From Qipengyuania aquimaris (GTDB lineage Bacteria > Pseudomonadota > Alphaproteobacteria > Sphingomonadales > Sphingomonadaceae), in contig NZ_WTYI01000001.1 of assembly GCF_009827445.1 (NCBI RefSeq), forward strand, positions 1,936,381 to 2,000,380: a stretch of DNA of 64,000 bases, written 5' to 3'. The notes under the pieces are model-generated. The model had not been told where the DNA came from. It ran no database searches and saw nothing but the letters and a program-made list of their open reading frames with translations. Below, piece by piece: positions 1 to 64,000 of the stretch. Position 1 is the first letter of the stretch. Each line of letters starts with the position of its first letter. The position numbers and the translations under genes are program-made.

Positions 1-113
1 GCGATGCCCTGCCCGGCGTACGCACCTGCGTCGCCTGCCAGTCGGCCCGCGATGCCACCACCCGCCAGTCCGGCATCAATCGCCGCGGCAGCAAGGACAG
101 CCAGTTGCGCTAG
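1..113 (+). CDS. TraR/DksA-type C4 zinc-finger protein, C-terminal end only
   Basis: Only the last 36 codons are in the window; the frame starts at base 3 and ends with TAG at 111-113. The residues read PGVRTCVACQSARD and finish in NRRGSKDSQLR. This tail, with the second CxxC pair of the four-cysteine zinc finger, is characteristic of the small YbiI-like branch of the TraR/DksA family, which is known or assumed to act on RNA polymerase in its secondary channel. The N-terminal half, including the first CxxC, lies to the left of the window. Family assignment is firm; the cellular role of this branch is poorly known. Confidence 0.8.
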   Translation, partial: DALPGVRTCVACQSARDATTRQSGINRRGSKDSQLR

Positions 114-139
114 GGCGTAATTCGGTTCACGGCCCCGGA

Positions 140-1000
140 ATGGCATCACCCTTCATCTGGCTCCAGCACATGCTGCCGCACCACGCTGTCTCCCGCATGG
201 CGGGCTATCTCGCCTCGAGCGAGGCGGGCGCGGTCAAGAACCTGCTCATTCGCCGTTTCATCGACGCATACGACGTCGACATGAGCGAAGCGGCGCGCGG
301 TATCGATGAATACCGCAGTTTCAACGACTTCTTCACCCGCGAACTGAGGCCGGGCGCCAGGCCGCTGGCCGATGCCGGCGAGTATGTCCTTTCCCCCGCC
401 GACGGCGCGATCAGCCAGATCGGCCGCATCGAAGATGGCAAGATTTTCCAGGCCAAGGGACGGCATTTCACCGCGAGCCAGCTGCTCGGCGGTGACGAGG
501 ATGCCGCAAGCCGGTTCGAAGGCGGCACTTTCGCCACCGTCTACCTCAGTCCGCGCGACTATCACCGCGTCCACATGCCGGCAGCAGGCCAGCTCACCAG
601 CGCCACTTATGTCCCCGGAGACCTGTTCTCGGTAAACCAGGTCACGGCAGAGAATGTCGACGGACTGTTCGCCCGCAACGAACGGCTCGCCTGCCTGTTC
701 GAGGGCTCCGACGGCTGCTTCGCCAGCGTCATGGTCGGCGCAATGATCGTTGCGGGGATCGAGACGGTTTGGTCGGGACTGGAAGAAACCCATTCGCCCA
801 AGCTGAAGCGGACCGACTTCTCCGGCGGCGCACATTCCTTTCAGGCAGGCGATGAAATGGGGCGCTTCATCCTTGGATCGACCGTCGTGCTGCTGTTTGA
901 GCCCGGCCGGGTCGAATGGCTCAACCGGTTCAAGGCGGGCGACAGCGTCCGGATGGGCGAAGCGCTTGGTCGGCGGCTTCAGCCGAAAGCCGGGGCGTAG
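140..1000 (+). CDS. psd: Phosphatidylserine decarboxylase proenzyme
   Basis: Makes phosphatidylethanolamine by decarboxylating phosphatidylserine at the inner membrane. The 286-residue protein carries the LGST autocleavage motif at residues 245-248, where the chain is cut between Gly and Ser and the Ser becomes the pyruvoyl cofactor. The upstream segment SPADGAISQIG and the YLSPRDYHRVHMP segment with the catalytic His are typical of the long psd type. The ATG at 140 lies 27 bases after the preceding stop and has only a weak ribosome-binding site. The 3-prime end overlaps the convergent GNAT gene by 22 bases. No pssA is adjacent in this window. Identification is confident. Confidence 0.95.
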   Translation: MASPFIWLQHMLPHHAVSRMAGYLASSEAGAVKNLLIRRFIDAYDVDMSEAARGIDEYRSFNDFFTRELRPGARPLADAGEYVLSPADGAISQIGRIEDGKIFQAKGRHFTASQLLGGDEDAASRFEGGTFATVYLSPRDYHRVHMPAAGQLTSATYVPGDLFSVNQVTAENVDGLFARNERLACLFEGSDGCFASVMVGAMIVAGIETVWSGLEETHSPKLKRTDFSGGAHSFQAGDEMGRFILGSTVVLLFEPGRVEWLNRFKAGDSVRMGEALGRRLQPKAGA

Positions 1001-1479
1001 CTCACGACACCTGTCGGCGCGTCTCCGGTAAGGACCAGCCGCTGGAAATATTCGGGCGGGGGTCCAGGATATTCAAGGCGCGGATCATGCTCGAAACCGA
1101 AGCGCGAATAATAGGCCGGATTGCCCAGTAGGATGATGCCCGCGGCCCCAATTGCCCGCATATCCGCAAGGGCTCGCTGCATCAGGCGCGAGCCGATCCC
1201 TTTGTGTTGCAAGGCAGGCAGGACGGAAATTGGCCCAAGGCCATACCAATTGCCGGCATTCCCATCGATGGTGACCGGCGATACCGCGACATGTCCGACG
1301 ATGCGTTCGGCATCCTCCGCCACCAGGGAAAGCGTCAGGTCGCCATCCTTTCGAAGCCGGTCGACGATTGCAACTTCGGAACCGTCGCTGTGCTTTTGAC
1401 CCCTGAAAGCGGCTTCGGTCACGACGGCGATAGCCGCGTGGTCCGATGGCCCTTCAGGTCTGATCGCCACTGCATTCAT
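979..1479 (-). CDS. GNAT family N-acetyltransferase (YhbS-like)
   Basis: A 166-residue protein of the Gcn5-related acetyltransferase fold. The acetyl-CoA pyrophosphate loop is visible as LQHKGIGSRLM (about residues 90-100), preceded by the beta-4 strand GLGPISVLP and followed by GNPAYYSRFGF, a segment usual in YhbS-like members. The substrate is not predictable. Its ATG overlaps the ribA stop in an ATGA tetranucleotide, so it is probably co-translated after ribA. The last 22 bases overlap the end of psd on the other strand. Confidence 0.85.
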   Translation of the reverse strand: MNAVAIRPEGPSDHAAIAVVTEAAFRGQKHSDGSEVAIVDRLRKDGDLTLSLVAEDAERIVGHVAVSPVTIDGNAGNWYGLGPISVLPALQHKGIGSRLMQRALADMRAIGAAGIILLGNPAYYSRFGFEHDPRLEYPGPPPEYFQRLVLTGDAPTGVVSYAPAFG

Positions 1480-2537
1480 GGCAGCAGGTGCCCCGCGCGG
1501 TCACGCTTTGTTGCAAGATAGCGGGCGTTGTGCGGATTGTCCGGCAGGGCGTGCGGCACACGCTCGTCGATTTTGACGCCATGCGCGCCAAGTGCGTCCA
1601 CCTTGGCCGGGTTATTCGTCATCAGGCGGATGCTGCGCACACCAAGCAGGTCGAGCATCCTTGCGGCAGTGGGAAAGTCACGCGCCTCGTCCGGCAGGCC
1701 CAGCCGCGTGTTTGCATCGACCGTGTCGAAGCCCTGGTCCTGCAGGCGATAGGCCCGCAGCTTGTTGATGAGGCCGATGCCGCGCCCTTCCTGCCGCATG
1801 TAGAGGAGGACGCCCCAGCCGCCTTCCTGCGCCTCACGCGCCATTGCGTGAAGAGCCGCGTCGAGTTGGGGCCCGCAATCGCATTTCAGGCTGCCGAGAA
1901 CGTCGCCGGTCAGGCACTCGGAGTGCAGGCGCACCAGCGGCGCCTTGTCCGACCGTTCCTTGCCGATGACCAGCGCCACGTGCTCGCGGGTATCGTCGGG
2001 ATGGCGGAAAGCAACGATCCGCGCATCGGGCGCTGCATCCACCGGCAGGGAGGCGCGTGATGCGATACGCATGGTGTCGGCTTGCGAAAAAGCGTCCAGG
2101 TCCGACGCTTCGAGATGCACGGCCTCTCCGGCACCATCCGGAGCGACGAGAAAAGCGGGCAATATCCCGGCGATCCGCGCCAGTTCGAGCGCCGCGGCGG
2201 CCTGTTCTTCCCATTCCAGCGCCAGCGCCTTGAACGGCCCTTTCATGGGCTTGGTCAGATCCAGCGCGGGATCGGCAATTGCCAACGCGGCGGACAGGTC
2301 GAACGTCTCGGCCCCGCGCAGCAGGACGGGCTGGCGCGGTGCAGCCGCTTCGCGCTGGTTCGCCAGTTTCAATGTGACCGCGCGGGTTGCCGAAATCAGC
2401 ATTTCGCCGGCCGTCACTTCGCCGAATGCCGTCTCGACCGGCTGCAGCAGCGGTGCACCGGCGATCGCCAGCGGCCAGCCATGCCTCAGCGCATCGACGG
2501 CCTGCGCCGCCCGGCGGGAAGGCGACGGCTCGCTCAG
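1476..2537 (-). CDS. ribA: GTP cyclohydrolase II, probable CTG start
   Basis: First committed step of riboflavin synthesis, opening GTP to the diaminopyrimidine phosphate. The zinc site is CLTGDVLGSLKCDC (C-x10-C-x-C), followed by YMRQEGRGIGL and RLMTNNPAKV. An extra N-terminal stretch of about 150 residues, usual in sphingomonads, precedes the catalytic part. The frame has no ATG, GTG or TTG near the expected N-terminus. A CTG at 2537-2535 overlaps the xth TGA (CTGA) and has GGAG eight bases upstream, so I place the start there, giving 353 residues. The open frame continues upstream to 2846 but only as out-of-frame xth sequence. The next usable ATG would remove about 45 conserved residues. 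Confidence 0.85.
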   Translation of the reverse strand: MSEPSPSRRAAQAVDALRHGWPLAIAGAPLLQPVETAFGEVTAGEMLISATRAVTLKLANQREAAAPRQPVLLRGAETFDLSAALAIADPALDLTKPMKGPFKALALEWEEQAAAALELARIAGILPAFLVAPDGAGEAVHLEASDLDAFSQADTMRIASRASLPVDAAPDARIVAFRHPDDTREHVALVIGKERSDKAPLVRLHSECLTGDVLGSLKCDCGPQLDAALHAMAREAQEGGWGVLLYMRQEGRGIGLINKLRAYRLQDQGFDTVDANTRLGLPDEARDFPTAARMLDLLGVRSIRLMTNNPAKVDALGAHGVKIDERVPHALPDNPHNARYLATKRDRAGHLLP

Positions 2538-3331
2538 AGAGAAAACTCCGTGACCAGCGGCACGTGGTCGGAGGGCTTTTCCCAGTCGCGCGCATATTCG
2601 TGGACCGAATGGCCGGTTGCCTGTTTCGCAAGTTCGGGACTGGCCCACATGTGATCGAGCCTGCGACCGCGGTCGTTGGCCTTCCAGTCCTTCGCGCGGT
2701 AGCTCCACCAGCTGTAATAGCGTTCGGGCGCAGGGATGTGTTCGCGCCCGATATCGGCCCAGCCATGAGCGTCCATGAAACGTTGCAGCGCGTCGACCTC
2801 GACCGGCGTATGGCTGACGACCTTGAGCAATTGCTTGTGGTTCCACACATCGCTTTCGAGCGGCGCGATGTTGAAATCGCCCACGATCAGCGTCGGCCGG
2901 TCGATTTTGTCTGCCCAGCGCGTCATGCGTTCGAGAAAATCGAGCTTCTGGCCGAATTTGTGGTTCTTTTCGCGGTCGGGTTCGTCACCGCCTGCCGGGA
3001 CGTAGACGTTCTCGACGATAATGCCCTGGTGTGCCGGATCGGTCAGTTCCACGCCGACATGGCGCGCTTCGCCATTGTCCTGCCAGTCGTGCTTCGAAAA
3101 ATCGCGGAACGGGACTTTCCCGACCGTCGCCACGCCGTGATAGCCCTTCTGGCCGTGGATCGCGAAATGTTCGTAACCGAGTTCGCGGAAGGCCTCGAAA
3201 GGGAACTGGTGCTCCTGGCACTTGATCTCCTGCAGACACAGGACATCGGGCCCCTGCTCTTCGAGGAAGCGGGCGACTATCGGCATACGCAGGCGAACGG
3301 AATTGATATTCCAGGATGCAACAGAAACCAT
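2534..3331 (-). CDS. xth: Exodeoxyribonuclease III / AP endonuclease
   Basis: Base-excision repair nuclease of the exonuclease-endonuclease-phosphatase superfamily, 265 residues. Visible catalytic segments: SWNINSVRLR at the N-terminus, CLQEIKCQ with the metal-binding Glu, VYVPAGG, IVGDFNIAP with the Asp-x-Asn pair, and RLDHMW plus PSDHVPL with the terminal Asp-His. The ATG giving MVSVASWNIN matches the family start; an in-frame ATG 18 codons upstream gives a non-homologous extension. It is the upstream partner of ribA, coupled by a CTGA overlap. A terminator and candidate small RNA lie between it and the LolA-like gene, so xth probably has its own promoter in 3332-3385. Confidence 0.95.
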   Translation of the reverse strand: MVSVASWNINSVRLRMPIVARFLEEQGPDVLCLQEIKCQEHQFPFEAFRELGYEHFAIHGQKGYHGVATVGKVPFRDFSKHDWQDNGEARHVGVELTDPAHQGIIVENVYVPAGGDEPDREKNHKFGQKLDFLERMTRWADKIDRPTLIVGDFNIAPLESDVWNHKQLLKVVSHTPVEVDALQRFMDAHGWADIGREHIPAPERYYSWWSYRAKDWKANDRGRRLDHMWASPELAKQATGHSVHEYARDWEKPSDHVPLVTEFSL

Positions 3332-3380
3332 GGCCGCCGAGATAGGGCGGCGAGGCGCGGCGGTCCACCCTGCCGCGCAC

Positions 3381-3503
3381 AACAAAAAACCCTCGAGCCG
3401 GGGGCAAATGGCTCGAGGGTTCCTTGTGAGCGTTCGTCACGCTTGGAACGAAGCGGTTTGAGGGGTGGCAATCAACAGGGGGGAAATTGCCGTCCGCCGC
3501 TTC
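3381..3503 (-). ncRNA. Candidate structured small RNA, about 120 nt
   Basis: No convincing ORF lies in this gap. On the minus strand a TATAAG box (3509-3514) is followed by three hairpins: an outer 9-bp stem pairing 3497-3505 with 3448-3456 and enclosing a second stem (3486-3491 with 3467-3472) whose loop contains TTCCCCCC; a short stem 3439-3443 with 3429-3433; and a perfect 12-bp stem ending in a T6 tract. The terminator loop reads ATTTGCCCCC. C-rich loops of this kind are typical of alphaproteobacterial trans-acting sRNAs that pair with Shine-Dalgarno sequences. The structure is seen in the sequence; the transcript and function are inferred. It could also be a long xth leader with an attenuator. 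Confidence 0.5.
3382..3421 (-). terminator. Intrinsic terminator
   Basis: Perfect 12-bp stem, AACCCTCGAGCC at 3388-3399 with its complement at 3410-3421, ten-base loop, followed on the minus strand by TTTTTTG. This is the strongest intrinsic terminator in the window. It ends the candidate small RNA and would also stop readthrough from the LolA-like gene into xth. Confidence 0.8.
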
Positions 3504-3508
3504 GTAGA

Positions 3509-3552
3509 CTTATAAATAGGACCTATCGTCTTGCTGCTCAATGAACATTGAG
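3509..3552 (-). promoter_or_regulatory. Promoter and dyad operator of the candidate sRNA
   Basis: The minus strand has TATAAG at 3514-3509 inside an A+T-rich patch that stands out in this GC-rich DNA. No good -35 hexamer is present at 16-18 bp. Instead a perfect 7-2-7 inverted repeat, CTCAATGttCATTGAG, occupies 3537-3552, centred about 41.5 bp before the likely start near 3503. A dyad at -41.5 with a poor -35 is the usual arrangement for a class II activator. The regulator is not identifiable. Confidence 0.45.
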
Positions 3553-3595
3553 TCGCCAAAAGTCGTATAAGACGAACGGTTCGTCGCCGGTCCGT

Positions 3596-4258
3596 TTATC
3601 CCGGACGACGGGACGTTCTGCGCGGGTCCTTGAAAGTGAATGCGCTGTCGGCAACCGACACGCCATAACGGTGATTGCGCAGGCGCACGGTGGTGCGGTG
3701 ATTCTGTGCATCGAGCGCAACCCAGTGAGTGAGGCGCAGGCCCCCGGGGGCGCTGCCATCACGCGCGAAGATGAGGGTGATGGCGCCGAATTCGGGCCGC
3801 TTGGGATCCCGCACTTCGATGCTGACAACATCGCTGTGTCCGGTCGGGACCAGCTTGCCGTACCGCTTCACGTCGCGGCTCGGGTCGAGCAGCGCGCCGA
3901 GAGGCGAATTCTTGATCGGCCAACGCTGGACCTGGTTCACCTCGTAATCGACCATATACATCGATTTGCCGTTCGAAACGACGAGCAGGGGCACGCCCTT
4001 TTCGTATTCGAAACGAATCTTGCCGGGGCGCTTCAGCGTCATGACGCCGGAGACGGACTGGCCATTGCGGTCGGTCTGTACGAAGTCGGCCTTCATCGTG
4101 GCGATGCCGCGCAGGGCGTCGACCGCGCGGTCGAGATCGCCTGCTGCAGCCTCTACCGGGGCGGGGGCTGCCAGAAAGCTTGCCGGAATCGCAGTGGCCA
4201 CCGCGAATGCGATGGCCGAGGCGAAGGGTCGATTCTTGAAAAGGGTCAAGGTGTTCAT
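3596..4258 (-). CDS. LolA-like outer-membrane lipoprotein carrier
   Basis: A 220-residue secreted protein of the LolA/LolB-like fold, which ferries lipoproteins through the periplasm. The N-terminus has a hydrophobic signal segment ending near APVEAAAGD. The mature part starts with an amphipathic helix and continues with GIATMKADFVQTD, LKRPGKIRFEYEKG and VVSNGKSMYMVDYE, all typical of LolA. I start at the ATG at 4258; an upstream in-frame codon would put 12 polar residues before the signal. The lolCDE transporter is not in this window. Its 3-prime end is followed by the sRNA locus. Confidence 0.88.
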   Translation of the reverse strand: MNTLTLFKNRPFASAIAFAVATAIPASFLAAPAPVEAAAGDLDRAVDALRGIATMKADFVQTDRNGQSVSGVMTLKRPGKIRFEYEKGVPLLVVSNGKSMYMVDYEVNQVQRWPIKNSPLGALLDPSRDVKRYGKLVPTGHSDVVSIEVRDPKRPEFGAITLIFARDGSAPGGLRLTHWVALDAQNHRTTVRLRNHRYGVSVADSAFTFKDPRRTSRRPG

Positions 4259-4335
4259 GCTCCACGATTTAGCGTCGGAGCATTGAACTGTCACTGAACT
4301 GCGTGCGTTCCCGCCGTTCAGCTTGCCGGATCAAA

Positions 4336-4503
4336 TTACTTGATCTTGGCTTCCTTGAACTCGACGTGCTTGCGCACGACCGGATCGTACTTCTTGAAGA
4401 CGAACTTCTCGGTGTGATTCCGGGGGTTCTTCTTGGTCACGTAGTAGAAGCCCGTGTCGGCAGTCGAGACGAGCTTGATCTTGACGGTTGCGGGCTTCGC
4501 CAT
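4336..4503 (-). CDS. rpmG: 50S ribosomal protein L33
   Basis: A 55-residue basic protein reading [19 protein letters not shown] and then [20 protein letters not shown], the unmistakable L33 sequence. This is the type without the CxxC zinc pairs. It has its own short intergenic region, with a terminator for the upstream operon on the same strand at 4557-4588, so it is probably transcribed on its own. Confidence 0.97.
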
Positions 4504-4556
4504 GGCGTGTTCCTAAAGATCTCGTTGCAAGGGCCGTCCCGTGGGGGAAACCGGCC

Positions 4557-4588
4557 GAAAAAATAAGGGCGGCGCAGGTCGCACCGCC
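4557..4588 (-). terminator. Intrinsic terminator after arfB
   Basis: On the minus strand, 4588-4581 pairs with 4575-4568 (8 bp, one G-U), loop of five, followed by CTTATTTTTT. It closes the pabB-rluA-arfB operon. A TTGACT box at 4628-4623 lies just upstream, so an rpmG promoter may start close to it. Confidence 0.65.
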
Positions 4589-4646
4589 GTCCGGCGCGCC
4601 CTTTGTGTGATTCCCGGTGAAAAGTCAAGCATTGGCGCGCGCCGCG

Positions 4647-5051
4647 TCAAAGCTGGACCTTGCCCCGATTGGCCTTCACCTCGCCGCGCGCCTTCTTGGC
4701 CTTGAGGCGTTTCACCTTGCCGACCCGGTTCACGCGGCTCTTCTTGCGCTTCTTGGGCGGGGTCAGCGCTTCCGTCAGGATCGCCGCAAGCCGGGCGCGA
4801 GCCGCTTCGCGATTGCGTTCCTGCGTGCGATGCTCGTTCGCGGTGAGGACGATTTCGCCGTCCTGCGTCAGCTTGCTGCCCGCGACATCCTTCAGGCGGT
4901 TGAATGCATCGGGCGGCATGCCGAGCTGGAAGACATCGACCCGCAGCTGCACCGCGGTCGCCACCTTGTTGACGTTCTGCCCGCCGGGCCCGGAAGAGGC
5001 GATGAACTTCTCCTCGGCAATTTCATTCGCCTTGTCGACGATGCGGCCCAT
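4647..5051 (-). CDS. arfB: Alternative ribosome-rescue factor, GGQ peptidyl-tRNA hydrolase
   Basis: A 134-residue ArfB/YaeJ-type protein that releases nascent chains from ribosomes stalled without a stop codon. The catalytic GGQ lies in SSGPGGQNVNK (about residues 19-29). The C-terminal tail is strongly basic (KKRKKSRVNRVGKVKRLKAK), as required to enter the empty mRNA channel. Its ATG overlaps the stop of the upstream pseudouridine synthase (TAATG), which fixes the start. Identification is confident. Confidence 0.93.
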   Translation of the reverse strand: MGRIVDKANEIAEEKFIASSGPGGQNVNKVATAVQLRVDVFQLGMPPDAFNRLKDVAGSKLTQDGEIVLTANEHRTQERNREAARARLAAILTEALTPPKKRKKSRVNRVGKVKRLKAKKARGEVKANRGKVQL

Positions 5052-5713
5052 TATTTCGCGTCGTCGGCAAAACCGAGGGCTGCGAAATCTCGCGGCATCG
5101 GCGCGCTCGCTTCGATGGTCGGTTTCCTTTCGCGTGGCACGACCAGCCCTGCCGCGTGCAGCATCGTGCGCGGCGCGCCCTTGCCCGACCCGTAAACCGG
5201 ATCGCCGAGCAGCGGCATGCCGAGCCCAGCCTCGCAATGGATGCGTATCTGGTGCGTGCGCCCGGTTTCAGGCCGGAACTCGACCAGCGCATGGCCGCCG
5301 CTTTCGCCAATGACCTCCCAGTGCGTGACGGACGGCTTGCCCTTCTTCGCCGCAATCATCCGCCAGCCTTTTTCCGCGCTGCTGATCTTGGAGAGCGACA
5401 GCTCGACCGTGCCCTCGGTTTCCGACGGGACACCCGTCAGGATGCCAAGATAGCGCTTCTCGACCGCGCGGTCTTCAAAGGCCTTGGAAAAGCGTTTGAG
5501 CGACTTGGGATTGCGGGCCAGGAGCAGGCAGCCGCTGGTGTCGGTGTCGAGCCGGTGGACGGGCGAGGGATCACGCTGGAAGCCCAGGCGCAGCTGCTCG
5601 AAGTGATCCTCCAGGCACCGCCCGCCCTTTTTCGGCCGGTCGACCGGCAGGCCGGCGGGCTTGTTGATGACGAGCGCTTCGCCGTCTTCGAACAGGATCG
5701 GGATATCGGTCAT
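5051..5713 (-). CDS. RluA-family RNA pseudouridine synthase
   Basis: A 220-residue synthase isomerising uridine in RNA. The catalytic Asp sits in HRLDTDTSGCLLLAR, the family signature; INKPAGLPV and FRPETGRTHQIRIH are the other conserved blocks. There is no S4 domain, so it resembles the short RluA/RluC-like or TruC forms, and target position cannot be assigned. It abuts the pabB stop with no gap and overlaps arfB by one base, so the three genes form one translation-related operon. Confidence 0.9.
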   Translation of the reverse strand: MTDIPILFEDGEALVINKPAGLPVDRPKKGGRCLEDHFEQLRLGFQRDPSPVHRLDTDTSGCLLLARNPKSLKRFSKAFEDRAVEKRYLGILTGVPSETEGTVELSLSKISSAEKGWRMIAAKKGKPSVTHWEVIGESGGHALVEFRPETGRTHQIRIHCEAGLGMPLLGDPVYGSGKGAPRTMLHAAGLVVPRERKPTIEASAPMPRDFAALGFADDAK

Positions 5714-7522
5714 TCAGTCCTTCAGTTCCGCTCGCACCATCTGGCGCAGCGCATTGCCGAGGAAGAAACCGTCCTCGAGATCGGAAATCGTAAGCTCCGC
5801 TTCCTTCGCCCTCCCCTCTGCGAGCAGGCTCTGGCGCAACACGCCGGGAAGGAGGCCAAGGTTGGCAGGCGGCGTCAGGAGGACACCGTCACGCTCGACG
5901 AAGATATTGGTGACGCAGCCTTCGGTGACAAGGCCGTCCTCGCGCACCAGCAGGCATTCCTGCGCGCCATGGTGCCGGGCTACTGCTTGTGCGTCCTCGT
6001 AGAAACTGCGGTCGGTGGTCTTGTTACGAAGCCGCCAGTCGCCCGGATCGACCGGCAAGGGCATGACGATGCACTTCGCCGGTTCTGGCCACGGCGCGGG
6101 CATATCCTGCACTTCGAGAGCGAGAGCTCCCGAGCGCGATGCCAGGAGGCGGATCCGGCTGGGTTTCTCGACCACGAAGCACAGCGCGTGCAACTGGTTG
6201 CGCGCCTCGTGCCGGTCGAAGGAGAAGCCCAGCTCGCCCGCACTTTCCTTCATGCGCAGGAGATGTTCCTCGAGGTATGCGATCCCCTCTTCGGGCGAAA
6301 AACGCATCGTCTCGATGAGGTCGAACTGCGCCGCGCGGTGATCGGGCGAGGATGCCCGGGCGAACGCGCCCTTGAGGATCGCCTCGCGCCATTCGGTACG
6401 CGCCTCGCTGTCGGCCACGATCGCGCCGCCGACGCCCAGCACGGCCTTCCCGCGTCCGTTCTCTATCTCGGTCAGGCGTAACGTGCGGATGGCCACATTG
6501 AACGCGGCATCACCATCCGCACCGATCCGTCCGATGGCCCCGCAATAGGGCCCGCGGGGATCGCGCTCTACCTCGTCGATCAATTCCATAGCGCGGATTT
6601 TCGGCGCGCCGGTGATCGACCCGCACGGGAAAAGCGCCTTCACGAGGTCGATCGCTCCCGCATCCGGCTTGAGCCGCGCGCGAACCACACTCACCATCTG
6701 GTGGACCGTCGGATAGCTTTCGATCGCGAAGGGTTCGTCGACCCGCACGCTTCCCGCCTCGGCGACCCGGCTCAGATCGTTGCGCATCAGGTCGACGATC
6801 ATCAGGTTTTCGGCCTTGTCCTTGACCGAATGTGCCAGTTCTTCGGCCAGCGCCGCATCCTGCTGCGGGTCCGCCGCGCGAGGGCGCGTGCCCTTCATTG
6901 GCTTGGCCTTGGCTTCCCGATCCTTGAGCGACACGAAAAGCTCGGGGCTGAGGCTGAGCAGCCAGTGCGAGCCGTCGAAGATGACCCCGCCGTAACCGGC
7001 TTGGGCGGCAGGCCTCAGGGCAGAGTACAGGCCCAGCGGATCGCCGGTGAAATTTCCAGCCAGCTGGAATGTGAGGTTGGCCTGGTAGATGTCGCCTGCG
7101 CTGATCGCTTCCTGTAGTCGATCGAACGCCTCGGCGTATCCGCCTGGCGAAACTTGCGGCTCAAGCGGTCCGACGCTTCCGTTTCCGGAAGAGCGTTCGT
7201 GGAGCCATGCTGGTACGTCCTCGGCCGCGATCCGCGACGGCGCATCGAACAGCCCCAGCCAGACCAGCGGACCGGAAGCGCCCGCCCTTGATGCCGCACG
7301 ATGTTCAAGCCTGCTTTCGAGCGCAAGCCCCGCCTCGTAGGCGATGAAGCCTGCCAGTTCGCCGCCCTCGCGCCGCGCCTGTTCCGCCGCATCGAGAGTA
7401 GCCGAGACATCTTCGGGCCGCGAGGCGACGAAGACCGCGCGCGGCCGTTCGAACAGCAACGCGTCCGCCGCACCATCGCTGCGTGCATCGTCGAGTAGAA
7501 CGAAAGGGTCGCGCCGCGCCAT
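5714..7522 (-). CDS. pabB: Aminodeoxychorismate synthase component I fused to aminodeoxychorismate lyase
   Basis: A 602-residue fusion for p-aminobenzoate synthesis in the folate pathway. Residues to about 350 are the chorismate-binding domain, with KPMKGTRPR, DLMRNDLSRVA, PCGSITGAPKIRAMELI and GPYCGAIG. The C-terminal part from about 390 is a class IV PLP lyase: FDLIETMRFSP, the PLP Lys in RNKTTDRSFYEDA, and LVTEGCVTNIFV. One chain can therefore take chorismate to PABA when supplied with ammonia from a PabA, which is not in the window. The ATG at 7520-7522 is divergent from the HerA-like gene. Confidence 0.93.
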   Translation of the reverse strand: MARRDPFVLLDDARSDGAADALLFERPRAVFVASRPEDVSATLDAAEQARREGGELAGFIAYEAGLALESRLEHRAASRAGASGPLVWLGLFDAPSRIAAEDVPAWLHERSSGNGSVGPLEPQVSPGGYAEAFDRLQEAISAGDIYQANLTFQLAGNFTGDPLGLYSALRPAAQAGYGGVIFDGSHWLLSLSPELFVSLKDREAKAKPMKGTRPRAADPQQDAALAEELAHSVKDKAENLMIVDLMRNDLSRVAEAGSVRVDEPFAIESYPTVHQMVSVVRARLKPDAGAIDLVKALFPCGSITGAPKIRAMELIDEVERDPRGPYCGAIGRIGADGDAAFNVAIRTLRLTEIENGRGKAVLGVGGAIVADSEARTEWREAILKGAFARASSPDHRAAQFDLIETMRFSPEEGIAYLEEHLLRMKESAGELGFSFDRHEARNQLHALCFVVEKPSRIRLLASRSGALALEVQDMPAPWPEPAKCIVMPLPVDPGDWRLRNKTTDRSFYEDAQAVARHHGAQECLLVREDGLVTEGCVTNIFVERDGVLLTPPANLGLLPGVLRQSLLAEGRAKEAELTISDLEDGFFLGNALRQMVRAELKD

Positions 7523-7630
7523 ATGCCCTGCCTTTACCGCAGCGGCAGGCTATGTCGAGGGATAGCTTGACCCTGCCGCCTCCACTGCGCCAAACCGCCT
7601 GCAACACATAGCAAGAGGGACACGGGCCGG

Positions 7631-9157
7631 ATGAACGATATTTTCCTAGGATTGGGCGGCAATGGTGAGAACCAGTATCTCAGACTTGCACAGGCCAATC
7701 GCCACGGATTGATCGCCGGAGCCACCGGTACAGGCAAGACCGTCACGCTTCAGGGCCTTGCGGAAAGCTTCTCCGCGCGCGGCGTCCCGGTTTTCGTGGC
7801 CGACGTGAAAGGCGATTTGTCGGGCATCTCCATGGCCGGATCCCCCCAGTTCAAGCATGCCGACAAGCTGGAAGGCCGGGCCAAGGAACTGGGCATGGAC
7901 GACTATGCCTATGCCGACAATGCGGCGGTGTTCTGGGATCTCTACGGCGAAAAGGGCTTCCCGATCCGCACGACCATTTCGGAAATGGGCCCACTGCTGC
8001 TGGCACGATTGCTCGACCTCAACGATACGCAGGAAGGCGTGCTCAACATCGTCTTTCGCTATGCCGACGAGAACAATTTGCTGCTGCTCGATCTTGGCGA
8101 CCTGCAGGCCATGCTGACCTTCGCCTATGAGAACGCCGCGGACCTGTCCGGCAAGTACGGCAATGTCTCCAAGGCAAGCGTCGGCGCGATCCAGCGCCAG
8201 CTCCTGAGCTTCGAGAGCCAAGGAGCGGATGAATTTTTCGGCGAGCCTGCGCTGGAGATCGACGATTTCCTCGCCACCGACGAAAAGGGTCGGGGCGTGA
8301 TCAACGTGCTTGCCGCCGACAAGCTGATGCGCAGCCCCAAGCTTTACGCCACCTTCCTGCTCTGGCTGCTGGCCGAATTGTTCGAAACGCTTCCCGAGGT
8401 CGGCGATCCGGACAAGCCGAAGCTGGTGTTCTTCTTCGACGAGGCACACCTGCTCTTCGACGATGCGCCCGAAGCACTGGAAGAAAAGGTCGAGCAGGTC
8501 GTCCGCCTCATCCGGTCAAAGGGCGTTGGCGTCTATTTCGTGACGCAGAACCCGATCGACATTCCGGAAAAGATCGCGGGCCAGCTGGGCAACCGCGTCC
8601 AGCACGCGCTGCGCGCCTTCACCCCGCGTGACCAGCGCGCGATCAAGGCCGCTGCAGAGACATTCCGGATCAATCCGGACCTCGACGTCGAGCAAGCGAT
8701 CACTGAGCTCAAGGTGGGCGAGGCGCTGGTTTCCACGCTGGACGAGGACGGCGCACCATCGGTCGTGCAGCGCACCCTGATCAAGCCGCCGCAGTCGCGC
8801 CTTGGCCCGGTGACGGAAAAAGAACGCAAGATCGTGAACTCGGTCAGCGAGCTCGACGGGAAATACGACGAAGCCATCGATCGCGAGAGCGCGGAAGAAG
8901 TGCTCGCCGCCAAGACGCTCGACGCGGCCGAAACCGCCAAGGAGGTCGAAGAAAAAGGCGAGGAAGAGGTGCGCAAGCGCGAACGCAAGACCCCATCCAT
9001 GTGGACCAAGGCCGGCAAGGCTGCGGCGACCGCTGCAGCAGGTTCGCTTTCGTCGGTGGCCGTGGCAGCAGTGCTCGGCAAGAAATCGCGCGCCGATCCC
9101 GTACGCACGGGCCTCAATGCCTTCGTGCGCAACATCGTCGGCGGGTTGATGCGTTAG
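7631..9157 (+). CDS. HerA-like ATPase, DUF853 family
   Basis: A 508-residue FtsK/HerA-type P-loop ATPase. The Walker A motif is GATGTGKT (residues 30-37), Walker B is LVFFFDEAH, and [12 protein letters not shown] with [13 protein letters not shown] is characteristic of the DUF853 (YjgR-like) family. The C-terminus has an acidic coiled stretch followed by a Gly/Ala-rich segment that may contact membrane. The biological role of the family is unknown; DNA translocation is inferred from fold only. The stop overlaps the convergent sensor kinase stop in TTAG. Confidence 0.88.
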
Positions 9158-10554
9158 ATCGGAAGGCGCAATTCGGCGCGCAGGCCACCCTGCTGCCGGT
9201 TTTCCAGTACCAGCGAACCGCCATGCTGCTCTGCAACGGCGCGCGTAATGGTCAGTCCGAGACCGGCGCCGCCTGTGGCGCGATTGCGGCTTGCCTCACC
9301 GCGGGTGAAAGGTTCGAGCATCTCCGCGATGCGATCCTCGGGAATGCCGGGTCCGTCATCCTCGACGCGGATCACCGCCTCGTCGCCTTCACGCAACAGT
9401 GCGATCTCTGCCGTCCCGCCATAGCGAAGGGCATTGGATATGAGATTGCGCACGCCCCGTTTCAGCCAGGTGAGGTGCACAGGCGCGGGCACCCGCTGGC
9501 CTTCGAGCAGCGCAACCGGCTGGTTCATATCCTCGAATTCCTCGACCACCGACACCAGCAAGGCATAGAGGTCGGTACGCTCAGCAGGGCGATCGGCGCG
9601 GCCGATGCGTGCCAGCAGGAGGATCTCGTCGAGCGTTTGCGTGATCTCTTCGATCGACTGCGCCATTTTCGCCCGCAGGCCGTCGTCGCGGATAGCCTCG
9701 ATCCGTACCCTCAGCGCGGCCAGCGGCGTCTTCAGGTCATGGCCGATGGCACCCAGCATGACGTCTTTCTCATCCAGCATGGCAGCGATGCGCGCTTCCA
9801 TCGCATTATGCGCCGCGATCAGGCTACGAATATCGTCGGGCCCGCTCGGCTCGATCGGGGTAATGCTGCCCGGATTGGACGAAAACCGTTCCGTCTGTCG
9901 CGTCAGCCTCGCCAAGGGCCGGGTGATCCGGCGCAGGAGGACGAACAGGACCGTCATGACCAGGATGAAGATCACCAGCGTTTGGGCCGCAGTAACCAGG
10001 AAAACCCTCCGGTCGTCGCGCGGGAACGGTACCCGGGCGACGTGCCATGCGCCGCCTTCTTCCCACTGGACCGCAGCGACGAAGACCTTCCGGTAACCTC
10101 GGACCATTTTGCGCGATGCCGGGTTCCAGTCGCGAACCCGCTGCATCACCACTGGATCGTCGTCGGTGGAGCGAATGGTCGCAAGGACGGCATGGGGTTC
10201 GCGAACGAAACCGGTCAGACGCGCTGCAATGGCCGTCGCGAGCGCATCGTCCGAAGTCTCGCCCGGCAAGAGGGGATACGCCTCGGTCACCTCGCCCCGC
10301 ATCCAGCGGCCACCCAGTTCGCGCCGGTCTGCCCGGAAACGTCGGCGATCCCCTTCGAGCACCGCTTCGCCGCGAGCCTGGCGAAACACCGGCGCGCCCC
10401 ACAAGGAGAGCTGGGCGGCGCTGATCAGCGCTTCCTCGCGCCGCTCTTCGGCAATGCGATAGAGAAGTCCGGTCGTCACCAATTGCGCCAGCAGGAGCGC
10501 TCCGGCCACCGCCAGCAATGTCTGGCCCAGCAGGCTCTTGGGAAGAAACCGCAT
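9154..10554 (-). CDS. Sensor histidine kinase (EnvZ-like)
   Basis: A 466-residue membrane kinase. An N-terminal transmembrane helix (about residues 8-30) and a second one at [20 protein letters not shown] bracket a periplasmic sensor of roughly 130 residues. HAMP, HisKA (H-box [18 protein letters not shown]) and HATPase_c ([32 protein letters not shown]) follow. The ATG overlaps the response-regulator TGA (ATGA), defining a start that removes 104 spurious upstream codons. It is the last gene of the EF-hand/regulator/kinase operon. Confidence 0.92.
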
Positions 10555-11288
10555 CAGGCCTTGTCCGCCGCCTTGCGCGTGACATCTGCGCCGAACCGGT
10601 AGCCACCGCCGCGGACCGTCTGGATGAAATGAGGATTGCGGCTGTCGGCCTCGATCTTGCGGCGCAGGCGGCTGACCTGGTTGTCGACTGCACGGTCGAA
10701 CAATTGCGCCTCGCGTCCCTGGACCATGTCCAGCAGCCGGTCCCGGTCGAGCACCTGGCGCGGGTGGTCGCAGAATGCGCGCAGCATCCGGAATTCTGCG
10801 GTCGAGATCGGCACCAGCGTCCCTTCGGGGTCGGTCAGCCGGCGCTTGAGCGGGTCGAGTGTCCATCCCTCGAAAACGTAAGCGAGATCGTCCGCAGGCT
10901 CCACGCCGCTGCGGTCTGCCCGGCGAAGGACGGAGCGTATGCGCGCCACCAGTTCGCGCGGCTCGAACGGCTTGGTGACATAATCGTCAGCCCCGATTTC
11001 GAGGCCGATGATCCGGTCCATCGCCTCGCCCTTGGCCGTCAGCAGGATGACGGGGAGCTGGCGGCTTTCGACGAGGTGACGGCAGAGCGACAGGCCGTCC
11101 TCGCCAGGCATCATGATGTCGAGCAGGACCAGGTCGGGCCGATCGGTCTCAAGCCGCGAACGCGCCTGCGCAGCGCTCTCGGCCTCCAGCACGACGAACC
11201 CCTGGCCGGAAAGATATTCCGCCAGGGGTTCGCGTAGACTGGCTTCATCGTCGACCAGCAGCAGGGTGATGGGCGCGGCATCGTTCAT
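10554..11288 (-). CDS. OmpR-family response regulator
   Basis: A 244-residue two-component regulator. The receiver domain has VDDEASLREPL, the phosphorylated Asp in LVLLDIMMPGEDGL, the Thr of ILLTAKG and the Lys of DDYVTKPFEPRELVAR. A winged-helix output domain begins near residue 140 and includes LIPISTAEFRML-like recognition features and QVSRLRRKIEADSRN, ending GGGYRFG. Start is the ATG at 11288 rather than a codon five residues upstream. It is coupled to the kinase by ATGA and lies 46 bp after the EF-hand gene, which suggests that all three are co-regulated. Confidence 0.93.
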   Translation of the reverse strand: MNDAAPITLLLVDDEASLREPLAEYLSGQGFVVLEAESAAQARSRLETDRPDLVLLDIMMPGEDGLSLCRHLVESRQLPVILLTAKGEAMDRIIGLEIGADDYVTKPFEPRELVARIRSVLRRADRSGVEPADDLAYVFEGWTLDPLKRRLTDPEGTLVPISTAEFRMLRAFCDHPRQVLDRDRLLDMVQGREAQLFDRAVDNQVSRLRRKIEADSRNPHFIQTVRGGGYRFGADVTRKAADKA

Positions 11289-11334
11289 GCGTGACCTATG
11301 CACTCGCTTGGCGGTGAACGAAACAGAAAGCCGG

Positions 11335-11940
11335 TTACTGGCTGCGACGCTCGGCGCGGCGTTCCTGCCGTGCCTGCTTCATGGCTTCGCGCTCTGCAGC
11401 CGAGATCTCGCCATTGCCGTCGGCATCGGCCCGGGCGAAGCGCGCATCGACTGCCGCCTGGAATTCAGCGCGGGAGATCGACTTGTCGCCATCGGTGTCG
11501 GCGCGCTGCAGCATGGCCATGGGGCCGCCGCGCTTGCCGCCGCGACGCGCCTTGCGACCTTCGCCGCCGCGTTCACCACGCATTTCCTTCATGGCCTGCA
11601 GTTCGGTCTGCGAAAGACCGCCCGAATTGTCGGTGTCGAGCTGGGCGAAACGCTGCTCCATGCGCGCTGCACGGCGCTCCGAGCGATCGGCCCGGCGTGC
11701 TTCGCGATGCTGCTTGCGCGCTTCGTGCATCGCCTTCATCTCGGCCTGCGAAAGCTCGCCGTCGCCATTGGCGTCCATCCGCGCGAACATCGCGTCGGCA
11801 TGGGCAGTGTGTTCGGCGCTGGTGACAACGCCGTTGCCGTCCGCATCGGGGTTCGTCTTGCCCATGTGCTGGTGCGCGATCGCGGCAGTCCCGGTCAGCG
11901 CGAGCGCTGCGGCGGACAAGGTCAAAGTGATCTTCTTCAT
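11335..11940 (-). CDS. Secreted EF-hand calcium-binding protein, five EF-hand loops
   Basis: A 201-residue protein with a signal peptide (MKKITLTLSAAALALTGTAA). Five canonical 12-residue EF-hand loops are visible: DADGNGVVTSAE, DANGDGELSQAE, DTDNSGGLSQTE, DTDGDKSISRAE and DADGNGEISAAE. Between them are Arg/Lys/His-rich linkers. Periplasmic Ca2+ or other metal binding is a sound inference from the loops. It is the first gene of an operon with a two-component system, so it may buffer or report the signal seen by the kinase. Confidence 0.85.
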   Translation of the reverse strand: MKKITLTLSAAALALTGTAAIAHQHMGKTNPDADGNGVVTSAEHTAHADAMFARMDANGDGELSQAEMKAMHEARKQHREARRADRSERRAARMEQRFAQLDTDNSGGLSQTELQAMKEMRGERGGEGRKARRGGKRGGPMAMLQRADTDGDKSISRAEFQAAVDARFARADADGNGEISAAEREAMKQARQERRAERRSQ

Positions 11941-12024
11941 CTTGAATTCTCCTGATTTGGGAGAACTGCGGCGCGCCTGGATTGGGGGGAGGGATTGAGG
12001 GACAGCGCCGCAGTTCGTGTCACC

Positions 12025-12087
12025 GTTATAGGCCCGCCTTGTCGCAGCAATGTGCCGGATCGGTGGAGAATTGTAACGGAATGTAAC
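12025..12087 (-). promoter_or_regulatory. Candidate promoter with GTTACA direct repeat upstream of the EF-hand operon
   Basis: The minus strand carries TATAAC at 12030-12025 as a -10 element, no consensus -35, and a tandem repeat GTTACA-N4-GTTACA (12087-12082 and 12077-12072) with a 10-bp period, centred about 60 bp before the likely start. OmpR-family regulators bind direct repeats with a 10-11 bp period, so this is a plausible autoregulatory site for the regulator encoded in the same operon. Confidence 0.4.
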
Positions 12088-12122
12088 GCGTCGGGCAGGC
12101 CGTTCACCCAGGTGTCAGCATC

Positions 12123-12524
12123 TCAGCGCGGGCGGTGCTGTGTGCCCTCACCGGCAGTTATGAAGATCGCGGTCGCATGAGCTTCGACATCGGCGATATG
12201 CCAGACGCCCGCCGGATTGATCGCATATTCGCCCGCTTCCAGGGTTAGAGTTTCGCGGCGCCCGTCGGGAAATTCCTGCGTCAGCACCATGCTGCCCGCC
12301 GTGCAGATCACGACCTCTTCGCCCAGCGGGTGCATTTCCCAGCTGTCCCAGTCTTCGCAAAAGCTGTGCTGGCTGACCAGCCTTCCTTCGCGCCCGTCAC
12401 TGCCGTGACGCTGCCCATAGCCTTCATACCATTCCATCCCGCCCTCGAAGGGTGGCTGGGGTACGGCCGTCGCCCCCAGCCCGAGGTGCAGGAAACTGTC
12501 CGAAAGGCGGCGCTTGCCCTCCAT
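12123..12524 (-). CDS. Cupin-domain protein
   Basis: A 133-residue single-domain cupin. The barrel motifs appear as EMHPLGEEVVICTAG and LEAGEYAINPAGVWHIADV, with His and Glu residues able to bind a metal, although the first motif has a single His. No substrate can be assigned. The ATG at 12524 overlaps the VOC gene stop (ATGA) and is preferred to a GTG one codon upstream. The pair probably forms a two-gene operon. Confidence 0.8.
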   Translation of the reverse strand: MEGKRRLSDSFLHLGLGATAVPQPPFEGGMEWYEGYGQRHGSDGREGRLVSQHSFCEDWDSWEMHPLGEEVVICTAGSMVLTQEFPDGRRETLTLEAGEYAINPAGVWHIADVEAHATAIFITAGEGTQHRPR

Positions 12525-12919
12525 CACTCGACCTTGTCCATGAGATAGGCGTTGAGCTTGTTGCCGTCGGGATCGCGGAAATAGGCGGCATAGAAGAGCA
12601 TGCCGTTCTCGTCCGGCTCGCCCCTCGGTCCGGGCTCACCCTCGTCGCTGCCGCCATTGGCGAGCGCGATGTCGTAAAGTCGCTTCACCTGATCGCGGTC
12701 CTTGGCCTCGAGCGCGACCATCGTGCCATTGCCGACCGTCGCCTTTTCGCCATCGAACGGCATGGTCGCCGCGATGCCCGCGCCGCCATCCCATTTGCCC
12801 CAGGCGATGAAGGTTTCGAATTCCATCATCCGCCCCACGCCCATTTCGGCCGCGATGGCATCGTAGAATTTGGCCGCCCTCGTAAGGTCGTTGGTGCCCA
12901 GCGTAACGTAACCGATCAT
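12524..12919 (-). CDS. VOC-superfamily (glyoxalase/bleomycin resistance-like) protein
   Basis: A 131-residue protein with two beta-alpha-beta-beta-beta modules. MIGYVTLGTNDLTRAAKFYD opens the fold and YFRDPDGNKLNAYLMD closes it, both typical of VOC proteins. Metal-binding His/Glu positions are not all evident, so the enzymatic activity is uncertain. It is upstream of and coupled to the cupin gene. Function within the family ranges from isomerases to antibiotic-binding proteins. Confidence 0.85.
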   Translation of the reverse strand: MIGYVTLGTNDLTRAAKFYDAIAAEMGVGRMMEFETFIAWGKWDGGAGIAATMPFDGEKATVGNGTMVALEAKDRDQVKRLYDIALANGGSDEGEPGPRGEPDENGMLFYAAYFRDPDGNKLNAYLMDKVE

Positions 12920-12981
12920 GCAAACTCTCCTAGTTGGAAACGACTCGCGACCAGCGGAACATTACGTGAACATAGCTACTC

Positions 12982-14787
12982 CTACAAGGGTGCGCATTCG
13001 CGTTCGAGCCAGGCGAGGTCGTCACCCTCCAGCTGCGGAGCGAGGATCTCACGGGTCCTGGCGTGATATTCGTTCCACCAGGCGATCTCGCGTTCGCTGA
13101 GCAAGCTCTTGTCGACCAGCTTGCGGTCGAGCGGGACGTGGGTCAGCGTCTCGAAGCCGAGGTACTTGCCCTCCGATCCATCGATATCGGCGTCCACGAC
13201 GAGAACGAGGTTCTCGATCCGGATGCCGTATTCGCCCGCCTTGTAATAGCCCGGTTCGTTGGAAAGGATCATGCCTTCGCGAAGCGGGGTCTCGGTCCCG
13301 GGAAAGGCGCCGCCGGGCTTCGAGATACGCTGAGGGCCTTCATGGACCGACAGATAGCTGCCGACGCCGTGACCGGTGCCGTGACCATAATCCACGCCAG
13401 CCTGCCACAGGTGCATACGTGCCAGCGCGTCGAGCGCGCCGCCGCTGGTCGCATCGGGGAACTTGGCAAGGTCCAACTCGATATGGCCCTTCAGCACGCG
13501 CGTGTTGCGATCGATCATTTCCGCCGTCGGTTCGCCCGGCCCCACCCAGACGGTGCGGGTGATGTCGGTAGTCCCGTCGGGATACTGGCCGCCCGAATCG
13601 CACAGGTAGATGCTGGACGGCGGGATCGGGATATTGCTGTCCTCGTCGACCTTGTAATGCGGCAGGGCGGCATGGCCGGCAGCGGCACTGATCGTGTCGA
13701 AGCTGGTATCCTTGAGATCCGGGCTGAGGCCGCGGAATTCGCGCAACTTGGCCGCTGCCGTCAATTCGTCGATCTCGCCCGAGGGAGCGTTCTCCTCGAT
13801 CCAGCGCAGGTATTTCACCACGGCAGCCCCGTCGCGCGCCTGGGCATCGCGGTGGCCCTGCTGTTCGGCCTCGTTCTTGATTGCCTTGGGCAGCACGGCC
13901 GGATCGTCGTCGCGAACGACCTTCGCTCCGCCCGCTTCAAGCGCGTGGAAGATGCCAGCGACCGCGTGGCGCGGATCGACCGCCACGGTCTTGCCTTGCA
14001 GCTTCGCCAGCGCAGGCTCGAATTCGGCGCGGTCATTGATGCGCACCGCGTTGCCGAGGTGCTGCGTGAGTTCGGGCGTGACCTTCTCGGGCGCAATGAA
14101 AAGATCGGCGGTGCCGTCCGCATGGGCGACAACATAGGACAGGGCGACAGGCGTGTTGTCGACGTCCTTGCCGCGCATGTTGAGCACCCACGCCACGGAA
14201 TCGAGCGCGGTGACCACGGTGGCGTCATAACCTTCCCGCTTCAGCCAGTCGGCGATCTCGGCGCGCTTGTCGGCGCTCGACCGGCCGGCAAGGCGGTCTT
14301 CGTGCGGCACGGCGGCAGCCTTGCTGGGTTCGGGACGGTCGGCCCAGACCGCGTCGATCGGATTGCCGTCGACAGGGACGAGTTCGATACCCTTCTTAGC
14401 AAACAGCTTTTCCGCCTCTTCCGCCCAGCCGATGCCGTGCAGCCAGGCATCGTAGCCGATCCGCGCGCCTTCGGGCGCATTGGCAGCGATCCATTTCGCA
14501 GGCGAGGTCGCAGGCACGTCTTCGTAATCGTAGAGCTTGCCGTCGACCTGCTCGCGCACCTGCACGGTATAGCGGCCGTCGGTGAACATGGCCGCCTTGT
14601 CCTTCAGCACCACCGCGCTGCCCGCGCTGCCGCCGAAGCCGGTCAGCCAGTGGAGCCGCTGGGCATAGGAGCCGACATATTCGCTCATATGCTCGTCCGA
14701 AATGGGTACGACGAAGCCATGGAGGCCGCGCTTTTCGAGTTCGGTCCTGAGCGCATCGAGGCGCGCTTCGTGGGTCTGCATCAACAT
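12982..14787 (-). CDS. Aminopeptidase P family protein (M24B, Xaa-Pro aminopeptidase)
   Basis: A 601-residue dimetal peptidase removing N-terminal residues before proline. Two creatinase-like N-domains precede the catalytic domain. Metal ligands: the two Asp residues in CDSGGQYPDGTTDITRT, His in GHGTGHGVGSYLSVHEGP, Glu in LSNEPGYY and Glu in IRIENLVLV. The C-terminal extension (WWNEYHARTREILAPQLEG) is that of the long, 600-residue form. No signal peptide, so cytoplasmic. It is divergent from the S9 peptidase, and the two may cooperate in proline-peptide breakdown. Confidence 0.92.
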   Translation of the reverse strand: MLMQTHEARLDALRTELEKRGLHGFVVPISDEHMSEYVGSYAQRLHWLTGFGGSAGSAVVLKDKAAMFTDGRYTVQVREQVDGKLYDYEDVPATSPAKWIAANAPEGARIGYDAWLHGIGWAEEAEKLFAKKGIELVPVDGNPIDAVWADRPEPSKAAAVPHEDRLAGRSSADKRAEIADWLKREGYDATVVTALDSVAWVLNMRGKDVDNTPVALSYVVAHADGTADLFIAPEKVTPELTQHLGNAVRINDRAEFEPALAKLQGKTVAVDPRHAVAGIFHALEAGGAKVVRDDDPAVLPKAIKNEAEQQGHRDAQARDGAAVVKYLRWIEENAPSGEIDELTAAAKLREFRGLSPDLKDTSFDTISAAAGHAALPHYKVDEDSNIPIPPSSIYLCDSGGQYPDGTTDITRTVWVGPGEPTAEMIDRNTRVLKGHIELDLAKFPDATSGGALDALARMHLWQAGVDYGHGTGHGVGSYLSVHEGPQRISKPGGAFPGTETPLREGMILSNEPGYYKAGEYGIRIENLVLVVDADIDGSEGKYLGFETLTHVPLDRKLVDKSLLSEREIAWWNEYHARTREILAPQLEGDDLAWLERECAPL

Positions 14788-14931
14788 GCGAGTAAATCCT
14801 TTCGTCGGCTGCCGTCCCGCATCGGTGGAGACGGCGCTTGCGGCATTGCATCTTGCCGCATAGTCACGCCTGCAACTTAGACACTTGCGGCCCTGCTTTC
14901 CAGCTTTGTGCCGCCATCGGGGAGATCATTC

Positions 14932-17094
14932 ATGGCTTACATGCGACTGGCTGCGTGCCTATCTGCCGTATCGCTCGTTCTGGCTGCACCTGGCGCGGCC
15001 CAAGAAACCGAAGGGACTTCAGTGACTGCACCTACCTCTCCGCCCCAAGCCGAGAAGCGCGACCATTCCTATACCCATCACGGGATCACGATCTCCGATC
15101 CGTATCACTGGCTCAAGGACCAGAGCTATCCGACGATCGATGACGAGGACATCCTCGACTACGTGAAGGCGGAAAACGCCTGGTACGAAGCGCGCATGGC
15201 GCCGCAGAAAGAACTCGTCGACACGCTGTTCGGAGAGATGAAGGCGCGGATCAAGGAAGACGATTCCACAGTCCCGCAAAAGGATGGCGACTGGCTCTAC
15301 TGGTCAGAATTCGAAGAGGGCGCGCAATATCGCAAGCATTACCGCAAGCCGGTTTCGGGAGGCGATGCGGTGCTGATCCTCGACGAGAACGAACTGGCAC
15401 AAGGCCTGGAATACTTCCGGCTGGGTGCAGCGTCGGTCAGCAAGAACGGGCGCTATCTCGCCTATTCGACCGACAGCAACGGGTCCGAGCGCTACACCGC
15501 GCGGATCAAGGACCTTCAGACCGGCGAATTGCTGCCGGACGAACTGACGAACCTGCGCGGCGGGCTTACCTGGGTCGCCGACGATACGGCGCTGGTTTAC
15601 GGCCCCTCGACCGAAGAATGGCGCTCGCTCGAAGCGAAGCTGCACGTGCTCGGCACGCCGGTCGAAAGCGACGTCACGCTCTATGAAGAGACGGACCAGA
15701 GCTTCGGTGTGGGCGCAGGCCTGTCCGCGCAGGACGACTGGCTGATAATCGCCACGGGCGACAACGAAACCAGCGAAGTGCGCCTCGTGCGCGCAGACGA
15801 TCCGACCGGCGAACAGATCCTCGTCAGGCCGCGCCAGAAGGGTGTCGAATATTCGGTCGATGTCCGCACCGACGAAACAGGCACGAACCTGTTCGTGTGG
15901 ACCAATGACGATCACATCAACTTCCGCCTCGCCAAGGCTTCGATCGAAGCGCCCGGCGAATGGGAGACCGTGATCGCCGGATCGGACGAATTTTACCTCA
16001 CCGGCTTCGACCTGTTCCAGGATTTCTTCGTGACGGAGGGCCGCCTCGACGGCCTCGACCAGATCCAGCTGCGCACCTACGATGCGCCGCTCCAGGCACG
16101 TGCCATCAGCTTCCCCGAAGCGAGCTACAATGCGGGACTGTCGAACAATCCCGAATATGCCGTCACCAAGCTGCGCCTCGACTATGAGAGCATGATCACG
16201 CCGGATTCGGTCTATGATTACGACGTCGCCAGCGGCGGGCTCGAACTGCTCAAGCAGCAGGAAATCCCGAGTGGCTACGACGCCTCGCTCTACACCACCG
16301 AACGGCTGAGCGTGCAGTCGCGCGACGGCACGATGATCCCGGTCAGCGTGGTCTATCGCAAGGATCGCAAGGACGGCGCCATGCCGCTCCACCTCTATGC
16401 CTACGGCGCCTATGGCTATGCCATGCCGCCCGGTTTTTCGACCACGCGCCTCAGCCTGATCGATCGCGGCTTCGCCTATGCCATCGCGCATATCCGCGGC
16501 GGCGACGACCTCGGCCGGCGCTGGTATCTGCAAGGCAAGATGTTCGAGCGGGCCAACACCTTCAATGACTTCGTCGATGTCGGCCGCGGCCTGATCGAGA
16601 AGGGCTACACCGCCGAGGGCAAGATTACCGCCAGCGGCGGGTCCGCAGGCGGCGAGCTGATGGGCGCGATCGTCAACCAGGACCCGGAGCAATACGGCGC
16701 CGTCGTGGCCCACGTGCCCTTTGTCGACGTGCTCAACACCATGCTGGACGAAAGCCTCCCACTGACGCCGGGCGAGTGGCAGGAATGGGGCAATCCCATC
16801 ACCGACAAGGCCGCGTTTGCCTATATCCTCAGCTACTCGCCCTACGACCAGGTCAAGGCGCAGGATTACCCGCCCATGCTGGTGACTGCCGGCCTCAACG
16901 ACCCGCGCGTAACCTATTGGGAGCCTGCCAAGTGGGTTGCCAAGCTGCGCGAGGTGAAGACCGACGACAACGAACTGCTGCTCAAGACCAATATGGGTGC
17001 AGGCCATGGCGGCAAGTCGGGCCGCTGGAACTCGGTCTACGAAGTGGCCGAGGAATACGCCTTCATCCTGTGGCAGCTCGGGATGACCGAGTGA
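14932..17094 (+). CDS. S9 family peptidase, oligopeptidase B-like
   Basis: A 720-residue secreted prolyl-oligopeptidase-family serine peptidase. An N-terminal signal peptide (about residues 1-24, ending near APGAAQ) is followed by a beta-propeller starting HHGITISDPYHWLKD. The catalytic Ser is in ASGGSAGGELMG, Asp in TAGLNDPRVTYWEP and His in MGAGHGGKSGRW. The ATG at 14932 has GGGGAG eight bases upstream; an ATG eight codons earlier lacks a site and would lengthen the signal. Cleavage after basic residues is expected for the OpdB type. Its TGA overlaps the thioesterase GTG start. Confidence 0.92.
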   Translation: MAYMRLAACLSAVSLVLAAPGAAQETEGTSVTAPTSPPQAEKRDHSYTHHGITISDPYHWLKDQSYPTIDDEDILDYVKAENAWYEARMAPQKELVDTLFGEMKARIKEDDSTVPQKDGDWLYWSEFEEGAQYRKHYRKPVSGGDAVLILDENELAQGLEYFRLGAASVSKNGRYLAYSTDSNGSERYTARIKDLQTGELLPDELTNLRGGLTWVADDTALVYGPSTEEWRSLEAKLHVLGTPVESDVTLYEETDQSFGVGAGLSAQDDWLIIATGDNETSEVRLVRADDPTGEQILVRPRQKGVEYSVDVRTDETGTNLFVWTNDDHINFRLAKASIEAPGEWETVIAGSDEFYLTGFDLFQDFFVTEGRLDGLDQIQLRTYDAPLQARAISFPEASYNAGLSNNPEYAVTKLRLDYESMITPDSVYDYDVASGGLELLKQQEIPSGYDASLYTTERLSVQSRDGTMIPVSVVYRKDRKDGAMPLHLYAYGAYGYAMPPGFSTTRLSLIDRGFAYAIAHIRGGDDLGRRWYLQGKMFERANTFNDFVDVGRGLIEKGYTAEGKITASGGSAGGELMGAIVNQDPEQYGAVVAHVPFVDVLNTMLDESLPLTPGEWQEWGNPITDKAAFAYILSYSPYDQVKAQDYPPMLVTAGLNDPRVTYWEPAKWVAKLREVKTDDNELLLKTNMGAGHGGKSGRWNSVYEVAEEYAFILWQLGMTE

Positions 17095-17495
17095 CGGCGA
17101 AGTTCACGAAGACATATGTTGCCGGGGCCGAGCACATCGACGAGCTCGGCCACGTCAACAATGCGATCTGGGTCCAGTGGATCCAGGACATGTCGACCAG
17201 CCATTGGGAAGCCGCCGCGCGGCCCGAAGACCGGGCGACATACTTCTGGGTCGTGACCCGGCACGAGATCGATTATCGCGGCAATGTCGCCGAAGGCGAA
17301 AGCGTGACCGGCACGACCTGGATCGAAGGCAGCGCGCGCGGGGCGACATCGGTTCGCCGGGTCGAATTCCGCGATGCTAACGACAAGGTTATAGTGTCCG
17401 CAGCCACGACCTGGGCCATGCTGGAACGCGCGTCGAACAGGCTGGCGAGGGTTCGGCCCGAAATGCTCGATGCCCTCACCAAAGAGCCCGATTAG
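17091..17495 (+). CDS. Acyl-CoA thioesterase, hotdog fold (4HBT/YbgC-like)
   Basis: A 134-residue single hotdog domain. HIDELGHVNNAIWVQWIQD carries the Asp/Asn pair of the DxxGHVNN signature of the 4-hydroxybenzoyl-CoA thioesterase group; HEIDYRGNVAEGESV follows. The substrate is unknown. The GTG start overlaps the stop of the S9 peptidase (GTGA). Its own TAG overlaps the convergent ald stop in TTAG. Confidence 0.87.
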   Translation: MTAKFTKTYVAGAEHIDELGHVNNAIWVQWIQDMSTSHWEAAARPEDRATYFWVVTRHEIDYRGNVAEGESVTGTTWIEGSARGATSVRRVEFRDANDKVIVSAATTWAMLERASNRLARVRPEMLDALTKEPD

Positions 17496-18607
17496 CCGAG
17501 CAGGTCGGCAACCGGCCGGTAATTGTAACCCAGCTCGCTTGCCACCGCTTCATAAGTGACTTCGCCCGCGTGGACGTTCAGCCCTTCGGCAAGGTGAGGA
17601 TCGTTGCGCATGGCATCCTTCCAGCCCATCCGCGCAATACGCAGGGCATGGGGGAGCGTCACATTGTTCAGCGCATAGGTGCTGGTGCGCGCGACGGCGC
17701 CCGGCATATTCGCAACGCAATAGTGCACGATGTCGTCGACCACATAGGTCGGATCGGCGTGGGTCGTGGGCTTCGAAGTCTCGAAACAGCCACCCTGGTC
17801 GATAGCGACGTCGACGAGGACCGCGCCCTTCTGCATATTGCCCAGCATCTCGCGGGTGACGAGCTTAGGGGCTGCTGCGCCGGGGATCAGCACCGCACCG
17901 ATAACGAGGTCCGCGCCGCACACGGCATCATAGAGGTTGGCCTTGTTCGAGAAGCGCGTGCTGGCGCGGCTTTCGAAATGGGTACCGACTTTCTCGAGCA
18001 CTTCAGGGTCGCGATCGAGGATGGTGACGTCCGCACCAAGGCCCGCAGCCATCTGCGCCGCGTTGAAACCGACGACGCCGCCGCCGATCACAACGACCTT
18101 GCCCGGCATCACGCCCGGCACGCCGCCAAGCAGCACACCGCGCCCGCCATGCGCCTTCTCAAGCGCGGTCGCACCTGCCTGCACACTCATGCGGCCGGCC
18201 ACCTGGCTCATCGGCTTCAGGAGCGGCAACTGGCCGCGCGGGCCGGTTACGGTTTCATAGGCGATTGCGGTCACGCCGCTATCGACGAGATCCTTCGTCT
18301 GGTCCGGATCGGGCGCGAGGTGGAGATAGGTATAGAGGATCTGGTCCGCGCGCAGCTTCTTGCGTTCGATCGCCTGCGGCTCCTTCACCTTCACGACCAT
18401 TTCGCATTCCGCGAAGATCGGATCGGGTCCATGGACGATCTTTGCACCCGCTGCGACATATTGTTCGTCCGTCGCATCGATGCCGCAACCGGCCTGCGTC
18501 TCGATCCACACTTCGTGGCCCTGCGCGACGAGTTCGTTCGCACTCTCGGGCGTCAGGCCGACGCGGTATTCGTGGTTCTTGATTTCTTTCGGACAGCCGA
18601 TGCGCAT
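17492..18607 (-). CDS. ald: Alanine dehydrogenase
   Basis: NAD-dependent interconversion of L-alanine and pyruvate plus ammonia, 371 residues. N-terminal [20 protein letters not shown], substrate-binding Lys and His in VKVKEP and YTYLHLAPD, and the Rossmann fingerprint [17 protein letters not shown] are all present. The C-terminal part has [19 protein letters not shown]. Monocistronic by position; convergent with the thioesterase. Confidence 0.96.
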
Positions 18608-18655
18608 GGGTGCGGACTCCTTCTCTGGGAATCGCCGCTACTCGTGAAAACCCTT

Positions 18656-18690
18656 CGCTGCAAGCGCGCTTGCCGTAGCGTATTTTTATT
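18656..18690 (-). terminator. Probable terminator after the DUF389 gene
   Basis: Just after the DUF389 stop the minus strand has AAAAATA, then a hairpin with outer AGCG/CGCT arms (18677-18680, 18656-18659) around the self-complementary GCAAGCGCGCTTGC (18660-18673), then AAGGGTTTT. On the plus strand the same stem is followed by TATTTTTATT, so it could act in both directions. Confidence 0.5.
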
Positions 18691-20239
18691 CCGGCAAAGC
18701 CTGCCAGCGCGCTTCGATACGATCGGGCGAGCCGCCATTCGTTTGCGTTAATGTCACGCCGCGTTCGCGCAATTGGGCAGCGACCGCATCGAAGGTTTCG
18801 CCCTCGCGCCCGGCAAGGTTGATGCCGAGTCTCTGCCGCGTTGCAGCCCAGGCGATGACGTCTAGTGCTTGTTGCCCGGCAGCATCCGGCTCGCCCTCGG
18901 CCAGGGTGATCGAAGGCAGGGCGAGTAGCGGCGGCCGCAGCTCGACAGACCAGCCGGGCATGCCTGCATCGACACGGCCTTCCAGCACGCGCCAGCCCTC
19001 GACTGTGAGTCCGGGAAGATGCGTCGCCTGAACGATGGCACGGCGATTGTCGCGGTCCACCGTAACTTCGGATTTCTCGACCCCGGCGACCAGCGCAAGC
19101 TCGCCGACCATCTCCGCAATCTGGCGTTCGGTCGCCTGCGCGCGCTGTTCGTCCTTGGCCCGGGCGAGTTCGGCGGCTTCGGCAGCGCCAGGATCGGTAC
19201 CCACCCGGTACTGTTCGACCGCAATCACGACCTCGCGCTCGAAACGAGCCTCGAAGCGGCGCTTGATCTCGGCATTGGCCTTGCTGTTGAACTGCGGCGT
19301 ATCGACAGTCCCGCTGACGACGACCGGCTCTGCGTCCCAGTCGATACCGGTGACATTGACTCGCGCCTTGTCAGGGAAGCTTTCTGCAATGACATCCTGC
19401 ACCACGCGCTGCGCATTGGCCTCGAAGGCGATGTCCCGCAGCGAGAAGCCGAGCGGGATGGCAAGCGCCACGAACACCACGAAGATACCGAAGTTCTGGA
19501 ACCAGCCCTGCCGCGCCGAAAGATCGGTTCGGAAACCGTAGAGGCGCGCCATGATCGTTGCCGAAAGGGCGATGGTCAGGAAGTTGGTGATGTAGAGGGC
19601 CAGCGCACCGCCGAAGACCGTCCAGTTCAGTGTCGCGAGCCCGTATCCCACGGCGGCCAGCGGCGGCATGAGGGCGGTTGCGATGGCAACCCCGACGATC
19701 GTGCCCTCGCGACCGCGGATCAACGCGTAGGAGCCTGCCAGCGAGGAAAACAGCGCGACCAGCAGGTCGAACAGATTCGGTTGCGTCCGTGCGGCGATTT
19801 CCGAAGTGACGGTCTGCAACGGCGATACGAGCACGATGAGCGCGGTAAAAAGGATCGCGGCAATCGTCCCGATCGCGAGCGCCCGGATACTAATCCGCAG
19901 CCACTTAAGTTTGCCCGAGGCGAGCGCGAAACCCGCCCCGATGATCGGGCTCATTAGCGGCGATAGGAGCATGGCCCCGATGACGACAGCCGGCGAGGAC
20001 AGCAGCATTCCGAGGATTGCGATGCCGGCCGACATCATCGTCATGAAGATATAGCGCGGACTGGCGTCGCTCTCGCCCGCGATCTTGGCGATCACGGCGG
20101 TGTGATCGACATCGGCCACCACATGGTCGAGCCACCAGCGACGGATCGGGACCAATGCGCGCCCGACGGGGCTGTGCACCCAGCCGGGTGTTGGCGGCCT
20201 GCGCTTGGAAGCGTAATTGGGCGTGACTACTCGTGCCAT
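18686..20239 (-). CDS. DUF389 polytopic membrane protein
   Basis: A 517-residue protein of the DUF389 (TIGR00341-like) family. The N-terminal half has about six transmembrane helices with conserved SSPAVVIGAMLLSPLMSPI, GREGTIVGVAIATALMPPLA and LYITNFLTIALSA. The C-terminal half from about residue 270 is soluble and contains a BON-like repeat rich in charged residues. No transport substrate is known. I use the ATG at 20239, which has AAGG eight bases upstream; ATG 20245 and TTG 20260 are possible alternatives. Confidence 0.85.
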   Translation of the reverse strand: MARVVTPNYASKRRPPTPGWVHSPVGRALVPIRRWWLDHVVADVDHTAVIAKIAGESDASPRYIFMTMMSAGIAILGMLLSSPAVVIGAMLLSPLMSPIIGAGFALASGKLKWLRISIRALAIGTIAAILFTALIVLVSPLQTVTSEIAARTQPNLFDLLVALFSSLAGSYALIRGREGTIVGVAIATALMPPLAAVGYGLATLNWTVFGGALALYITNFLTIALSATIMARLYGFRTDLSARQGWFQNFGIFVVFVALAIPLGFSLRDIAFEANAQRVVQDVIAESFPDKARVNVTGIDWDAEPVVVSGTVDTPQFNSKANAEIKRRFEARFEREVVIAVEQYRVGTDPGAAEAAELARAKDEQRAQATERQIAEMVGELALVAGVEKSEVTVDRDNRRAIVQATHLPGLTVEGWRVLEGRVDAGMPGWSVELRPPLLALPSITLAEGEPDAAGQQALDVIAWAATRQRLGINLAGREGETFDAVAAQLRERGVTLTQTNGGSPDRIEARWQALPE

Positions 20240-20313
20240 CGACATGGCCTTAAAGCGCAATCTGGCATCAGTCGCGAGAAAATTTGCAGCCGCAGCGTGT
20301 AAGCGCCTTTGAT

Positions 20314-21219
20314 TTACGGTCGCTTATCCGCCGCCACCCGAAATCCGAGATTGGAAAAAGCCTGCGATCCGTCCCAGGCACCACGATAGGCGGTCCGCAG
20401 ATAGAAGGGTCCGAAATCCCATGCGCCGCCCCGCAGGACGCGTTTCTCGCAATCCGGCAATTCGACCGCTACGCCGTCGCGCGGCGCGTCGGAATGCGTG
20501 TCCGTGTAGCAGTCGGCCGTCCACTCCCAGACGTTGCCGATCAAATCCTCGGCGCCGAAGGCATTGCGCTTTCCATACGTGCCAACGGGCGCTGTATAGG
20601 CAAATCCGTCGTCGCAATTGCCCGCGCGCTCCCATTCCGGATAGAGAGCTTGCGCGGTTGCATCGGCGCCATTGGTGAAGGCACAGAATCGGTCCTCATC
20701 CTCCCCCCACCAGTATGGCGAGTTGCCTCCCGCCTTGGCAACATACTCCCATTCGGCTTCGCTCGGCAGGCGGATCACCGTTCCCTCTGTTCGTTCACTG
20801 AGCCAAGCGGCATAAGCTCTTGCATCGGACCATGAAACGCAGACGACCGGATGATCGTCGCTCTGTTCGAAACCGGGGTTTTCCCATGTCGCATCGGGAT
20901 CATGGAACCAGCGGCCATTCTCCCCCATGACGAGACAGGGCGTATCGGGCGCATAGCTGCTCGCCTCGACGAATGCGCGATACTGGCCCACGGTGACCTC
21001 GAACCTGGAAATTCGGAAAGCCGGGATTGTCACAGCGACTTGCGGCCCCTCGTCCGCTTGGTGACCTTCTTGCGAAGAAGGCGAGCCGAGCAGGAATTTT
21101 CCCGCCGCTATTGGGATCATCTGCGGTTCGATCGGGTCGGCAGATTGCGCTTGCATCGAAGCACAGGAACCTAGAAAACCTGCCAGCGCCGCGGACGCCA
21201 GTGAAATGCGCAAACCCAT
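20314..21219 (-). CDS. FGE-sulfatase-domain (SUMF1) lipoprotein
   Basis: A 301-residue protein with a lipoprotein signal ending in the lipobox FLGSC (residues 15-19) and one SUMF1 domain: FRISRFEVTVGQYRAFVE, VVCVSWSDARAYAAWLS, IRLPSEAEWEYVAKAGG and GNVWEWTADC. The two active-site cysteines of true formylglycine-generating enzymes are absent: the relevant blocks read AYRGAWDGSQAFSNLGFRV. A non-catalytic, binding or structural role is therefore more likely than sulfatase activation. No sulfatase gene is nearby. A palindromic operator lies directly upstream. Confidence 0.85.
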   Translation of the reverse strand: MGLRISLASAALAGFLGSCASMQAQSADPIEPQMIPIAAGKFLLGSPSSQEGHQADEGPQVAVTIPAFRISRFEVTVGQYRAFVEASSYAPDTPCLVMGENGRWFHDPDATWENPGFEQSDDHPVVCVSWSDARAYAAWLSERTEGTVIRLPSEAEWEYVAKAGGNSPYWWGEDEDRFCAFTNGADATAQALYPEWERAGNCDDGFAYTAPVGTYGKRNAFGAEDLIGNVWEWTADCYTDTHSDAPRDGVAVELPDCEKRVLRGGAWDFGPFYLRTAYRGAWDGSQAFSNLGFRVAADKRP

Positions 21220-21232
21220 AAACCCCCCTTGC

Positions 21233-21248
21233 GATTACATTTGTAATC
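21233..21248 (-). promoter_or_regulatory. Palindromic operator, GATTACA dyad
   Basis: GATTACAttTGTAATC is a perfect 7-2-7 inverted repeat centred 21 bp before the FGE-like lipoprotein start codon. The core TACAnnTGTA is the exact consensus recognised by BlaI/MecI/CopY-family repressors. Its position over the expected ribosome-binding and start region fits repression. No such regulator gene is in this window, so the binding protein is inferred only. Confidence 0.5.
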
Positions 21249-21280
21249 ATACAGAGAGTTTCGACGCGGTCAAGCCGCAA

Positions 21281-23620
21281 TCAGATCGGATTGCCGTCCT
21301 GGTCGCGGTAAATTTCGCGGCGGCCGACGTGGTTGGCTGGGCCGACCAGGCCTTCGCTTTCCATCCGCTCGATCCACTTGGCGGCCGTGTTGTAGCCGAC
21401 GCCCATCTGGCGCTGGAGCCAGCTTCCGCTCGCCTTCTGGTTCTCGATCACGATCTGGCAGGCTTGGCGATACTTTCGCTCGTCCGGATTGTCGGAGGCG
21501 GTAAACTCGTCCTCGAAATTGAACCCGCCGTCCTCGGGCTCTTCGGTGACGGCATCGACATAGTCGGGCTTGCCCTGCGCGCGCCAATGGTCGGCGACCT
21601 TCTCGACTTCCTCGTCGGACACGAAGGGGCCGTGGACGCGGATCATCGCTCCGGTATTGGGCTTGTAGAGCATGTCGCCCTTGCCCAGCAGCTGCTCTGC
21701 GCCCTGCTCGCCAAGGATAGTGCGGCTGTCGATGCGGCTCGTCACCTTGAAGCTGATACGGGTCGGCAGGTTGGCCTTGATGACGCCGGTGATGACGTCG
21801 ACCGACGGGCGCTGCGTCGCCATGATCAGGTGAATGCCCGCAGCACGCGATTTCTGGCTGAGACGCTGGATCAGCACTTCGATTTCCTTGCCGACCGTGA
21901 CCATGAGGTCGGCCAGTTCGTCGACGATCAGCACGATCAGCGGCAGCGGTTCGTAATCGAGCTGCTCTTCTTCATAGAGTTCTTCGCCCGTCTCCGGATC
22001 GAAGCCGGTCTGCACGCGGCGGCCCAGCGGCTTGCCCTTGGCAGCGGCCGCTTTCACCTTCTCGTTGAAGCCCGCGATATTGCGCGAGTTCACGCTGGAC
22101 ATCATGCGATAGCGCTTCTCCATCTCCTCGACCGCCCATTTCAATGCACGGACGGACTTGGCCGGCTCGGTCACGACCGGGCTGAGGAGATGCGGGATAT
22201 CGTCATAGGTCTTCAGCTCGAGGACCTTGGGATCGATCAGGATCAGGCGGCACTCGTCCGGCGTGAAGCGATAGAGCAGCGACAGCAGGATGGCGTTGAG
22301 GCCGACCGATTTACCCGAGCCCGTCGTACCCGCGACCAGCAAGTGCGGCATGGCGGCAAGGTCGGCGATGATCGGTTCGCCGCCGATGTCCTTGCCCAGG
22401 ATCATTGGTAGGCTGCCCCTGGAATCGACGAAAGCAGCGGACGTCGAAAGCTCCTTGTAGCTGACCATCTGGCGGTCGGCGTTGGGCAGTTCGATACCGA
22501 TGACAGTCTTGCCCGGAATGGGCGACACGCGCGCGCTGATCGCGCTCATGTTGCGGGCGATGTCTTCGGCAAGGCCGACCACGCGGCTCGCCTTAATGCC
22601 CGGTGCAGGCTCCAGCTCGTACATGGTCACGACGGGACCCGCGCGCACGGCGGTGATCTCGCCCTTCACGTTGAAATCGTCGAGAACGTTTTCGAGCAGG
22701 CGGGCATTGCGCTCCAGCGCGATCTTGTCGAGCTTCTGCACCGCGTGTTCGGGCGGATCGTCGAGCAAATCGTGGCTCGGCAGCTGGTAATTCGCGAACA
22801 TGTCGCGCTGCTTGGCCTTTGCCGGCTGCGAGCGGACAGGAGCAGGCTTCGGGTCGGCGATTTCGGGCGAGCGACGCGGGGCGCGCGGCGCCTCTTCGTC
22901 CTCCTCGTCATCGATATCATCGGCCTTGCGGCGTGCGCGCTTCGTCTTCTTCGGCACCAGCGGCAGGTCGATATCGGATTCGACCTCCTTGCGTTCGAAG
23001 AGCTTCGGGAGCGTGAAGAACTGCGCCCAATCGAGGGCGAAGACCTTCGTCACGAGGGCGAGACCACCGCCCAGCGCCACAAGGCCCAGCGCGCCGGTAA
23101 TCCAGCCGGAAAAGTCCCCGCCAAAGCGGGTCGCCACCGCATCGATGCCGCCTGCGCCAAGGAGTCCAGCAAGACCGCCCCCGCCCGCCGGGAACGGCCC
23201 GGGGCTGCTTTCGAACAGCAGGCTGACGACCGTACCGAGAAGCAGCATCGCGACCAGCAGCAGGCCGAACGGCCCCCACCATCGGCCCGGAGTCTCTTCC
23301 TCGTCCGCATCCTCGACCCCGGTCCACAACCGGCGTGCGGAAATCCAGATCAATGGCAGCAGCAGGAGCGCCGGCAAGCCGAAGAAGAAATAGGCGCGTT
23401 CTGCCGCCCAGGCGCCGCTCGCACCCATCCAGTTGGAAATGGTCGTGCCCGATGCGGCCGTCGAGGCGCTGGGATCGGTCTGCGTGTAGCTGGCGAGCGC
23501 CAGCGTCAGGAACACGAGCAGGACCAGCAGCAGTCCCGCCCCCGTCATATGCGTCGCACGGCGGAGGGAACGGCGAAACGCCGCCCGCCAATCGGGTTTT
23601 GCGCCAGCGCGCGTGGCCAT
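21281..23620 (-). CDS. ftsK: DNA translocase FtsK
   Basis: Septal DNA pump that clears the chromosome from the division plane and activates XerCD at dif. The 779-residue protein has four N-terminal transmembrane helices (residues about 25-190), a short acidic/Pro-rich linker, and the motor domain with Walker A GTTGSGKSVGLNAI, Walker B LIVLIVDELADLM and MATQRPSVDVITG. The C-terminal gamma winged helix (QRQMGVGYNTAAKWIERME) that reads KOPS is complete. The ATG at 23620 has AAGGA six bases upstream; the ATG at 23626 sits too close to that site. Confidence 0.95.
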   Translation of the reverse strand: MATRAGAKPDWRAAFRRSLRRATHMTGAGLLLVLLVFLTLALASYTQTDPSASTAASGTTISNWMGASGAWAAERAYFFFGLPALLLLPLIWISARRLWTGVEDADEEETPGRWWGPFGLLLVAMLLLGTVVSLLFESSPGPFPAGGGGLAGLLGAGGIDAVATRFGGDFSGWITGALGLVALGGGLALVTKVFALDWAQFFTLPKLFERKEVESDIDLPLVPKKTKRARRKADDIDDEEDEEAPRAPRRSPEIADPKPAPVRSQPAKAKQRDMFANYQLPSHDLLDDPPEHAVQKLDKIALERNARLLENVLDDFNVKGEITAVRAGPVVTMYELEPAPGIKASRVVGLAEDIARNMSAISARVSPIPGKTVIGIELPNADRQMVSYKELSTSAAFVDSRGSLPMILGKDIGGEPIIADLAAMPHLLVAGTTGSGKSVGLNAILLSLLYRFTPDECRLILIDPKVLELKTYDDIPHLLSPVVTEPAKSVRALKWAVEEMEKRYRMMSSVNSRNIAGFNEKVKAAAAKGKPLGRRVQTGFDPETGEELYEEEQLDYEPLPLIVLIVDELADLMVTVGKEIEVLIQRLSQKSRAAGIHLIMATQRPSVDVITGVIKANLPTRISFKVTSRIDSRTILGEQGAEQLLGKGDMLYKPNTGAMIRVHGPFVSDEEVEKVADHWRAQGKPDYVDAVTEEPEDGGFNFEDEFTASDNPDERKYRQACQIVIENQKASGSWLQRQMGVGYNTAAKWIERMESEGLVGPANHVGRREIYRDQDGNPI

Positions 23621-23676
23621 TGTCATTCCTTCCGTCCGACGTATGGCGCCACTATGAATCCTCGGCGAGTCCGAGG

Positions 23677-24204
23677 TCAAGCGCTCTTCGTCGAGGCGAG
23701 TCCGTCGATCGCGCCCCAGCGCGGCCAGTCGAGCTCGCGTGCCCGCGCCGCATTCATACCGCCCAGCGCGATAACCGGCACCGGCGATTGCTGCGCCAGC
23801 ACGCGAAAGCCGAATACGCCGAGGGTTTTCGCGCCGGGATGGGAATTGGTCGGGAAAACCGGCGACAGGAAAATGCCGTCGACGCCCGCGGCGATCGCCT
23901 GCTGCAATTCATCACCGTCATGCGCTGTGGCGAGGCGCAGACCGCTGCCAAGCGTGCCAGCCGCTCCGTAATGGCCGTCTGCCCCCCAGTCCTCATCGCC
24001 GGACAGGATCACGAGATGACCACGCGACCGGGCCAGCGCTGCCAAGGCGTCGAAGCGCGCGCGGCGTTCTTCGGGAGCCAAGTGATAATGCCTGAACACG
24101 AAGCCCGAGCCCTTGGGCAAAGCCCGCAAGGCCTGCTCCAGCCCGGCATCGTTGCGGGCATCGGAAAGCAGCCAAAGCAAGGGCAGGGACTGGCGCGTAT
24201 GCAT
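23677..24204 (-). CDS. Thiamine phosphate synthase/TenI-like protein
   Basis: A 175-residue TIM-barrel protein of the ThiE/TenI family. Visible strands include LLWLLSDARND, GSGFVFRHYHLA, GIFLSPVFPTNSHPG and PVIALGGMNAARA. The phosphate-binding GGM segment is kept, but several ThiE substrate residues are not obvious, so it may be a TenI-like or divergent synthase. Divergent from YggS with only 22 bp between starts. The ATG at 24204 has no clear ribosome-binding site; an ATG at 24228 would overlap the YggS gene. Confidence 0.72.
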   Translation of the reverse strand: MHTRQSLPLLWLLSDARNDAGLEQALRALPKGSGFVFRHYHLAPEERRARFDALAALARSRGHLVILSGDEDWGADGHYGAAGTLGSGLRLATAHDGDELQQAIAAGVDGIFLSPVFPTNSHPGAKTLGVFGFRVLAQQSPVPVIALGGMNAARARELDWPRWGAIDGLASTKSA

Positions 24205-24226
24205 AGGGACGCTATAGCGCGCCCTC

Positions 24227-24889
24227 ATGGAAAAGGCAGACACTCCTCTTCAGACCGTCCGATCGCAAATCGCCGCGACCTGCAAGCGCGCGCGACGCGA
24301 ACCCGGCGAGGTTACCCTGATCGCGATCAGCAAGACCCATCCCGCCGACCGGATCGAGCCGCTGCTCGAACAGGGCCAGCGCCATTTCGGCGAAAACCGG
24401 GTGCAGGAAGCGCAGGACAAATGGCCTGCGCTGAAAGAGACCTATCCCGACACGGTGCTGCACCTGGTGGGACAGCTCCAGTCCAACAAGGCGGAAGATG
24501 CCGCCGAACTCTTCGACGTCATCCATTCGCTCGACCGCCCGAGCCTGGTCAAGGCGCTCGCCAAGACGAAGGAGAAGACGGGACGCTGCCCGGATTGTTT
24601 CATCCAGGTCGATATCGGCGAGGAAGAGCAGAAGGGCGGCTGCGCGATCGCCGACCTGCCCGTCCTGATCGCCCAGGCGCGCGAGGCGGGCATCCCGCTT
24701 GCGGGGCTCATGTGCATCCCACCTGCCGATATCGAACCTGCGCCGTTCTTTGCGCTGCTCGACAAGCTGGCGCGCGACAACGGGCTGGAGGGACGATCGA
24801 TGGGCATGAGCGGCGATTACGAGACCGCCATCATGCTGGGCGCGACGCATATCCGCGTCGGGACGGCGCTGTTCGGCGCACGCGGATAG
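24227..24889 (+). CDS. YggS/PROSC family PLP-binding protein
   Basis: A 220-residue single-domain TIM barrel of the alanine racemase N-terminal fold that buffers pyridoxal phosphate in the cytoplasm. The PLP Lys is in LIAISKTHPADRI, followed by HFGENRVQEAQDKW and LHLVGQLQSNKAEDA. The C-terminus MGMSGDYETAIMLGATHIR with VGTALFGAR binds the cofactor phosphate. Identification is confident; a hairpin after the stop separates it from the convergent TonB receptor. Confidence 0.93.
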   Translation: MEKADTPLQTVRSQIAATCKRARREPGEVTLIAISKTHPADRIEPLLEQGQRHFGENRVQEAQDKWPALKETYPDTVLHLVGQLQSNKAEDAAELFDVIHSLDRPSLVKALAKTKEKTGRCPDCFIQVDIGEEEQKGGCAIADLPVLIAQAREAGIPLAGLMCIPPADIEPAPFFALLDKLARDNGLEGRSMGMSGDYETAIMLGATHIRVGTALFGARG

Positions 24890-24895
24890 GAAAGA

Positions 24896-24919
24896 GCGGG
24901 GAGAGTTACCCCTCCCCGC
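24896..24919. terminator. Hairpin between convergent genes
   Basis: GCGGGGAG (24896-24903) pairs perfectly with CTCCCCGC (24912-24919), eight-base loop, placed midway between the YggS stop and the TonB receptor stop. There is no clear T tract on either strand, so termination is likely but not certain. Confidence 0.45.
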
Positions 24920-24928
24920 CCCGGATGC

Positions 24929-27283
24929 TCAGAATTCGAAGCTGATTTCGGCGCCGAGCTGGCGGCCCTTCATCAGCGGCGAGAAGGTGCCGACCGCCGG
25001 ACGCGGGTCGAACGGACGATTGACGCCGTTGGAGAAGCCCCCCGCGCCGAACGGCAGCTGCGTGTCGCCGCCCGCCTGCACTTCGTCGAGCAGATTCTTG
25101 CCGTAGACCGACAGGCTCAGGCCATCGACCGGCGTGTTCCAGCTAACGTTCGCGTCGAGCATCCCGGCATCCTGGATGTAGCCGAAGTTATTGTCGGTAT
25201 AGGCGAATTCGTCGCGGTACTGGAAGTTGACCCGGCTCACGATCTCGCTCGTGCCGAGGTCGAGTTCGTGGATCGCGCCGACGCCCCAGGTCACTTCGGG
25301 TACGCGCGGCAGGCGTAGCGCAAGGTCGGCATCGTCGATTTCGCCATCGCCCGAGATATCGAACAGGATCGCATCGTATTCATCGTCCATAACGCCGATG
25401 TTGGCCGTGAACAGGAGGTCGCGCGAGACGCGCATGCGCGCTTCGGCCTCGAAACCGGTGATCGAGGCATCGGCCGTGTTGAAGATCGACTGGGCGACCC
25501 CTGCACTTTGCGACGACTGGTTCACCTCGCGCTGCATATTGGCGATGTCGGTGTAATAGGCTGCCAGGTTCAGCGTGAAATCGCCGTTGTCGGTCTGGAA
25601 CTTGCCGCCGATTTCGTAGCTGTCGACCTGCTCTTCATCGAAATAGAACGCGCCATTGTCGTCCGCGATCGCTTCGAAGGCGTTGGCCGCCGTGATGCGG
25701 AAATTGTAGCCCCCGCTGCGATATCCGCGCGTCCAGTGGGCGTAGATCTGCCCGCGTCCCATGTCGTACTGGAGGCCAAGCTTGGGCGACCAGTTCGACC
25801 AGCTGTTGGCGTCGGTGAAGCCGTTGTTCTCCTCGCCTCCCGGATAGACCGCGGCAAAGGCCGGATCCACGCTCCACGGGTTGACGCCGCCGACCGGGCA
25901 CGTGCCCTCGATGACCGAGCAGGCTTCGCGCGGACGGACATAGGTAACCGCCACGTCCTTTTCTTCGCGGCTCCAGCGGATACCGGCGATGATGGACAGT
26001 GCATCGGTGAGATGCAGTTCACCGGCTGCAAAGGCGCCGAGAACTTCGTGGTCCTGCGTCCCGCCGCCATGGAAAGCGAGCGGAGCGATGGAAACGATGT
26101 TGCGTTCTTCGGTGTAGGCGATCGACTGCTCGAACCAGAAACCGCCCAACGTCAGGTCGAACGCATCGGTCGAAACAGCATAGCGCAATTCGTTGGAGAA
26201 CTGCTCCTGCGCGGTGTCGGTGGGTGAGTTGAAGATAAAGACCGGAAAGGAGTCGATGTCCCCAAACGTGTACGCATCGTATTTACGCCAGCCGAAGATG
26301 TTGGTGAGCGTACCGGGGCCGATATCGGCATCCGCCGTCAGCGAGGCGGTCCAGATCTCGTTGTCGTAGGCGCCCGGATTGTCGATCGCAAAATCGAAGC
26401 TTTCACGGTCGAACTGGCCGCGATTCTGGCCCGAGGGGCCGTCGCCTTCGCTGGCGAAATAGTCGAGCTTGCCGGTCAGCGTAAGCGCACCGAGCCGTCC
26501 TTCGAGCGCCCCTCGCAGGATCGTGGTTTCCGCTGCGCCATGGTTGGACCCGTCGGCGAGGTTGCGGAAATAGCCCTCGTCCTTGTTGTAATAGCCGCCC
26601 AGCTTGAACAGCAGCGCGTCTTCGACCAGCGGGCCGGAGACCACGCCCGATACGGTGTAGTTCGCTCCGCCGCGGCCGCCATCCAGGGGCGGACCGTCGA
26701 CCGAGGCACGCACCTTGCCGGTGAGGTAATCGGTCGGGTTGCCGGTGTTCACCAGCACCGCGCCGCCGGTCACATTGCGACCGAACAGGATGCCCTGCGG
26801 TCCGCGCAGGATTTCGACCGATTCAAGGTCGAACAGGTCGAAGACCACGCCCGCATTGATGCCGAGATAGACGCCATCGACGAACACGCCGACGGTGGGG
26901 TCGATCGAGGGGATCGAGCTGTTGATGCCAAGACCGCGGATTGAGAAATTGGCCTGGCCGCGGCTGGTCCCCACCTGGTCGAGATTGACGTTGGGTGCCG
27001 AGTGGCTGAGCGACTGGAGGTCGCGCACGTTGAGCGCATCGAGGCTTTCGGCGTTGAATGCGGTGACTGCCAGCGCGACGTCCTGCACGTCTTCCGCGTT
27101 CTGGGTCTTGGTGCCCGTCACGACGATCATGTTGAAGGCATCGGCCGCGCTGCCGCTAGCGGCTGGCGTAGCGGTCGCTTGCGTCGCTTCTTCCGAAGCC
27201 TGTGCGAAGGAAGTTTGCGGAGTCAGAACGAGACCGGCGCCGAGCACGCACAGCGCGCGCAGCGAAACAGAACTGTATTTCAT
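24929..27283 (-). CDS. TonB-dependent outer-membrane receptor
   Basis: A 784-residue receptor with signal peptide (about residues 1-27), a TonB-box-like segment NMIVVTGTK, a plug domain (SLDALNVRDLQSLSHSAPNV, FSIRGLGINSS, VEILRGPQGILFGRN) and a 22-strand barrel ending in the terminal Phe expected of outer-membrane proteins. It belongs to the sphingomonad CirA/FecA-like group; the substrate cannot be read from sequence. No transport partner genes adjoin it. The upstream gene is glnD, separated by a short hairpin region. Confidence 0.9.
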   Translation of the reverse strand: MKYSSVSLRALCVLGAGLVLTPQTSFAQASEEATQATATPAASGSAADAFNMIVVTGTKTQNAEDVQDVALAVTAFNAESLDALNVRDLQSLSHSAPNVNLDQVGTSRGQANFSIRGLGINSSIPSIDPTVGVFVDGVYLGINAGVVFDLFDLESVEILRGPQGILFGRNVTGGAVLVNTGNPTDYLTGKVRASVDGPPLDGGRGGANYTVSGVVSGPLVEDALLFKLGGYYNKDEGYFRNLADGSNHGAAETTILRGALEGRLGALTLTGKLDYFASEGDGPSGQNRGQFDRESFDFAIDNPGAYDNEIWTASLTADADIGPGTLTNIFGWRKYDAYTFGDIDSFPVFIFNSPTDTAQEQFSNELRYAVSTDAFDLTLGGFWFEQSIAYTEERNIVSIAPLAFHGGGTQDHEVLGAFAAGELHLTDALSIIAGIRWSREEKDVAVTYVRPREACSVIEGTCPVGGVNPWSVDPAFAAVYPGGEENNGFTDANSWSNWSPKLGLQYDMGRGQIYAHWTRGYRSGGYNFRITAANAFEAIADDNGAFYFDEEQVDSYEIGGKFQTDNGDFTLNLAAYYTDIANMQREVNQSSQSAGVAQSIFNTADASITGFEAEARMRVSRDLLFTANIGVMDDEYDAILFDISGDGEIDDADLALRLPRVPEVTWGVGAIHELDLGTSEIVSRVNFQYRDEFAYTDNNFGYIQDAGMLDANVSWNTPVDGLSLSVYGKNLLDEVQAGGDTQLPFGAGGFSNGVNRPFDPRPAVGTFSPLMKGRQLGAEISFEF

Positions 27284-27311
27284 TTTTAGGGGGTTACTCT
27301 CTCTCGGGGGA

Positions 27312-27335
27312 AATTCGCGGCCCCGATGGCGAATT
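27312..27335 (-). terminator. Hairpin between glnD and the TonB receptor
   Basis: AATTCGC (27312-27318) and GCGAATT (27329-27335) form a perfect 7-bp stem. It could end the glnD transcript or shape the TonB receptor leader. The T tract on the minus strand is short (TTTCCCCC), so confidence is low. Confidence 0.3.
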
Positions 27336-27373
27336 GGGAATCGCGACGCAACCGCAAGTTTTCCCCGATTTGT

Positions 27374-30129
27374 TCAGGCGTCCTCGAGCCGGGCCTGCAT
27401 CGCATCACCCGCCGCTTCGACCAGCCGCGCTTCGACGCGGTTCTGCCGCTCTCCTTCGACCAGCTTCCCGCCGGTGAGGTCGGTCACGTAAAAAGTGTCG
27501 ACGGCACGCTCGCCATAGTGGGTGATGTGCGCGGAGTAGACGACGAGCCGGCTTTCGAACAACACGCGAGCCAGACGGTTGAGCAATGCAGGACGATCGC
27601 GCGCGTTGACCTCGATGACCGTGAACCGATTCGACGCCTTGTTGTCGAATTGCACGCGCGGGCTGACGTCGAACGCCTTGGAGCGGCTGTGCGGCAGCGG
27701 GCGCTGTGCCAGTTTCGGTGCGAGATCGACGCGGTTTGCCAGCGCATCGGCAATCGAGGTCTTGAGCCGCTCGAGCTGCCCCTCCTCGCGGAACGGGGCG
27801 CCGTGCGGGTCCTGCACGAGGAAATTGTCCAATGCCCAGCCGGTGCGCGTCGTATGAATGCGCGCGTCGATGATGTTGCCGCCCGCCAGGTGGATGCCGC
27901 CCGCAATTCGGTAGAACAGGCCGGGGTGGTCGGCTGCGATGACCGTGACCAGCGTAGCCCCGCGCGCTTCGTAGAATTCGCAATGCACCGACAACGCGTG
28001 GTCGAGATCGCGCGCTGCCGCATAGTGGACGAGGTTGAGTGCCACGATGTCGAGCGGTTCGGCGATCCAGTAGGAATCGTCGAAAGTATCGCCGAGTTCG
28101 GCGACCAGGTGCCTCTTCTCGCCAAGCATTTCGGCCACTTCTGCCTTCTTGGCAGCGACCTTTTCCTTGCGGCCGTGGCGCATGTGGCCGAGCCGCAAAC
28201 GCTCCGAGGCTGAATCGTACAATTCGCCCAGCAATTGCCCCTTCCAGCTGTTCCACGTGCCCGGACCGACCGCACGGATATCCACCGCAGTCAGGATCGC
28301 GAGGTGACGGAGGCGCTCGATGCTCTGCACCTCGCCTACGTAATCCTCGATCGTCTTGGGATCGGTCAGGTCGCGCTTCTGTGCGGTGTGGCTCATCAGC
28401 AAATGGTGCAGGACCAGCCAGGCCACCAGCTCGGTCTCGCTCTCGCTGAGGCCGAAGCGGGGGCACAATTCACGGGCCACTTCCGCACCGAGAACCGAAT
28501 GGTCGCCGCCGCGTCCCTTCGCGATATCGTGGAGGAGCGCGGCGACATAGGCGACCCTGCGCGACGCGACCTTGTGGATCAGGCGGGTGGCGCGCGGATG
28601 ATCTTGCTTCAGCTCGCCCTTCTCGATCTGGCTGAGCAGTCCGATGGCGCGGATCGTGTGCTCGTCGACAGTATAGTGATGATACATGTCGAATTGCATC
28701 TGGGCGTTGACCTTGCCGAAATCCGGCACGAAGCGGCCGAATACGCCCGCCTCGTTCATCCAGCGCAGGACCGTTTCGGGATCGTTGCGCCCGGACAAAA
28801 GGTCCAAGAACAGCGCGTTGGCGCGTTTGTCCTCGCGCACGGCATGGTCGATCAGCTTCGCATCGCGGGCAGCCTGGCGCATGGTTTCCGGGTGGATTTC
28901 CAGCCCCTCTGCCTCGGCGATCTGGAAAATCTCGACGAGGCGCACCGGGTCCTTGCGAAAATAATCGTCCGATGGCGCGGCGATCCGTCCGCCGAACACG
29001 CGGTAGCCTTTGAGCTCGCGCGGCTTCTGGCGGAAGGTGGCAAAGAAGCCGCTGCGCGCAGCGCGGGTGGCGAGATCGTCCTCGATGTGGGCCAGGAAAA
29101 CTCCGGTCAGGCTGCCGACGTGTTTCGCCTGGAGGAAATAGAACTGCATGAAACGCTCGACCGCGGACTTGCCCGGACGGTCGGCGAAATTCATCCGCTC
29201 TGCCACGCGCCGCTGCAGGTCGAAGGTCAGGCGATCCTCTGCCCGGCCCGTGATCGCGTGCATGTGGCAGCGCACTGCGAGGAGGAAGCGCTCGGCGCGG
29301 CGGAAAGTACGATATTCGTTTCGGGTCAGCAGCCCGCTGTCGACCAGTTCCGACGCGCTGCGTACGCGGTGGATGAACTTGCCGATCCAATAGAGCGTCT
29401 GGAGATCGCGCAAGCCGCCCTTGCCGTCCTTCACATTGGGTTCGACGACATAGCGGCTGTCACCCATGCGCTTGTGGCGCGCGTTGCGCTCCTGAAGCTT
29501 CTGCGTGAGGAAAGCGCGCTCGTTACCTTTGACCACTTCGAGCGTGAAGCGCCGCTCGCCTTCGGAATAAAGGTCGCGGTCACCCCAGACATAGCGGCCT
29601 TCGAGCAGCGCGGTGCGGATCGTAAGATCGTCCTTCGCCAGCCTGATCGCCTCGTCCAGAGTGCGGGTGGAATGGCCGACCTTGAGGCCGAGATCCCACA
29701 GGAGGTAGAGCATTGCCTCCACCACCTGTTCGCACCAGGCATTGCGCCGTTCGCCAACGAGGAAGGCGATATCGACATCGGAATGCGGGGCCATTTCCGC
29801 GCGGCCGTATCCCCCAACCGCCATGACCGCGAGCCGCTCGCCCGAGGACCGGTTGGCTGCGGGATAGACATAATGGGTGACGTACTCGTGGATGATCCGC
29901 ACGAGCTGGTCGACGAGGAAGGAATAGCCGCCCGCGATGGCATGGCCGTCGGAGGGGCGTGCTTCCAGCCGCCGCTCCATTTCAGAACGACCGGCTTCCA
30001 GTGCCTCTTTCAGTGCGCCGATGACCTGGGGGCGCGCCTTCGCGCCCTGCTCCCCGGCCAGCGCCTCTATGCGAGAGGCGAGCGCCTTGCGATCGATGAT
30101 CGCGCGCCGGTCGGGGATCTGCGGTTCGC

Positions 30130-30133
<4 letters not shown>
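27374..30133 (-). CDS. glnD: Bifunctional PII uridylyltransferase/uridylyl-removing enzyme
   Basis: Sensor of glutamine that adds or removes UMP on PII. The 919-residue protein has the nucleotidyltransferase motif GGYGRAEMAPHSDVDIAF, the HD hydrolase segment VAALLHDIAKGRGGDHS and two C-terminal ACT domains (around TVIAADHPGLFYRIAGGIH and EVNARDRPALLNRLARVL). The start is a TTG at 30133 that overlaps the acyl-CoA synthetase TGA (TTGA); AAGGA lies 12 bases before it. The open frame extends further upstream only over out-of-frame synthetase sequence. Partner glnB/glnK genes are not in this window. Confidence 0.95.
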
Positions 30134-31824
<1,691 letters not shown>

Positions 31825-31939
31825 GGTGTGTTTTTGTCCTCTCTCAAAATGCACGCGCACGATGGCGAATCGCCCCTATCCCCCTTTCGGGATGGATAGA
31901 GATGCGACGCAGGCTTTCCCCAAAACCCCTGCTATGCCA

Positions 31940-31974
31940 AAAGCCGCCCCGCAACGGGTCGCGCATGCGGCTTT
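31940..31974 (+). promoter_or_regulatory. Two-tier hairpin in the lgt leader
   Basis: AAAGCCGC (31940-31947) pairs with GCGGCTTT (31967-31974); directly inside, CCCG (31948-31951) pairs with CGGG (31955-31958). The hairpin ends 12 bases before the AAGGGG ribosome-binding site of lgt. It may be an mRNA leader structure or a terminator for upstream antisense transcription; no T tract follows. Confidence 0.3.
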
Positions 31975-32000
31975 CGACACGTCTCTAAGGGGATAAAACC

Positions 32001-32876
32001 TTGCTGTCACTATTGGCCGCCACTGCGGCAGTTTCCGAACCCATCCAGTGGGCGGAATTGGGCCTTCGTCCCTACCTGTTCGAGATCGGCGGATTCCAGC
32101 TGCGCTATTATTCGCTCGCCTACCTGTTCGGCATCCTGCTGGGCTATTGGCACCTGTCCAAGATGATCAAGTCGCACGGCAGCCCGATGGCGCAGCGCCA
32201 CGCCGACGACCTCTTCTTCTACTGCACGCTGGGCGTAATCCTCGGCGGCAGGCTCGGTTACGCAGCGTTCTACAAAGCCGACCTTTTGACCAGCATCGAG
32301 CTGTTCAAGCTGTGGGGCGGCGGGATGAGCTTCCACGGCGGCGTGATCGGCGTGCTGGTCGCGATCACCTGGGTCGCGCGGCGCGGCAATCTCAACTGGC
32401 TGCGCGTGTGCGACTACATCGCCGTCAACGTGCCGCTCGCCTATATGCTCGGCCGGATCGCCAACTTCATCAATGGCGAGCTTTACGGCCGCCCGGTCGA
32501 AAGCGACGTCGCCTGGGCGATGGTCTTCCCGGGAGGCGGCGATGTCGCCCGCCACCCGAGCCAGCTCTACCAGGCCGGCCTCGAAGGGCTGCTGCTCGGC
32601 GTCGTGCTGATCGCGCTCTTCTGGCTGACCCGCGCGCGTTATCGCCCCGGCCTGCTGGTCGGACTGTTCACCGTCGGCATGGGCGTGGGCCGTTTCGTCA
32701 ACGAGTTCTTCCGCGAACCCGATGCACACCTTGCCTATGTGGTGGCCGAAACCGGCTTGTCGCGCGGCCAGTGGCTGAGCCTGCCGATGATCGCGGTGGG
32801 CCTTGCCGTCATGGTCTATGCCATCGCGAAGAAGCCCATCGGCACGACCAAGGCGCCCGCCGCGCAAACGGCATGA
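32001..32876 (+). CDS. lgt: Prolipoprotein diacylglyceryl transferase
   Basis: Transfers diacylglycerol from phosphatidylglycerol to the lipobox cysteine of prolipoproteins at the inner membrane. The 291-residue protein has seven or so transmembrane helices, the conserved YSLAYLFG, GGRLGY, GGMSFHGGVIG and the Lgt signature GRIANFINGELYGRP, then RHPSQLYQA. The TTG at 32001 has AAGGGG eight bases upstream, which fixes this start. Several lipoproteins in the window would be its substrates. It overlaps the next gene by ATGA. Confidence 0.96.
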   Translation: MLSLLAATAAVSEPIQWAELGLRPYLFEIGGFQLRYYSLAYLFGILLGYWHLSKMIKSHGSPMAQRHADDLFFYCTLGVILGGRLGYAAFYKADLLTSIELFKLWGGGMSFHGGVIGVLVAITWVARRGNLNWLRVCDYIAVNVPLAYMLGRIANFINGELYGRPVESDVAWAMVFPGGGDVARHPSQLYQAGLEGLLLGVVLIALFWLTRARYRPGLLVGLFTVGMGVGRFVNEFFREPDAHLAYVVAETGLSRGQWLSLPMIAVGLAVMVYAIAKKPIGTTKAPAAQTA

Positions 32877-33928
32877 CGGCCAAGCGCGAGGACACCGACC
32901 TCGCCAGCCGCTTCAGGCGTCTGATAGAGCGGCACGGGCCCATGCCCGTGTCGCGCTACATGGGCGAAAGCAACGCGCGCTATTACACCAGCCGCGATCC
33001 GCTGGGCGCCTCCGGCGACTTCACAACCGCGCCTGAAATCAGCCAGATGTTCGGCGAGATGATCGGCCTGTGGCTGACCGACCTGTGGGCGCGCGCCGGC
33101 AAGCCCGATTGCGCCTATGTAGAGCTGGGTCCGGGCCGGGGCACGCTTGCCACTGACGCGCTGCGCGCCATGGCGAGCCAGGGTTTGAAACCCGCAGTCC
33201 ACCTCGTCGAAGGATCCGAGGCGCTGCGCGATGTGCAGGCGGGCGCGCTTGGCGGCGCGACGTTCCACGACACGATCGACACCTTGCCCGAAGATCTGCC
33301 GCTGCTGGCCGTCGGCAACGAGTTCCTCGATGCGCTGCCGATCCGGCAACTGGTCATGACCGAAAAAGGCTGGCGCGAACGCATGGTCGCGCTGGACGAG
33401 GACGCATTCGTCTTTGCCGCAGGGCCAAGTCCGATGGACGACGCCGTCCCCGATGCGATGAAGGATCAAGCGGTCGGCACTGTCATCGAAGCCTGCCCCG
33501 CCGCAGCCGCCCTTGCCCAAACATTGGCCGACCGGTTGAAGCGCCAGGGCGGCGCCGCCCTGCTGATCGATTATGGCCATCTCCAGCCGCGAACCGGCGA
33601 AACGTTGCAGGCGATCAAGGCGCACCGCAAAGTGGGCGTGTTCGATGCACCGGGCGATATGGACCTCACCGCTCACGTCGATTTCGCGATCCTGTCGCAG
33701 ATTGCTTCGGGCAAGGGATTGAACCACGCCTCGACCACGCAGGGCCAATGGCTTGGCGCTCTGGGCATGGGCGCCCGCGCACAGGCACTCGTCACCAAAA
33801 CGCCCGAAGGCGCACCCCAGATCGCGCAGGCGTTCGAGCGATTGACGGGCGCAGACGAGATGGGCGAGCTGTTCAAGGTCTTCGCCATGACCCCGCCCGA
33901 TTGGCCCGAAGGTGCAGGCTTCGGCTGA
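32873..33928 (+). CDS. MidA/NDUFAF7-family class I SAM-dependent methyltransferase
   Basis: A 351-residue protein homologous to the mitochondrial complex I assembly methyltransferase NDUFAF7. Evidence: GPMPVSRYMGESNARYYTSR, DFTTAPEISQMFGEMIGLW, SAM-binding VELGPGRGTLATD, and LAVGNEFLDALPIRQLV. In eukaryotes the enzyme methylates an Arg of NDUFS2; in bacteria the target is untested. The ATG overlaps the lgt stop (ATGA), which defines the start and excludes a much longer open frame upstream. Confidence 0.9.
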   Translation: MTAKREDTDLASRFRRLIERHGPMPVSRYMGESNARYYTSRDPLGASGDFTTAPEISQMFGEMIGLWLTDLWARAGKPDCAYVELGPGRGTLATDALRAMASQGLKPAVHLVEGSEALRDVQAGALGGATFHDTIDTLPEDLPLLAVGNEFLDALPIRQLVMTEKGWRERMVALDEDAFVFAAGPSPMDDAVPDAMKDQAVGTVIEACPAAAALAQTLADRLKRQGGAALLIDYGHLQPRTGETLQAIKAHRKVGVFDAPGDMDLTAHVDFAILSQIASGKGLNHASTTQGQWLGALGMGARAQALVTKTPEGAPQIAQAFERLTGADEMGELFKVFAMTPPDWPEGAGFG

Positions 33929-33983
33929 GGTTCATCGGAACCTGTGCAGGACTTCCGCGTCGAGGAAGCTGGAAGGATTGCCC

Positions 33984-34409
33984 ATGAAATACCTGCCGAT
34001 CAAACGCCTTGTTGCCATTGCCGCCCTCGTGTCGGCCACACCGCTCCTCGCCGCCCAACCGATCGAGGGTCGCTGGGTCACGGCGGAAAAGGATGCCGTC
34101 ATCCAGATCGGCAAGTGCGGCAGTGCTCTATGCGGGAAGATCGCGCGTTTCCTCGTCGCCCCGCCACAGGGCCTCGACCAGCGGGACGTGAACAACAAGG
34201 AACCGCGCCTGCGCAGCCGCAAGCTGCTGGGCATGCCCGTGCTGACCAAATTCACCGAGGACAGCGACCTGTGGCGCGGCGAGATCTACGATCCGAAAAG
34301 CGGCAAGACCTATCGCTCGGTCGTGCGCCGCAAGGACGCCAACCGGCTTGAAGTGAAGGGATGCATCGGGCCGTTCTGCCAGACGCAGGTCTGGACCCGC
34401 GCCCGCTGA
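33984..34409 (+). CDS. Secreted DUF2147 protein
   Basis: A 141-residue protein with signal peptide (MKYLPIKRLVAIAALVSATP, cleavage near LLAAQP) and one DUF2147 domain: IEGRWVTAEKDAVIQIGKCG, GEIYDPKSGKTYRSVV and VKGCIGPFCQTQVW. Cys residues in CGSALCGK and CIGPFC may form disulfides. The function of the family is unknown. GGAAGG lies seven bases before the ATG at 33984. One base separates its stop from the convergent ABC permease. Confidence 0.88.
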   Translation: MKYLPIKRLVAIAALVSATPLLAAQPIEGRWVTAEKDAVIQIGKCGSALCGKIARFLVAPPQGLDQRDVNNKEPRLRSRKLLGMPVLTKFTEDSDLWRGEIYDPKSGKTYRSVVRRKDANRLEVKGCIGPFCQTQVWTRAR

Positions 34410-34410
34410 G

Positions 34411-35946
34411 TTACAGCCCGGCGCGCTCTGCCAGAAGGCGTGCGGCCTCGTCGAAGCTGAGCTTGTCCTCTTCGCGATCGACCGAATAGTTCGCCTCGCG
34501 CATCGCCTCGACGTCAATGGCGTCAATCAGCGGCATCAACGCGGCTTTCAGCGCCTCGTCCCGTGAAGCTTGCGGGCTTAGCAGCAGCACCGCATCGTAA
34601 TTTGGAAAAGCCCCCAGCGGGTCGTCGAGGATGACGAGCTTGTCGGCAACGATCCTGCCATCCGAAGTATAGGCGCCGATGATGTCCGCCTCGCCCGATC
34701 GCAGTGCATTGTACATGAAGGTCGGTGAAAAATTTCGCTGACCGGCAAAACGCAGGCCGTAGGCATCGCGAACCGCGATCCATTCGGGCCGCTCGAAGAA
34801 CTCGGGATCGCCGCCGATCACCATTCCCTGTCCGCGCTGCGCGACGTCCACGATGGAGTTGAACTCGCCGAAGGTCGCGGTTTCGCGCTGCATGGCGAGG
34901 CCATAGGCATTTTCGAATCCTAGCCGCCCGAGCACTTCCATCCCGGTATTCGCGTCTTCCCATTCGGCGATCTCGCGATACATCTGCTCGCGCGGCGGGT
35001 TCTCGGTACGCTTCATCTGGTTGGTCCAGATGGTGCCGGTGTAATCGACATAGATGTCGATCTCGCCGCTGGCCGCCGCACTGTGCGCAACCGCCGAGCC
35101 GAGCCCGTCGCGGTATTCGACTTCGAAGCCTTCCGCCTCCAGCCGCTGCCCGATCAGGCGCGCGAGGATGTATTGCTCGGAAAAGCCCTTGGCGCCGATG
35201 ACGACACGATCCTCGTCGTCCCCGCCGAATTGCGCGAAGAAAGCCGCGCCGACGCCCAGCAGTACTGCCGCAAGGCCGCCGAGCCACAGGGGCCGCCGGC
35301 GTTCGCGAAAGCCGCGCTCGATCGTGCCGAGGAGGCTGTCGGCAAGGATTGCGAGGCCCGCACTGGCAATGCAGCCCGCCAGCACCAGCACCCAGTTCTG
35401 GGTCTGCAGTCCGGCGAAGATCGGATCGCCCAGGCTCTTCTGCCCGATGGTCGTGGCGAGGGTGGCCGCGCCGATTGTCCACACCGCCGCGGTCCGGATA
35501 CCGGCCATGATGAAGGGGGCGGACAGCGGCGCTTCGACCAGCAACAGGCGCTGGCGGAAACTCATGCCGACGCCGTGCGCCGCCTCGATCACGCCGGGGT
35601 CGAGGTTGGCCTGCGCCGTCACCGCATTGCGCAGGATCGGCAGCAGCGCATAGAGCGCCAGCGCCAAGAGGGCAGGCAGGAAGCCGAGCGTCGGCAGGCC
35701 CTCGCCGAAGACCGCGCGCAGGCTCAGAAGGATGGGAAAGAACAGCGCCAGCAGCGCCAGGGCCGGGATCGTCTGCACCAGGCTGGCGAAGGAGAGGCTG
35801 GCGCGCGAAACCGCAGGCGAGCGGCTGGCCCAGACCGCCAATGGTAGGGCCACGATAATTCCGAGGGCGATTGCCGATGCCGACAGGAGCACATGCGCGG
35901 CCAACTGGTCGCCAAGGCCCAGGATCGCATCCCAAAGCCCGTTCAT
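34411..35946 (-). CDS. Betaine/choline-type ABC transporter, permease fused to substrate-binding domain
   Basis: A 511-residue OpuC/ProW-like fusion. Residues 1-230 are the permease with about six transmembrane helices and the EAA-loop segment DPGVIEAAHGVGMSFRQRL. From about residue 240 a periplasmic-type binding domain follows (VVIGAKGFSEQYILARLIGQ, SGEIDIYVDYTGTIW, EADIIGAYTSDGRI). Glycine betaine, choline or a related osmolyte is the usual substrate. Its ATG overlaps the ATPase stop (ATGA). The fused arrangement means that no separate binding-protein gene is needed. Confidence 0.9.
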   Translation of the reverse strand: MNGLWDAILGLGDQLAAHVLLSASAIALGIIVALPLAVWASRSPAVSRASLSFASLVQTIPALALLALFFPILLSLRAVFGEGLPTLGFLPALLALALYALLPILRNAVTAQANLDPGVIEAAHGVGMSFRQRLLLVEAPLSAPFIMAGIRTAAVWTIGAATLATTIGQKSLGDPIFAGLQTQNWVLVLAGCIASAGLAILADSLLGTIERGFRERRRPLWLGGLAAVLLGVGAAFFAQFGGDDEDRVVIGAKGFSEQYILARLIGQRLEAEGFEVEYRDGLGSAVAHSAAASGEIDIYVDYTGTIWTNQMKRTENPPREQMYREIAEWEDANTGMEVLGRLGFENAYGLAMQRETATFGEFNSIVDVAQRGQGMVIGGDPEFFERPEWIAVRDAYGLRFAGQRNFSPTFMYNALRSGEADIIGAYTSDGRIVADKLVILDDPLGAFPNYDAVLLLSPQASRDEALKAALMPLIDAIDVEAMREANYSVDREEDKLSFDEAARLLAERAGL

Positions 35947-36710
35947 CGCGACAACTCGGCCAGCCGCTCGGCCTGGTGGCGGGGCACGGCGACAAGCGCC
36001 TGCGCGATCTCTCCGCCTTCGCCCGCTACCAGCGCCGCTGGCGTCTCGTCTGCAACGATCCTGCCAGCGTCCATCACCAGCACACGTTCGGCAAGCAGTA
36101 ACGCCTCGGCCATGTCATGGGTGACCATCACTGTCGTGAGGCCGAATTCGCGGTGGAGCGCCAGCACCCTCTCGCCAAGCGCATCGCGGGTCACCGGGTC
36201 GAGCGCGCCGAAAGGTTCGTCCATAAGGAGCAGCTCGGGATCGTTGGCCAATGCCCTTGCCACGCCGACCCGCTGCCTCTGCCCGCCGCTCAATTCGTCA
36301 GGCATCCGGCTTGTCATATCAGGTTCCAACTCGACCAGCGAAAGCAGCTCGCCAATCCGGTCGGGCGACAGGCTCGTGCCGGACAGTCGCGGGCCGATGG
36401 CAATATTCTGGCCGACATTCATGTGCGGGAACAGGCCGATGGACTGGAACACGTACCCGATCCGCCTGCGCAGTGCAGAAACCTCTATATCCTCTACATT
36501 TTGGCGACCGAGGTCTACGTTTCCGCCGCTGGGGTCTATCAGACGATTGACCATTTTCAGCAACGTCGACTTGCCCGATCCGGAGGCTCCGACAAGGGCG
36601 ACGAACTCCCCCTTGGCAATGCCGAGCGAGACGCCATCGACAGCCGTTACGGCGCCGAACCTCCGGGAAACATTATCGAAGGATAGATAAGAGCCGTTGC
36701 GTTGCGTCAC
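35943..36710 (-). CDS. ABC transporter ATP-binding protein, OpuA/ProV-like
   Basis: A 255-residue ATPase energising the adjacent permease. Walker A GASGSGKSTLLKM, Q-loop YVFQSIGLFPHMN, signature LSGGQRQRVGVARAL, Walker B LLLMDEPFGALDP and the H-loop TVMVTHDMAEAL are intact. No CBS domains follow, unlike many OpuA subunits. The GTG start at 36710 overlaps the TGA of the upstream lipoprotein (GTGA). Confidence 0.93.
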   Translation of the reverse strand: MTQRNGSYLSFDNVSRRFGAVTAVDGVSLGIAKGEFVALVGASGSGKSTLLKMVNRLIDPSGGNVDLGRQNVEDIEVSALRRRIGYVFQSIGLFPHMNVGQNIAIGPRLSGTSLSPDRIGELLSLVELEPDMTSRMPDELSGGQRQRVGVARALANDPELLLMDEPFGALDPVTRDALGERVLALHREFGLTTVMVTHDMAEALLLAERVLVMDAGRIVADETPAALVAGEGGEIAQALVAVPRHQAERLAELSR

Positions 36711-37192
36711 TCTTCCGCTTCGGCCCCTTCGGGCGCAAGGTAGGCAACCTTCTCCAGCGCAACACGGCGCCCTCCGCCCGAGGTAACGACCAGCTCATCA
36801 TCGAGCAGCCTTCCCGGCTCCCAGCATCTTTCGCTGCCGTCTTCCGCTTCAGGCATGAAGCAGAGCAAATCGACGCCATCCCCGCTTTCCTCGGCAGGGT
36901 CGAATTTCCAGCTGCCCTCCTGCCACGGCTCGCCATTGCGGAAGTCGCGATAGGTTCCGTCGGCGTCGATATAGGTGACATAGCGCGCCCCGTCCTCGGC
37001 CATGACGCGCCATGCGGTATCGGAGAATTCGCTATGCGAAGGCGGCGCAGAGTCTGCCTCGCCGGAGGCCTCCTGGGCACCCTCTTCCTCAGCGACTGCA
37101 GCAGGTTCTTCCGGTGCATCCTCCTGCGGAGCGCAGGCGAGAACAGGCAGGGCGAGCGCCAGGGCGGCGAACGTAGCTATATTTCGGGTCAT
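36707..37192 (-). CDS. Uncharacterised lipoprotein, first gene of the ABC operon
   Basis: A 161-residue protein with a lipoprotein signal (MTRNIATFAALALALPVLAC, the Cys at residue 20). A 30-residue Glu/Ala/Pro-rich linker follows and then a small domain with DTAWRVMAEDGARYVTYIDA, GSWKFDPAEESG, CFMPEAEDG and CWEPG. No family is recognised. Its coupling to the ATPase by GTGA and its leading position suggest a role with the transporter. Start at 37192 rather than four residues upstream because it gives a clean signal peptide. Confidence 0.75.
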   Translation of the reverse strand: MTRNIATFAALALALPVLACAPQEDAPEEPAAVAEEEGAQEASGEADSAPPSHSEFSDTAWRVMAEDGARYVTYIDADGTYRDFRNGEPWQEGSWKFDPAEESGDGVDLLCFMPEAEDGSERCWEPGRLLDDELVVTSGGGRRVALEKVAYLAPEGAEAEE

Positions 37193-37241
37193 GCGCACAG
37201 GCATATCGCGGTCAGTCCAATCTGGCGACCCTTGCTCAAGG

Positions 37242-38768
37242 TCATTGGGTAATCGAGGTTCTGGGGATCACCAGTTCCACGCGCAGGCCCTCGTCCGAAT
37301 ATTCGCGGGTGAATTGACCGGACAGCTGGCCTTCGATCGCCATGCGCAGGAGACGCGATCCGAACCCTTCCGCTTCATCCTGCGCAGGCGGCGTAAATCC
37401 GTCCATGTCCTCGTGCCAGCTGATGCATACGTTATCGTCACTGTCGCAATCATCCACGACGTTGATTTTCACATTGCCGACACCGTTCGACAACGCACCA
37501 TATTTTGCGGAATTCGTAGCGAGCTCGTGGAAGATCAGCGCCAATGGCGTGGCCGCGCGCGAACCCAGTCCGATATGGTCGCCATCGACCTGGATCCGCT
37601 CCCGGTCCTGCGACGCATATGGTTCGAGCAGCCCCTCGAGCAGCCCGCCCAGATTATCGCTGGAGCGACCATCGTCCGGCCTTACGTAGTCATGCGCTGT
37701 GGCCAGCGACCGAATGGCCGCTCCGATCTTGTCGACGAACGGCTTCACTTCCGGCTGTCCGCGGGAATGCATGGCGATCAGCCCTGAAACCACCGCGAAA
37801 ATATTCTTGATCCTGTGCGACAATTCGCGCGCGAGCAGGTCGCGGCTTTCGGACAGTTTGTGTGTTTCGTCGATGTCGATCCCGGCTCCGAACCAGGTTT
37901 CGATCTCGCCCTTGGAGTCGCGCATCGGCCATGCCCTCAGGACCATCCAACGATATTCGCCATCCGACCGGCGGACGCGCGCTTCTGCATCCCATCGGCC
38001 GCCTTGTTCGCGGGATTTCTTGCGGAGACGCTCCACCTCTTCGCTGTCGGAGGGATGGATCATGTCGCTGAGATCGATTCTGGAAAGGTCTTCCGTGCCG
38101 AAATATTCGTAGAGCGCGGAGTTTCCGAATTCGAGAGAGCCGTCGGGCCGTGCGGCCCATGCCAGCACCGGAATATGCTCCGCCATCTTGCGCAGGCGCA
38201 TGCTCTCGCGGACGAGCTGTTCCTGCACCGCGAGATATTCGCGCCGCGCGTTGAGGCGACGCATGACCGATGCGGCCAGCACTTCCAGGCCCTCGCGCTG
38301 CAGATCGGTCAGGCCGCCCGGACGCGGTTCGGTGTCGATGACGCAGAGCGAGCCGAGCGGCGCGCCTTCCGCCGAAAGCAGCGGCGCACCGGCATAGAAG
38401 CGGATCTTGGGCTCACCCGTGACGAGCGGATTTCGTTCGAAGCGCGGATCGAGCAGAGCGTCGGGCACGATCATCGGCTCGCGTTCCATCATCGCATGGG
38501 CGCAGAAACTGGTCGGCCGTGGAGTCTCGGTCGTCAGCAGTCCGGCACGCGCGAGGAAACGCTGTCGCTGCTCCTCGACCAGACTGACCAGAGATATCGG
38601 CGCGCCGCAGAGTTTCGCAGCGAATTGAACGATTTGGGAGAGCTCCTGATCGTCCATCAGCTCGTCCAGGCCGTAGGAAGCCATCACGGTCAGACGCTCA
38701 TCCTCGCTGCAAAACGCAGGATTTGGGCCCCTTCCCTGAGGCCAGTCTATTGCATCGTCCCTTTTCAT
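37242..38768 (-). CDS. GAF-PAS-HWE/HisKA_2 sensor histidine kinase
   Basis: A 508-residue soluble kinase. A GAF domain covers about residues 30-170 (LCGAPISLVSLVEEQRQRF, SFCAHAMMEREPMIVPDALL), a PAS domain about 195-315 (HIPVLAWAARPDGSLEFGN), then the HWE-type phosphoacceptor LSHRIKNIFAVVSGLIAMHS and an ATPase domain with LALIFHELATNSAKYGALS. The PAS lacks the photo-reactive Cys motif of LOV domains. Such kinases often feed the alphaproteobacterial PhyR general stress response. No response regulator adjoins it. Start is the ATG at 38768, divergent from ivd. Confidence 0.88.
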   Translation of the reverse strand: MKRDDAIDWPQGRGPNPAFCSEDERLTVMASYGLDELMDDQELSQIVQFAAKLCGAPISLVSLVEEQRQRFLARAGLLTTETPRPTSFCAHAMMEREPMIVPDALLDPRFERNPLVTGEPKIRFYAGAPLLSAEGAPLGSLCVIDTEPRPGGLTDLQREGLEVLAASVMRRLNARREYLAVQEQLVRESMRLRKMAEHIPVLAWAARPDGSLEFGNSALYEYFGTEDLSRIDLSDMIHPSDSEEVERLRKKSREQGGRWDAEARVRRSDGEYRWMVLRAWPMRDSKGEIETWFGAGIDIDETHKLSESRDLLARELSHRIKNIFAVVSGLIAMHSRGQPEVKPFVDKIGAAIRSLATAHDYVRPDDGRSSDNLGGLLEGLLEPYASQDRERIQVDGDHIGLGSRAATPLALIFHELATNSAKYGALSNGVGNVKINVVDDCDSDDNVCISWHEDMDGFTPPAQDEAEGFGSRLLRMAIEGQLSGQFTREYSDEGLRVELVIPRTSITQ

Positions 38769-38916
38769 GCGCCGCTGGTTTAGAGCTATCCGTCTGATTT
38801 TCAAGAATTTAGCGTGATCGCCATTGAGTTTACCCGCTTGGGTTTGCCCGGACAACAAAGCTTCGCTATCGCGCCGAGCAGAGAGAGACTGCCTTTAAGG
38901 GCAACCAGGAGATACC

Positions 38917-40086
38917 ATGCGCGCCACCCCCGACTTCGATTTCCAGCTTGGCGAGAGCGCAGAGATGATCCGCGAAAGCGTGGGTCGCTTCGCCGACGAA
39001 CAGATCGCCCCGCTCGCCGAGAAAGTGGACCGCGAAGACTGGTTCCCCAAGGCGGAACTGTGGCCCGCGATGGGCGAGCTCGGCCTCCACGGCATCACCG
39101 TGCCGGAAGCGGATGGCGGCCTGGGCCTCGGTTATCTGGAACATGTGATCGCGGTCGAGGAAGTCAGCCGTGCCAGCGCCAGCATCGGCCTTAGCTATGG
39201 CGCGCACTCGAACCTGTGCGTCAACCAGATCGCGCGCTGGGGCAATGAGGCGCAGAAGGCCAAGTATCTCCCGAAGCTGATCAGCGGCGAACATGTCGGA
39301 AGCCTGGCCATGAGCGAGGCGAGCGCCGGGTCGGACGTCGTATCTATGAAAGCCAAGGCCGAGAAGGTCGATGGCGGCTATGTCCTCAACGGCACCAAGT
39401 TCTGGATCACCAACGCGCCCTATGCGGACACGCTGGTGGTCTACGCCAAGACTGCGCCCGAGGCCGCCAGTCGCGGCATCACGACCTTCCTGATCGAGAA
39501 GGATTTCGACGGTTTCTCGATCGGCCAGAAGATCGAGAAGGTCGGCATGCGGGGTTCGCCCACGGCAGAGCTGGTGTTCGACGATTGCTTCGTTCCCGAA
39601 GAGAACGTCATGGGCCCCGAAAACGGCGGCGTCGGCGTTCTGATGAGCGGCCTCGATTACGAGCGTGTCGTGCTTGCCGGATTGCAGCTGGGCGTGATGC
39701 AGGCCTGCCTCGACACGGTCATCCCCTACCTTCGCGAGCGTACCCAGTTCGGCAAGCCCATCGGCAGCTTCCAGCTCATGCAGGCCAAGGTCGCGGACAT
39801 GTATGTCGCGCTGCAATCTGCGCGTGCATACACCTATGCTGTGGCCAAGAGCTGCGATGCGGAAAAAACGACCCGGTTCGATGCGGCAGGCGCGATCTTG
39901 CTGGCATCGGAAAACGCCTTCCGCGTGGCCGCCGAAAGCGTCCAGGCGCTGGGCGGCGCCGGCTACACGCTTGACTGGCCGGTAGAACGCTACATGCGCG
40001 ACGCCAAGCTGCTCGACATCGGCGCGGGCACGAACGAAATCCGCCGCATGCTGATCGGGCGTGAACTTATCGGGGCGGCGGGGTGA
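38917..40086 (+). CDS. ivd: Isovaleryl-CoA dehydrogenase
   Basis: FAD enzyme of leucine breakdown, 389 residues, oxidising isovaleryl-CoA to 3-methylcrotonyl-CoA. Acyl-CoA dehydrogenase blocks are complete: [51 protein letters not shown] and [20 protein letters not shown]. The catalytic Glu in the position specific to isovaleryl-CoA dehydrogenases is seen in [17 protein letters not shown] lies upstream of the ATG. It leads the ivd-orf-mccB operon. Confidence 0.94.
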
Positions 40087-40450
40087 GGCTCGGCCTACTT
40101 CGCTTTCTCGGCGCAGGGCTGGCGCTCTCGCTAATGATTGGTGAAGTGATCCGAAGTTGGGGCGTCGGACGGCCGTTAATGTTCGTTCTCGACGACTTCT
40201 TTATGGGCGGGCTGCTGCTCTTGGGCGCTATCCTCATGGCGAAACCGACGCTGACTCGCTGGGCGATCTTCGTTGCAGGATGGGGGGCTTGCGCTGGAAT
40301 GCTTTATGGCAGTTTCTTCGGGAAAGTGTTCGATCCCGCCTCCTCCAATTCCGGCAATTTCGACCTAGGAGTGCTGACCGCGCTGATCGGAATTGCATTT
40401 GTCGTCTCGCTCGTCGGCCTTGCCACGAGCATCATGTGGAAACCAACTGA

Positions 40451-40454
<4 letters not shown>
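40083..40454 (+). CDS. Small four-helix membrane protein between ivd and mccB
   Basis: A 123-residue hydrophobic protein with about four transmembrane segments and few charged residues. No family is recognised. The GTG start overlaps the ivd stop (GTGA) and the stop overlaps the mccB ATG (ATGA), so it is translated as an integral part of the leucine operon. An accessory membrane role is possible but there is no direct evidence. Confidence 0.75.
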
Positions 40455-42061
<1,607 letters not shown>

Positions 42062-42078
42062 GACCGGCATAGCGTACG

Positions 42079-42885
42079 GTGTCAGTTCGCTTTGTGATCC
42101 GGTCGGCCACGAATGTGGCCGAGACACGCCAACGAATACGGGCGCTGCTGCAACCATGGTTCGATCCAAAGCCGGGCCCCAGAGGCTTCGTTCTCGGTCG
42201 GCTGGTCTGTATCTGGTCCGGCTTGTCTCTCTATCACACTTTCGAACTGGTGGCCCTGATCCGGCGTGACGGATGGGCGGCTCGCATCAGTGGCATCACC
42301 ATTCTCATTCAGGCTGCCCTGGCGCTTCTCCTTGTCCCGGCGGTCGCCGCCATTTGGGCAGCTGTCGGGATGGTGACGGGCGAACTCTATGCGATGGGCG
42401 CGGTCCCGATCCTTCTGGTCTCGATCCTGGCCCTCGCGCTGGCCGCCTGGCTCCTGAGACGGAACAACAACGAGCATAATGCGATTGTCAGTCTGCTGCG
42501 GATGGAATTCGAACCGCAGGAGAGCCCCGAGCCCCTGACGCTTGCGCGGCCCACTGGCGAGCCCAGGCGAATGGCCATGGAGGTGTCTGGGACGCGCACT
42601 ATCGAGAACGTGACTATCGAAGAGCTGACCGCTGCCCTCGATGCGATGCACGATGGGCATGAGACCCACGTAATCCTGAGCAGAAGCGAGACAGAGTTCC
42701 TGCAAACGGCTGCGTCCGCATTCGGCTATTCGATCGAATGGCGCAATGTCGGCGACGATTGGCCGCGCAATGCTCGAAGGATTGGTTCTCGATCCGATGC
42801 GACGTTCCAGATCGAAGAGGTCAAACAGCTATTCTGTGCCTACCTATACGGAGCGCGAAAATTCCCGGAACTGGAATGGCAGTGA
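42079..42885 (+). CDS. Hypothetical membrane protein
   Basis: A 268-residue protein of unknown family. The first 60 residues are soluble, residues about 60-130 contain two or three hydrophobic helices (including AALALLLVPAVAAIWAAVGM and ILALALAAWLL), and the remaining 130 residues form a charged cytoplasmic part. The GTG start lies 17 bases after mccB. It replaces the position in which an mccA gene would be expected. Codon use looks less GC-biased than in the upstream operon (visual impression only). Confidence 0.65.
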   Translation: MSVRFVIRSATNVAETRQRIRALLQPWFDPKPGPRGFVLGRLVCIWSGLSLYHTFELVALIRRDGWAARISGITILIQAALALLLVPAVAAIWAAVGMVTGELYAMGAVPILLVSILALALAAWLLRRNNNEHNAIVSLLRMEFEPQESPEPLTLARPTGEPRRMAMEVSGTRTIENVTIEELTAALDAMHDGHETHVILSRSETEFLQTAASAFGYSIEWRNVGDDWPRNARRIGSRSDATFQIEEVKQLFCAYLYGARKFPELEWQ

Positions 42886-42949
42886 GTCGCGTGCCCAATC
42901 GCTATCGCAATCTGCCTAACATCTGTTAGGCAGGCTCGCAGGAGAGAAC

Positions 42950-43579
42950 ATGTCGGAAAGAACGAGCCGCAAGCGCTCGATCCTGTCGCGCATCGTGCGC
43001 CGGATCATCATGGCGCTATACCGCTTCAAGGGCTGGGAGCTCGACGGGCACCTGCCGAATATCGAGAAGTTCGTCATCGCGGGCGCTCCGCACACCTCGA
43101 ACTGGGACTTCGTGTTCTTTGTCGGAGCCACCGCCGAAGAGGGTGTTGAGCCCAACTTTATGGGGAAACATACCCTGTTCCAGGGAATCATGCGCAACTT
43201 CATGTTCGACATGGGCGGCATTCCCATCGACCGGACGAAACGCAGCAATGTAGTCGAGCAGGTCGCCGCCGAATTCGAACAGCGCGATCATCTTGCGCTC
43301 GTGATTGCCGCAGAAGGCACGCGTAGCTCGAACGGCGAGTGGAAATCGGGCTTCTACAACATCGCGCGCGCTGCCAACGTACCCATCGTGCCGGCATGGG
43401 TTTGCAATGAGGACATGGTGCTGGGCTTCGGGCCGGCTATCGTCCCGACTGATAGCTATGGCGAAACCTTGCTCGAAATCGCACGTTTCATGCGTTCCAA
43501 ACGCCCCGATTACGAGCGTTACAAGGTACTGGAGGCCCAGGCCCTGCGCCTGATCGAGGAGGAGAAAACCAATGCTTGA
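42950..43579 (+). CDS. Lysophospholipid acyltransferase (PlsC-like)
   Basis: A 209-residue acyltransferase of the LPLAT family. The catalytic HX4D motif is HTSNWD (within GAPHTSNWDFVFFVG), and the phosphate-binding block is EGTRSSNGEWKSGFYNIA. An amphipathic basic N-terminus (ERTSRKRSILSRIVRRIIM) would attach it to the inner membrane. The short length and divergent motifs fit acyltransferases outside the main PlsC branch, so the acceptor may be a modified or non-phosphate lipid. It overlaps the DUF1295 gene by 8 bp. Confidence 0.85.
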   Translation: MSERTSRKRSILSRIVRRIIMALYRFKGWELDGHLPNIEKFVIAGAPHTSNWDFVFFVGATAEEGVEPNFMGKHTLFQGIMRNFMFDMGGIPIDRTKRSNVVEQVAAEFEQRDHLALVIAAEGTRSSNGEWKSGFYNIARAANVPIVPAWVCNEDMVLGFGPAIVPTDSYGETLLEIARFMRSKRPDYERYKVLEAQALRLIEEEKTNA

Positions 43580-44369
43580 CGCACTGCTGGCCAATGCAGC
43601 GATTTTGATCGGCGTGGTCCTGATTCTTTGGGTCATCTCGGTCCAGATCGACGATGTGTCCTTCATCGATGCGTTCTGGGGTGCCGGCATGGCACTGATG
43701 GCACTGACCAGCTGGCTCCAACTTGCCGAATCCGGCGATCTGGCAACCCTCCTTCTGGTGATGGTCGCTGCATGGGGATTGCGGCTCGGCATCTACCTCT
43801 TCCGGCGCTGGCGCGCGGAAGGGCAGGACAAGCGGTATGAGCGGATGCTGCGGAAGGACCGCGAGAAAGGGCGTTTTGCAATCGCCGCGCTCACCAAGAT
43901 CTGGCTTGGGCAGGCGGTACTCCTGTTTCTCGTCTGCTCGCCCGCTCAGCTCGGTATCCTGACCAACAGCGAACCCGCTCCGATTGCCGGTCTCGCATGG
44001 GTCGGACTGGCACTGTATCTCGTAGGGATATTCTTCGAGTGGGTTGGCGACTGGCAGCTGGCGAAATTCAAATCCGATCCCGCCAACAAGGGCGAGGTCA
44101 TGGACCAGGGCCTGTGGCGCTATACTCGCCATCCCAACTATTTTGGCGACGCCTGTGCATGGTGGGGGATCTGGCTTGTGACCGCGAGCGCAAGCTGGGA
44201 AATCGCACTCTGGACGATTGCGGGGCCGCTTTTCCTCACCTTCACGCTCATCAAATGGTCGGGTGCCGCGCTGCTTGAAAAGGGCATGAAGCATTCGCGG
44301 CCCGGCTATAAGGAATACAAGCGCCGGACCTCTTCATTCATTCCGCTCCCTCCCAAATCGAGCGGGTGA
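43572..44369 (+). CDS. DUF1295 membrane protein (steroid 5-alpha-reductase-like)
   Basis: A 265-residue integral membrane protein with six or seven helices. The C-terminal NADPH-binding block YTRHPNYFGDACAWWGIWL and GYKEYKRRTSSFIPLPPK is the signature of the DUF1295/5-alpha-reductase and isoprenylcysteine methyltransferase-like group. A lipid double-bond reductase is the best guess. Translation is coupled to the acyltransferase, so the pair may remodel a membrane lipid. Confidence 0.85.
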   Translation: MLDALLANAAILIGVVLILWVISVQIDDVSFIDAFWGAGMALMALTSWLQLAESGDLATLLLVMVAAWGLRLGIYLFRRWRAEGQDKRYERMLRKDREKGRFAIAALTKIWLGQAVLLFLVCSPAQLGILTNSEPAPIAGLAWVGLALYLVGIFFEWVGDWQLAKFKSDPANKGEVMDQGLWRYTRHPNYFGDACAWWGIWLVTASASWEIALWTIAGPLFLTFTLIKWSGAALLEKGMKHSRPGYKEYKRRTSSFIPLPPKSSG

Positions 44370-44445
44370 CGAGGCGGAAAAATCCAGATTCTGCTCTGGA
44401 ATAGCTTGTGGAGCATCCCTAATCTCCTTCCATGAGTAGCGTTGA

Positions 44446-45084
44446 TTGGTCCTGAGCGTGTCTTCTTCTACGCATCCGTCCGAGCGAAGGAAGTTCGCCT
44501 TGATGGCTTTGGACCTCACGGTCCGACGCGGCACCGAAATCTCCGTCGCTCAGTTGGCGGCAGAGGCAGGCATTTCGGTTGCAAGGGTGGAGGCCGTTTT
44601 TCCGACGGACGCCGACCTGTTCGACGCGGTCACGGAACTCTGGTTCGAACCTCACGTCGAGATCATGGAAGAGGTCTTGGGAAGCGACCTTCCCATCAAT
44701 CGCAAGTTTCACGAATTCTATGCCCGGCGGTTCCGGCGCAATCGCGAGGAGTTTCGGCGTGATCCGGCGGCATTCGCAGTTCTATGCGATCTCGGCGCCC
44801 GCCGTTTCGAGCAAGTGAGATCCTACGTGGATCTGGCGGATCATTACCTTTGCGAACTTATCGCCGAAGCACAGGCAGACGGCTTTTTCCCGGGCCTTGA
44901 GATCGACCGCGCGCTCACGCTGATAAACCAGATGCTGATGTGCTACACGATGCCTGACCTGCTGATCACCATCAATGACCGGCTGGCCGAAGACAAGCTC
45001 GCGGCAATCGTGGACACGATGTTCGCCGGTCTTTCCGCAACGGATGGCGGGGCGTCAGGCTTGAAAGCGCTCCGGCCGGCGTGA
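44446..45084 (+). CDS. TetR/AcrR-family transcriptional regulator
   Basis: A 212-residue regulator. The N-terminal helix-turn-helix (VAQLAAEAGISVARVEAVFP, about residues 34-53) fits TetR, though the turn is atypical; the long helical C-terminal ligand domain has no assigned ligand. A start at TTG 44446 or GTG 44458 cannot be decided: neither has a convincing ribosome-binding site. The stop overlaps the glycosyltransferase GTG start (GTGA), so it may control the polysaccharide genes that follow. Confidence 0.75.
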   Translation: MVLSVSSSTHPSERRKFALMALDLTVRRGTEISVAQLAAEAGISVARVEAVFPTDADLFDAVTELWFEPHVEIMEEVLGSDLPINRKFHEFYARRFRRNREEFRRDPAAFAVLCDLGARRFEQVRSYVDLADHYLCELIAEAQADGFFPGLEIDRALTLINQMLMCYTMPDLLITINDRLAEDKLAAIVDTMFAGLSATDGGASGLKALRPA

Positions 45085-46310
45085 ACCCCGGCATGGTCCA
45101 GAGACGCATCCTCTTTATCGGTCTGAATTACGCGCCTGAACCAATTGGGATCGGGCCATACAGCACAGGCCTGATGAACGCACTTGCCGCTCGGGGACAT
45201 CGGGTTCACGCTGTGGTCGGCCAACCCTATTACCCCGAATGGAAGATGCATTCCTTCTTTCGTGGCCGCTGGAAGAATTCGGTAGAAGCAGGCGTGACGG
45301 TCACTCGCTGCCCACATTACATCCCCGGAAATCCTACGGGCAAGCGCAGGCTTGCGCACCATCTGAGCTTCGCAAGCAGCTTCTATCCCGCCGCTCGCAT
45401 GGCGCGCAGGCAATTGCAGCCCGATCTGATCTTTACGGTCGCGCCTTCGCTTGTTGCGGTTCCGGTTGCAGCACGAATTGCGAAACGCTCGAACGCGCCT
45501 TTGTGGCTTCATGTCCAGGATTTCGAAGTTGGCGCTGCGATTGCCACCGGACTGCTTGGCAAGGGGGCAGTCGGTGACGCTGCTCTGAAGTTTGAAAAAC
45601 GAACCCTGGTCTCGGCCGATGTCGTGTCCACCATCAGCGGGCCGATGCAGCAGCTACTGGTCGACAAGGGTGTGCAGCCGGATCGGGTGCGCGAGCTAAG
45701 AAACTGGGCCAACCATGGCAACGCGAACGGTCGGAGAGATTTTCGGAACGAGTGGGACTTGGAGGGGAAGTTCCTCGCGCTCTATTCCGGAAACATTGCG
45801 AATAAGCAGGGCCTCGACATCGTCATAGAGGCTGCGCAGCGCTCGTCCGAAAGGCCGGACATCCAGTTCGTGATCTGCGGAGACGGCCCCAATCGCCAAA
45901 GACTGGAAGGTCTTGCGGAGGGCCTGCCGAACGTCACCTTCCATTCCCTCCAGCCAAGCGAAGATGTCGGCGACCTCTTGCGGCTTGCCGACTTGCACAT
46001 CCTTCCGCAGGTCAGCGGAGCGAAAGATCTCATGCTCCCTTCCAAGCTTGGCAATATTCTCGCCTCAGGCAGGCCGACCGTTGCCACAACCACGCGAGAT
46101 TCCGGCCTCGCGCTCGAGCTCGACGGGGCCGGAGCTATCGTCCCACCCGGCGATGCGCGGGCTTTGGGCTGGGCGATCGAACGCCTTGCGGACGATCCCG
46201 ATGCGTGCGCAGCGATGGGCGAACGCGCAGTTGAAATTGCGCGGTTGAGATGGTCCCAGGAGGGTGTAGTCGACGCCTTCGAAGCGGTTATGGAAGAGCT
46301 TCTGGCCTAA
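45081..46310 (+). CDS. Glycosyltransferase family 4, WcaI-like
   Basis: A 409-residue GT-B glycosyltransferase. N-terminal ILFIGLNYAPEPIGIGPYS is the WcaI/colanic-acid-type opening and the donor-binding block is LALYSGNIANKQGLDIVIEA with HSLQPSEDVGDLLRLADLHI and KLGNILASGRPTVATTTRDS. Exopolysaccharide or glycolipid synthesis is likely; the sugar is unknown. GTG start fixed by overlap with the TetR stop. Its TAA shares four bases (CTAA) with the convergent glycosyltransferase. Confidence 0.87.
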   Translation: MNPGMVQRRILFIGLNYAPEPIGIGPYSTGLMNALAARGHRVHAVVGQPYYPEWKMHSFFRGRWKNSVEAGVTVTRCPHYIPGNPTGKRRLAHHLSFASSFYPAARMARRQLQPDLIFTVAPSLVAVPVAARIAKRSNAPLWLHVQDFEVGAAIATGLLGKGAVGDAALKFEKRTLVSADVVSTISGPMQQLLVDKGVQPDRVRELRNWANHGNANGRRDFRNEWDLEGKFLALYSGNIANKQGLDIVIEAAQRSSERPDIQFVICGDGPNRQRLEGLAEGLPNVTFHSLQPSEDVGDLLRLADLHILPQVSGAKDLMLPSKLGNILASGRPTVATTTRDSGLALELDGAGAIVPPGDARALGWAIERLADDPDACAAMGERAVEIARLRWSQEGVVDAFEAVMEELLA

Positions 46311-47548
46311 CCGACCATGCCGTTGAGCAGCGCCTCGATATTCGAGCGGTAGGCCACACTATCGTAGCGTTGGGCCTCCATCTGTGCAGCCCGCCGCATT
46401 TCCAGCAGCCTCTCTTTGTCCTGTGCAATGTCGATCATTGCTGCGGCCAGAAGTTCGCTGTCCGGCCGATCAATGCAGATGCCGCTCCTGGCAGTCGGGC
46501 CCAGGCCGGCTTGCGGGGTCGCAATGACGGCGAGGCCCGCGGCCATCGCTTCCAATAGGACGATGGCCGACCCTTCAAAATAGCTCGGCAGGACTAGGAC
46601 ATCGTGCTGGACCATGATGGCGGGCATCTCTGCGCGGGGCACGGCGCCAAGAAAACGCACCCGATCAGAAAATCCGCTCAACAGCGCATTGGGCACAAGG
46701 TTAGGGCCCACACAGGTGAGACTTGCCAATTCGGGAGGCAGCGCGCTTACCGCTTCAAGGACGTGCTGTATTCCTTTTCGCGCGGAAAGCTGGCCAGCGA
46801 ACAGGAAGCGGACGGGCTTGTCGGCTACAGGCGGCATGGGGCTTGGAAGCGAACCGTACATTCGAGAATCGAAGCAGTATGGAAGGTGGCGGATCTTGTC
46901 CTCGATGCGCTCGGCAGATGAGTGACGCTTTATCGTTTCGCTCACGAATTCACTCGCGCACAGGATATAATCCGCGGCCTCGAACTCCTCTTCGCCGCGC
47001 CGGATGAGCCAATCGGGTGCCCGTCGGAGCGAAGGGTGGAGCCAATCGCCATGCGTGTCTTCGATTTTGGCGACCTGTTGGTTCCATTCCCGCCAATCGG
47101 CAATCGTGCGGTCGAGGATCTTCGTCGCTGACGCGCTTCGAGCATCTCGGAAAGCCGTTAGTGAAGAATTGTCATAGCCCCACAGCACGCGCGCTCCTTC
47201 GTCTTGGGCGAGGCGGGCGACAACTTTCCCGAAACGATCATTGGCAATCCGGTCGAACAACTGGGCCATGGCATCGAGGCCTATCCGCGACAGCATCCGC
47301 TCAGGCAGCTCGTATTGCGGGAATGCTCGTACAAGCGACGGATCGAGGCCCGGTGTCGAAAAGCGGCCGAACTCCGCATCGATGCGCCGCCGCAAAGCGG
47401 CAGGTGGATACGATCCCGCTCGCCGCCACGCGCTTGCTTCATGGTCGAAGACGCCGGTGGCCAAGAAAGCCAGCCTGCCGAGTTGCTGCAGCGCAAGCGC
47501 TGTCTGCCTGCTGTGCTGCATGCCCGGATGAAACACGGCTACTGTCAT
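46307..47548 (-). CDS. Glycosyltransferase family 4
   Basis: A 413-residue GT-B enzyme. RFLFAGQLSARKGIQHVLEA and DVLVLPSYFEGSAIVLLEAM are the nucleotide-sugar-binding motifs; the N-terminal acceptor domain opens MTVAVFHPGMQHSRQTALAL. Acceptor and donor are unknown. The ATG at 47548 is chosen because it starts the first beta strand; it has no clear ribosome-binding site, and a TTG at 47608 would add 20 basic residues. Expressed against the neighbouring glycosyltransferase. Confidence 0.85.
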   Translation of the reverse strand: MTVAVFHPGMQHSRQTALALQQLGRLAFLATGVFDHEASAWRRAGSYPPAALRRRIDAEFGRFSTPGLDPSLVRAFPQYELPERMLSRIGLDAMAQLFDRIANDRFGKVVARLAQDEGARVLWGYDNSSLTAFRDARSASATKILDRTIADWREWNQQVAKIEDTHGDWLHPSLRRAPDWLIRRGEEEFEAADYILCASEFVSETIKRHSSAERIEDKIRHLPYCFDSRMYGSLPSPMPPVADKPVRFLFAGQLSARKGIQHVLEAVSALPPELASLTCVGPNLVPNALLSGFSDRVRFLGAVPRAEMPAIMVQHDVLVLPSYFEGSAIVLLEAMAAGLAVIATPQAGLGPTARSGICIDRPDSELLAAAMIDIAQDKERLLEMRRAAQMEAQRYDSVAYRSNIEALLNGMVG

Positions 47549-47653
47549 GAGTGCGTGCTTGAAGCCAAAGCCCTTCCGGAAAAACCGTTTTCCTACATCC
47601 CGCCCCAATTATAACCGATATGGTTTCTACAATCACTTGGAGAAACCATAATC

Positions 47654-48085
47654 ATGAGCCAGCCTCCCCCTATCCAGGCACCGGGCGGTTTCGCCCCGGT
47701 CGTCGCGTTCGGTATCGAAGACGAAGACGGTAATTGCTCAGTCGTTTCAGGCATTCGTCCGCTGCCGACACGCGTTGCTCCCGCCGATGTCCCTGCTGCC
47801 TTTGTCGGAACGACCTCGATATCGACAATTGTCGGCCCGTTCGAGCCTGCGCTGAATGCAGTGGTTTATTGTACGCTCTCGGGCGACTTCGAAGGCTCGG
47901 TGCAGGTCGCGCGTTCAACAGACGGCGGCGAGACCCTCCATCCGCTGACGGTCGCAGGTTCGCCGTGAGGAGCCTTCTTCGGCCCGGCATGCGAACCGGT
48001 TTGGCAGGAAAGTGAAGAGGGTGCCTCCCTCTGGCTGGATTGCATGATCAGTTCAGGATCGCTGGAATACCGGGTGTCGCAATGA
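47654..48085 (+). pseudogene. Small tail-fibre-type protein interrupted by an in-frame TGA
   Basis: The frame from ATG 47654 runs 104 codons to TGA at 47966-47968. The same frame then stays open for 38 more codons with protein-like composition (GAFFGPACEPVWQESEEGAS and on to LEYRVSQ) and ends at 48083-48085, overlapping the ATG of the next gene in ATGA. The 143-residue composite resembles small proteins found before tailspike genes; there the interrupted position is, from memory, usually Trp, one base from TGA. GGAG precedes the start by eleven bases. Nonsense mutation, sequencing error or readthrough are possible; no selenocysteine element was seen. Confidence 0.65.
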
Positions 48086-50034
48086 GCGCGCTCTCGATGG
48101 TCCCGTTGGGCCTTGCAAATCGCGCGTCGCAGTGTCTTCCCGGCCTTTTCACTGATCTCGAAAAGCGGTCTGTCCCGCTTGATGTCGATCGGGTTGAAAC
48201 GAGCGGCTACGCAGAGGCCGGAAAGGGCGCTGCTACCTATATTTCCGACGACCTCTGCACCCCGGCGTTTCATTCCATACATCCCGCATGCACTGCGCGC
48301 ACCTTCAATGGGCGGATCTTTCGTATTCTCCCTGCCTCAGCCGAGATTGCCGTCGAGCAGGCAGGCGCCTTGGGAGACGGGACTACCAACGACCAGCAAG
48401 CGATCCAGGCGGCGCTAGACTATGCGGCAGCTGTAGAGGCGGCCACAGTAGCATTCTATTCGTCCCGCTACAGGATCGACTGTCCGCTACGCGTATCGCC
48501 CGCAACCGAAACGCGGGCAGAGGACGGGCACCCTCTCGTAGTTCGCCGCTCCGTCGCCTTGAAAGGGAAAGCGGCCGATCGCTCGGTGCTCGAATTTCGC
48601 GGTCTCGACGGCGAGGACCCGGAGACCGGCTGGCAGCTCGTACCGACGGCGTCCGACGATCCCGCGCTTGCCGTCTGGCGCGGCGGCGGCCTCTTCCTTC
48701 AGGGCGATGTCGAGGACCCGGTCTCCGGAGAAAAAACGATCGGCCGCCTCGAACTGGACCGTCTGGTCCTCGAGGGTGGCCGCCACCATACGAGAGCCTA
48801 TGCGTGGCCAGCCGACATCCTGACCGGAGACGGCTGGGACATCACCGACAAGGCGCTGTGGGTGCAAGACTGCTTTGTGGGCGAGATCGTCTGCACGGAC
48901 ACCGATATGATCGGCTGGAAGGGCGAGATATTCTATCTCGGCGGCGCGCTCGATATGGCCGACAAGGTGGTCCTCGAAAGGTGCCGCTTCGCCACCACCA
49001 ATGGCAGCGCCTTCAATCCCGGATGCAATGTCGACATCGTCGCATCCGATTGCAGTTTCGGTGACTGCTTTCAGGCACAGGAAGACGTCGGGAAATCTCG
49101 CGCGATCTATCGCAACTGTATCTGGCACGATTGCGACCACATGGGCCTGGGAAGCGGAGCAACCGATACCCTCGAGCATAATTTCCTCTGGCCCACCCGC
49201 GACGACCAATTGCCTCCCCCGCTCACCCGTCTCGATCAATGTGAATTCAGGAATATCGGCTGGCTGCGCTTCTTCAGCTGGGTTGGAGGCAGTATCCGCG
49301 CAGTGGACTCGCCGATCGGGCTGCCCGGCTGGGCAGGCCAGGCCCTGCGTGATGTGGACCTGGACATAGAGGCCGTTCTCGACCGCAAGCAATCGATCCA
49401 CGCTCTGACCATCGACGGTGTGGCGTCCCTGACCGAGCAAGTCAGCGGCGCACCGGCCGGAACTTACCAATTGCCGCCGGCAAACCTGGCCATCACTTTG
49501 AAGCAACGCCGGACGCGCGAAGCGCAATTCGCACAACGCCAGTGGCTCGGTGTCCTCTGGAACGGTTACATCGACCACTCCTGCGCGATCCATGCCGAAG
49601 GAGAATTCGCTTCGGGGCGCGTACCCAATGGCGGGGACACCCCGCTTTCCATGCCACTCGTCACGATGGCAAAGGAAACTGCGAGTTCGAGCTATTGGGC
49701 AAGGGGCTGGTATCGTCCGGCAACCTTCAGCGGTTCGGGAGAGATCCTCGTCACCGCCCCGCTCATGTCGATCGGGCTGGAAAGCGCGATCATCGCCGAC
49801 ATGACCCTCGCCCGCACCCCACTAGGCGGTGCGCAGCACGGCTATGCCGACGGGCAACGTATCCGCATCACCAAGGATGGCGCGACAGGCACATTGCGCT
49901 TCGAAAAAGGTGCCTCACCAGCCTTCGCGGTCCGCGCGACGCGCAACCTGGCAGACGCCTACGACTGGATCGAGTTCGTCTACAATCGCGAGCTCCAGCG
50001 CTGGGAAGAGAACGGGTTCTTCTCCGCCGCCTAG
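48082..50034 (+). CDS. Tailspike-like beta-helix protein with pectate-lyase-3 domain
   Basis: A 650-residue protein. [20 protein letters not shown] (about residues 93-112) is the opening of the pectate-lyase superfamily (Pectate_lyase_3) beta helix found in phage tailspikes and polysaccharide depolymerases; [20 protein letters not shown] and similar rungs continue to about residue 420. The C-terminal 200 residues look like a separate beta-rich domain. No signal peptide is visible. The ATG overlaps the broken upstream gene. A TTG at 48040 is an alternative start. A role in binding or cutting surface polysaccharide is inferred. Confidence 0.72.
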
Positions 50035-50050
50035 GCTTGGCCGAAATCAG

Positions 50051-50076
50051 ACGGGAGGGGATTATTTCCCTCCCGT
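50051..50076 (+). terminator. Hairpin after the tailspike-like gene
   Basis: ACGGGAGGG (50051-50059) pairs perfectly with CCCTCCCGT (50068-50076) around an eight-base A+T-rich loop, 17 bp after the stop. No T tract follows, but strength and position fit a terminator before dcd. Confidence 0.55.
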
Positions 50077-50113
50077 GCTTGCTCGCAAGAGCCGCTTGGG
50101 GAATCACAGACGC

Positions 50114-50668
50114 ATGGCGATTCTCTCCGACAAATGGATCCGCGAAAAGGCTAATTCGGAAGGCATGATCGAGCCTTTCGTCGAGAGCCAGCGGCGCGAC
50201 GGCACTATCAGCTACGGCCTGTCGTCCTATGGTTATGACGCGCGCGTGGCGGACGAGTTCAAGATCTTTACGAACATCGACAGCGCGATCGTCGATCCGA
50301 AGGACTTCGCAGCCAACAGCTTCGTCGACAAGAAAACCGATTGCTGCATCATCCCGCCCAACAGCTTCGCCCTTGCACGCACGGTCGAATACTTCCGTGT
50401 GCCGGAAGACGTGCTGGTAATCTGCCTCGGCAAGAGCACCTATGCGCGCTGCGGGATCATCGTGAACGTCACCCCGCTGGAGCCGGGCTGGGAAGGCCAC
50501 GTCACGCTGGAGTTCTCCAACACGACCCCGTTGCCTGCAAAGATCTACGCAAACGAAGGCGCGTGCCAGTTCCTTTTCCTGCAAGGGAACGAGCGCTGCG
50601 AAACGAGCTACCGGGACCGGGCAGGCAAATACATGGGCCAGCGCGGCGTGACCCTTCCGCGCCTGTAA
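50114..50668 (+). CDS. dcd: dCTP deaminase
   Basis: Converts dCTP to dUTP for thymidylate synthesis, 184 residues. [47 protein letters not shown] (catalytic region) and [20 protein letters not shown] are diagnostic. The ATG at 50114 matches family length; the frame open further upstream belongs to the other strand-independent overlap with the tailspike gene and is not used. Confidence 0.96.
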
Positions 50669-50744
50669 TCACGCGGCTCTGACGCTGCGTCTTTGACTCT
50701 GGCCTCCGTCCGGCCCACATCTTCTCCGCAAAGAGGAGACTGAC

Positions 50745-51920
50745 ATGGCCGATCGCGAATTCGACATCATCGTATATGGCGCCACGGGTTACACCGGGCG
50801 GCTGGTCGCAGAGCATTTCGTCCGCGAATACGGCGATAGCGATGGCGCACCGAAATGGGCGATGGCAGGGCGCAGCGAAGACAAGCTAACCGCAGTGCGC
50901 GACGAGATCGGCGCGCCGGCGACCACGCCGATGATCGTGGCCGATGCATCCGATCCCGCCAGCCTCGAAGCCATGTGCAAGCGAACGAAAGTCGTGCTCA
51001 CCACAGTGGGGCCGTACCAGCTCTATGGCGATGCTCTTGTCGAAGCCTGCGTCAAGACCGGCACCGATTACGCCGACCTGTGCGGCGAGCCCGCCTGGAT
51101 GGCGGAGCAGATCGCCAAGCACCATGATGCAGCAAAAGCCAGCGGCGCGCGCATCTGTTTCTCATCCGGCTTCGATTCGATCCCGTTCGATCTGGGTGTG
51201 CTGATGCTCCAGAAGGAAGCCAAGGCCGCCCACGGAGCGCCTGCACCGCGCGTCAAAGGGCGTGTCCGCGCGATGCAGGGCACCTTCTCCGGTGGCACTG
51301 CAGCCAGCCTCGGCGCCACGATGAAGGCCGCCATGAAGAACCCCAAGGTCATCAGTGTGCTGCGCGATCCCTTTGCGTTGACGCCCGGCTTCGATGGGCC
51401 TGACCAGCCTTCGGGCATGGTGCCGCGTTACGAAGATGAGATCGGCAAATGGGCCGCTCCGTTCGTTATGGCGCCGATCAATACGAAGAATGTCCACCGC
51501 ACCAATTTCCTGCGCGGCCACCCCTATGGTGAAGACTTCCGGTACGACGAAATGGTTCTCACGAGCCCGGGCGATGCCGGCAAAGCGGCGGCAAACGCCA
51601 TGGTCGAACTGGCCAAGAACCCGTTCGGCGCCAAGCCGCCGAAGCCGGGCGAAGGCCCGAGTGCGGAAGAGCGCGAAAACGGCTTTTACGACGTCTTGTT
51701 CGTGGGGGAATACCCGGACGGCAAGCGCATCAAATACGGTGTGAAAGGCAAGTACGATCCGGGATATGGTTCGACCAGCCGCATGCTCGGCGAAACCGGC
51801 ATGGCCCTGCTCGAAAGCAAGGCCGAAGGCGGCGTGGGCACTCCGGGATCATTCTTGGGCGAGGATCTGGTGGAGCGGCTGCGCGAACATGCCGCTCTCA
51901 CCTTCTCCCTGGAGGAGTAA
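50745..51920 (+). CDS. Saccharopine dehydrogenase-family NAD(P)-binding reductase
   Basis: A 391-residue protein resembling the trans-acting enoyl reductase and saccharopine dehydrogenase-like oxidoreductase group. The Rossmann fingerprint is IIVYGATGYTGRLVAEHFV; further blocks are TTVGPYQLYGDALVEAC, DYADLCGEPAWM and GFDSIPFDLGV. Substrate unknown; lipid-linked roles are known for mycobacterial relatives. AAAGAGGAG lies upstream of the ATG. Eight bases separate it from the convergent TonB receptor. Confidence 0.87.
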   Translation: MADREFDIIVYGATGYTGRLVAEHFVREYGDSDGAPKWAMAGRSEDKLTAVRDEIGAPATTPMIVADASDPASLEAMCKRTKVVLTTVGPYQLYGDALVEACVKTGTDYADLCGEPAWMAEQIAKHHDAAKASGARICFSSGFDSIPFDLGVLMLQKEAKAAHGAPAPRVKGRVRAMQGTFSGGTAASLGATMKAAMKNPKVISVLRDPFALTPGFDGPDQPSGMVPRYEDEIGKWAAPFVMAPINTKNVHRTNFLRGHPYGEDFRYDEMVLTSPGDAGKAAANAMVELAKNPFGAKPPKPGEGPSAEERENGFYDVLFVGEYPDGKRIKYGVKGKYDPGYGSTSRMLGETGMALLESKAEGGVGTPGSFLGEDLVERLREHAALTFSLEE

Positions 51921-51928
51921 TCCTTCGC

Positions 51929-54109
51929 TCAGTAGCTCAGCCGCAGGCTGGCGCTGAAGTTGCGGCCCGCCATCGGCACGAAGTCCTTCGTGAAGCTGGC
52001 GTGGCGGCGACCGGTCACATCGAAGATATTTTCGGCCTTCACGATGACGCTGACTGACGGGTCTGCGGCGATCGGGCGCCACGTCGCGATAGCATTCACA
52101 AAGGTGAACCCGTCGGTCGGGGTTTCGAAGGCAGCGATTTCGTCCTGGCTATCGACCCATTCGACTTCGCCGCGCAGATCGAGCGATCCGGTCGACGCTT
52201 CGAGCGCGCCCATCAGGCTGAGCGGCGGGATGCGCGGCACGTTCGACCCATCGGACAATTCCGCGTCCACCAGTTCGCCCCGCAGGTCCGCGGTGAGGGC
52301 GAAATTACCCGTATCGAGGAAGCGCCAGATCAGCTCGCCTTCGATGCCCTGGTATGTTGCATCCTGCTGCAGGTATTCGAACACCGGCAGTTCGTCTTCC
52401 TCCTCGCCGGTCTCGGACAGATAGATATAATCGTCGAACCAGTTCTTGAACGCAGCGACGCTGAACTCGACATCGCCGAGCCGGCCACGCGCAAAGATTT
52501 CCGCGCCCCACGCACGCTCGATCCCGAGGTCCACATCGCCGATCTCGAATTGCTGGGTCGCGATGTGTGGTCCGTTCGAAAAGAGTTCTTCGGCACTCGG
52601 CGCGCGTGCCACACGGGACACGTTCACGCCGGCACGGAAAGCCTGCGGACCATCATACGCGAGGCCGATCGCGCCGGAGAATGCGTCGAAGTCGCGTTCT
52701 ACGCCTAGCGGCACCGAGTCGACGTTCGTCGCTTCATAACGAAGCGCACCTTCGAGCTGGATCGGGCCGTCGCCATATTCCTGCAGCGCGAACAACGAGA
52801 TCTGTTCGGTGCGGTTCGGGGCGACATAAGCCTCTTCACCCTCGGCGAAGAAGTCGCGGAAATAATATTGCAGCCCGAGCGAACCGCGCCAGCGACCGTC
52901 CGGGTTCTGGATCAGCTCTGCGCGCGCTTCCATGCCCTGCACGTCGAAGACCGTGCCGACTTCATCACCCTCGAACTCTGTATGCGTATAGTCGGAATAA
53001 CCTGCCCGTACGCGCAAGCGCTCGAACAAGCCATCGCCAAGCGCGATTTCTCCGCGCAGATCGGCGCGGTACTGACGAAGGCCGATATTGACGGTCTCGG
53101 GGCCCTCTTCCTCTAGTTCAGCTTCGCCGCCCTCTTCCTCTTCGCCATGATGATGCCCGGCTCCGGGGCGGATCGGCACGCCATAGAAGGTGTCGTAAAC
53201 GCCGACCGACACGCCGAGATGCGAATTGTCGCGGAAGAAAGCGAAGCCGCCGTTGGCTGACCAGGTTTCAGTCGCGCTGTTGAAGAGTGTTCCACTCGCC
53301 ATGGCAGCTTCACGCAATTCTTCGGCTTCTTCGAATTCGCCCTCTTCCTCTTCTTCCGCAGCTTCTTCGAGAAGCTCGGAGCGCAGACTGTCGGAAAGGA
53401 CGAAGCCCGGCACTTCCAGATCATTCGTGGTGCGATAGGAACCGTCGATATGTGTCACGAAGCCGCCGCCCAACGGAACGTCGATCGATGCGCCGGCTTC
53501 GCGCAGGTCGCTCGCCGTATCGGCGCGCACGATGGCATCGATATGTATCGCTTCATTCGGGACGCGACGTGGGATGCGCTTGTCGATCACATTGACTGCG
53601 CCGCCGATCGCCTGGCTCCCGTAGAGAAGGACTGCCGGTCCGCGTAGCACTTCGATACTTTCGGCAGTCAGCGGATCGATCGAAACCGCGTGATCGGCAG
53701 AGGTATTGGAAACGTCGATAGCGCCGATCCCGTCGACCAGCACCTTCACGCGCTCGCCGGAAAACCCGCGCAGGATCGGCCGCGATGCACCCGGGGCAAA
53801 GCCGGTGGCAGTGACGCCCGGCACATCGGCGAGAACCTCGCCCAGCTGCCCGTCGAGATTGGCATCGAGAGTTGCCCCCTCGATAACGCTGGTCCCGGCA
53901 AGCAGGTCAAACTGGCGAAGGCCTGCGGCGGTGACGATGATGACGCTGCGCGAATCCATCCGGCGGTCATGGACATCGTCGATCACATCTTCCGATTCCG
54001 CAGGCTGCGTATCGGTGTCCTGCGCAGCGGCCGGGGCTGTAGCCACCAGCGCCAAGGTGGAAAGGGAGGCGAAAAGAGCGCGCTTGGCGACTTTGGTTTG
54101 ATACAACAT
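51929..54109 (-). CDS. TonB-dependent receptor with His/Glu-rich loops, ZnuD-like
   Basis: A 726-residue receptor: signal peptide (ends near APAAAQ), plug (FDLLAGTSVIEGATL, RPILRGFSGERVKVLVDG, IEVLRGPAVLLYGSQAIGG) and barrel with a terminal aromatic residue. Two loops stand out: a strongly acidic stretch (LLEEAAEEEEEGEFEEAEEL) around residue 240 and GAGHHHGEEEEGG near 330. His/Glu-rich loops are the mark of zinc receptors such as ZnuD and of some Cu/Ni receptors. Metal uptake is inferred. Start at ATG 54109; an in-frame codon ten residues earlier spoils the signal. Confidence 0.88.
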   Translation of the reverse strand: MLYQTKVAKRALFASLSTLALVATAPAAAQDTDTQPAESEDVIDDVHDRRMDSRSVIIVTAAGLRQFDLLAGTSVIEGATLDANLDGQLGEVLADVPGVTATGFAPGASRPILRGFSGERVKVLVDGIGAIDVSNTSADHAVSIDPLTAESIEVLRGPAVLLYGSQAIGGAVNVIDKRIPRRVPNEAIHIDAIVRADTASDLREAGASIDVPLGGGFVTHIDGSYRTTNDLEVPGFVLSDSLRSELLEEAAEEEEEGEFEEAEELREAAMASGTLFNSATETWSANGGFAFFRDNSHLGVSVGVYDTFYGVPIRPGAGHHHGEEEEGGEAELEEEGPETVNIGLRQYRADLRGEIALGDGLFERLRVRAGYSDYTHTEFEGDEVGTVFDVQGMEARAELIQNPDGRWRGSLGLQYYFRDFFAEGEEAYVAPNRTEQISLFALQEYGDGPIQLEGALRYEATNVDSVPLGVERDFDAFSGAIGLAYDGPQAFRAGVNVSRVARAPSAEELFSNGPHIATQQFEIGDVDLGIERAWGAEIFARGRLGDVEFSVAAFKNWFDDYIYLSETGEEEDELPVFEYLQQDATYQGIEGELIWRFLDTGNFALTADLRGELVDAELSDGSNVPRIPPLSLMGALEASTGSLDLRGEVEWVDSQDEIAAFETPTDGFTFVNAIATWRPIAADPSVSVIVKAENIFDVTGRRHASFTKDFVPMAGRNFSASLRLSY

Positions 54110-54220
54110 ATCGCGCACATAGCAGCGGAAACGCGTCATTCAAGCGTTATCCGCCGAATGTGCATGCGACACGACAAACGACAGCAAGGTCGCCGATCGA
54201 AGTCCGGATTTTTGGAGAAA

Positions 54221-54295
54221 TGGAGCGGGCGAGGCGATTCGAACGCCCGACCCCAACCTTGGCAAGGTTGTGCTCTACCCCTGAGCTACGCCCGC
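54221..54295 (-). tRNA. tRNA-Gly (GCC)
   Basis: The minus strand folds into a full cloverleaf: acceptor GCGGGCG/CGCCCGC, D arm TAGCTCAGGGGTAGAGCA, anticodon arm CAACCTTGCCAAGGTTG with anticodon GCC, and T arm CGGGCGTTCGAATCGCCTC-like with GTTCGAATC. The discriminator base is T and CCA is encoded in the DNA. No integrase lies next to it. Confidence 0.95.
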
Positions 54296-54483
54296 TCACT
54301 GACGCTCTACCGAGCCGCATGGCCCGGTGGGGAGGCGCGCAGTTAGCAACGCCGCATGAGTCCCGCAAGAGAAAAAATGCACCTTTTGTCCCGCCCTTGT
54401 GCAGCGCCTCCCGGTACTTCACATTTGCAAGCGAAGGCCCACATGGGTGGCCTGACAGTTTATAGCATCGAAAGGCGGTACAC

Positions 54484-55416
54484 GTGGCGAGCATGGGGTT
54501 GAACATCGACGAGCAGAAGGCGGTCGAGCGATTCAAGAAAGACGTAGTCGAGCCTTCGATGACCAGCCTGGTCATCCTGGATTTCTACGCCGACTGGTGT
54601 GGCCCCTGCAAAGCCCTGGCACCCATGCTGGAAAAGGTCGCGGCGGACTATGCCGACAAGGGCGTGGTCCTGAAGAAGATCGACGTCGACAAGGAACAGT
54701 TCATCGCCTCGCAGTTCCAGGTGCAATCGATCCCGATCGTCTACGCTATGTTCCAGGGCCAGCCTGTTGCCGACCTTACCAACGCGCGCAGCGAATCGCA
54801 GCTGAAGCAGACGCTCGACCAGATCCTCGCCCAAGTCCCCGTCCAGGCAGGCGCAGGCGCCGACCCGCAAGCGCAAGCCGCGCAGCAGGTGGAACAGTTC
54901 GTGGCGATGGGCGAGCAGGTCCTGGCCGAAGGCGATGCGCCGCGCGCTGCGGGCATTTTCGCGCAGGTGACGGAAATGGCTCCCGACAATGCGGAAGCGC
55001 ACGCGGGCCTGATCCGCGCGCTCACGCAGGCGGATCAGATCGAGGAAGCGAAGAAGGTGCTCGATGCCGCGAAAGGCAATGCTGCCCTTGCTGAGCATCC
55101 CGCGATCGAAGTCGCGGCAAGCGCCCTGGAGCTTGCCGGAAACAAGGTGGACGACAGCGAACTTGCGGGCCTCAGGGACAAGGCCAAGTCCGACCCTGCC
55201 GACATGGATGCGCGCCTCGCCTACGCCGAAGCCGCCTTCGCGGCCGGACAGCGCGACGCTGCGGCCGAGGAACTGCTCGCAATGGTCCAAGCCGACCGCG
55301 ATTGGAACGAAGGCGCCGCACGCGCCAAGCTGGTGGAGATCTTCGGCGCGGTCGGGCTGGAAGACCCTTGGGTCGTCGAAACCCGCCGCAAGCTTTCACG
55401 TCTCTTGTTCGGATAA
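54484..55416 (+). CDS. CnoX/YbbN-like thioredoxin-TPR protein
   Basis: A 310-residue cytoplasmic protein. An N-terminal thioredoxin domain (about 20-120) keeps the redox motif FYADWCGPCKAL and the cis-Pro in QSIPIVYAMF. Tetratricopeptide-like helical repeats make up the rest. This is the CnoX (YbbN) layout: a chaperedoxin that protects GroEL clients from oxidation. In E. coli the motif is lost, but here both Cys remain, as in alphaproteobacteria. GTG start with AAGG eight bases upstream; an ATG three codons in is the alternative. Confidence 0.9.
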   Translation: MASMGLNIDEQKAVERFKKDVVEPSMTSLVILDFYADWCGPCKALAPMLEKVAADYADKGVVLKKIDVDKEQFIASQFQVQSIPIVYAMFQGQPVADLTNARSESQLKQTLDQILAQVPVQAGAGADPQAQAAQQVEQFVAMGEQVLAEGDAPRAAGIFAQVTEMAPDNAEAHAGLIRALTQADQIEEAKKVLDAAKGNAALAEHPAIEVAASALELAGNKVDDSELAGLRDKAKSDPADMDARLAYAEAAFAAGQRDAAAEELLAMVQADRDWNEGAARAKLVEIFGAVGLEDPWVVETRRKLSRLLFG

Positions 55417-55420
55417 TTTA

Positions 55421-56032
55421 TTGGCCCGCAAACTCTCCATATTCCCTTTGCCCGGCGCGATCCTGTTTCCCGGGCTGCAGTTGCCGCTCCACATTTTCGA
55501 GCCGCGCTATCGCGAGCTGGTCGGCAGTGCGCTGGCGAAGGATCGCCTCATCGCGATGATCCAGCCGCAAAATTCGGGCGAGAACTCTCCGCTGTACGAG
55601 GTCGGCTGCGTAGGCCGCATCGGCGATGTCGAAGCGCTGGAGGATGGCCGCTACAACATCGTGCTCGAAGGCGAGGCGCGCTTCAGGGTCCTGCGCGAAC
55701 TCGACGTGACGACCGCATTCCGGCAGGTCGAGGCGGAATTCATCGAAGACCCCCAAAACGAAGTGCTGTCCAGCGTCGAGCGTGCTGCCTTCGAATTCGA
55801 GGCCAAGCGCTTCGCACTCATGCAGGGTTATACGGTCGATTGGGATTCGGTCGAACGGCTGGATGACGAAACCCTGATCAACGGGGTTGCGCAGATCATC
55901 CCCTTCGATTCAGCGGCCAAGCAGGCCCTTCTCGAAGCATCCAATCTTGCTGAACGCTGCGAATTGATGATCCAGCTGATGCAGTTCTTCGCTCTGCGCG
56001 ATGACGATGACGAAATCGTCACCCTGCAATAG
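55421..56032 (+). CDS. LON-substrate-binding-domain protein
   Basis: A 203-residue protein equal to the N-terminal domain of the Lon protease (FPLPGAILFPGLQLPLHIFE, PRYRELV, VGCVGRIGDVEALEDGRYNI) without ATPase or protease parts. Role unknown, possibly substrate recognition or regulation of Lon. The TTG at 55421 is four bases after the CnoX-like stop, with GGA seven bases upstream; the open frame that reaches further upstream overlaps that gene. The pair looks like a protein-quality operon. Confidence 0.88.
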   Translation: MARKLSIFPLPGAILFPGLQLPLHIFEPRYRELVGSALAKDRLIAMIQPQNSGENSPLYEVGCVGRIGDVEALEDGRYNIVLEGEARFRVLRELDVTTAFRQVEAEFIEDPQNEVLSSVERAAFEFEAKRFALMQGYTVDWDSVERLDDETLINGVAQIIPFDSAAKQALLEASNLAERCELMIQLMQFFALRDDDDEIVTLQ

Positions 56033-56034
56033 GC

Positions 56035-56658
56035 TCAGATTCCGAAACTGCCCTTCAGTCCGTCGATCACATATTGCGCCGCCAATGCCGCGAGCAGCAC
56101 GCCGAGCAGGCGCGTGATCACCGCTTCGACGCGGTCGCCGAAGAATTTCATCAGCGGGCCTGCCGCCACCAGCGCGAGCATGGTGATGAACAGCACCGCG
56201 CCCAGAGCACCGAGTACCACGAGCGACTGCTCCAGCCCCGTCGCTTCGTTCATCAGCAGCATGATCGCCGCGATCGCGCCGGGACCGGCCAGCATCGGCA
56301 TGGCCATGGGAAATACCGAAACGTCTTCGACCTCGGGCGTTGCAGCGACTTTCTGCGCACGGTCTTCGCGCCGCTGCGTACGCTTCTCGAACACCATCTC
56401 GAACGCGATCCAGAACAACATGAAGCCGCCTGCGATGCGGAAACTGTCGAGTTCGATATGCAAGGCGCTCAGCAGGTCCTCGCCGAACAGGGCGAAGATC
56501 AAGAGGATGATGGCCGCGATGAAACAGGCACGGATAGCCATGTTCCGTCGCTGGGCCGGGGTCGCCCCCTTGGTGAGACCTGCATAAATCGGCGCACAAC
56601 CCGGCGGGTCGATAACGACGAACAGCGTGATGAAGGCCGAGATGAACAGCTGGGTCAT
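56035..56658 (-). CDS. MarC-family membrane protein
   Basis: A 207-residue protein with six transmembrane helices. Family landmarks are LFVVIDPPGCAPIY at the N-terminus and FPMAMPMLAGPGAIAAIML in the middle. The MarC/UPF0056 family has no settled transport role; the old link to multidrug resistance was not supported. The ATG overlaps the stop of the upstream lipoprotein (ATGA). Confidence 0.92.
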   Translation of the reverse strand: MTQLFISAFITLFVVIDPPGCAPIYAGLTKGATPAQRRNMAIRACFIAAIILLIFALFGEDLLSALHIELDSFRIAGGFMLFWIAFEMVFEKRTQRREDRAQKVAATPEVEDVSVFPMAMPMLAGPGAIAAIMLLMNEATGLEQSLVVLGALGAVLFITMLALVAAGPLMKFFGDRVEAVITRLLGVLLAALAAQYVIDGLKGSFGI

Positions 56659-57329
56659 TGTGCGGCGTCCGGTGCCAGAGCGTTATTCACGACCTGCTCC
56701 CATCCGTCTTCACCGGCCAGCCAGACGACATAGTGGCGCTCTCCCTGGCCGACGGACTGGAAGCCCCAGGCCAGGGTCCCGTCACGCGAAACGCGAAGCG
56801 GAATGGCGCTGTCCGGCTCGCCGGTTTCGACCTTGGCGTCGCACACGGCGACCGCGCTCGAGATCATGTCGGGCGCAACGGGCGCTTCGTCCTGCGGAAA
56901 GCCGAAGTCGAACACATAGCGATAATCGCCATTGCGCTGTCTCTGCCAGACCGTGTTGAATGTCCCGACCGAGCCGTCCGGATCGGTGAAACCACCCTGC
57001 GTCACGGCGAGCGAGCCATCGCAGCTCGACCAGACGCGATGCGGTTCCCAGCTGACCGCTTCGGGCGGGTTTTCCTGCGACCTGAGCCAGGGCTTGGCTT
57101 CTATCGCACCGTTGGGGCCAAAGATCAGTGCGCCGTCAGCTGCGTATTCGTCGAAGGCAGTCCACTGACCGTCCTCACGCGCGGCGCGGGCGAAGGCGAG
57201 TTCGGTAGCGATTACCTTGCTCACCTCTGCTGTCGGGGTCAGAAACCGGGTATAGCGATCGCGCTGGTTCGGCAGCGGAGCGCAGGCCGCGACGCTCGCC
57301 AGCGCACAGGCAGCCAAGGCGAGGCGCAT
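56655..57329 (-). CDS. Lipoprotein with SnoaL/DUF4440-like domain
   Basis: A 224-residue protein with a lipoprotein signal whose Cys is in ALASVAACAPL. The domain has FARAAREDGQWTAFDEYAAD, GALIFGPNGAIEAKPWL and GTFNTVWQRQRNGDYRYVFD, the pattern of the NTF2-like SnoaL/DUF4440 family. Ligand or reaction unknown. The gene lies between folD and marC on one strand. ATG at 57329 is used; a GTG two codons upstream overlaps the folD stop (GTGA) and is equally plausible. Confidence 0.75.
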   Translation of the reverse strand: MRLALAACALASVAACAPLPNQRDRYTRFLTPTAEVSKVIATELAFARAAREDGQWTAFDEYAADGALIFGPNGAIEAKPWLRSQENPPEAVSWEPHRVWSSCDGSLAVTQGGFTDPDGSVGTFNTVWQRQRNGDYRYVFDFGFPQDEAPVAPDMISSAVAVCDAKVETGEPDSAIPLRVSRDGTLAWGFQSVGQGERHYVVWLAGEDGWEQVVNNALAPDAAQ

Positions 57330-57331
57330 AC

Positions 57332-58225
57332 TCACAGGCTTTGCGGCACTTCCAGCCCGGCATTGCGGTGGGCGGCAACAAGGGTGTTGCGCAGGAGGAC
57401 CGCGATCGTCATCGGACCCACACCGCCCGGAACAGGCGTGATCGCTGCGGCGATGCCTTCGGCGCCCGCATAATCGACATCGCCGACCAGTCGGCCCTTC
57501 TCCTCGCCTTCGGCAGGGGGCAGGCGGTTGATACCGACGTCGATCACCGTCGCGCCTTCCTTGAGCCATTCCGCCTTGACCATTTCCGCGCGGCCGACTG
57601 CGGCCACGACGATATCGGCGCGCTTGACCACCGACGGCAGGTCCTTCGTCCGGCTGTGCGCGATTGTCACGGTGGCGTTGGCGTCGAGCAGGAGCTGCGC
57701 CATCGGCTTGCCGACGATGTTCGAACGGCCGATCACGACCGCTTCGAGGCCGGACAGGTCACCCAGCCGGTCGGTCAGCAGCATCATGCAGCCAAGCGGT
57801 GTGCAGGGCACGAAGCCGTTCTGCCCCACGGCAAGCCGTCCGGCGTTGGTCACGTGGAAACCGTCCACGTCCTTGTCCGGGCTGATCGATGCGATCACCG
57901 ACTGCTCGTCGAGATGATCAGGCAACGGCAGCTGCACCAGGATGCCATCGACCGCATCGTCTGCATTTAGCTGTTCGACAAGCGCCAGCAAATCCGCCTC
58001 GCTGGTGTCGACCGGCAGGCGGTGCTCGAAACTTTCCATGCCCGCGGCCACCGTCGCCTTGTGCTTCGAGCGCACATAGACCTGGCTGGCAGGATCCTCG
58101 CCCACCAGCACAACTGCGAGACCGGCCTTGCGGCCTGCCTTCTGTTCGAACTGCCCGGCAAGCGCGCCGACACGCTCCCTCAGGAGGGCGGCGAAGGCTT
58201 TTCCGTCGATACGTTCAGCGGTCAT
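57332..58225 (-). CDS. folD: Methylenetetrahydrofolate dehydrogenase/cyclohydrolase
   Basis: Bifunctional one-carbon enzyme, 297 residues. The catalytic Lys is in [32 protein letters not shown], the cofactor loop [17 protein letters not shown] and the C-terminal [14 protein letters not shown] are complete. The ATG overlaps the yggT stop (ATGA). Identification is confident. Confidence 0.96.
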
Positions 58226-58506
58226 AGCGAGTAGATGATGTTCCCGAGGACGATGAGGATGACGTTCATCAGGATGATGAGCACCAGGGGCGAGAAGTCG
58301 ATCATCCCTGTCTGCGGCAGCAGGTTGCGGATCGGGCGGAGCACCGGATCGAGCAGGCGGTTGATGCCTTCGTAGAAGCTCATCAGGAATTCGTTGCGGC
58401 CCACCACGTTGAAGGCGAACAGCAGCCCGATGATGAACTGGATGATGATCAGCATCACGAACACGCTCGTGAGCATTTCGAGTATCTGGTAGAGTGTGAT
58501 GAGCAC
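58222..58506 (-). CDS. YggT-family membrane protein
   Basis: A 94-residue protein with two hydrophobic helical hairpins. [20 protein letters not shown] and [15 protein letters not shown] are conserved in the family, which is linked to cell shape and osmotic tolerance in some bacteria but has no defined biochemical role. Upstream partner of folD through a 4-nt overlap. Confidence 0.9.
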
Positions 58507-58548
58507 TAGGGTCTATCCCGCTGGTGTGTGTGCAATCCCGATGGCGAT

Positions 58549-58570
58549 GCGTCTTACACGCGCAAGACGC
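58549..58570 (-). terminator. Hairpin after argB
   Basis: GCGTCTT (58549-58555) pairs perfectly with AAGACGC (58564-58570) 14 bases past the argB stop. No T tract follows on the minus strand, so it is only a possible terminator separating argB from yggT. Confidence 0.35.
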
Positions 58571-58583
58571 CCCGCGCCAAGCC

Positions 58584-59492
58584 CTATCGGGCGCTTATCA
58601 AGGTGCCTGCGCCCCTTGCGGTGAAGAATTCGAGCAGCATGGCGTGCGGCACGCGCCCGTCGAGGACGACTGCCGCTTCGCATCCCGCCTCAACCGCGCT
58701 CACGCAGGTTTCCAGCTTGGGGATCATGCCGCCGCTGATCGTCCCGTCTTCGCGCAGCGCAGCAATGTCCGCAGGCGTCAGGTCCGTAAGGAGTGCGCCG
58801 CTCTTGTCGAGTACGCCCGGAACGTCGGTCAGCAGCAGCAATCGCGCAGCGCCAAGAGCCGAGGCGAGAGCGCCCGCCATGGTGTCGGCATTGATGTTGT
58901 AGGTGTGTCCGTCCTCGCCTGTACCGATAGGGGCAATGATCGGGATCATGCCTGCGGCCGTAGCGGTTTCGATGATCGTAGTGTCGACCGCGCTCGGCTC
59001 GCCCACGAAACCGAGGTCGAGCGCGCGTTCGATATTGCTTTCGGGATCCTTGGTCGTGCGTTCGACCTTGCGCGCGGTGACGAGCCCTCCGTCCTTGCCG
59101 GAAAGGCCCACTGCCTTGCCGCCTGCCCGCGCGATCGAGGATACCAGCGCCTTGTTGATTGCGCCCGACAGGACCATCTCGGCGACTTCTGCCGTCGCCT
59201 TGTCGGTTACGCGCAAGCCGTCGACGAAGGTGCTTTCGACACCCAGCTTCTTGAGCATCGCGCCGATCTGCGGACCACCGCCATGCACGACCACGGGATT
59301 GATGCCGACGGCCTTGAGCAGGACGATGTCTTCGGCAAATTCACGCGCCGCCTCTTCGTCGCCCATGGCGTTGCCGCCGTATTTCACGACGAAACTTCGA
59401 CCGGCGTAGCGCTGGAAGTAGGGCAGCGCCTCGATCAGCGTCTGCGCCTTGGTGCTTGCCTCGTGCATCGCCTGGCCGGTGTCCTCGCTCAA
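58584..59492 (-). CDS. argB: Acetylglutamate kinase
   Basis: Second step of arginine synthesis, 302 residues. [48 protein letters not shown] and [10 protein letters not shown] are the conserved blocks of the amino-acid-kinase fold. An N-terminal helix of about 20 residues is present, as in arginine-sensitive hexameric enzymes, so feedback inhibition is likely; PII binding (see glnD) is possible but untested. Transcribed alone as far as can be seen. Confidence 0.95.
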
Positions 59493-59585
59493 ACTCGTGC
59501 TCCATCCATACGCAAAGCCCGCGCATCCCCGTGACTGGGGAGCGCAGGCGTTAGCGTGCCCGAGGTGCGGGCGAAAGGGGGCGCG

Positions 59586-59861
59586 TTATTCCTGCGCCGG
59601 CATCTGCTCGATTTCAACATCGGGATCGAGGTCTTCGCCATTGACCGGCGCTTCACCGAATTCGCCTTCGGGCGAGACCGGGACCGAGGTCGTCGTCGGC
59701 AGCGGATCGGGCACTTCACCGGTGGTCTCGCCGACCGGGACCGGCTCTTCGCCGCCATCGGTGTTGAAGATGTAGAACAGGAACACCAGCGTCATCAGGA
59801 CGATCAGCGCCACCCACAGCCAGCGGGTACCGGGTTTGCTATCGGGAACGGGGTCGGTCAT
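59586..59861 (-). CDS. Small single-pass membrane protein, acidic/proline-rich tail
   Basis: A 91-residue protein of no known family. Residues 13-32 (RWLWVALIVLMTLVFLFYIF) span the membrane; the rest is a low-complexity tail rich in Glu, Pro, Val and Thr. AAGGAG lies six bases before the ATG at 59861. Composition suggests an anchored spacer protein. Function is unknown. Confidence 0.7.
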   Translation of the reverse strand: MTDPVPDSKPGTRWLWVALIVLMTLVFLFYIFNTDGGEEPVPVGETTGEVPDPLPTTTSVPVSPEGEFGEAPVNGEDLDPDVEIEQMPAQE

Positions 59862-59962
59862 CGGGAACTCCTTCTTGCTTTCCTGTCCAATGCCTTGCCC
59901 CCGCCACCCGTTCCGAAACGGCCATGCTTGAGCGCGAGCGCAGGGAGTGGCACAGCTGCCGC

Positions 59963-60598
59963 ATGAACCACGCCAACCTCCTCGCCATCGCCCCCATCGT
60001 CGCCCTTGCCGCTTGCGCGAGCATGCCCGACGCTCCGCGCCTCGCCCCTTCGCAGGAGCGGTTCTGGGATGCGCTCTCCAGCCATTGCGGCAACGCCTAC
60101 GAAGGCGGTCTCGCCAGCAGCGACGAACGCGACGCCGATTGGTCGGGCAAGCGCATGATCGCGCACTGGGCCGATTGCTCCGATACGCGCGTCGCCATCG
60201 CCTTCCACGTCGAGGATGCCGAGGCACCGGGCGGCTGGAACCGCTCGCGCACCTGGCTCGTCAGCCGCACCGCCGACGGCCTTCGCCTGAAGCACGACCA
60301 CCGCCACGAGGACGGGAGCGAGGATACGGTGACCCAGTACGGCGGCGACACGCTGTCGAGCGGAACCGCGCGCATCCAGGACTTCCCGGTCGACGCCTTC
60401 TCCATCGCCCTGTTCGAACGCGAAGGGCTGGACGCGTCGCTCACCAATGTGTGGCGCATCGAGGTCGACGATGCCCAAGCAGGCGGCGCACGCTTCGCCT
60501 ATCAGCTGACCCGCCGCAACGACCCCACCCGCCTGTTCCGGGTGGAGTTCGACGCGAGCGATCCGGTCGCCCCGCCCCCGCCCGCCTGGGGCTGGTAA
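59963..60598 (+). CDS. Hypothetical lipoprotein
   Basis: A 211-residue protein with a lipoprotein signal, the Cys in IVALAACASMPD. The mature part has no recognised domain; it contains ERFWDALSSHCGNAYEGGL, HVEDAEAPGGWNRSRTW and LKHDHRHEDGS, with scattered aromatic and His residues suggesting a small beta-barrel or hot-dog-like fold. The ATG 13 codons into a longer open frame is chosen because it begins the signal peptide. Confidence 0.7.
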   Translation: MNHANLLAIAPIVALAACASMPDAPRLAPSQERFWDALSSHCGNAYEGGLASSDERDADWSGKRMIAHWADCSDTRVAIAFHVEDAEAPGGWNRSRTWLVSRTADGLRLKHDHRHEDGSEDTVTQYGGDTLSSGTARIQDFPVDAFSIALFEREGLDASLTNVWRIEVDDAQAGGARFAYQLTRRNDPTRLFRVEFDASDPVAPPPPAWGW

Positions 60599-60788
60599 GC
60601 CCGGGCTGCAAAGTTGGAGTGGCCCGAGCGCAGCTCCGACAGAGTGGAACGGGTGGAACACGGTCCTGGCGGTAAAAACTTCGGTTACGCAAAGCGGCCC
60701 CGCATCCAGCAGGGATACGGGCCGTGAAAGGGCGATTGGGCATCTCCTCAGGAGAGCAGGTCGCCCAGCAGTAGGAAAGCGCCAGTAG

Positions 60789-61085
60789 TCACCGCGTCGT
60801 GAACCACAGCATAAGCGTGGCGAATAGGATTACCTGGATGCAGGCGATTGCGTGCAGCCGGTTGGAGAACGGCTCCTTGCGCGTCTTGTGGCGCAGCATG
60901 GCGCGCGCAGCATAAGCGCCCAGCGTGCCGCCTGCGAAGGCCCAGCCCAAAAGGCTCGCTTCGCTCAGCCGCCAACCGCCGCTTTCGGCCAGCACCTTGT
61001 CCGCCATGAACGCAAAGAACGCGACCAGATTGATCGCGATCAGGTAATAGACGAACCATTCCAGCAGGGTGAATTCGACAGGCAT
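60789..61085 (-). CDS. DUF1294 membrane protein
   Basis: A 98-residue protein with three transmembrane helices and the DUF1294 signature INLVAFFAFMADKVLAESGG followed by GGTLGAYAARAMLRHKTRKE. Many relatives carry an N-terminal cold-shock domain; this one does not. Function unknown. The gap before the next gene on the strand contains the palindrome-rich element. Confidence 0.85.
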   Translation of the reverse strand: MPVEFTLLEWFVYYLIAINLVAFFAFMADKVLAESGGWRLSEASLLGWAFAGGTLGAYAARAMLRHKTRKEPFSNRLHAIACIQVILFATLMLWFTTR

Positions 61086-61214
61086 GACACGCTCCGCTCT
61101 CGGGCTTTCAAACTCGGGATCAGCGACGCCGTCTGTTGTGCTTGTGCGAAAGGAAATACCCGGCCTTCGCAGATGCGGTATTGTCGATTTACGACATTTG
61201 TTTGTTTCGCCTCA

Positions 61215-61315
61215 AACGCCGGCGGGGGCGTTCGCCCCTTTGGCTATCCTCGCTCGTGCGACCTTAAGGTCGCGTCGCTGCGGGCGCGCGGTCGCGCTTG
61301 CGGGCCGCTGGCCCG
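61215..61315. repeat. GC-rich palindrome cluster
   Basis: Three perfect inverted repeats in 100 bp: AACGCC...GGCGTT (61215-61232), the unbroken GCGACCTTAAGGTCGC (61258-61273) and CGGGCC-GCT-GGCCCG (61301-61315), with GC-alternating DNA between. No ORF. It lies in the 259-bp gap between the DUF1294 and YdcH genes and looks like a dispersed intergenic repeat unit; copy number is unknown. It may also terminate ydcH transcription. Confidence 0.45.
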
Positions 61316-61344
61316 TTTGGTGCAGGGCGCGAAGCGGTGGTGCG

Positions 61345-61596
61345 TCAGGCGGCCCTGACCTTGGTGACGATCGCGGTGATTTCGTCGAGGAGGCCGAGGC
61401 GTTTTCTCTTCAGCTGCTCGGTGCGCTCGTCGCTGGCGGCTTCTGTTTCCGCCTCGATGCGGTGCACTTCGCGGTTCACCTCGTGATATTCGTCCGCCAG
61501 CCGCGCGTAATGAGCATCCTCCTGCTTCAACCGCGTGATGAGGTCCCGGTCGCGGGCGAAGATCTTGGTCAGTTCATTGGGTGTGTGCTGCGACAT
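61345..61596 (-). CDS. YdcH-family DUF465 protein
   Basis: An 83-residue, mostly helical charged protein. HYARLADEYHEVNREVHRIE and LKRKRLGLLDEITAIV are typical of DUF465/YdcH, which forms a small coiled coil of unknown function. The ATG at 61596 gives the normal family length; an upstream extension to 61815 is non-homologous. Confidence 0.87.
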   Translation of the reverse strand: MSQHTPNELTKIFARDRDLITRLKQEDAHYARLADEYHEVNREVHRIEAETEAASDERTEQLKRKRLGLLDEITAIVTKVRAA

Positions 61597-61793
61597 GATT
61601 GCATCCTTTGGCTGTGTGCGTTGAGCCAGACCTAGACCGCACGGCCCGTCCCTTCTTTGCGGCAGATCAAATTTTTGCGGAGATTTGCGCAATGCGGCCC
61701 TTGACTTGCCAATTCGCACCCGCGCCCCTACCAGCCTGCCCTGCTTGCGGAGAGGCCGCAGGTGACGCTGCGCTGATGAAGAGGAGGCAGCCC

Positions 61794-61856
61794 ATGTTTG
61801 CATTGCTGCACCCACCCCACGCGCCGCCGCGCCCGAAGGCGCGCGTCACCGCCTGA
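61794..61856 (+). CDS. Candidate 20-residue proline-rich leader peptide
   Basis: AGGAGG at 61782-61787 is followed six bases later by an ATG and the peptide MFALLHPPHAPPRPKARVTA. It ends four bases before a hairpin that covers the ribosome-binding site of the next gene. Three PP/PRP segments would slow ribosomes in the absence of EF-P. The perfect Shine-Dalgarno sequence is the main support; translation itself is unproven. Confidence 0.4.
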   Translation: MFALLHPPHAPPRPKARVTA

Positions 61857-61860
61857 CCTG

Positions 61861-61903
61861 CCTCGCATACGAGGGGGCCGGGCTTGGCTCTCCTCCTGCG
61901 AGG
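61861..61903 (+). promoter_or_regulatory. Hairpin sequestering the ribosome-binding site of the 61913 gene
   Basis: CCTCGCA (61861-61867) pairs with TGCGAGG (61897-61903); inside, GAGG (61871-61874) pairs with CCTC (61892-61895) and can extend by G-U pairs. The 3-prime arm contains the AGG of the AGGA ribosome-binding site of the following gene. A ribosome finishing the leader peptide would cover the 5-prime arm and free the site. Confidence 0.4.
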
Positions 61904-61912
61904 AAATTCCAA

Positions 61913-62314
61913 ATGTACGTAAGGTTCACCGTGCCGGTCGAGCACGGCGGGACGGTCACGCGCATGAACATTGCGCCGGGGCCATTCCGGATTGCCAGCG
62001 GCCTCCTGTGGAAGGGGGACCGCGACAGCGACCCTGTCCTGATTGCCCTGAGAAGGGAACTGGACTGGTTCAACGACAAGCTCCCGGTGCCCCGGCGTTT
62101 TCACGTCCGGGCGCGCCGGGTCTGGTGGAGCGACGGCGTCTGCTGGTTCCGCGACGATGCCCGCGAGATGCTTGCCCATATGCATGCGCTCGTCAGTCTC
62201 GTGGAAGAAGTCGGCGTTCCCGTCACACGCAGCTGGACCCGCGATCCGGGCCAGCTGCTTTATCGCGACCGCTGGCAGGTGGTCGCAATGCCCGAGAAGA
62301 GGAGGTTGCAATGA
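61913..62314 (+). CDS. Hypothetical protein
   Basis: A 133-residue protein that I do not recognise as a named family. It has no signal or membrane segment, is rich in Arg and Trp, and contains RRELDWFNDKLPVPRRFHVR, RVWWSDGVCWFRDDAREML and YRDRWQVVAMPEKRRLQ. The even charge distribution suggests a small folded cytoplasmic protein. Its stop overlaps the SEC-C gene start (ATGA), so the two were once, or still are, co-translated. Confidence 0.7.
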   Translation: MYVRFTVPVEHGGTVTRMNIAPGPFRIASGLLWKGDRDSDPVLIALRRELDWFNDKLPVPRRFHVRARRVWWSDGVCWFRDDAREMLAHMHALVSLVEEVGVPVTRSWTRDPGQLLYRDRWQVVAMPEKRRLQ

Positions 62315-62552
62315 CCGAATACTATGAAGACACGCCCAACTTTCGAGCGGACTTCCAAACGCCGCAAGGGCTTCCTCAGCGAAACGCGGGTCAAGCGTGG
62401 GCATCGGACCATAAAGGGCGGTGCGGTCGAGCTGCTTGAAAAGCTCGGCCGCAACGATCCCTGCCCGTGTGGTTCGGGAAAGAGATTTCAAGCGGTGCTG
62501 CCTGAAGAGCAAACGCTTCGACGGGTCGCAGCGGCGTGACTACTGGCGGTGA
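62311..62552 (+). pseudogene. SEC-C zinc-motif protein split over three frames by two +1 shifts
   Basis: ATG 62311 has AGGAGG five bases upstream and overlaps the preceding stop. It encodes [15 protein letters not shown], then needs base C62356 skipped to enter [15 protein letters not shown] and run to [14 protein letters not shown]; skipping C62489 then gives [20 protein letters not shown] and TGA at 62552. The 79-residue composite restores the whole SEC-C motif (CxCGSGKRF then CC), which binds zinc in SecA-type tails. Read without shifts it yields fragments lacking half the zinc ligands. Both sites read TTY-C-AAR-CG. Pseudogene, sequencing error or programmed shifting cannot be separated here. 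Confidence 0.65.
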
Positions 62553-62595
62553 GCTTCGCCGTTGAAGCTGCGGGGCACGGCGCTATCGTGAGGGC

Positions 62596-63135
62596 GTGGG
62601 CAAGATCCTTCCCTTCAGGCGCAGGCCGGACAGGCGCGTGCCCCGCTTTCACCGCAAGCCGGTGAGGCGCAGGTCTCGCAAGGGCGGCTGGCGAGCAGCC
62701 GTGACTGTCATTCTCACGCTGGCGCTGGTGGCTGCCTGGGTCCTGTTCGAGGACCGCATCGGGCCGCGTCCCGAGATGACCGAGGTGGCCTCGAGCTTCG
62801 GGCTGTGCGGCGAAGGCTGGGGTGCCTGCGTGGTCGACGGGGACACGGTGCGGATCGGCGAGCGGCGCATCCGGCTCACCGGCTTCGACGCGCCGGAGAT
62901 GGACGGGGCGTGCGAGGCCGAGCGGGTCAAGGCGCGCGATGCCCGCACGGCCCTCCACCAATGGCTATCGCAAGGCCGCTTCAGCTGGACCGGCGGCCAG
63001 GACCCACCCCGCGACCGCTACGGCCGCGAACTGCGCGCCGCCTACCGAGGCGGAGAGAAGCTGGCGGACCACATGATCGACGCTGGCCTCGCCGAGGGAG
63101 ATGGCTGGATGGGGAACGTCAACTGGTGCCGATGA
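62596..63135 (+). CDS. Membrane-anchored thermonuclease-family (SNase-like) protein
   Basis: A 179-residue protein: a basic N-terminus (RRRPDRRVPRFHRKPVRRRS), one transmembrane helix (about 34-52), then a SNase/TNase domain with ACVVDGDTVRIGERRIRLTG, FDAPEMDGACEAE and DRYGRELRA, including the conserved Asp, Arg and Glu positions of staphylococcal nuclease. Short C-terminus ends WMGNVNWC. Ca2+-dependent nuclease activity is plausible. Start GTG 62596 is a best guess; a weak AGGG lies close upstream. Confidence 0.82.
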   Translation: MGKILPFRRRPDRRVPRFHRKPVRRRSRKGGWRAAVTVILTLALVAAWVLFEDRIGPRPEMTEVASSFGLCGEGWGACVVDGDTVRIGERRIRLTGFDAPEMDGACEAERVKARDARTALHQWLSQGRFSWTGGQDPPRDRYGRELRAAYRGGEKLADHMIDAGLAEGDGWMGNVNWCR

Positions 63136-63151
63136 CGCGCAATGACGCTTC

Positions 63152-64000
63152 CTAGGAAAAACGCGCGTCTATCTCCTCTTTGAGCGATGCAAAATTCGCA
63201 TGGCCGGTCACCGGCGCAACGCGCTCTGCCCACATGGCATCGATTTCTTGCGCGATCGAGGCCGGGAGAACCTTTGCATCGCTTCCGCTGGCCTGCACCT
63301 TGGTGGAATCGCTATTTGCGGGAATGCCGAGATGCTTGTCCATCACGGCACACACCAGCGCGTCGTCGAACCGGTCCTTGTGGCGGTGCATGAATTCGCG
63401 GTCGGTGGCATCGACCACCATTTCGACCAGGTCGTCTCTTGCATCGATGCCAAGGAACGAGGCCATTTCGCGGATCATCCGCCGCTTGTTTTCGACGACC
63501 CATCGATAGGTGACGAGCAGCGTGTCCGGCTCGTCCCGCCGCGCATACCAGCTCAGCAGGTGAGTGAAATAGTCGCAGCCGCCCGGGCCGCCGCCAAGCC
63601 ATAGCGGCATGAATTTTTCGAGCGAGAGTGCGCCCTTTTCCAGATGCCACCCGTCGAAGAAGCGGTACATCGAAACATAGGTCTCGTGCGGATCGCGCAG
63701 CGTCACGACATAGCGCGACCCTTCCGGAAGCCGTTCGTACTCGCGATGGGACTTGAAGCCGCGCGGCGCCGCCTTTTGCGGCGCATGCATGTCGAAATCG
63801 ATCATGGTCGCGGTGTCTTCCCACGGCACCACGCCGCTGATGTCCGTGAAGTCCATGTCGATGGCACCGGTGAGGTGCGCCATGCGAAGCTGGTGGAACA
63901 TCTGCTGGGAGAGCGTCGTCCCGCTCTTGGCCCAGCTGGTGATGTAGACATCGTCCGGTTGCGGCACGATGGAATGGCGCGCCTCAGGCTGCGTGAGCCC
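63152..64000 (-). CDS. Sulfotransferase, N-terminus outside the window
   Basis: PAPS-dependent sulfotransferase fold. The 5-prime phosphosulfate loop is SWAKSGTTLSQQMF, the 3-prime phosphate block is RYVVTLRDPHETYVSMYRFF, and FKSHREYERLP holds a likely catalytic His. The frame stays open to the window edge (residues GLTQPEARHSI precede the GTG at 63967), so the true start probably lies beyond 64000. The acceptor molecule is unknown. Confidence 0.85.
   Translation of the reverse strand, partial: GLTQPEARHSIVPQPDDVYITSWAKSGTTLSQQMFHQLRMAHLTGAIDMDFTDISGVVPWEDTATMIDFDMHAPQKAAPRGFKSHREYERLPEGSRYVVTLRDPHETYVSMYRFFDGWHLEKGALSLEKFMPLWLGGGPGGCDYFTHLLSWYARRDEPDTLLVTYRWVVENKRRMIREMASFLGIDARDDLVEMVVDATDREFMHRHKDRFDDALVCAVMDKHLGIPANSDSTKVQASGSDAKVLPASIAQEIDAMWAERVAPVTGHANFASLKEEIDARFS

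What the first reader, a model, noticed from the sequence alone, without database searches (positions are those of the whole stretch)
62311..62552. SEC-C gene needing two +1 shifts at twin TTY-C-AAR-CG sites
Seen: a perfect AGGAGG and an ATGA overlap fix the start at 62311. Two single-base skips, both of a C (62356 and 62489), join three frames into a 79-residue protein with an intact SEC-C zinc motif. The sites are ACTTC-C-AAACG and GATTT-C-AAGCG, both falling after Phe and before Lys-Arg. Known: +1 slippage at Phe codons followed by C is documented in bacteria, and SEC-C motifs need the CxC and CC parts. Inference: either two independent one-base insertions that by chance hit the same motif, or a programmed double shift controlling a zinc-binding peptide. 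Two matching sites in one small gene are unusual either way.
Basis: partly seen in the sequence, partly recalled or inferred. Interest (0 to 1): 0.72.

Follow-up and report, generated by a model that had tools for sequence, protein, structure and literature searches.

The report
Bacterial gene with repeated frame shifts
A tiny bacterial gene for a metal-binding protein can apparently only be read if the ribosome skips one base two or three separate times at fixed places, and the same skips recur in relatives from several bacterial phyla, so this looks like a deliberate reading trick rather than damage.

Summary
Relatives put shift 1 at TTT-C-GAG (TTT 62341-62343, extra C 62344), not at 62356. 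Shift 2 (TTT-C-AAG, C 62489) is right.

It is not an error or a young pseudogene. Of 97 distinct gene sequences (Alpha-, Beta-, Gammaproteobacteria, Verrucomicrobia, Planctomycetes, Acidobacteria and others), 91 need +1 at site 1; 89 of 96 at site 2. A third +1 site, SGRF|DG, is used in 36 of 95 and is in frame in the window. Slippage is at Phe TTT followed by C or T in 90/91, 87/89 and 35/36; by automated count 27 genes need three shifts, 68 two, 2 one. None of 33 other SEC-C motifs shifts at the site-2 position.

Best mechanism: tRNA-Phe slips from UUU to UUC/UUU while a slow codon (CGA, CAA, UGA, UAA) waits, helped at site 2 by an SD-like purine stretch. Regulatory purpose is inferred only. 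In 10 of 45 genomes checked the gene lies within 6.5 kb of the RtcB RNA-repair ligase. My paper searches found no description of it.

The parts
62300..62305 (+). Shine-Dalgarno AGGAGG, 5 nt before the start codon
   Evidence: SD-linked start at the matching place in L003-L007
62311..62343 (+). segment 1 (0 frame): [11 protein letters not shown], short variable leader ending at the Phe TTT of site 1
   Evidence: the site-1 Phe is codon 9-26, in 77 of 90 genes codon 10-13
62341..62347 (+). +1 frameshift site 1, TTT-C-GAG (0-frame A-site codon CGA)
   Evidence: a fitting TTT-Y in 90 of the 91 genes that need this shift
62345..62488 (+). segment 2 (+1 frame): [10 protein letters not shown]...[17 protein letters not shown], 48 codons, holds the CxC half of the metal site
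   Evidence: third-position variation in this frame across 83 genes; alignment of 24
62480..62485 (+). purine stretch AAGAGA directly 5' of site 2, Shine-Dalgarno-like candidate stimulator
   Evidence: AGA/AGG in 36 of 63 Arg codons before site 2 against 93 of 982 elsewhere in the genes; anti-SD pairing energy
62486..62492 (+). +1 frameshift site 2, TTT-C-AAG (0-frame A-site codon CAA)
   Evidence: +1 needed in 89 of 96 genes, at TTT-Y in 87 of these
62490..62552 (+). segment 3 (third frame): [20 protein letters not shown] and stop; holds the CC half of the metal site
   Evidence: PF02810, residues 47-64 of the joined protein
62517..62522 (+). place of the family's third +1 site; here TTC-GAC, in frame, no shift needed
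   Evidence: +1 at this place in 36 of 95 genes
61913..62314 (+). upstream gene, 133 aa, no Pfam match, overlaps the start as ATGA
   Evidence: homologue near the gene in 10 of 99 loci, flanks of about 1.5 kb examined

Best explanation
This is a small SEC-C metal-binding protein gene, 79 residues in the window, expressed through successive programmed +1 ribosomal frameshifts at Phe UUU-pyrimidine sites. The confidence given is for this part. Shown by sequence: an SD-led start, a leader of about 10 codons, shift 1 at UUU-C/U, about 48 codons, shift 2 at UUU-C/U between the two cysteine pairs, and in many relatives shift 3. Inferred from known decoding: tRNA-Phe (anticodon GAA) leaves the wobble-paired UUU in the P site and re-pairs one base on, on UUC or UUU, while a slow 0-frame codon (CGA, UGA, CAA, CAG, UAA) waits in the A site; the SD-like purine stretch helps at site 2. 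Ribosomes that do not shift make truncated peptides without a complete metal site. My most likely reading of purpose, at about 0.35, is that needing two or three slips ties production of the protein to slowed decoding or termination (damaged or scarce tRNA, release-factor shortage). The protein would act in translation or RNA quality control, which fits its position beside the RtcB repair gene in some lineages.
For: Same two shifts in 5 of 5 first relatives from two families. Site 1 +1 in 91 of 97, site 2 +1 in 89 of 96, site 3 +1 in 36 of 95; TTT-Y at 90/91, 87/89 and 35/36 of these; 27 genes need three shifts, 68 two, 2 one. 0 of 33 other SEC-C motifs (35 tried, 33 scored) shift at the site-2 place in a like alignment. 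Codon third positions vary most in the predicted frame next to each site (0.28/0.31/0.59 after site 1, 0.18/0.12/0.57 before site 2, 0.41/0.35/0.56 after site 2). AGA/AGG directly before site 2 in 36 of 63 Arg codons against 93 of 982 elsewhere (Fisher p 6e-19, not corrected for relatedness); pairing of the 14 bases before site 2 with the anti-SD mean -5.4 against -2.8 kcal/mol for windows in the middle of the same genes. UUU_Ynn is described as especially prone to +1 shifting in bacteria (PMC5009743, passages). RtcB within 6.5 kb of the gene in 10 of 45 genomes examined, with five or six tRNA genes in 4 of these ten stretches.
Against: No expression data: no ribosome profiling, peptide or reporter. 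Two or three shifts in series would give little protein unless each is very efficient. The purpose is not shown: the window's own genome has no RtcB, 35 of 45 genomes do not have it near, and A-site codons are partly forced by the +1-frame amino acid. No conserved RNA structure at the sites, and no SD-like stretch at site 1 (mean -0.9 kcal/mol). The 27 bases before site 1 show no codon-phase signal. Segment 3 is only loosely constrained: over 12 closer pairs, 46 synonymous and 52 amino-acid-changing codon differences, against 187 and 56 in segment 2. Exceptions: L104 and L114 need +1 at site 2 without TTT-Y, L121 at site 1 without TTT-Y; L041, L043, L044, L072, L114 and L140 do not fit the site-1 rule. 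Many of the 80 scanned loci are metagenome assemblies, so phylum labels can be wrong in single cases.
Confidence: 0.9

Rival explanations
1. Shift-prone but unregulated: the +1 sites slip efficiently and persist by neutral drift, gained and lost by single-T indels (TTC to TTTC), as argued for Euplotes, without regulatory meaning.
For: Site states vary: 7 of 96 are in frame at site 2, as TTC-AA in 6 and TTT-AAG in 1, and site 3 is in frame in 58 of 95. The Euplotes neutral case is in print (PMC10235951, title and start of abstract in search listings).
Against: Site 1 is kept in 91 of 97 across phyla; AGA/AGG enrichment before site 2 suggests selected stimulation.
Confidence: 0.27
2. Autoregulation: the SEC-C protein, or something it controls, acts on the ribosome and feeds back on its own shifting, as RF2 does in prfB.
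For: prfB sets the precedent of an autoregulatory +1 shift (PMC12421855, passages); SecA-like metal-binding domains occur in SecA, YecA and YchJ, and work not yet peer reviewed makes YecA a chaperone (PMC8076867, passages).
Against: The protein matches only the SEC-C motif, no release factor; A-site codons differ (UGA, CGA, CAA, UAA), so no single factor reads them all.
Confidence: 0.2
3. The shift happens in transcription (RNA polymerase slippage) rather than in translation.
For: A few relatives have runs of six or seven T at site 1, for example L074, L083, L123 and L140.
Against: In the window and most relatives the run is TTTC or TTTT, too short for known slippage (general knowledge, not from a call).
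Confidence: 0.05
4. Sequencing error or decaying pseudogene.
For: The broken frame itself; single copies such as L041, L129 and L150 do look decayed.
Against: The same shifts at the same codons in 97 distinct gene sequences, with a frame-specific substitution pattern.
Confidence: 0.02
5. Two or three separate small proteins from overlapping frames, with no joined product.
For: Segments overlap, and the window has an in-frame ATG at 62324.
Against: Where site 2 is used, CxC and CC are never in one frame. An in-frame start for segment 2 with an SD match of 5 or more was seen in 3 of 97 genes (L041, L087, L090). Starts for segment 3 were not tested.
Confidence: 0.04

Closest known systems
prfB (release factor 2) programmed +1 frameshift
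   Same: +1 slip of a P-site tRNA on a run of U with a slow A-site codon (UGA in some relatives here), near the start of the gene; an SD-like stretch upstream (here at site 2).
   Different: Codon is UUU read by tRNA-Phe, not CUU; two or three sites, not one; A-site codon often a sense codon; product is not a release factor.
+1 frameshifting at UUU-Y in bacteria (YopN-TyeA, rhizobial integrative element)
   Same: Same slippery tetranucleotide UUU_Y, or UUU shift codon, named in the 2016 frameshifting review (PMC5009743, passages).
   Different: The passages describe one site per gene; here serial sites recur in one small gene family across phyla.
SecA-like metal-binding domain (SEC-C) proteins: SecA tail, YecA, YchJ
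   Same: PF02810 motif CPC...CC.
   Different: A free-standing protein of about 80 aa whose basic part (KRRKGFPSET.VKRG) matches no other Pfam family and no NCBIfam model above cut-off; split by frameshifts, unlike 33 other SEC-C motifs tested.
Multi-shift genes of Euplotes and mitochondria
   Same: More than one frameshift in one gene (PMC5009743 passage).
   Different: Here in bacteria, in one particular gene family; that decoding in Euplotes and those mitochondria is altered more generally is recalled or from an abstract start.

Membership tests
SEC-C motif protein (PF02810) | CxC...CC metal-ligand motif above Pfam's gathering score | tested here: met
   Joined protein P0001 scores 37.6 bits, cut-off 20.4; the four cysteines are invariant in the 24 joined proteins aligned. 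Met only if shift 2 occurs.
Programmed +1 frameshift genes | Shift needed at the same codon in distant relatives | tested here: met
   91 of 97 (site 1) and 89 of 96 (site 2).
Programmed +1 frameshift genes | Recognised slippery sequence at the shift | tested here: met
   TTT-Y in 90/91, 87/89 and 35/36.
Programmed +1 frameshift genes | Measured shift efficiency or trans-frame peptide | not testable with these tools
   No expression data held.
prfB-type autoregulated RF2 | CTTTGA with AGGGGG three bases upstream, release-factor product | tested here: not met
   Slippery codon is TTT, site-1 A-site codon is CGA in the window, protein matches only SEC-C.
Component of Rtc RNA-repair operons | Genomic adjacency to rtcB | tested here: inconclusive
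   Within 6.5 kb in 10 of 45 genomes examined (45 of the 80 loci), but the own genome lacks RtcB.

The most novel reading that the evidence does not exclude
A widespread bacterial gene family whose product is assembled only by two or three serial +1 slips of tRNA-Phe at UUU-Y. It would act as a built-in translational-stress sensor: each slip reports slow A-site decoding, so the metal-binding protein, which works with the RtcB/tRNA repair response, appears when the tRNA pool or termination is compromised. It would be the first bacterial gene, as far as my searches go, known to use serial programmed frameshifts.
Probability: 0.35. Interest if true: 0.93.

Novelty: new variant of a known kind. 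Interest (0 to 1): 0.86.

Why it matters
Single programmed frameshifts are known in bacteria; the multi-shift genes in the review passages I read were in ciliates, mitochondria and retroviruses. A small, conserved bacterial gene with two or three slippery Phe sites gives a direct way to ask how efficient serial +1 slips can be, what they respond to, and what this SEC-C protein does. Its broken frame also makes it easy for annotation to miss: the two annotated plasmid records that hold a copy list no feature there, though that gene table is incomplete and the copy opened looks decayed.

Tried and rejected
Conserved RNA structure as stimulator: alifold gave none, mean z of single-sequence folds -0.3 to -0.8. 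SD-like element at site 1: none; pairing is weaker than in control windows. Phage origin: no hit in 50,697 phage records at E 1e-5; of 24 viral-contig hits only L151 and L152 match beyond the SEC-C motif (5 of the 24 were aligned). Rtc membership of the window gene: not borne out, its genome has no RtcB. Literature: ten counted paper searches (one search was an input error); 'frameshift' with 'SEC-C motif' gave 0 papers. No structure prediction was obtained. Reads cannot be inspected here. Tree-based counts of gain and loss were not run.

Full report
What is there. The gene starts at ATG 62311 behind AGGAGG (62300-62305) and overlaps the upstream ORF as ATGA. Read in three frames it gives [11 protein letters not shown] (62311-62343), then after skipping C62344 [48 protein letters not shown] (62345-62488), then after skipping C62489 [20 protein letters not shown] and a stop ending at 62552, in all 79 residues. 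The joined protein matches only the SEC-C motif in Pfam (PF02810, 37.6 bits, cut-off 20.4); nine NCBIfam models match its SEC-C part, none above its cut-off; the closest solved chains are pieces of YchJ and SecA.

The first site. In the window alone the place is open, since the 0 frame runs to a stop at 62437. Relatives move it to TTT-C-GAG at 62341-62347: L003 and L006 have GACCTCGAAACG where the window has GACTTCCAAACG, none of L003-L007 has a 0-frame Phe codon there, and all five have TTTCGAG or, in L007 of another family, TTTTGAG, where the 0 frame reads a TGA stop. An in-frame ATG at 62324 without SD exists in the window, but L004, L005 and L007 lack any such start.

The family. A search of 99 genomes, own included, found the gene in the own genome and five others at E 1.5e-18 or better. 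In 396 genomes of the order it is in 18, own included, at E 1e-19 or better; in 289 of the class in 3, own included; in 299 of the phylum in 6, own included, one of them a weak match. It is thus patchy. Two Nitrospirota plasmid records also hold a copy, and the one that I opened looks decayed.

Counts. Of 106 loci given to a frameshift-aware alignment, one did not align (L008), one is another SEC-C protein (L002, SecA by recall), five repeat loci already held and two are identical genes; 97 distinct gene sequences remain. The start with the best SD is one base out of frame with the middle segment in 91 of 97; the middle segment is one base out with the CC segment in 89 of 96; the CC segment is one base out with the tail in 36 of 95 (58 in frame, 1 other). 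The shift coincides with TTT followed by C or T in 90 of 91, 87 of 89 and 35 of 36. Site-1 forms: TTTCGA 57, TTTTGA 29, others 4. Site 2: TTTCAA 73, TTTTAA 6, TTTCAG 5, TTTCCG 3, no TTT-Y 2. Site 3: TTTCGA 22, TTTTGA 13, no TTT-Y 1. By the automated count 27 genes need three shifts, 68 two and 2 one. Where site 2 is in frame (7 of 96) the codons are TTC-AA in six and TTT-AAG in one. Of seven further loci (L143-L149) six aligned, and all six need +1 at site 2; L148 also shows an extra +1 elsewhere.

Controls. A like alignment with the tail of the reference was tried on 35 other SEC-C loci; 33 scored, 4 of these showed some shift, none at the site-2 position. Pairwise differences by codon position in 83 genes show the third-position excess in the predicted frame after site 1, before site 2 and after site 2. 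Against this: the 27 bases before site 1 show no phase signal, and in 12 closer pairs segment 3 has 46 synonymous and 52 changing codon differences, against 187 and 56 in segment 2, so segment 3 is constrained only loosely. In the 0 frame before site 1, 46 of 90 genes have Pro two codons before the Phe and 68 of 90 have Ser or Cys one codon before it. In 44 ORFs of the window TTT is 103 of 654 Phe codons and AGA 29 of 1410 Arg codons, so AGA-TTT is unusual there.

Stimulators. Arg codons directly before site 2 are AGA or AGG in 36 of 63, against 93 of 982 at other places of the genes (p 6e-19, relatedness not corrected). Pairing of the 14 bases before site 2 with the anti-SD is stronger than in windows from the middle of the same genes (-5.4 against -2.8 kcal/mol), partly because of the encoded residues. 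Site 1 has no such stretch, and no common RNA fold was found.

Mechanism. Shown: frames, sites, conservation. Inferred: tRNA-Phe slips from UUU to the overlapping UUC or UUU while a slow codon waits. [quoted passage not shown] prfB shows the general arrangement of slippery codon, slow stop and SD-like stretch (PMC12421855, passages). Site 2 lies between the two cysteine pairs, so where it is used no product of one frame holds the full metal site.

Surroundings. RtcB was then sought by Pfam model in 45 genomes that hold the gene (45 of the 80 loci) and found in 30. By coordinates it lies within 6.5 kb of the gene in 10 of the 45. Four of these ten stretches carry five or six tRNA genes (their titles are Rubrivivax, Roseateles twice and a Burkholderiales bacterium); one of them also has RtcA, an HNH protein and a weak exoribonuclease match, and two share an SPFH protein. 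RtcR-controlled repair operons respond to tRNA fragments in Salmonella (PMC7790460, passages). The window's genome has no RtcB, so the link is a hint, not a rule.

Literature. None of my searches returned a title or abstract start on a frameshifted SEC-C gene or on a bacterial cellular gene with serial programmed frameshifts. Papers opened were read only as passages found by terms. The 2013 GeneTack survey (PMC3711429, passages) has cluster tables in supplements that I could not read. Novelty is stated only for what was searched.

Verdict.

Noticed in passing
window 61913-62314 (+): 133-aa protein with no Pfam match that overlaps the start of the SEC-C gene; a homologue lies near the gene in 10 of 99 loci.
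   Followed up: partly
window 62596-63135 (+): Staphylococcal-nuclease-like protein (PF00565, E 3.7e-4, 21.3 bits against a cut-off of 21) directly downstream.
   Followed up: no
L104 and L114 (Lysobacter), site 2: Both need a +1 shift near site 2 but read TTCAAGG and TTTAAGG, with no TTT-Y; either another shift site or decay.
   Followed up: no
L140, L074, L083, L087, L107, L123, L130, site 1: Runs of six or seven T at site 1; L140 would need +2 or -1, so polymerase slippage is possible there.
   Followed up: no
L175, L179, L180, L181: rtcB neighbourhoods with five or six tRNA genes (Arg, Glu, Pro, Asp, His, Trp, Leu, Tyr and others) around the SEC-C gene; possibly a tRNA reserve tied to RNA repair.
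   Followed up: partly
L183:698-2143 and L175:459-1784: Homologous long ORFs upstream of the SEC-C gene in two rtcB neighbourhoods; the 400 residues of one that were scanned have no Pfam match.
   Followed up: no
L151, L152 (viral contigs): Two relatives on contigs labelled viral (24 kb and 533 kb); provirus or mis-sorted host DNA.
   Followed up: no
L150 (CP114554.1, Manganitrophus plasmid): Decayed-looking copy between a tyrosine recombinase gene and a SIR2/ATPase gene pair, with no listed feature.
   Followed up: no
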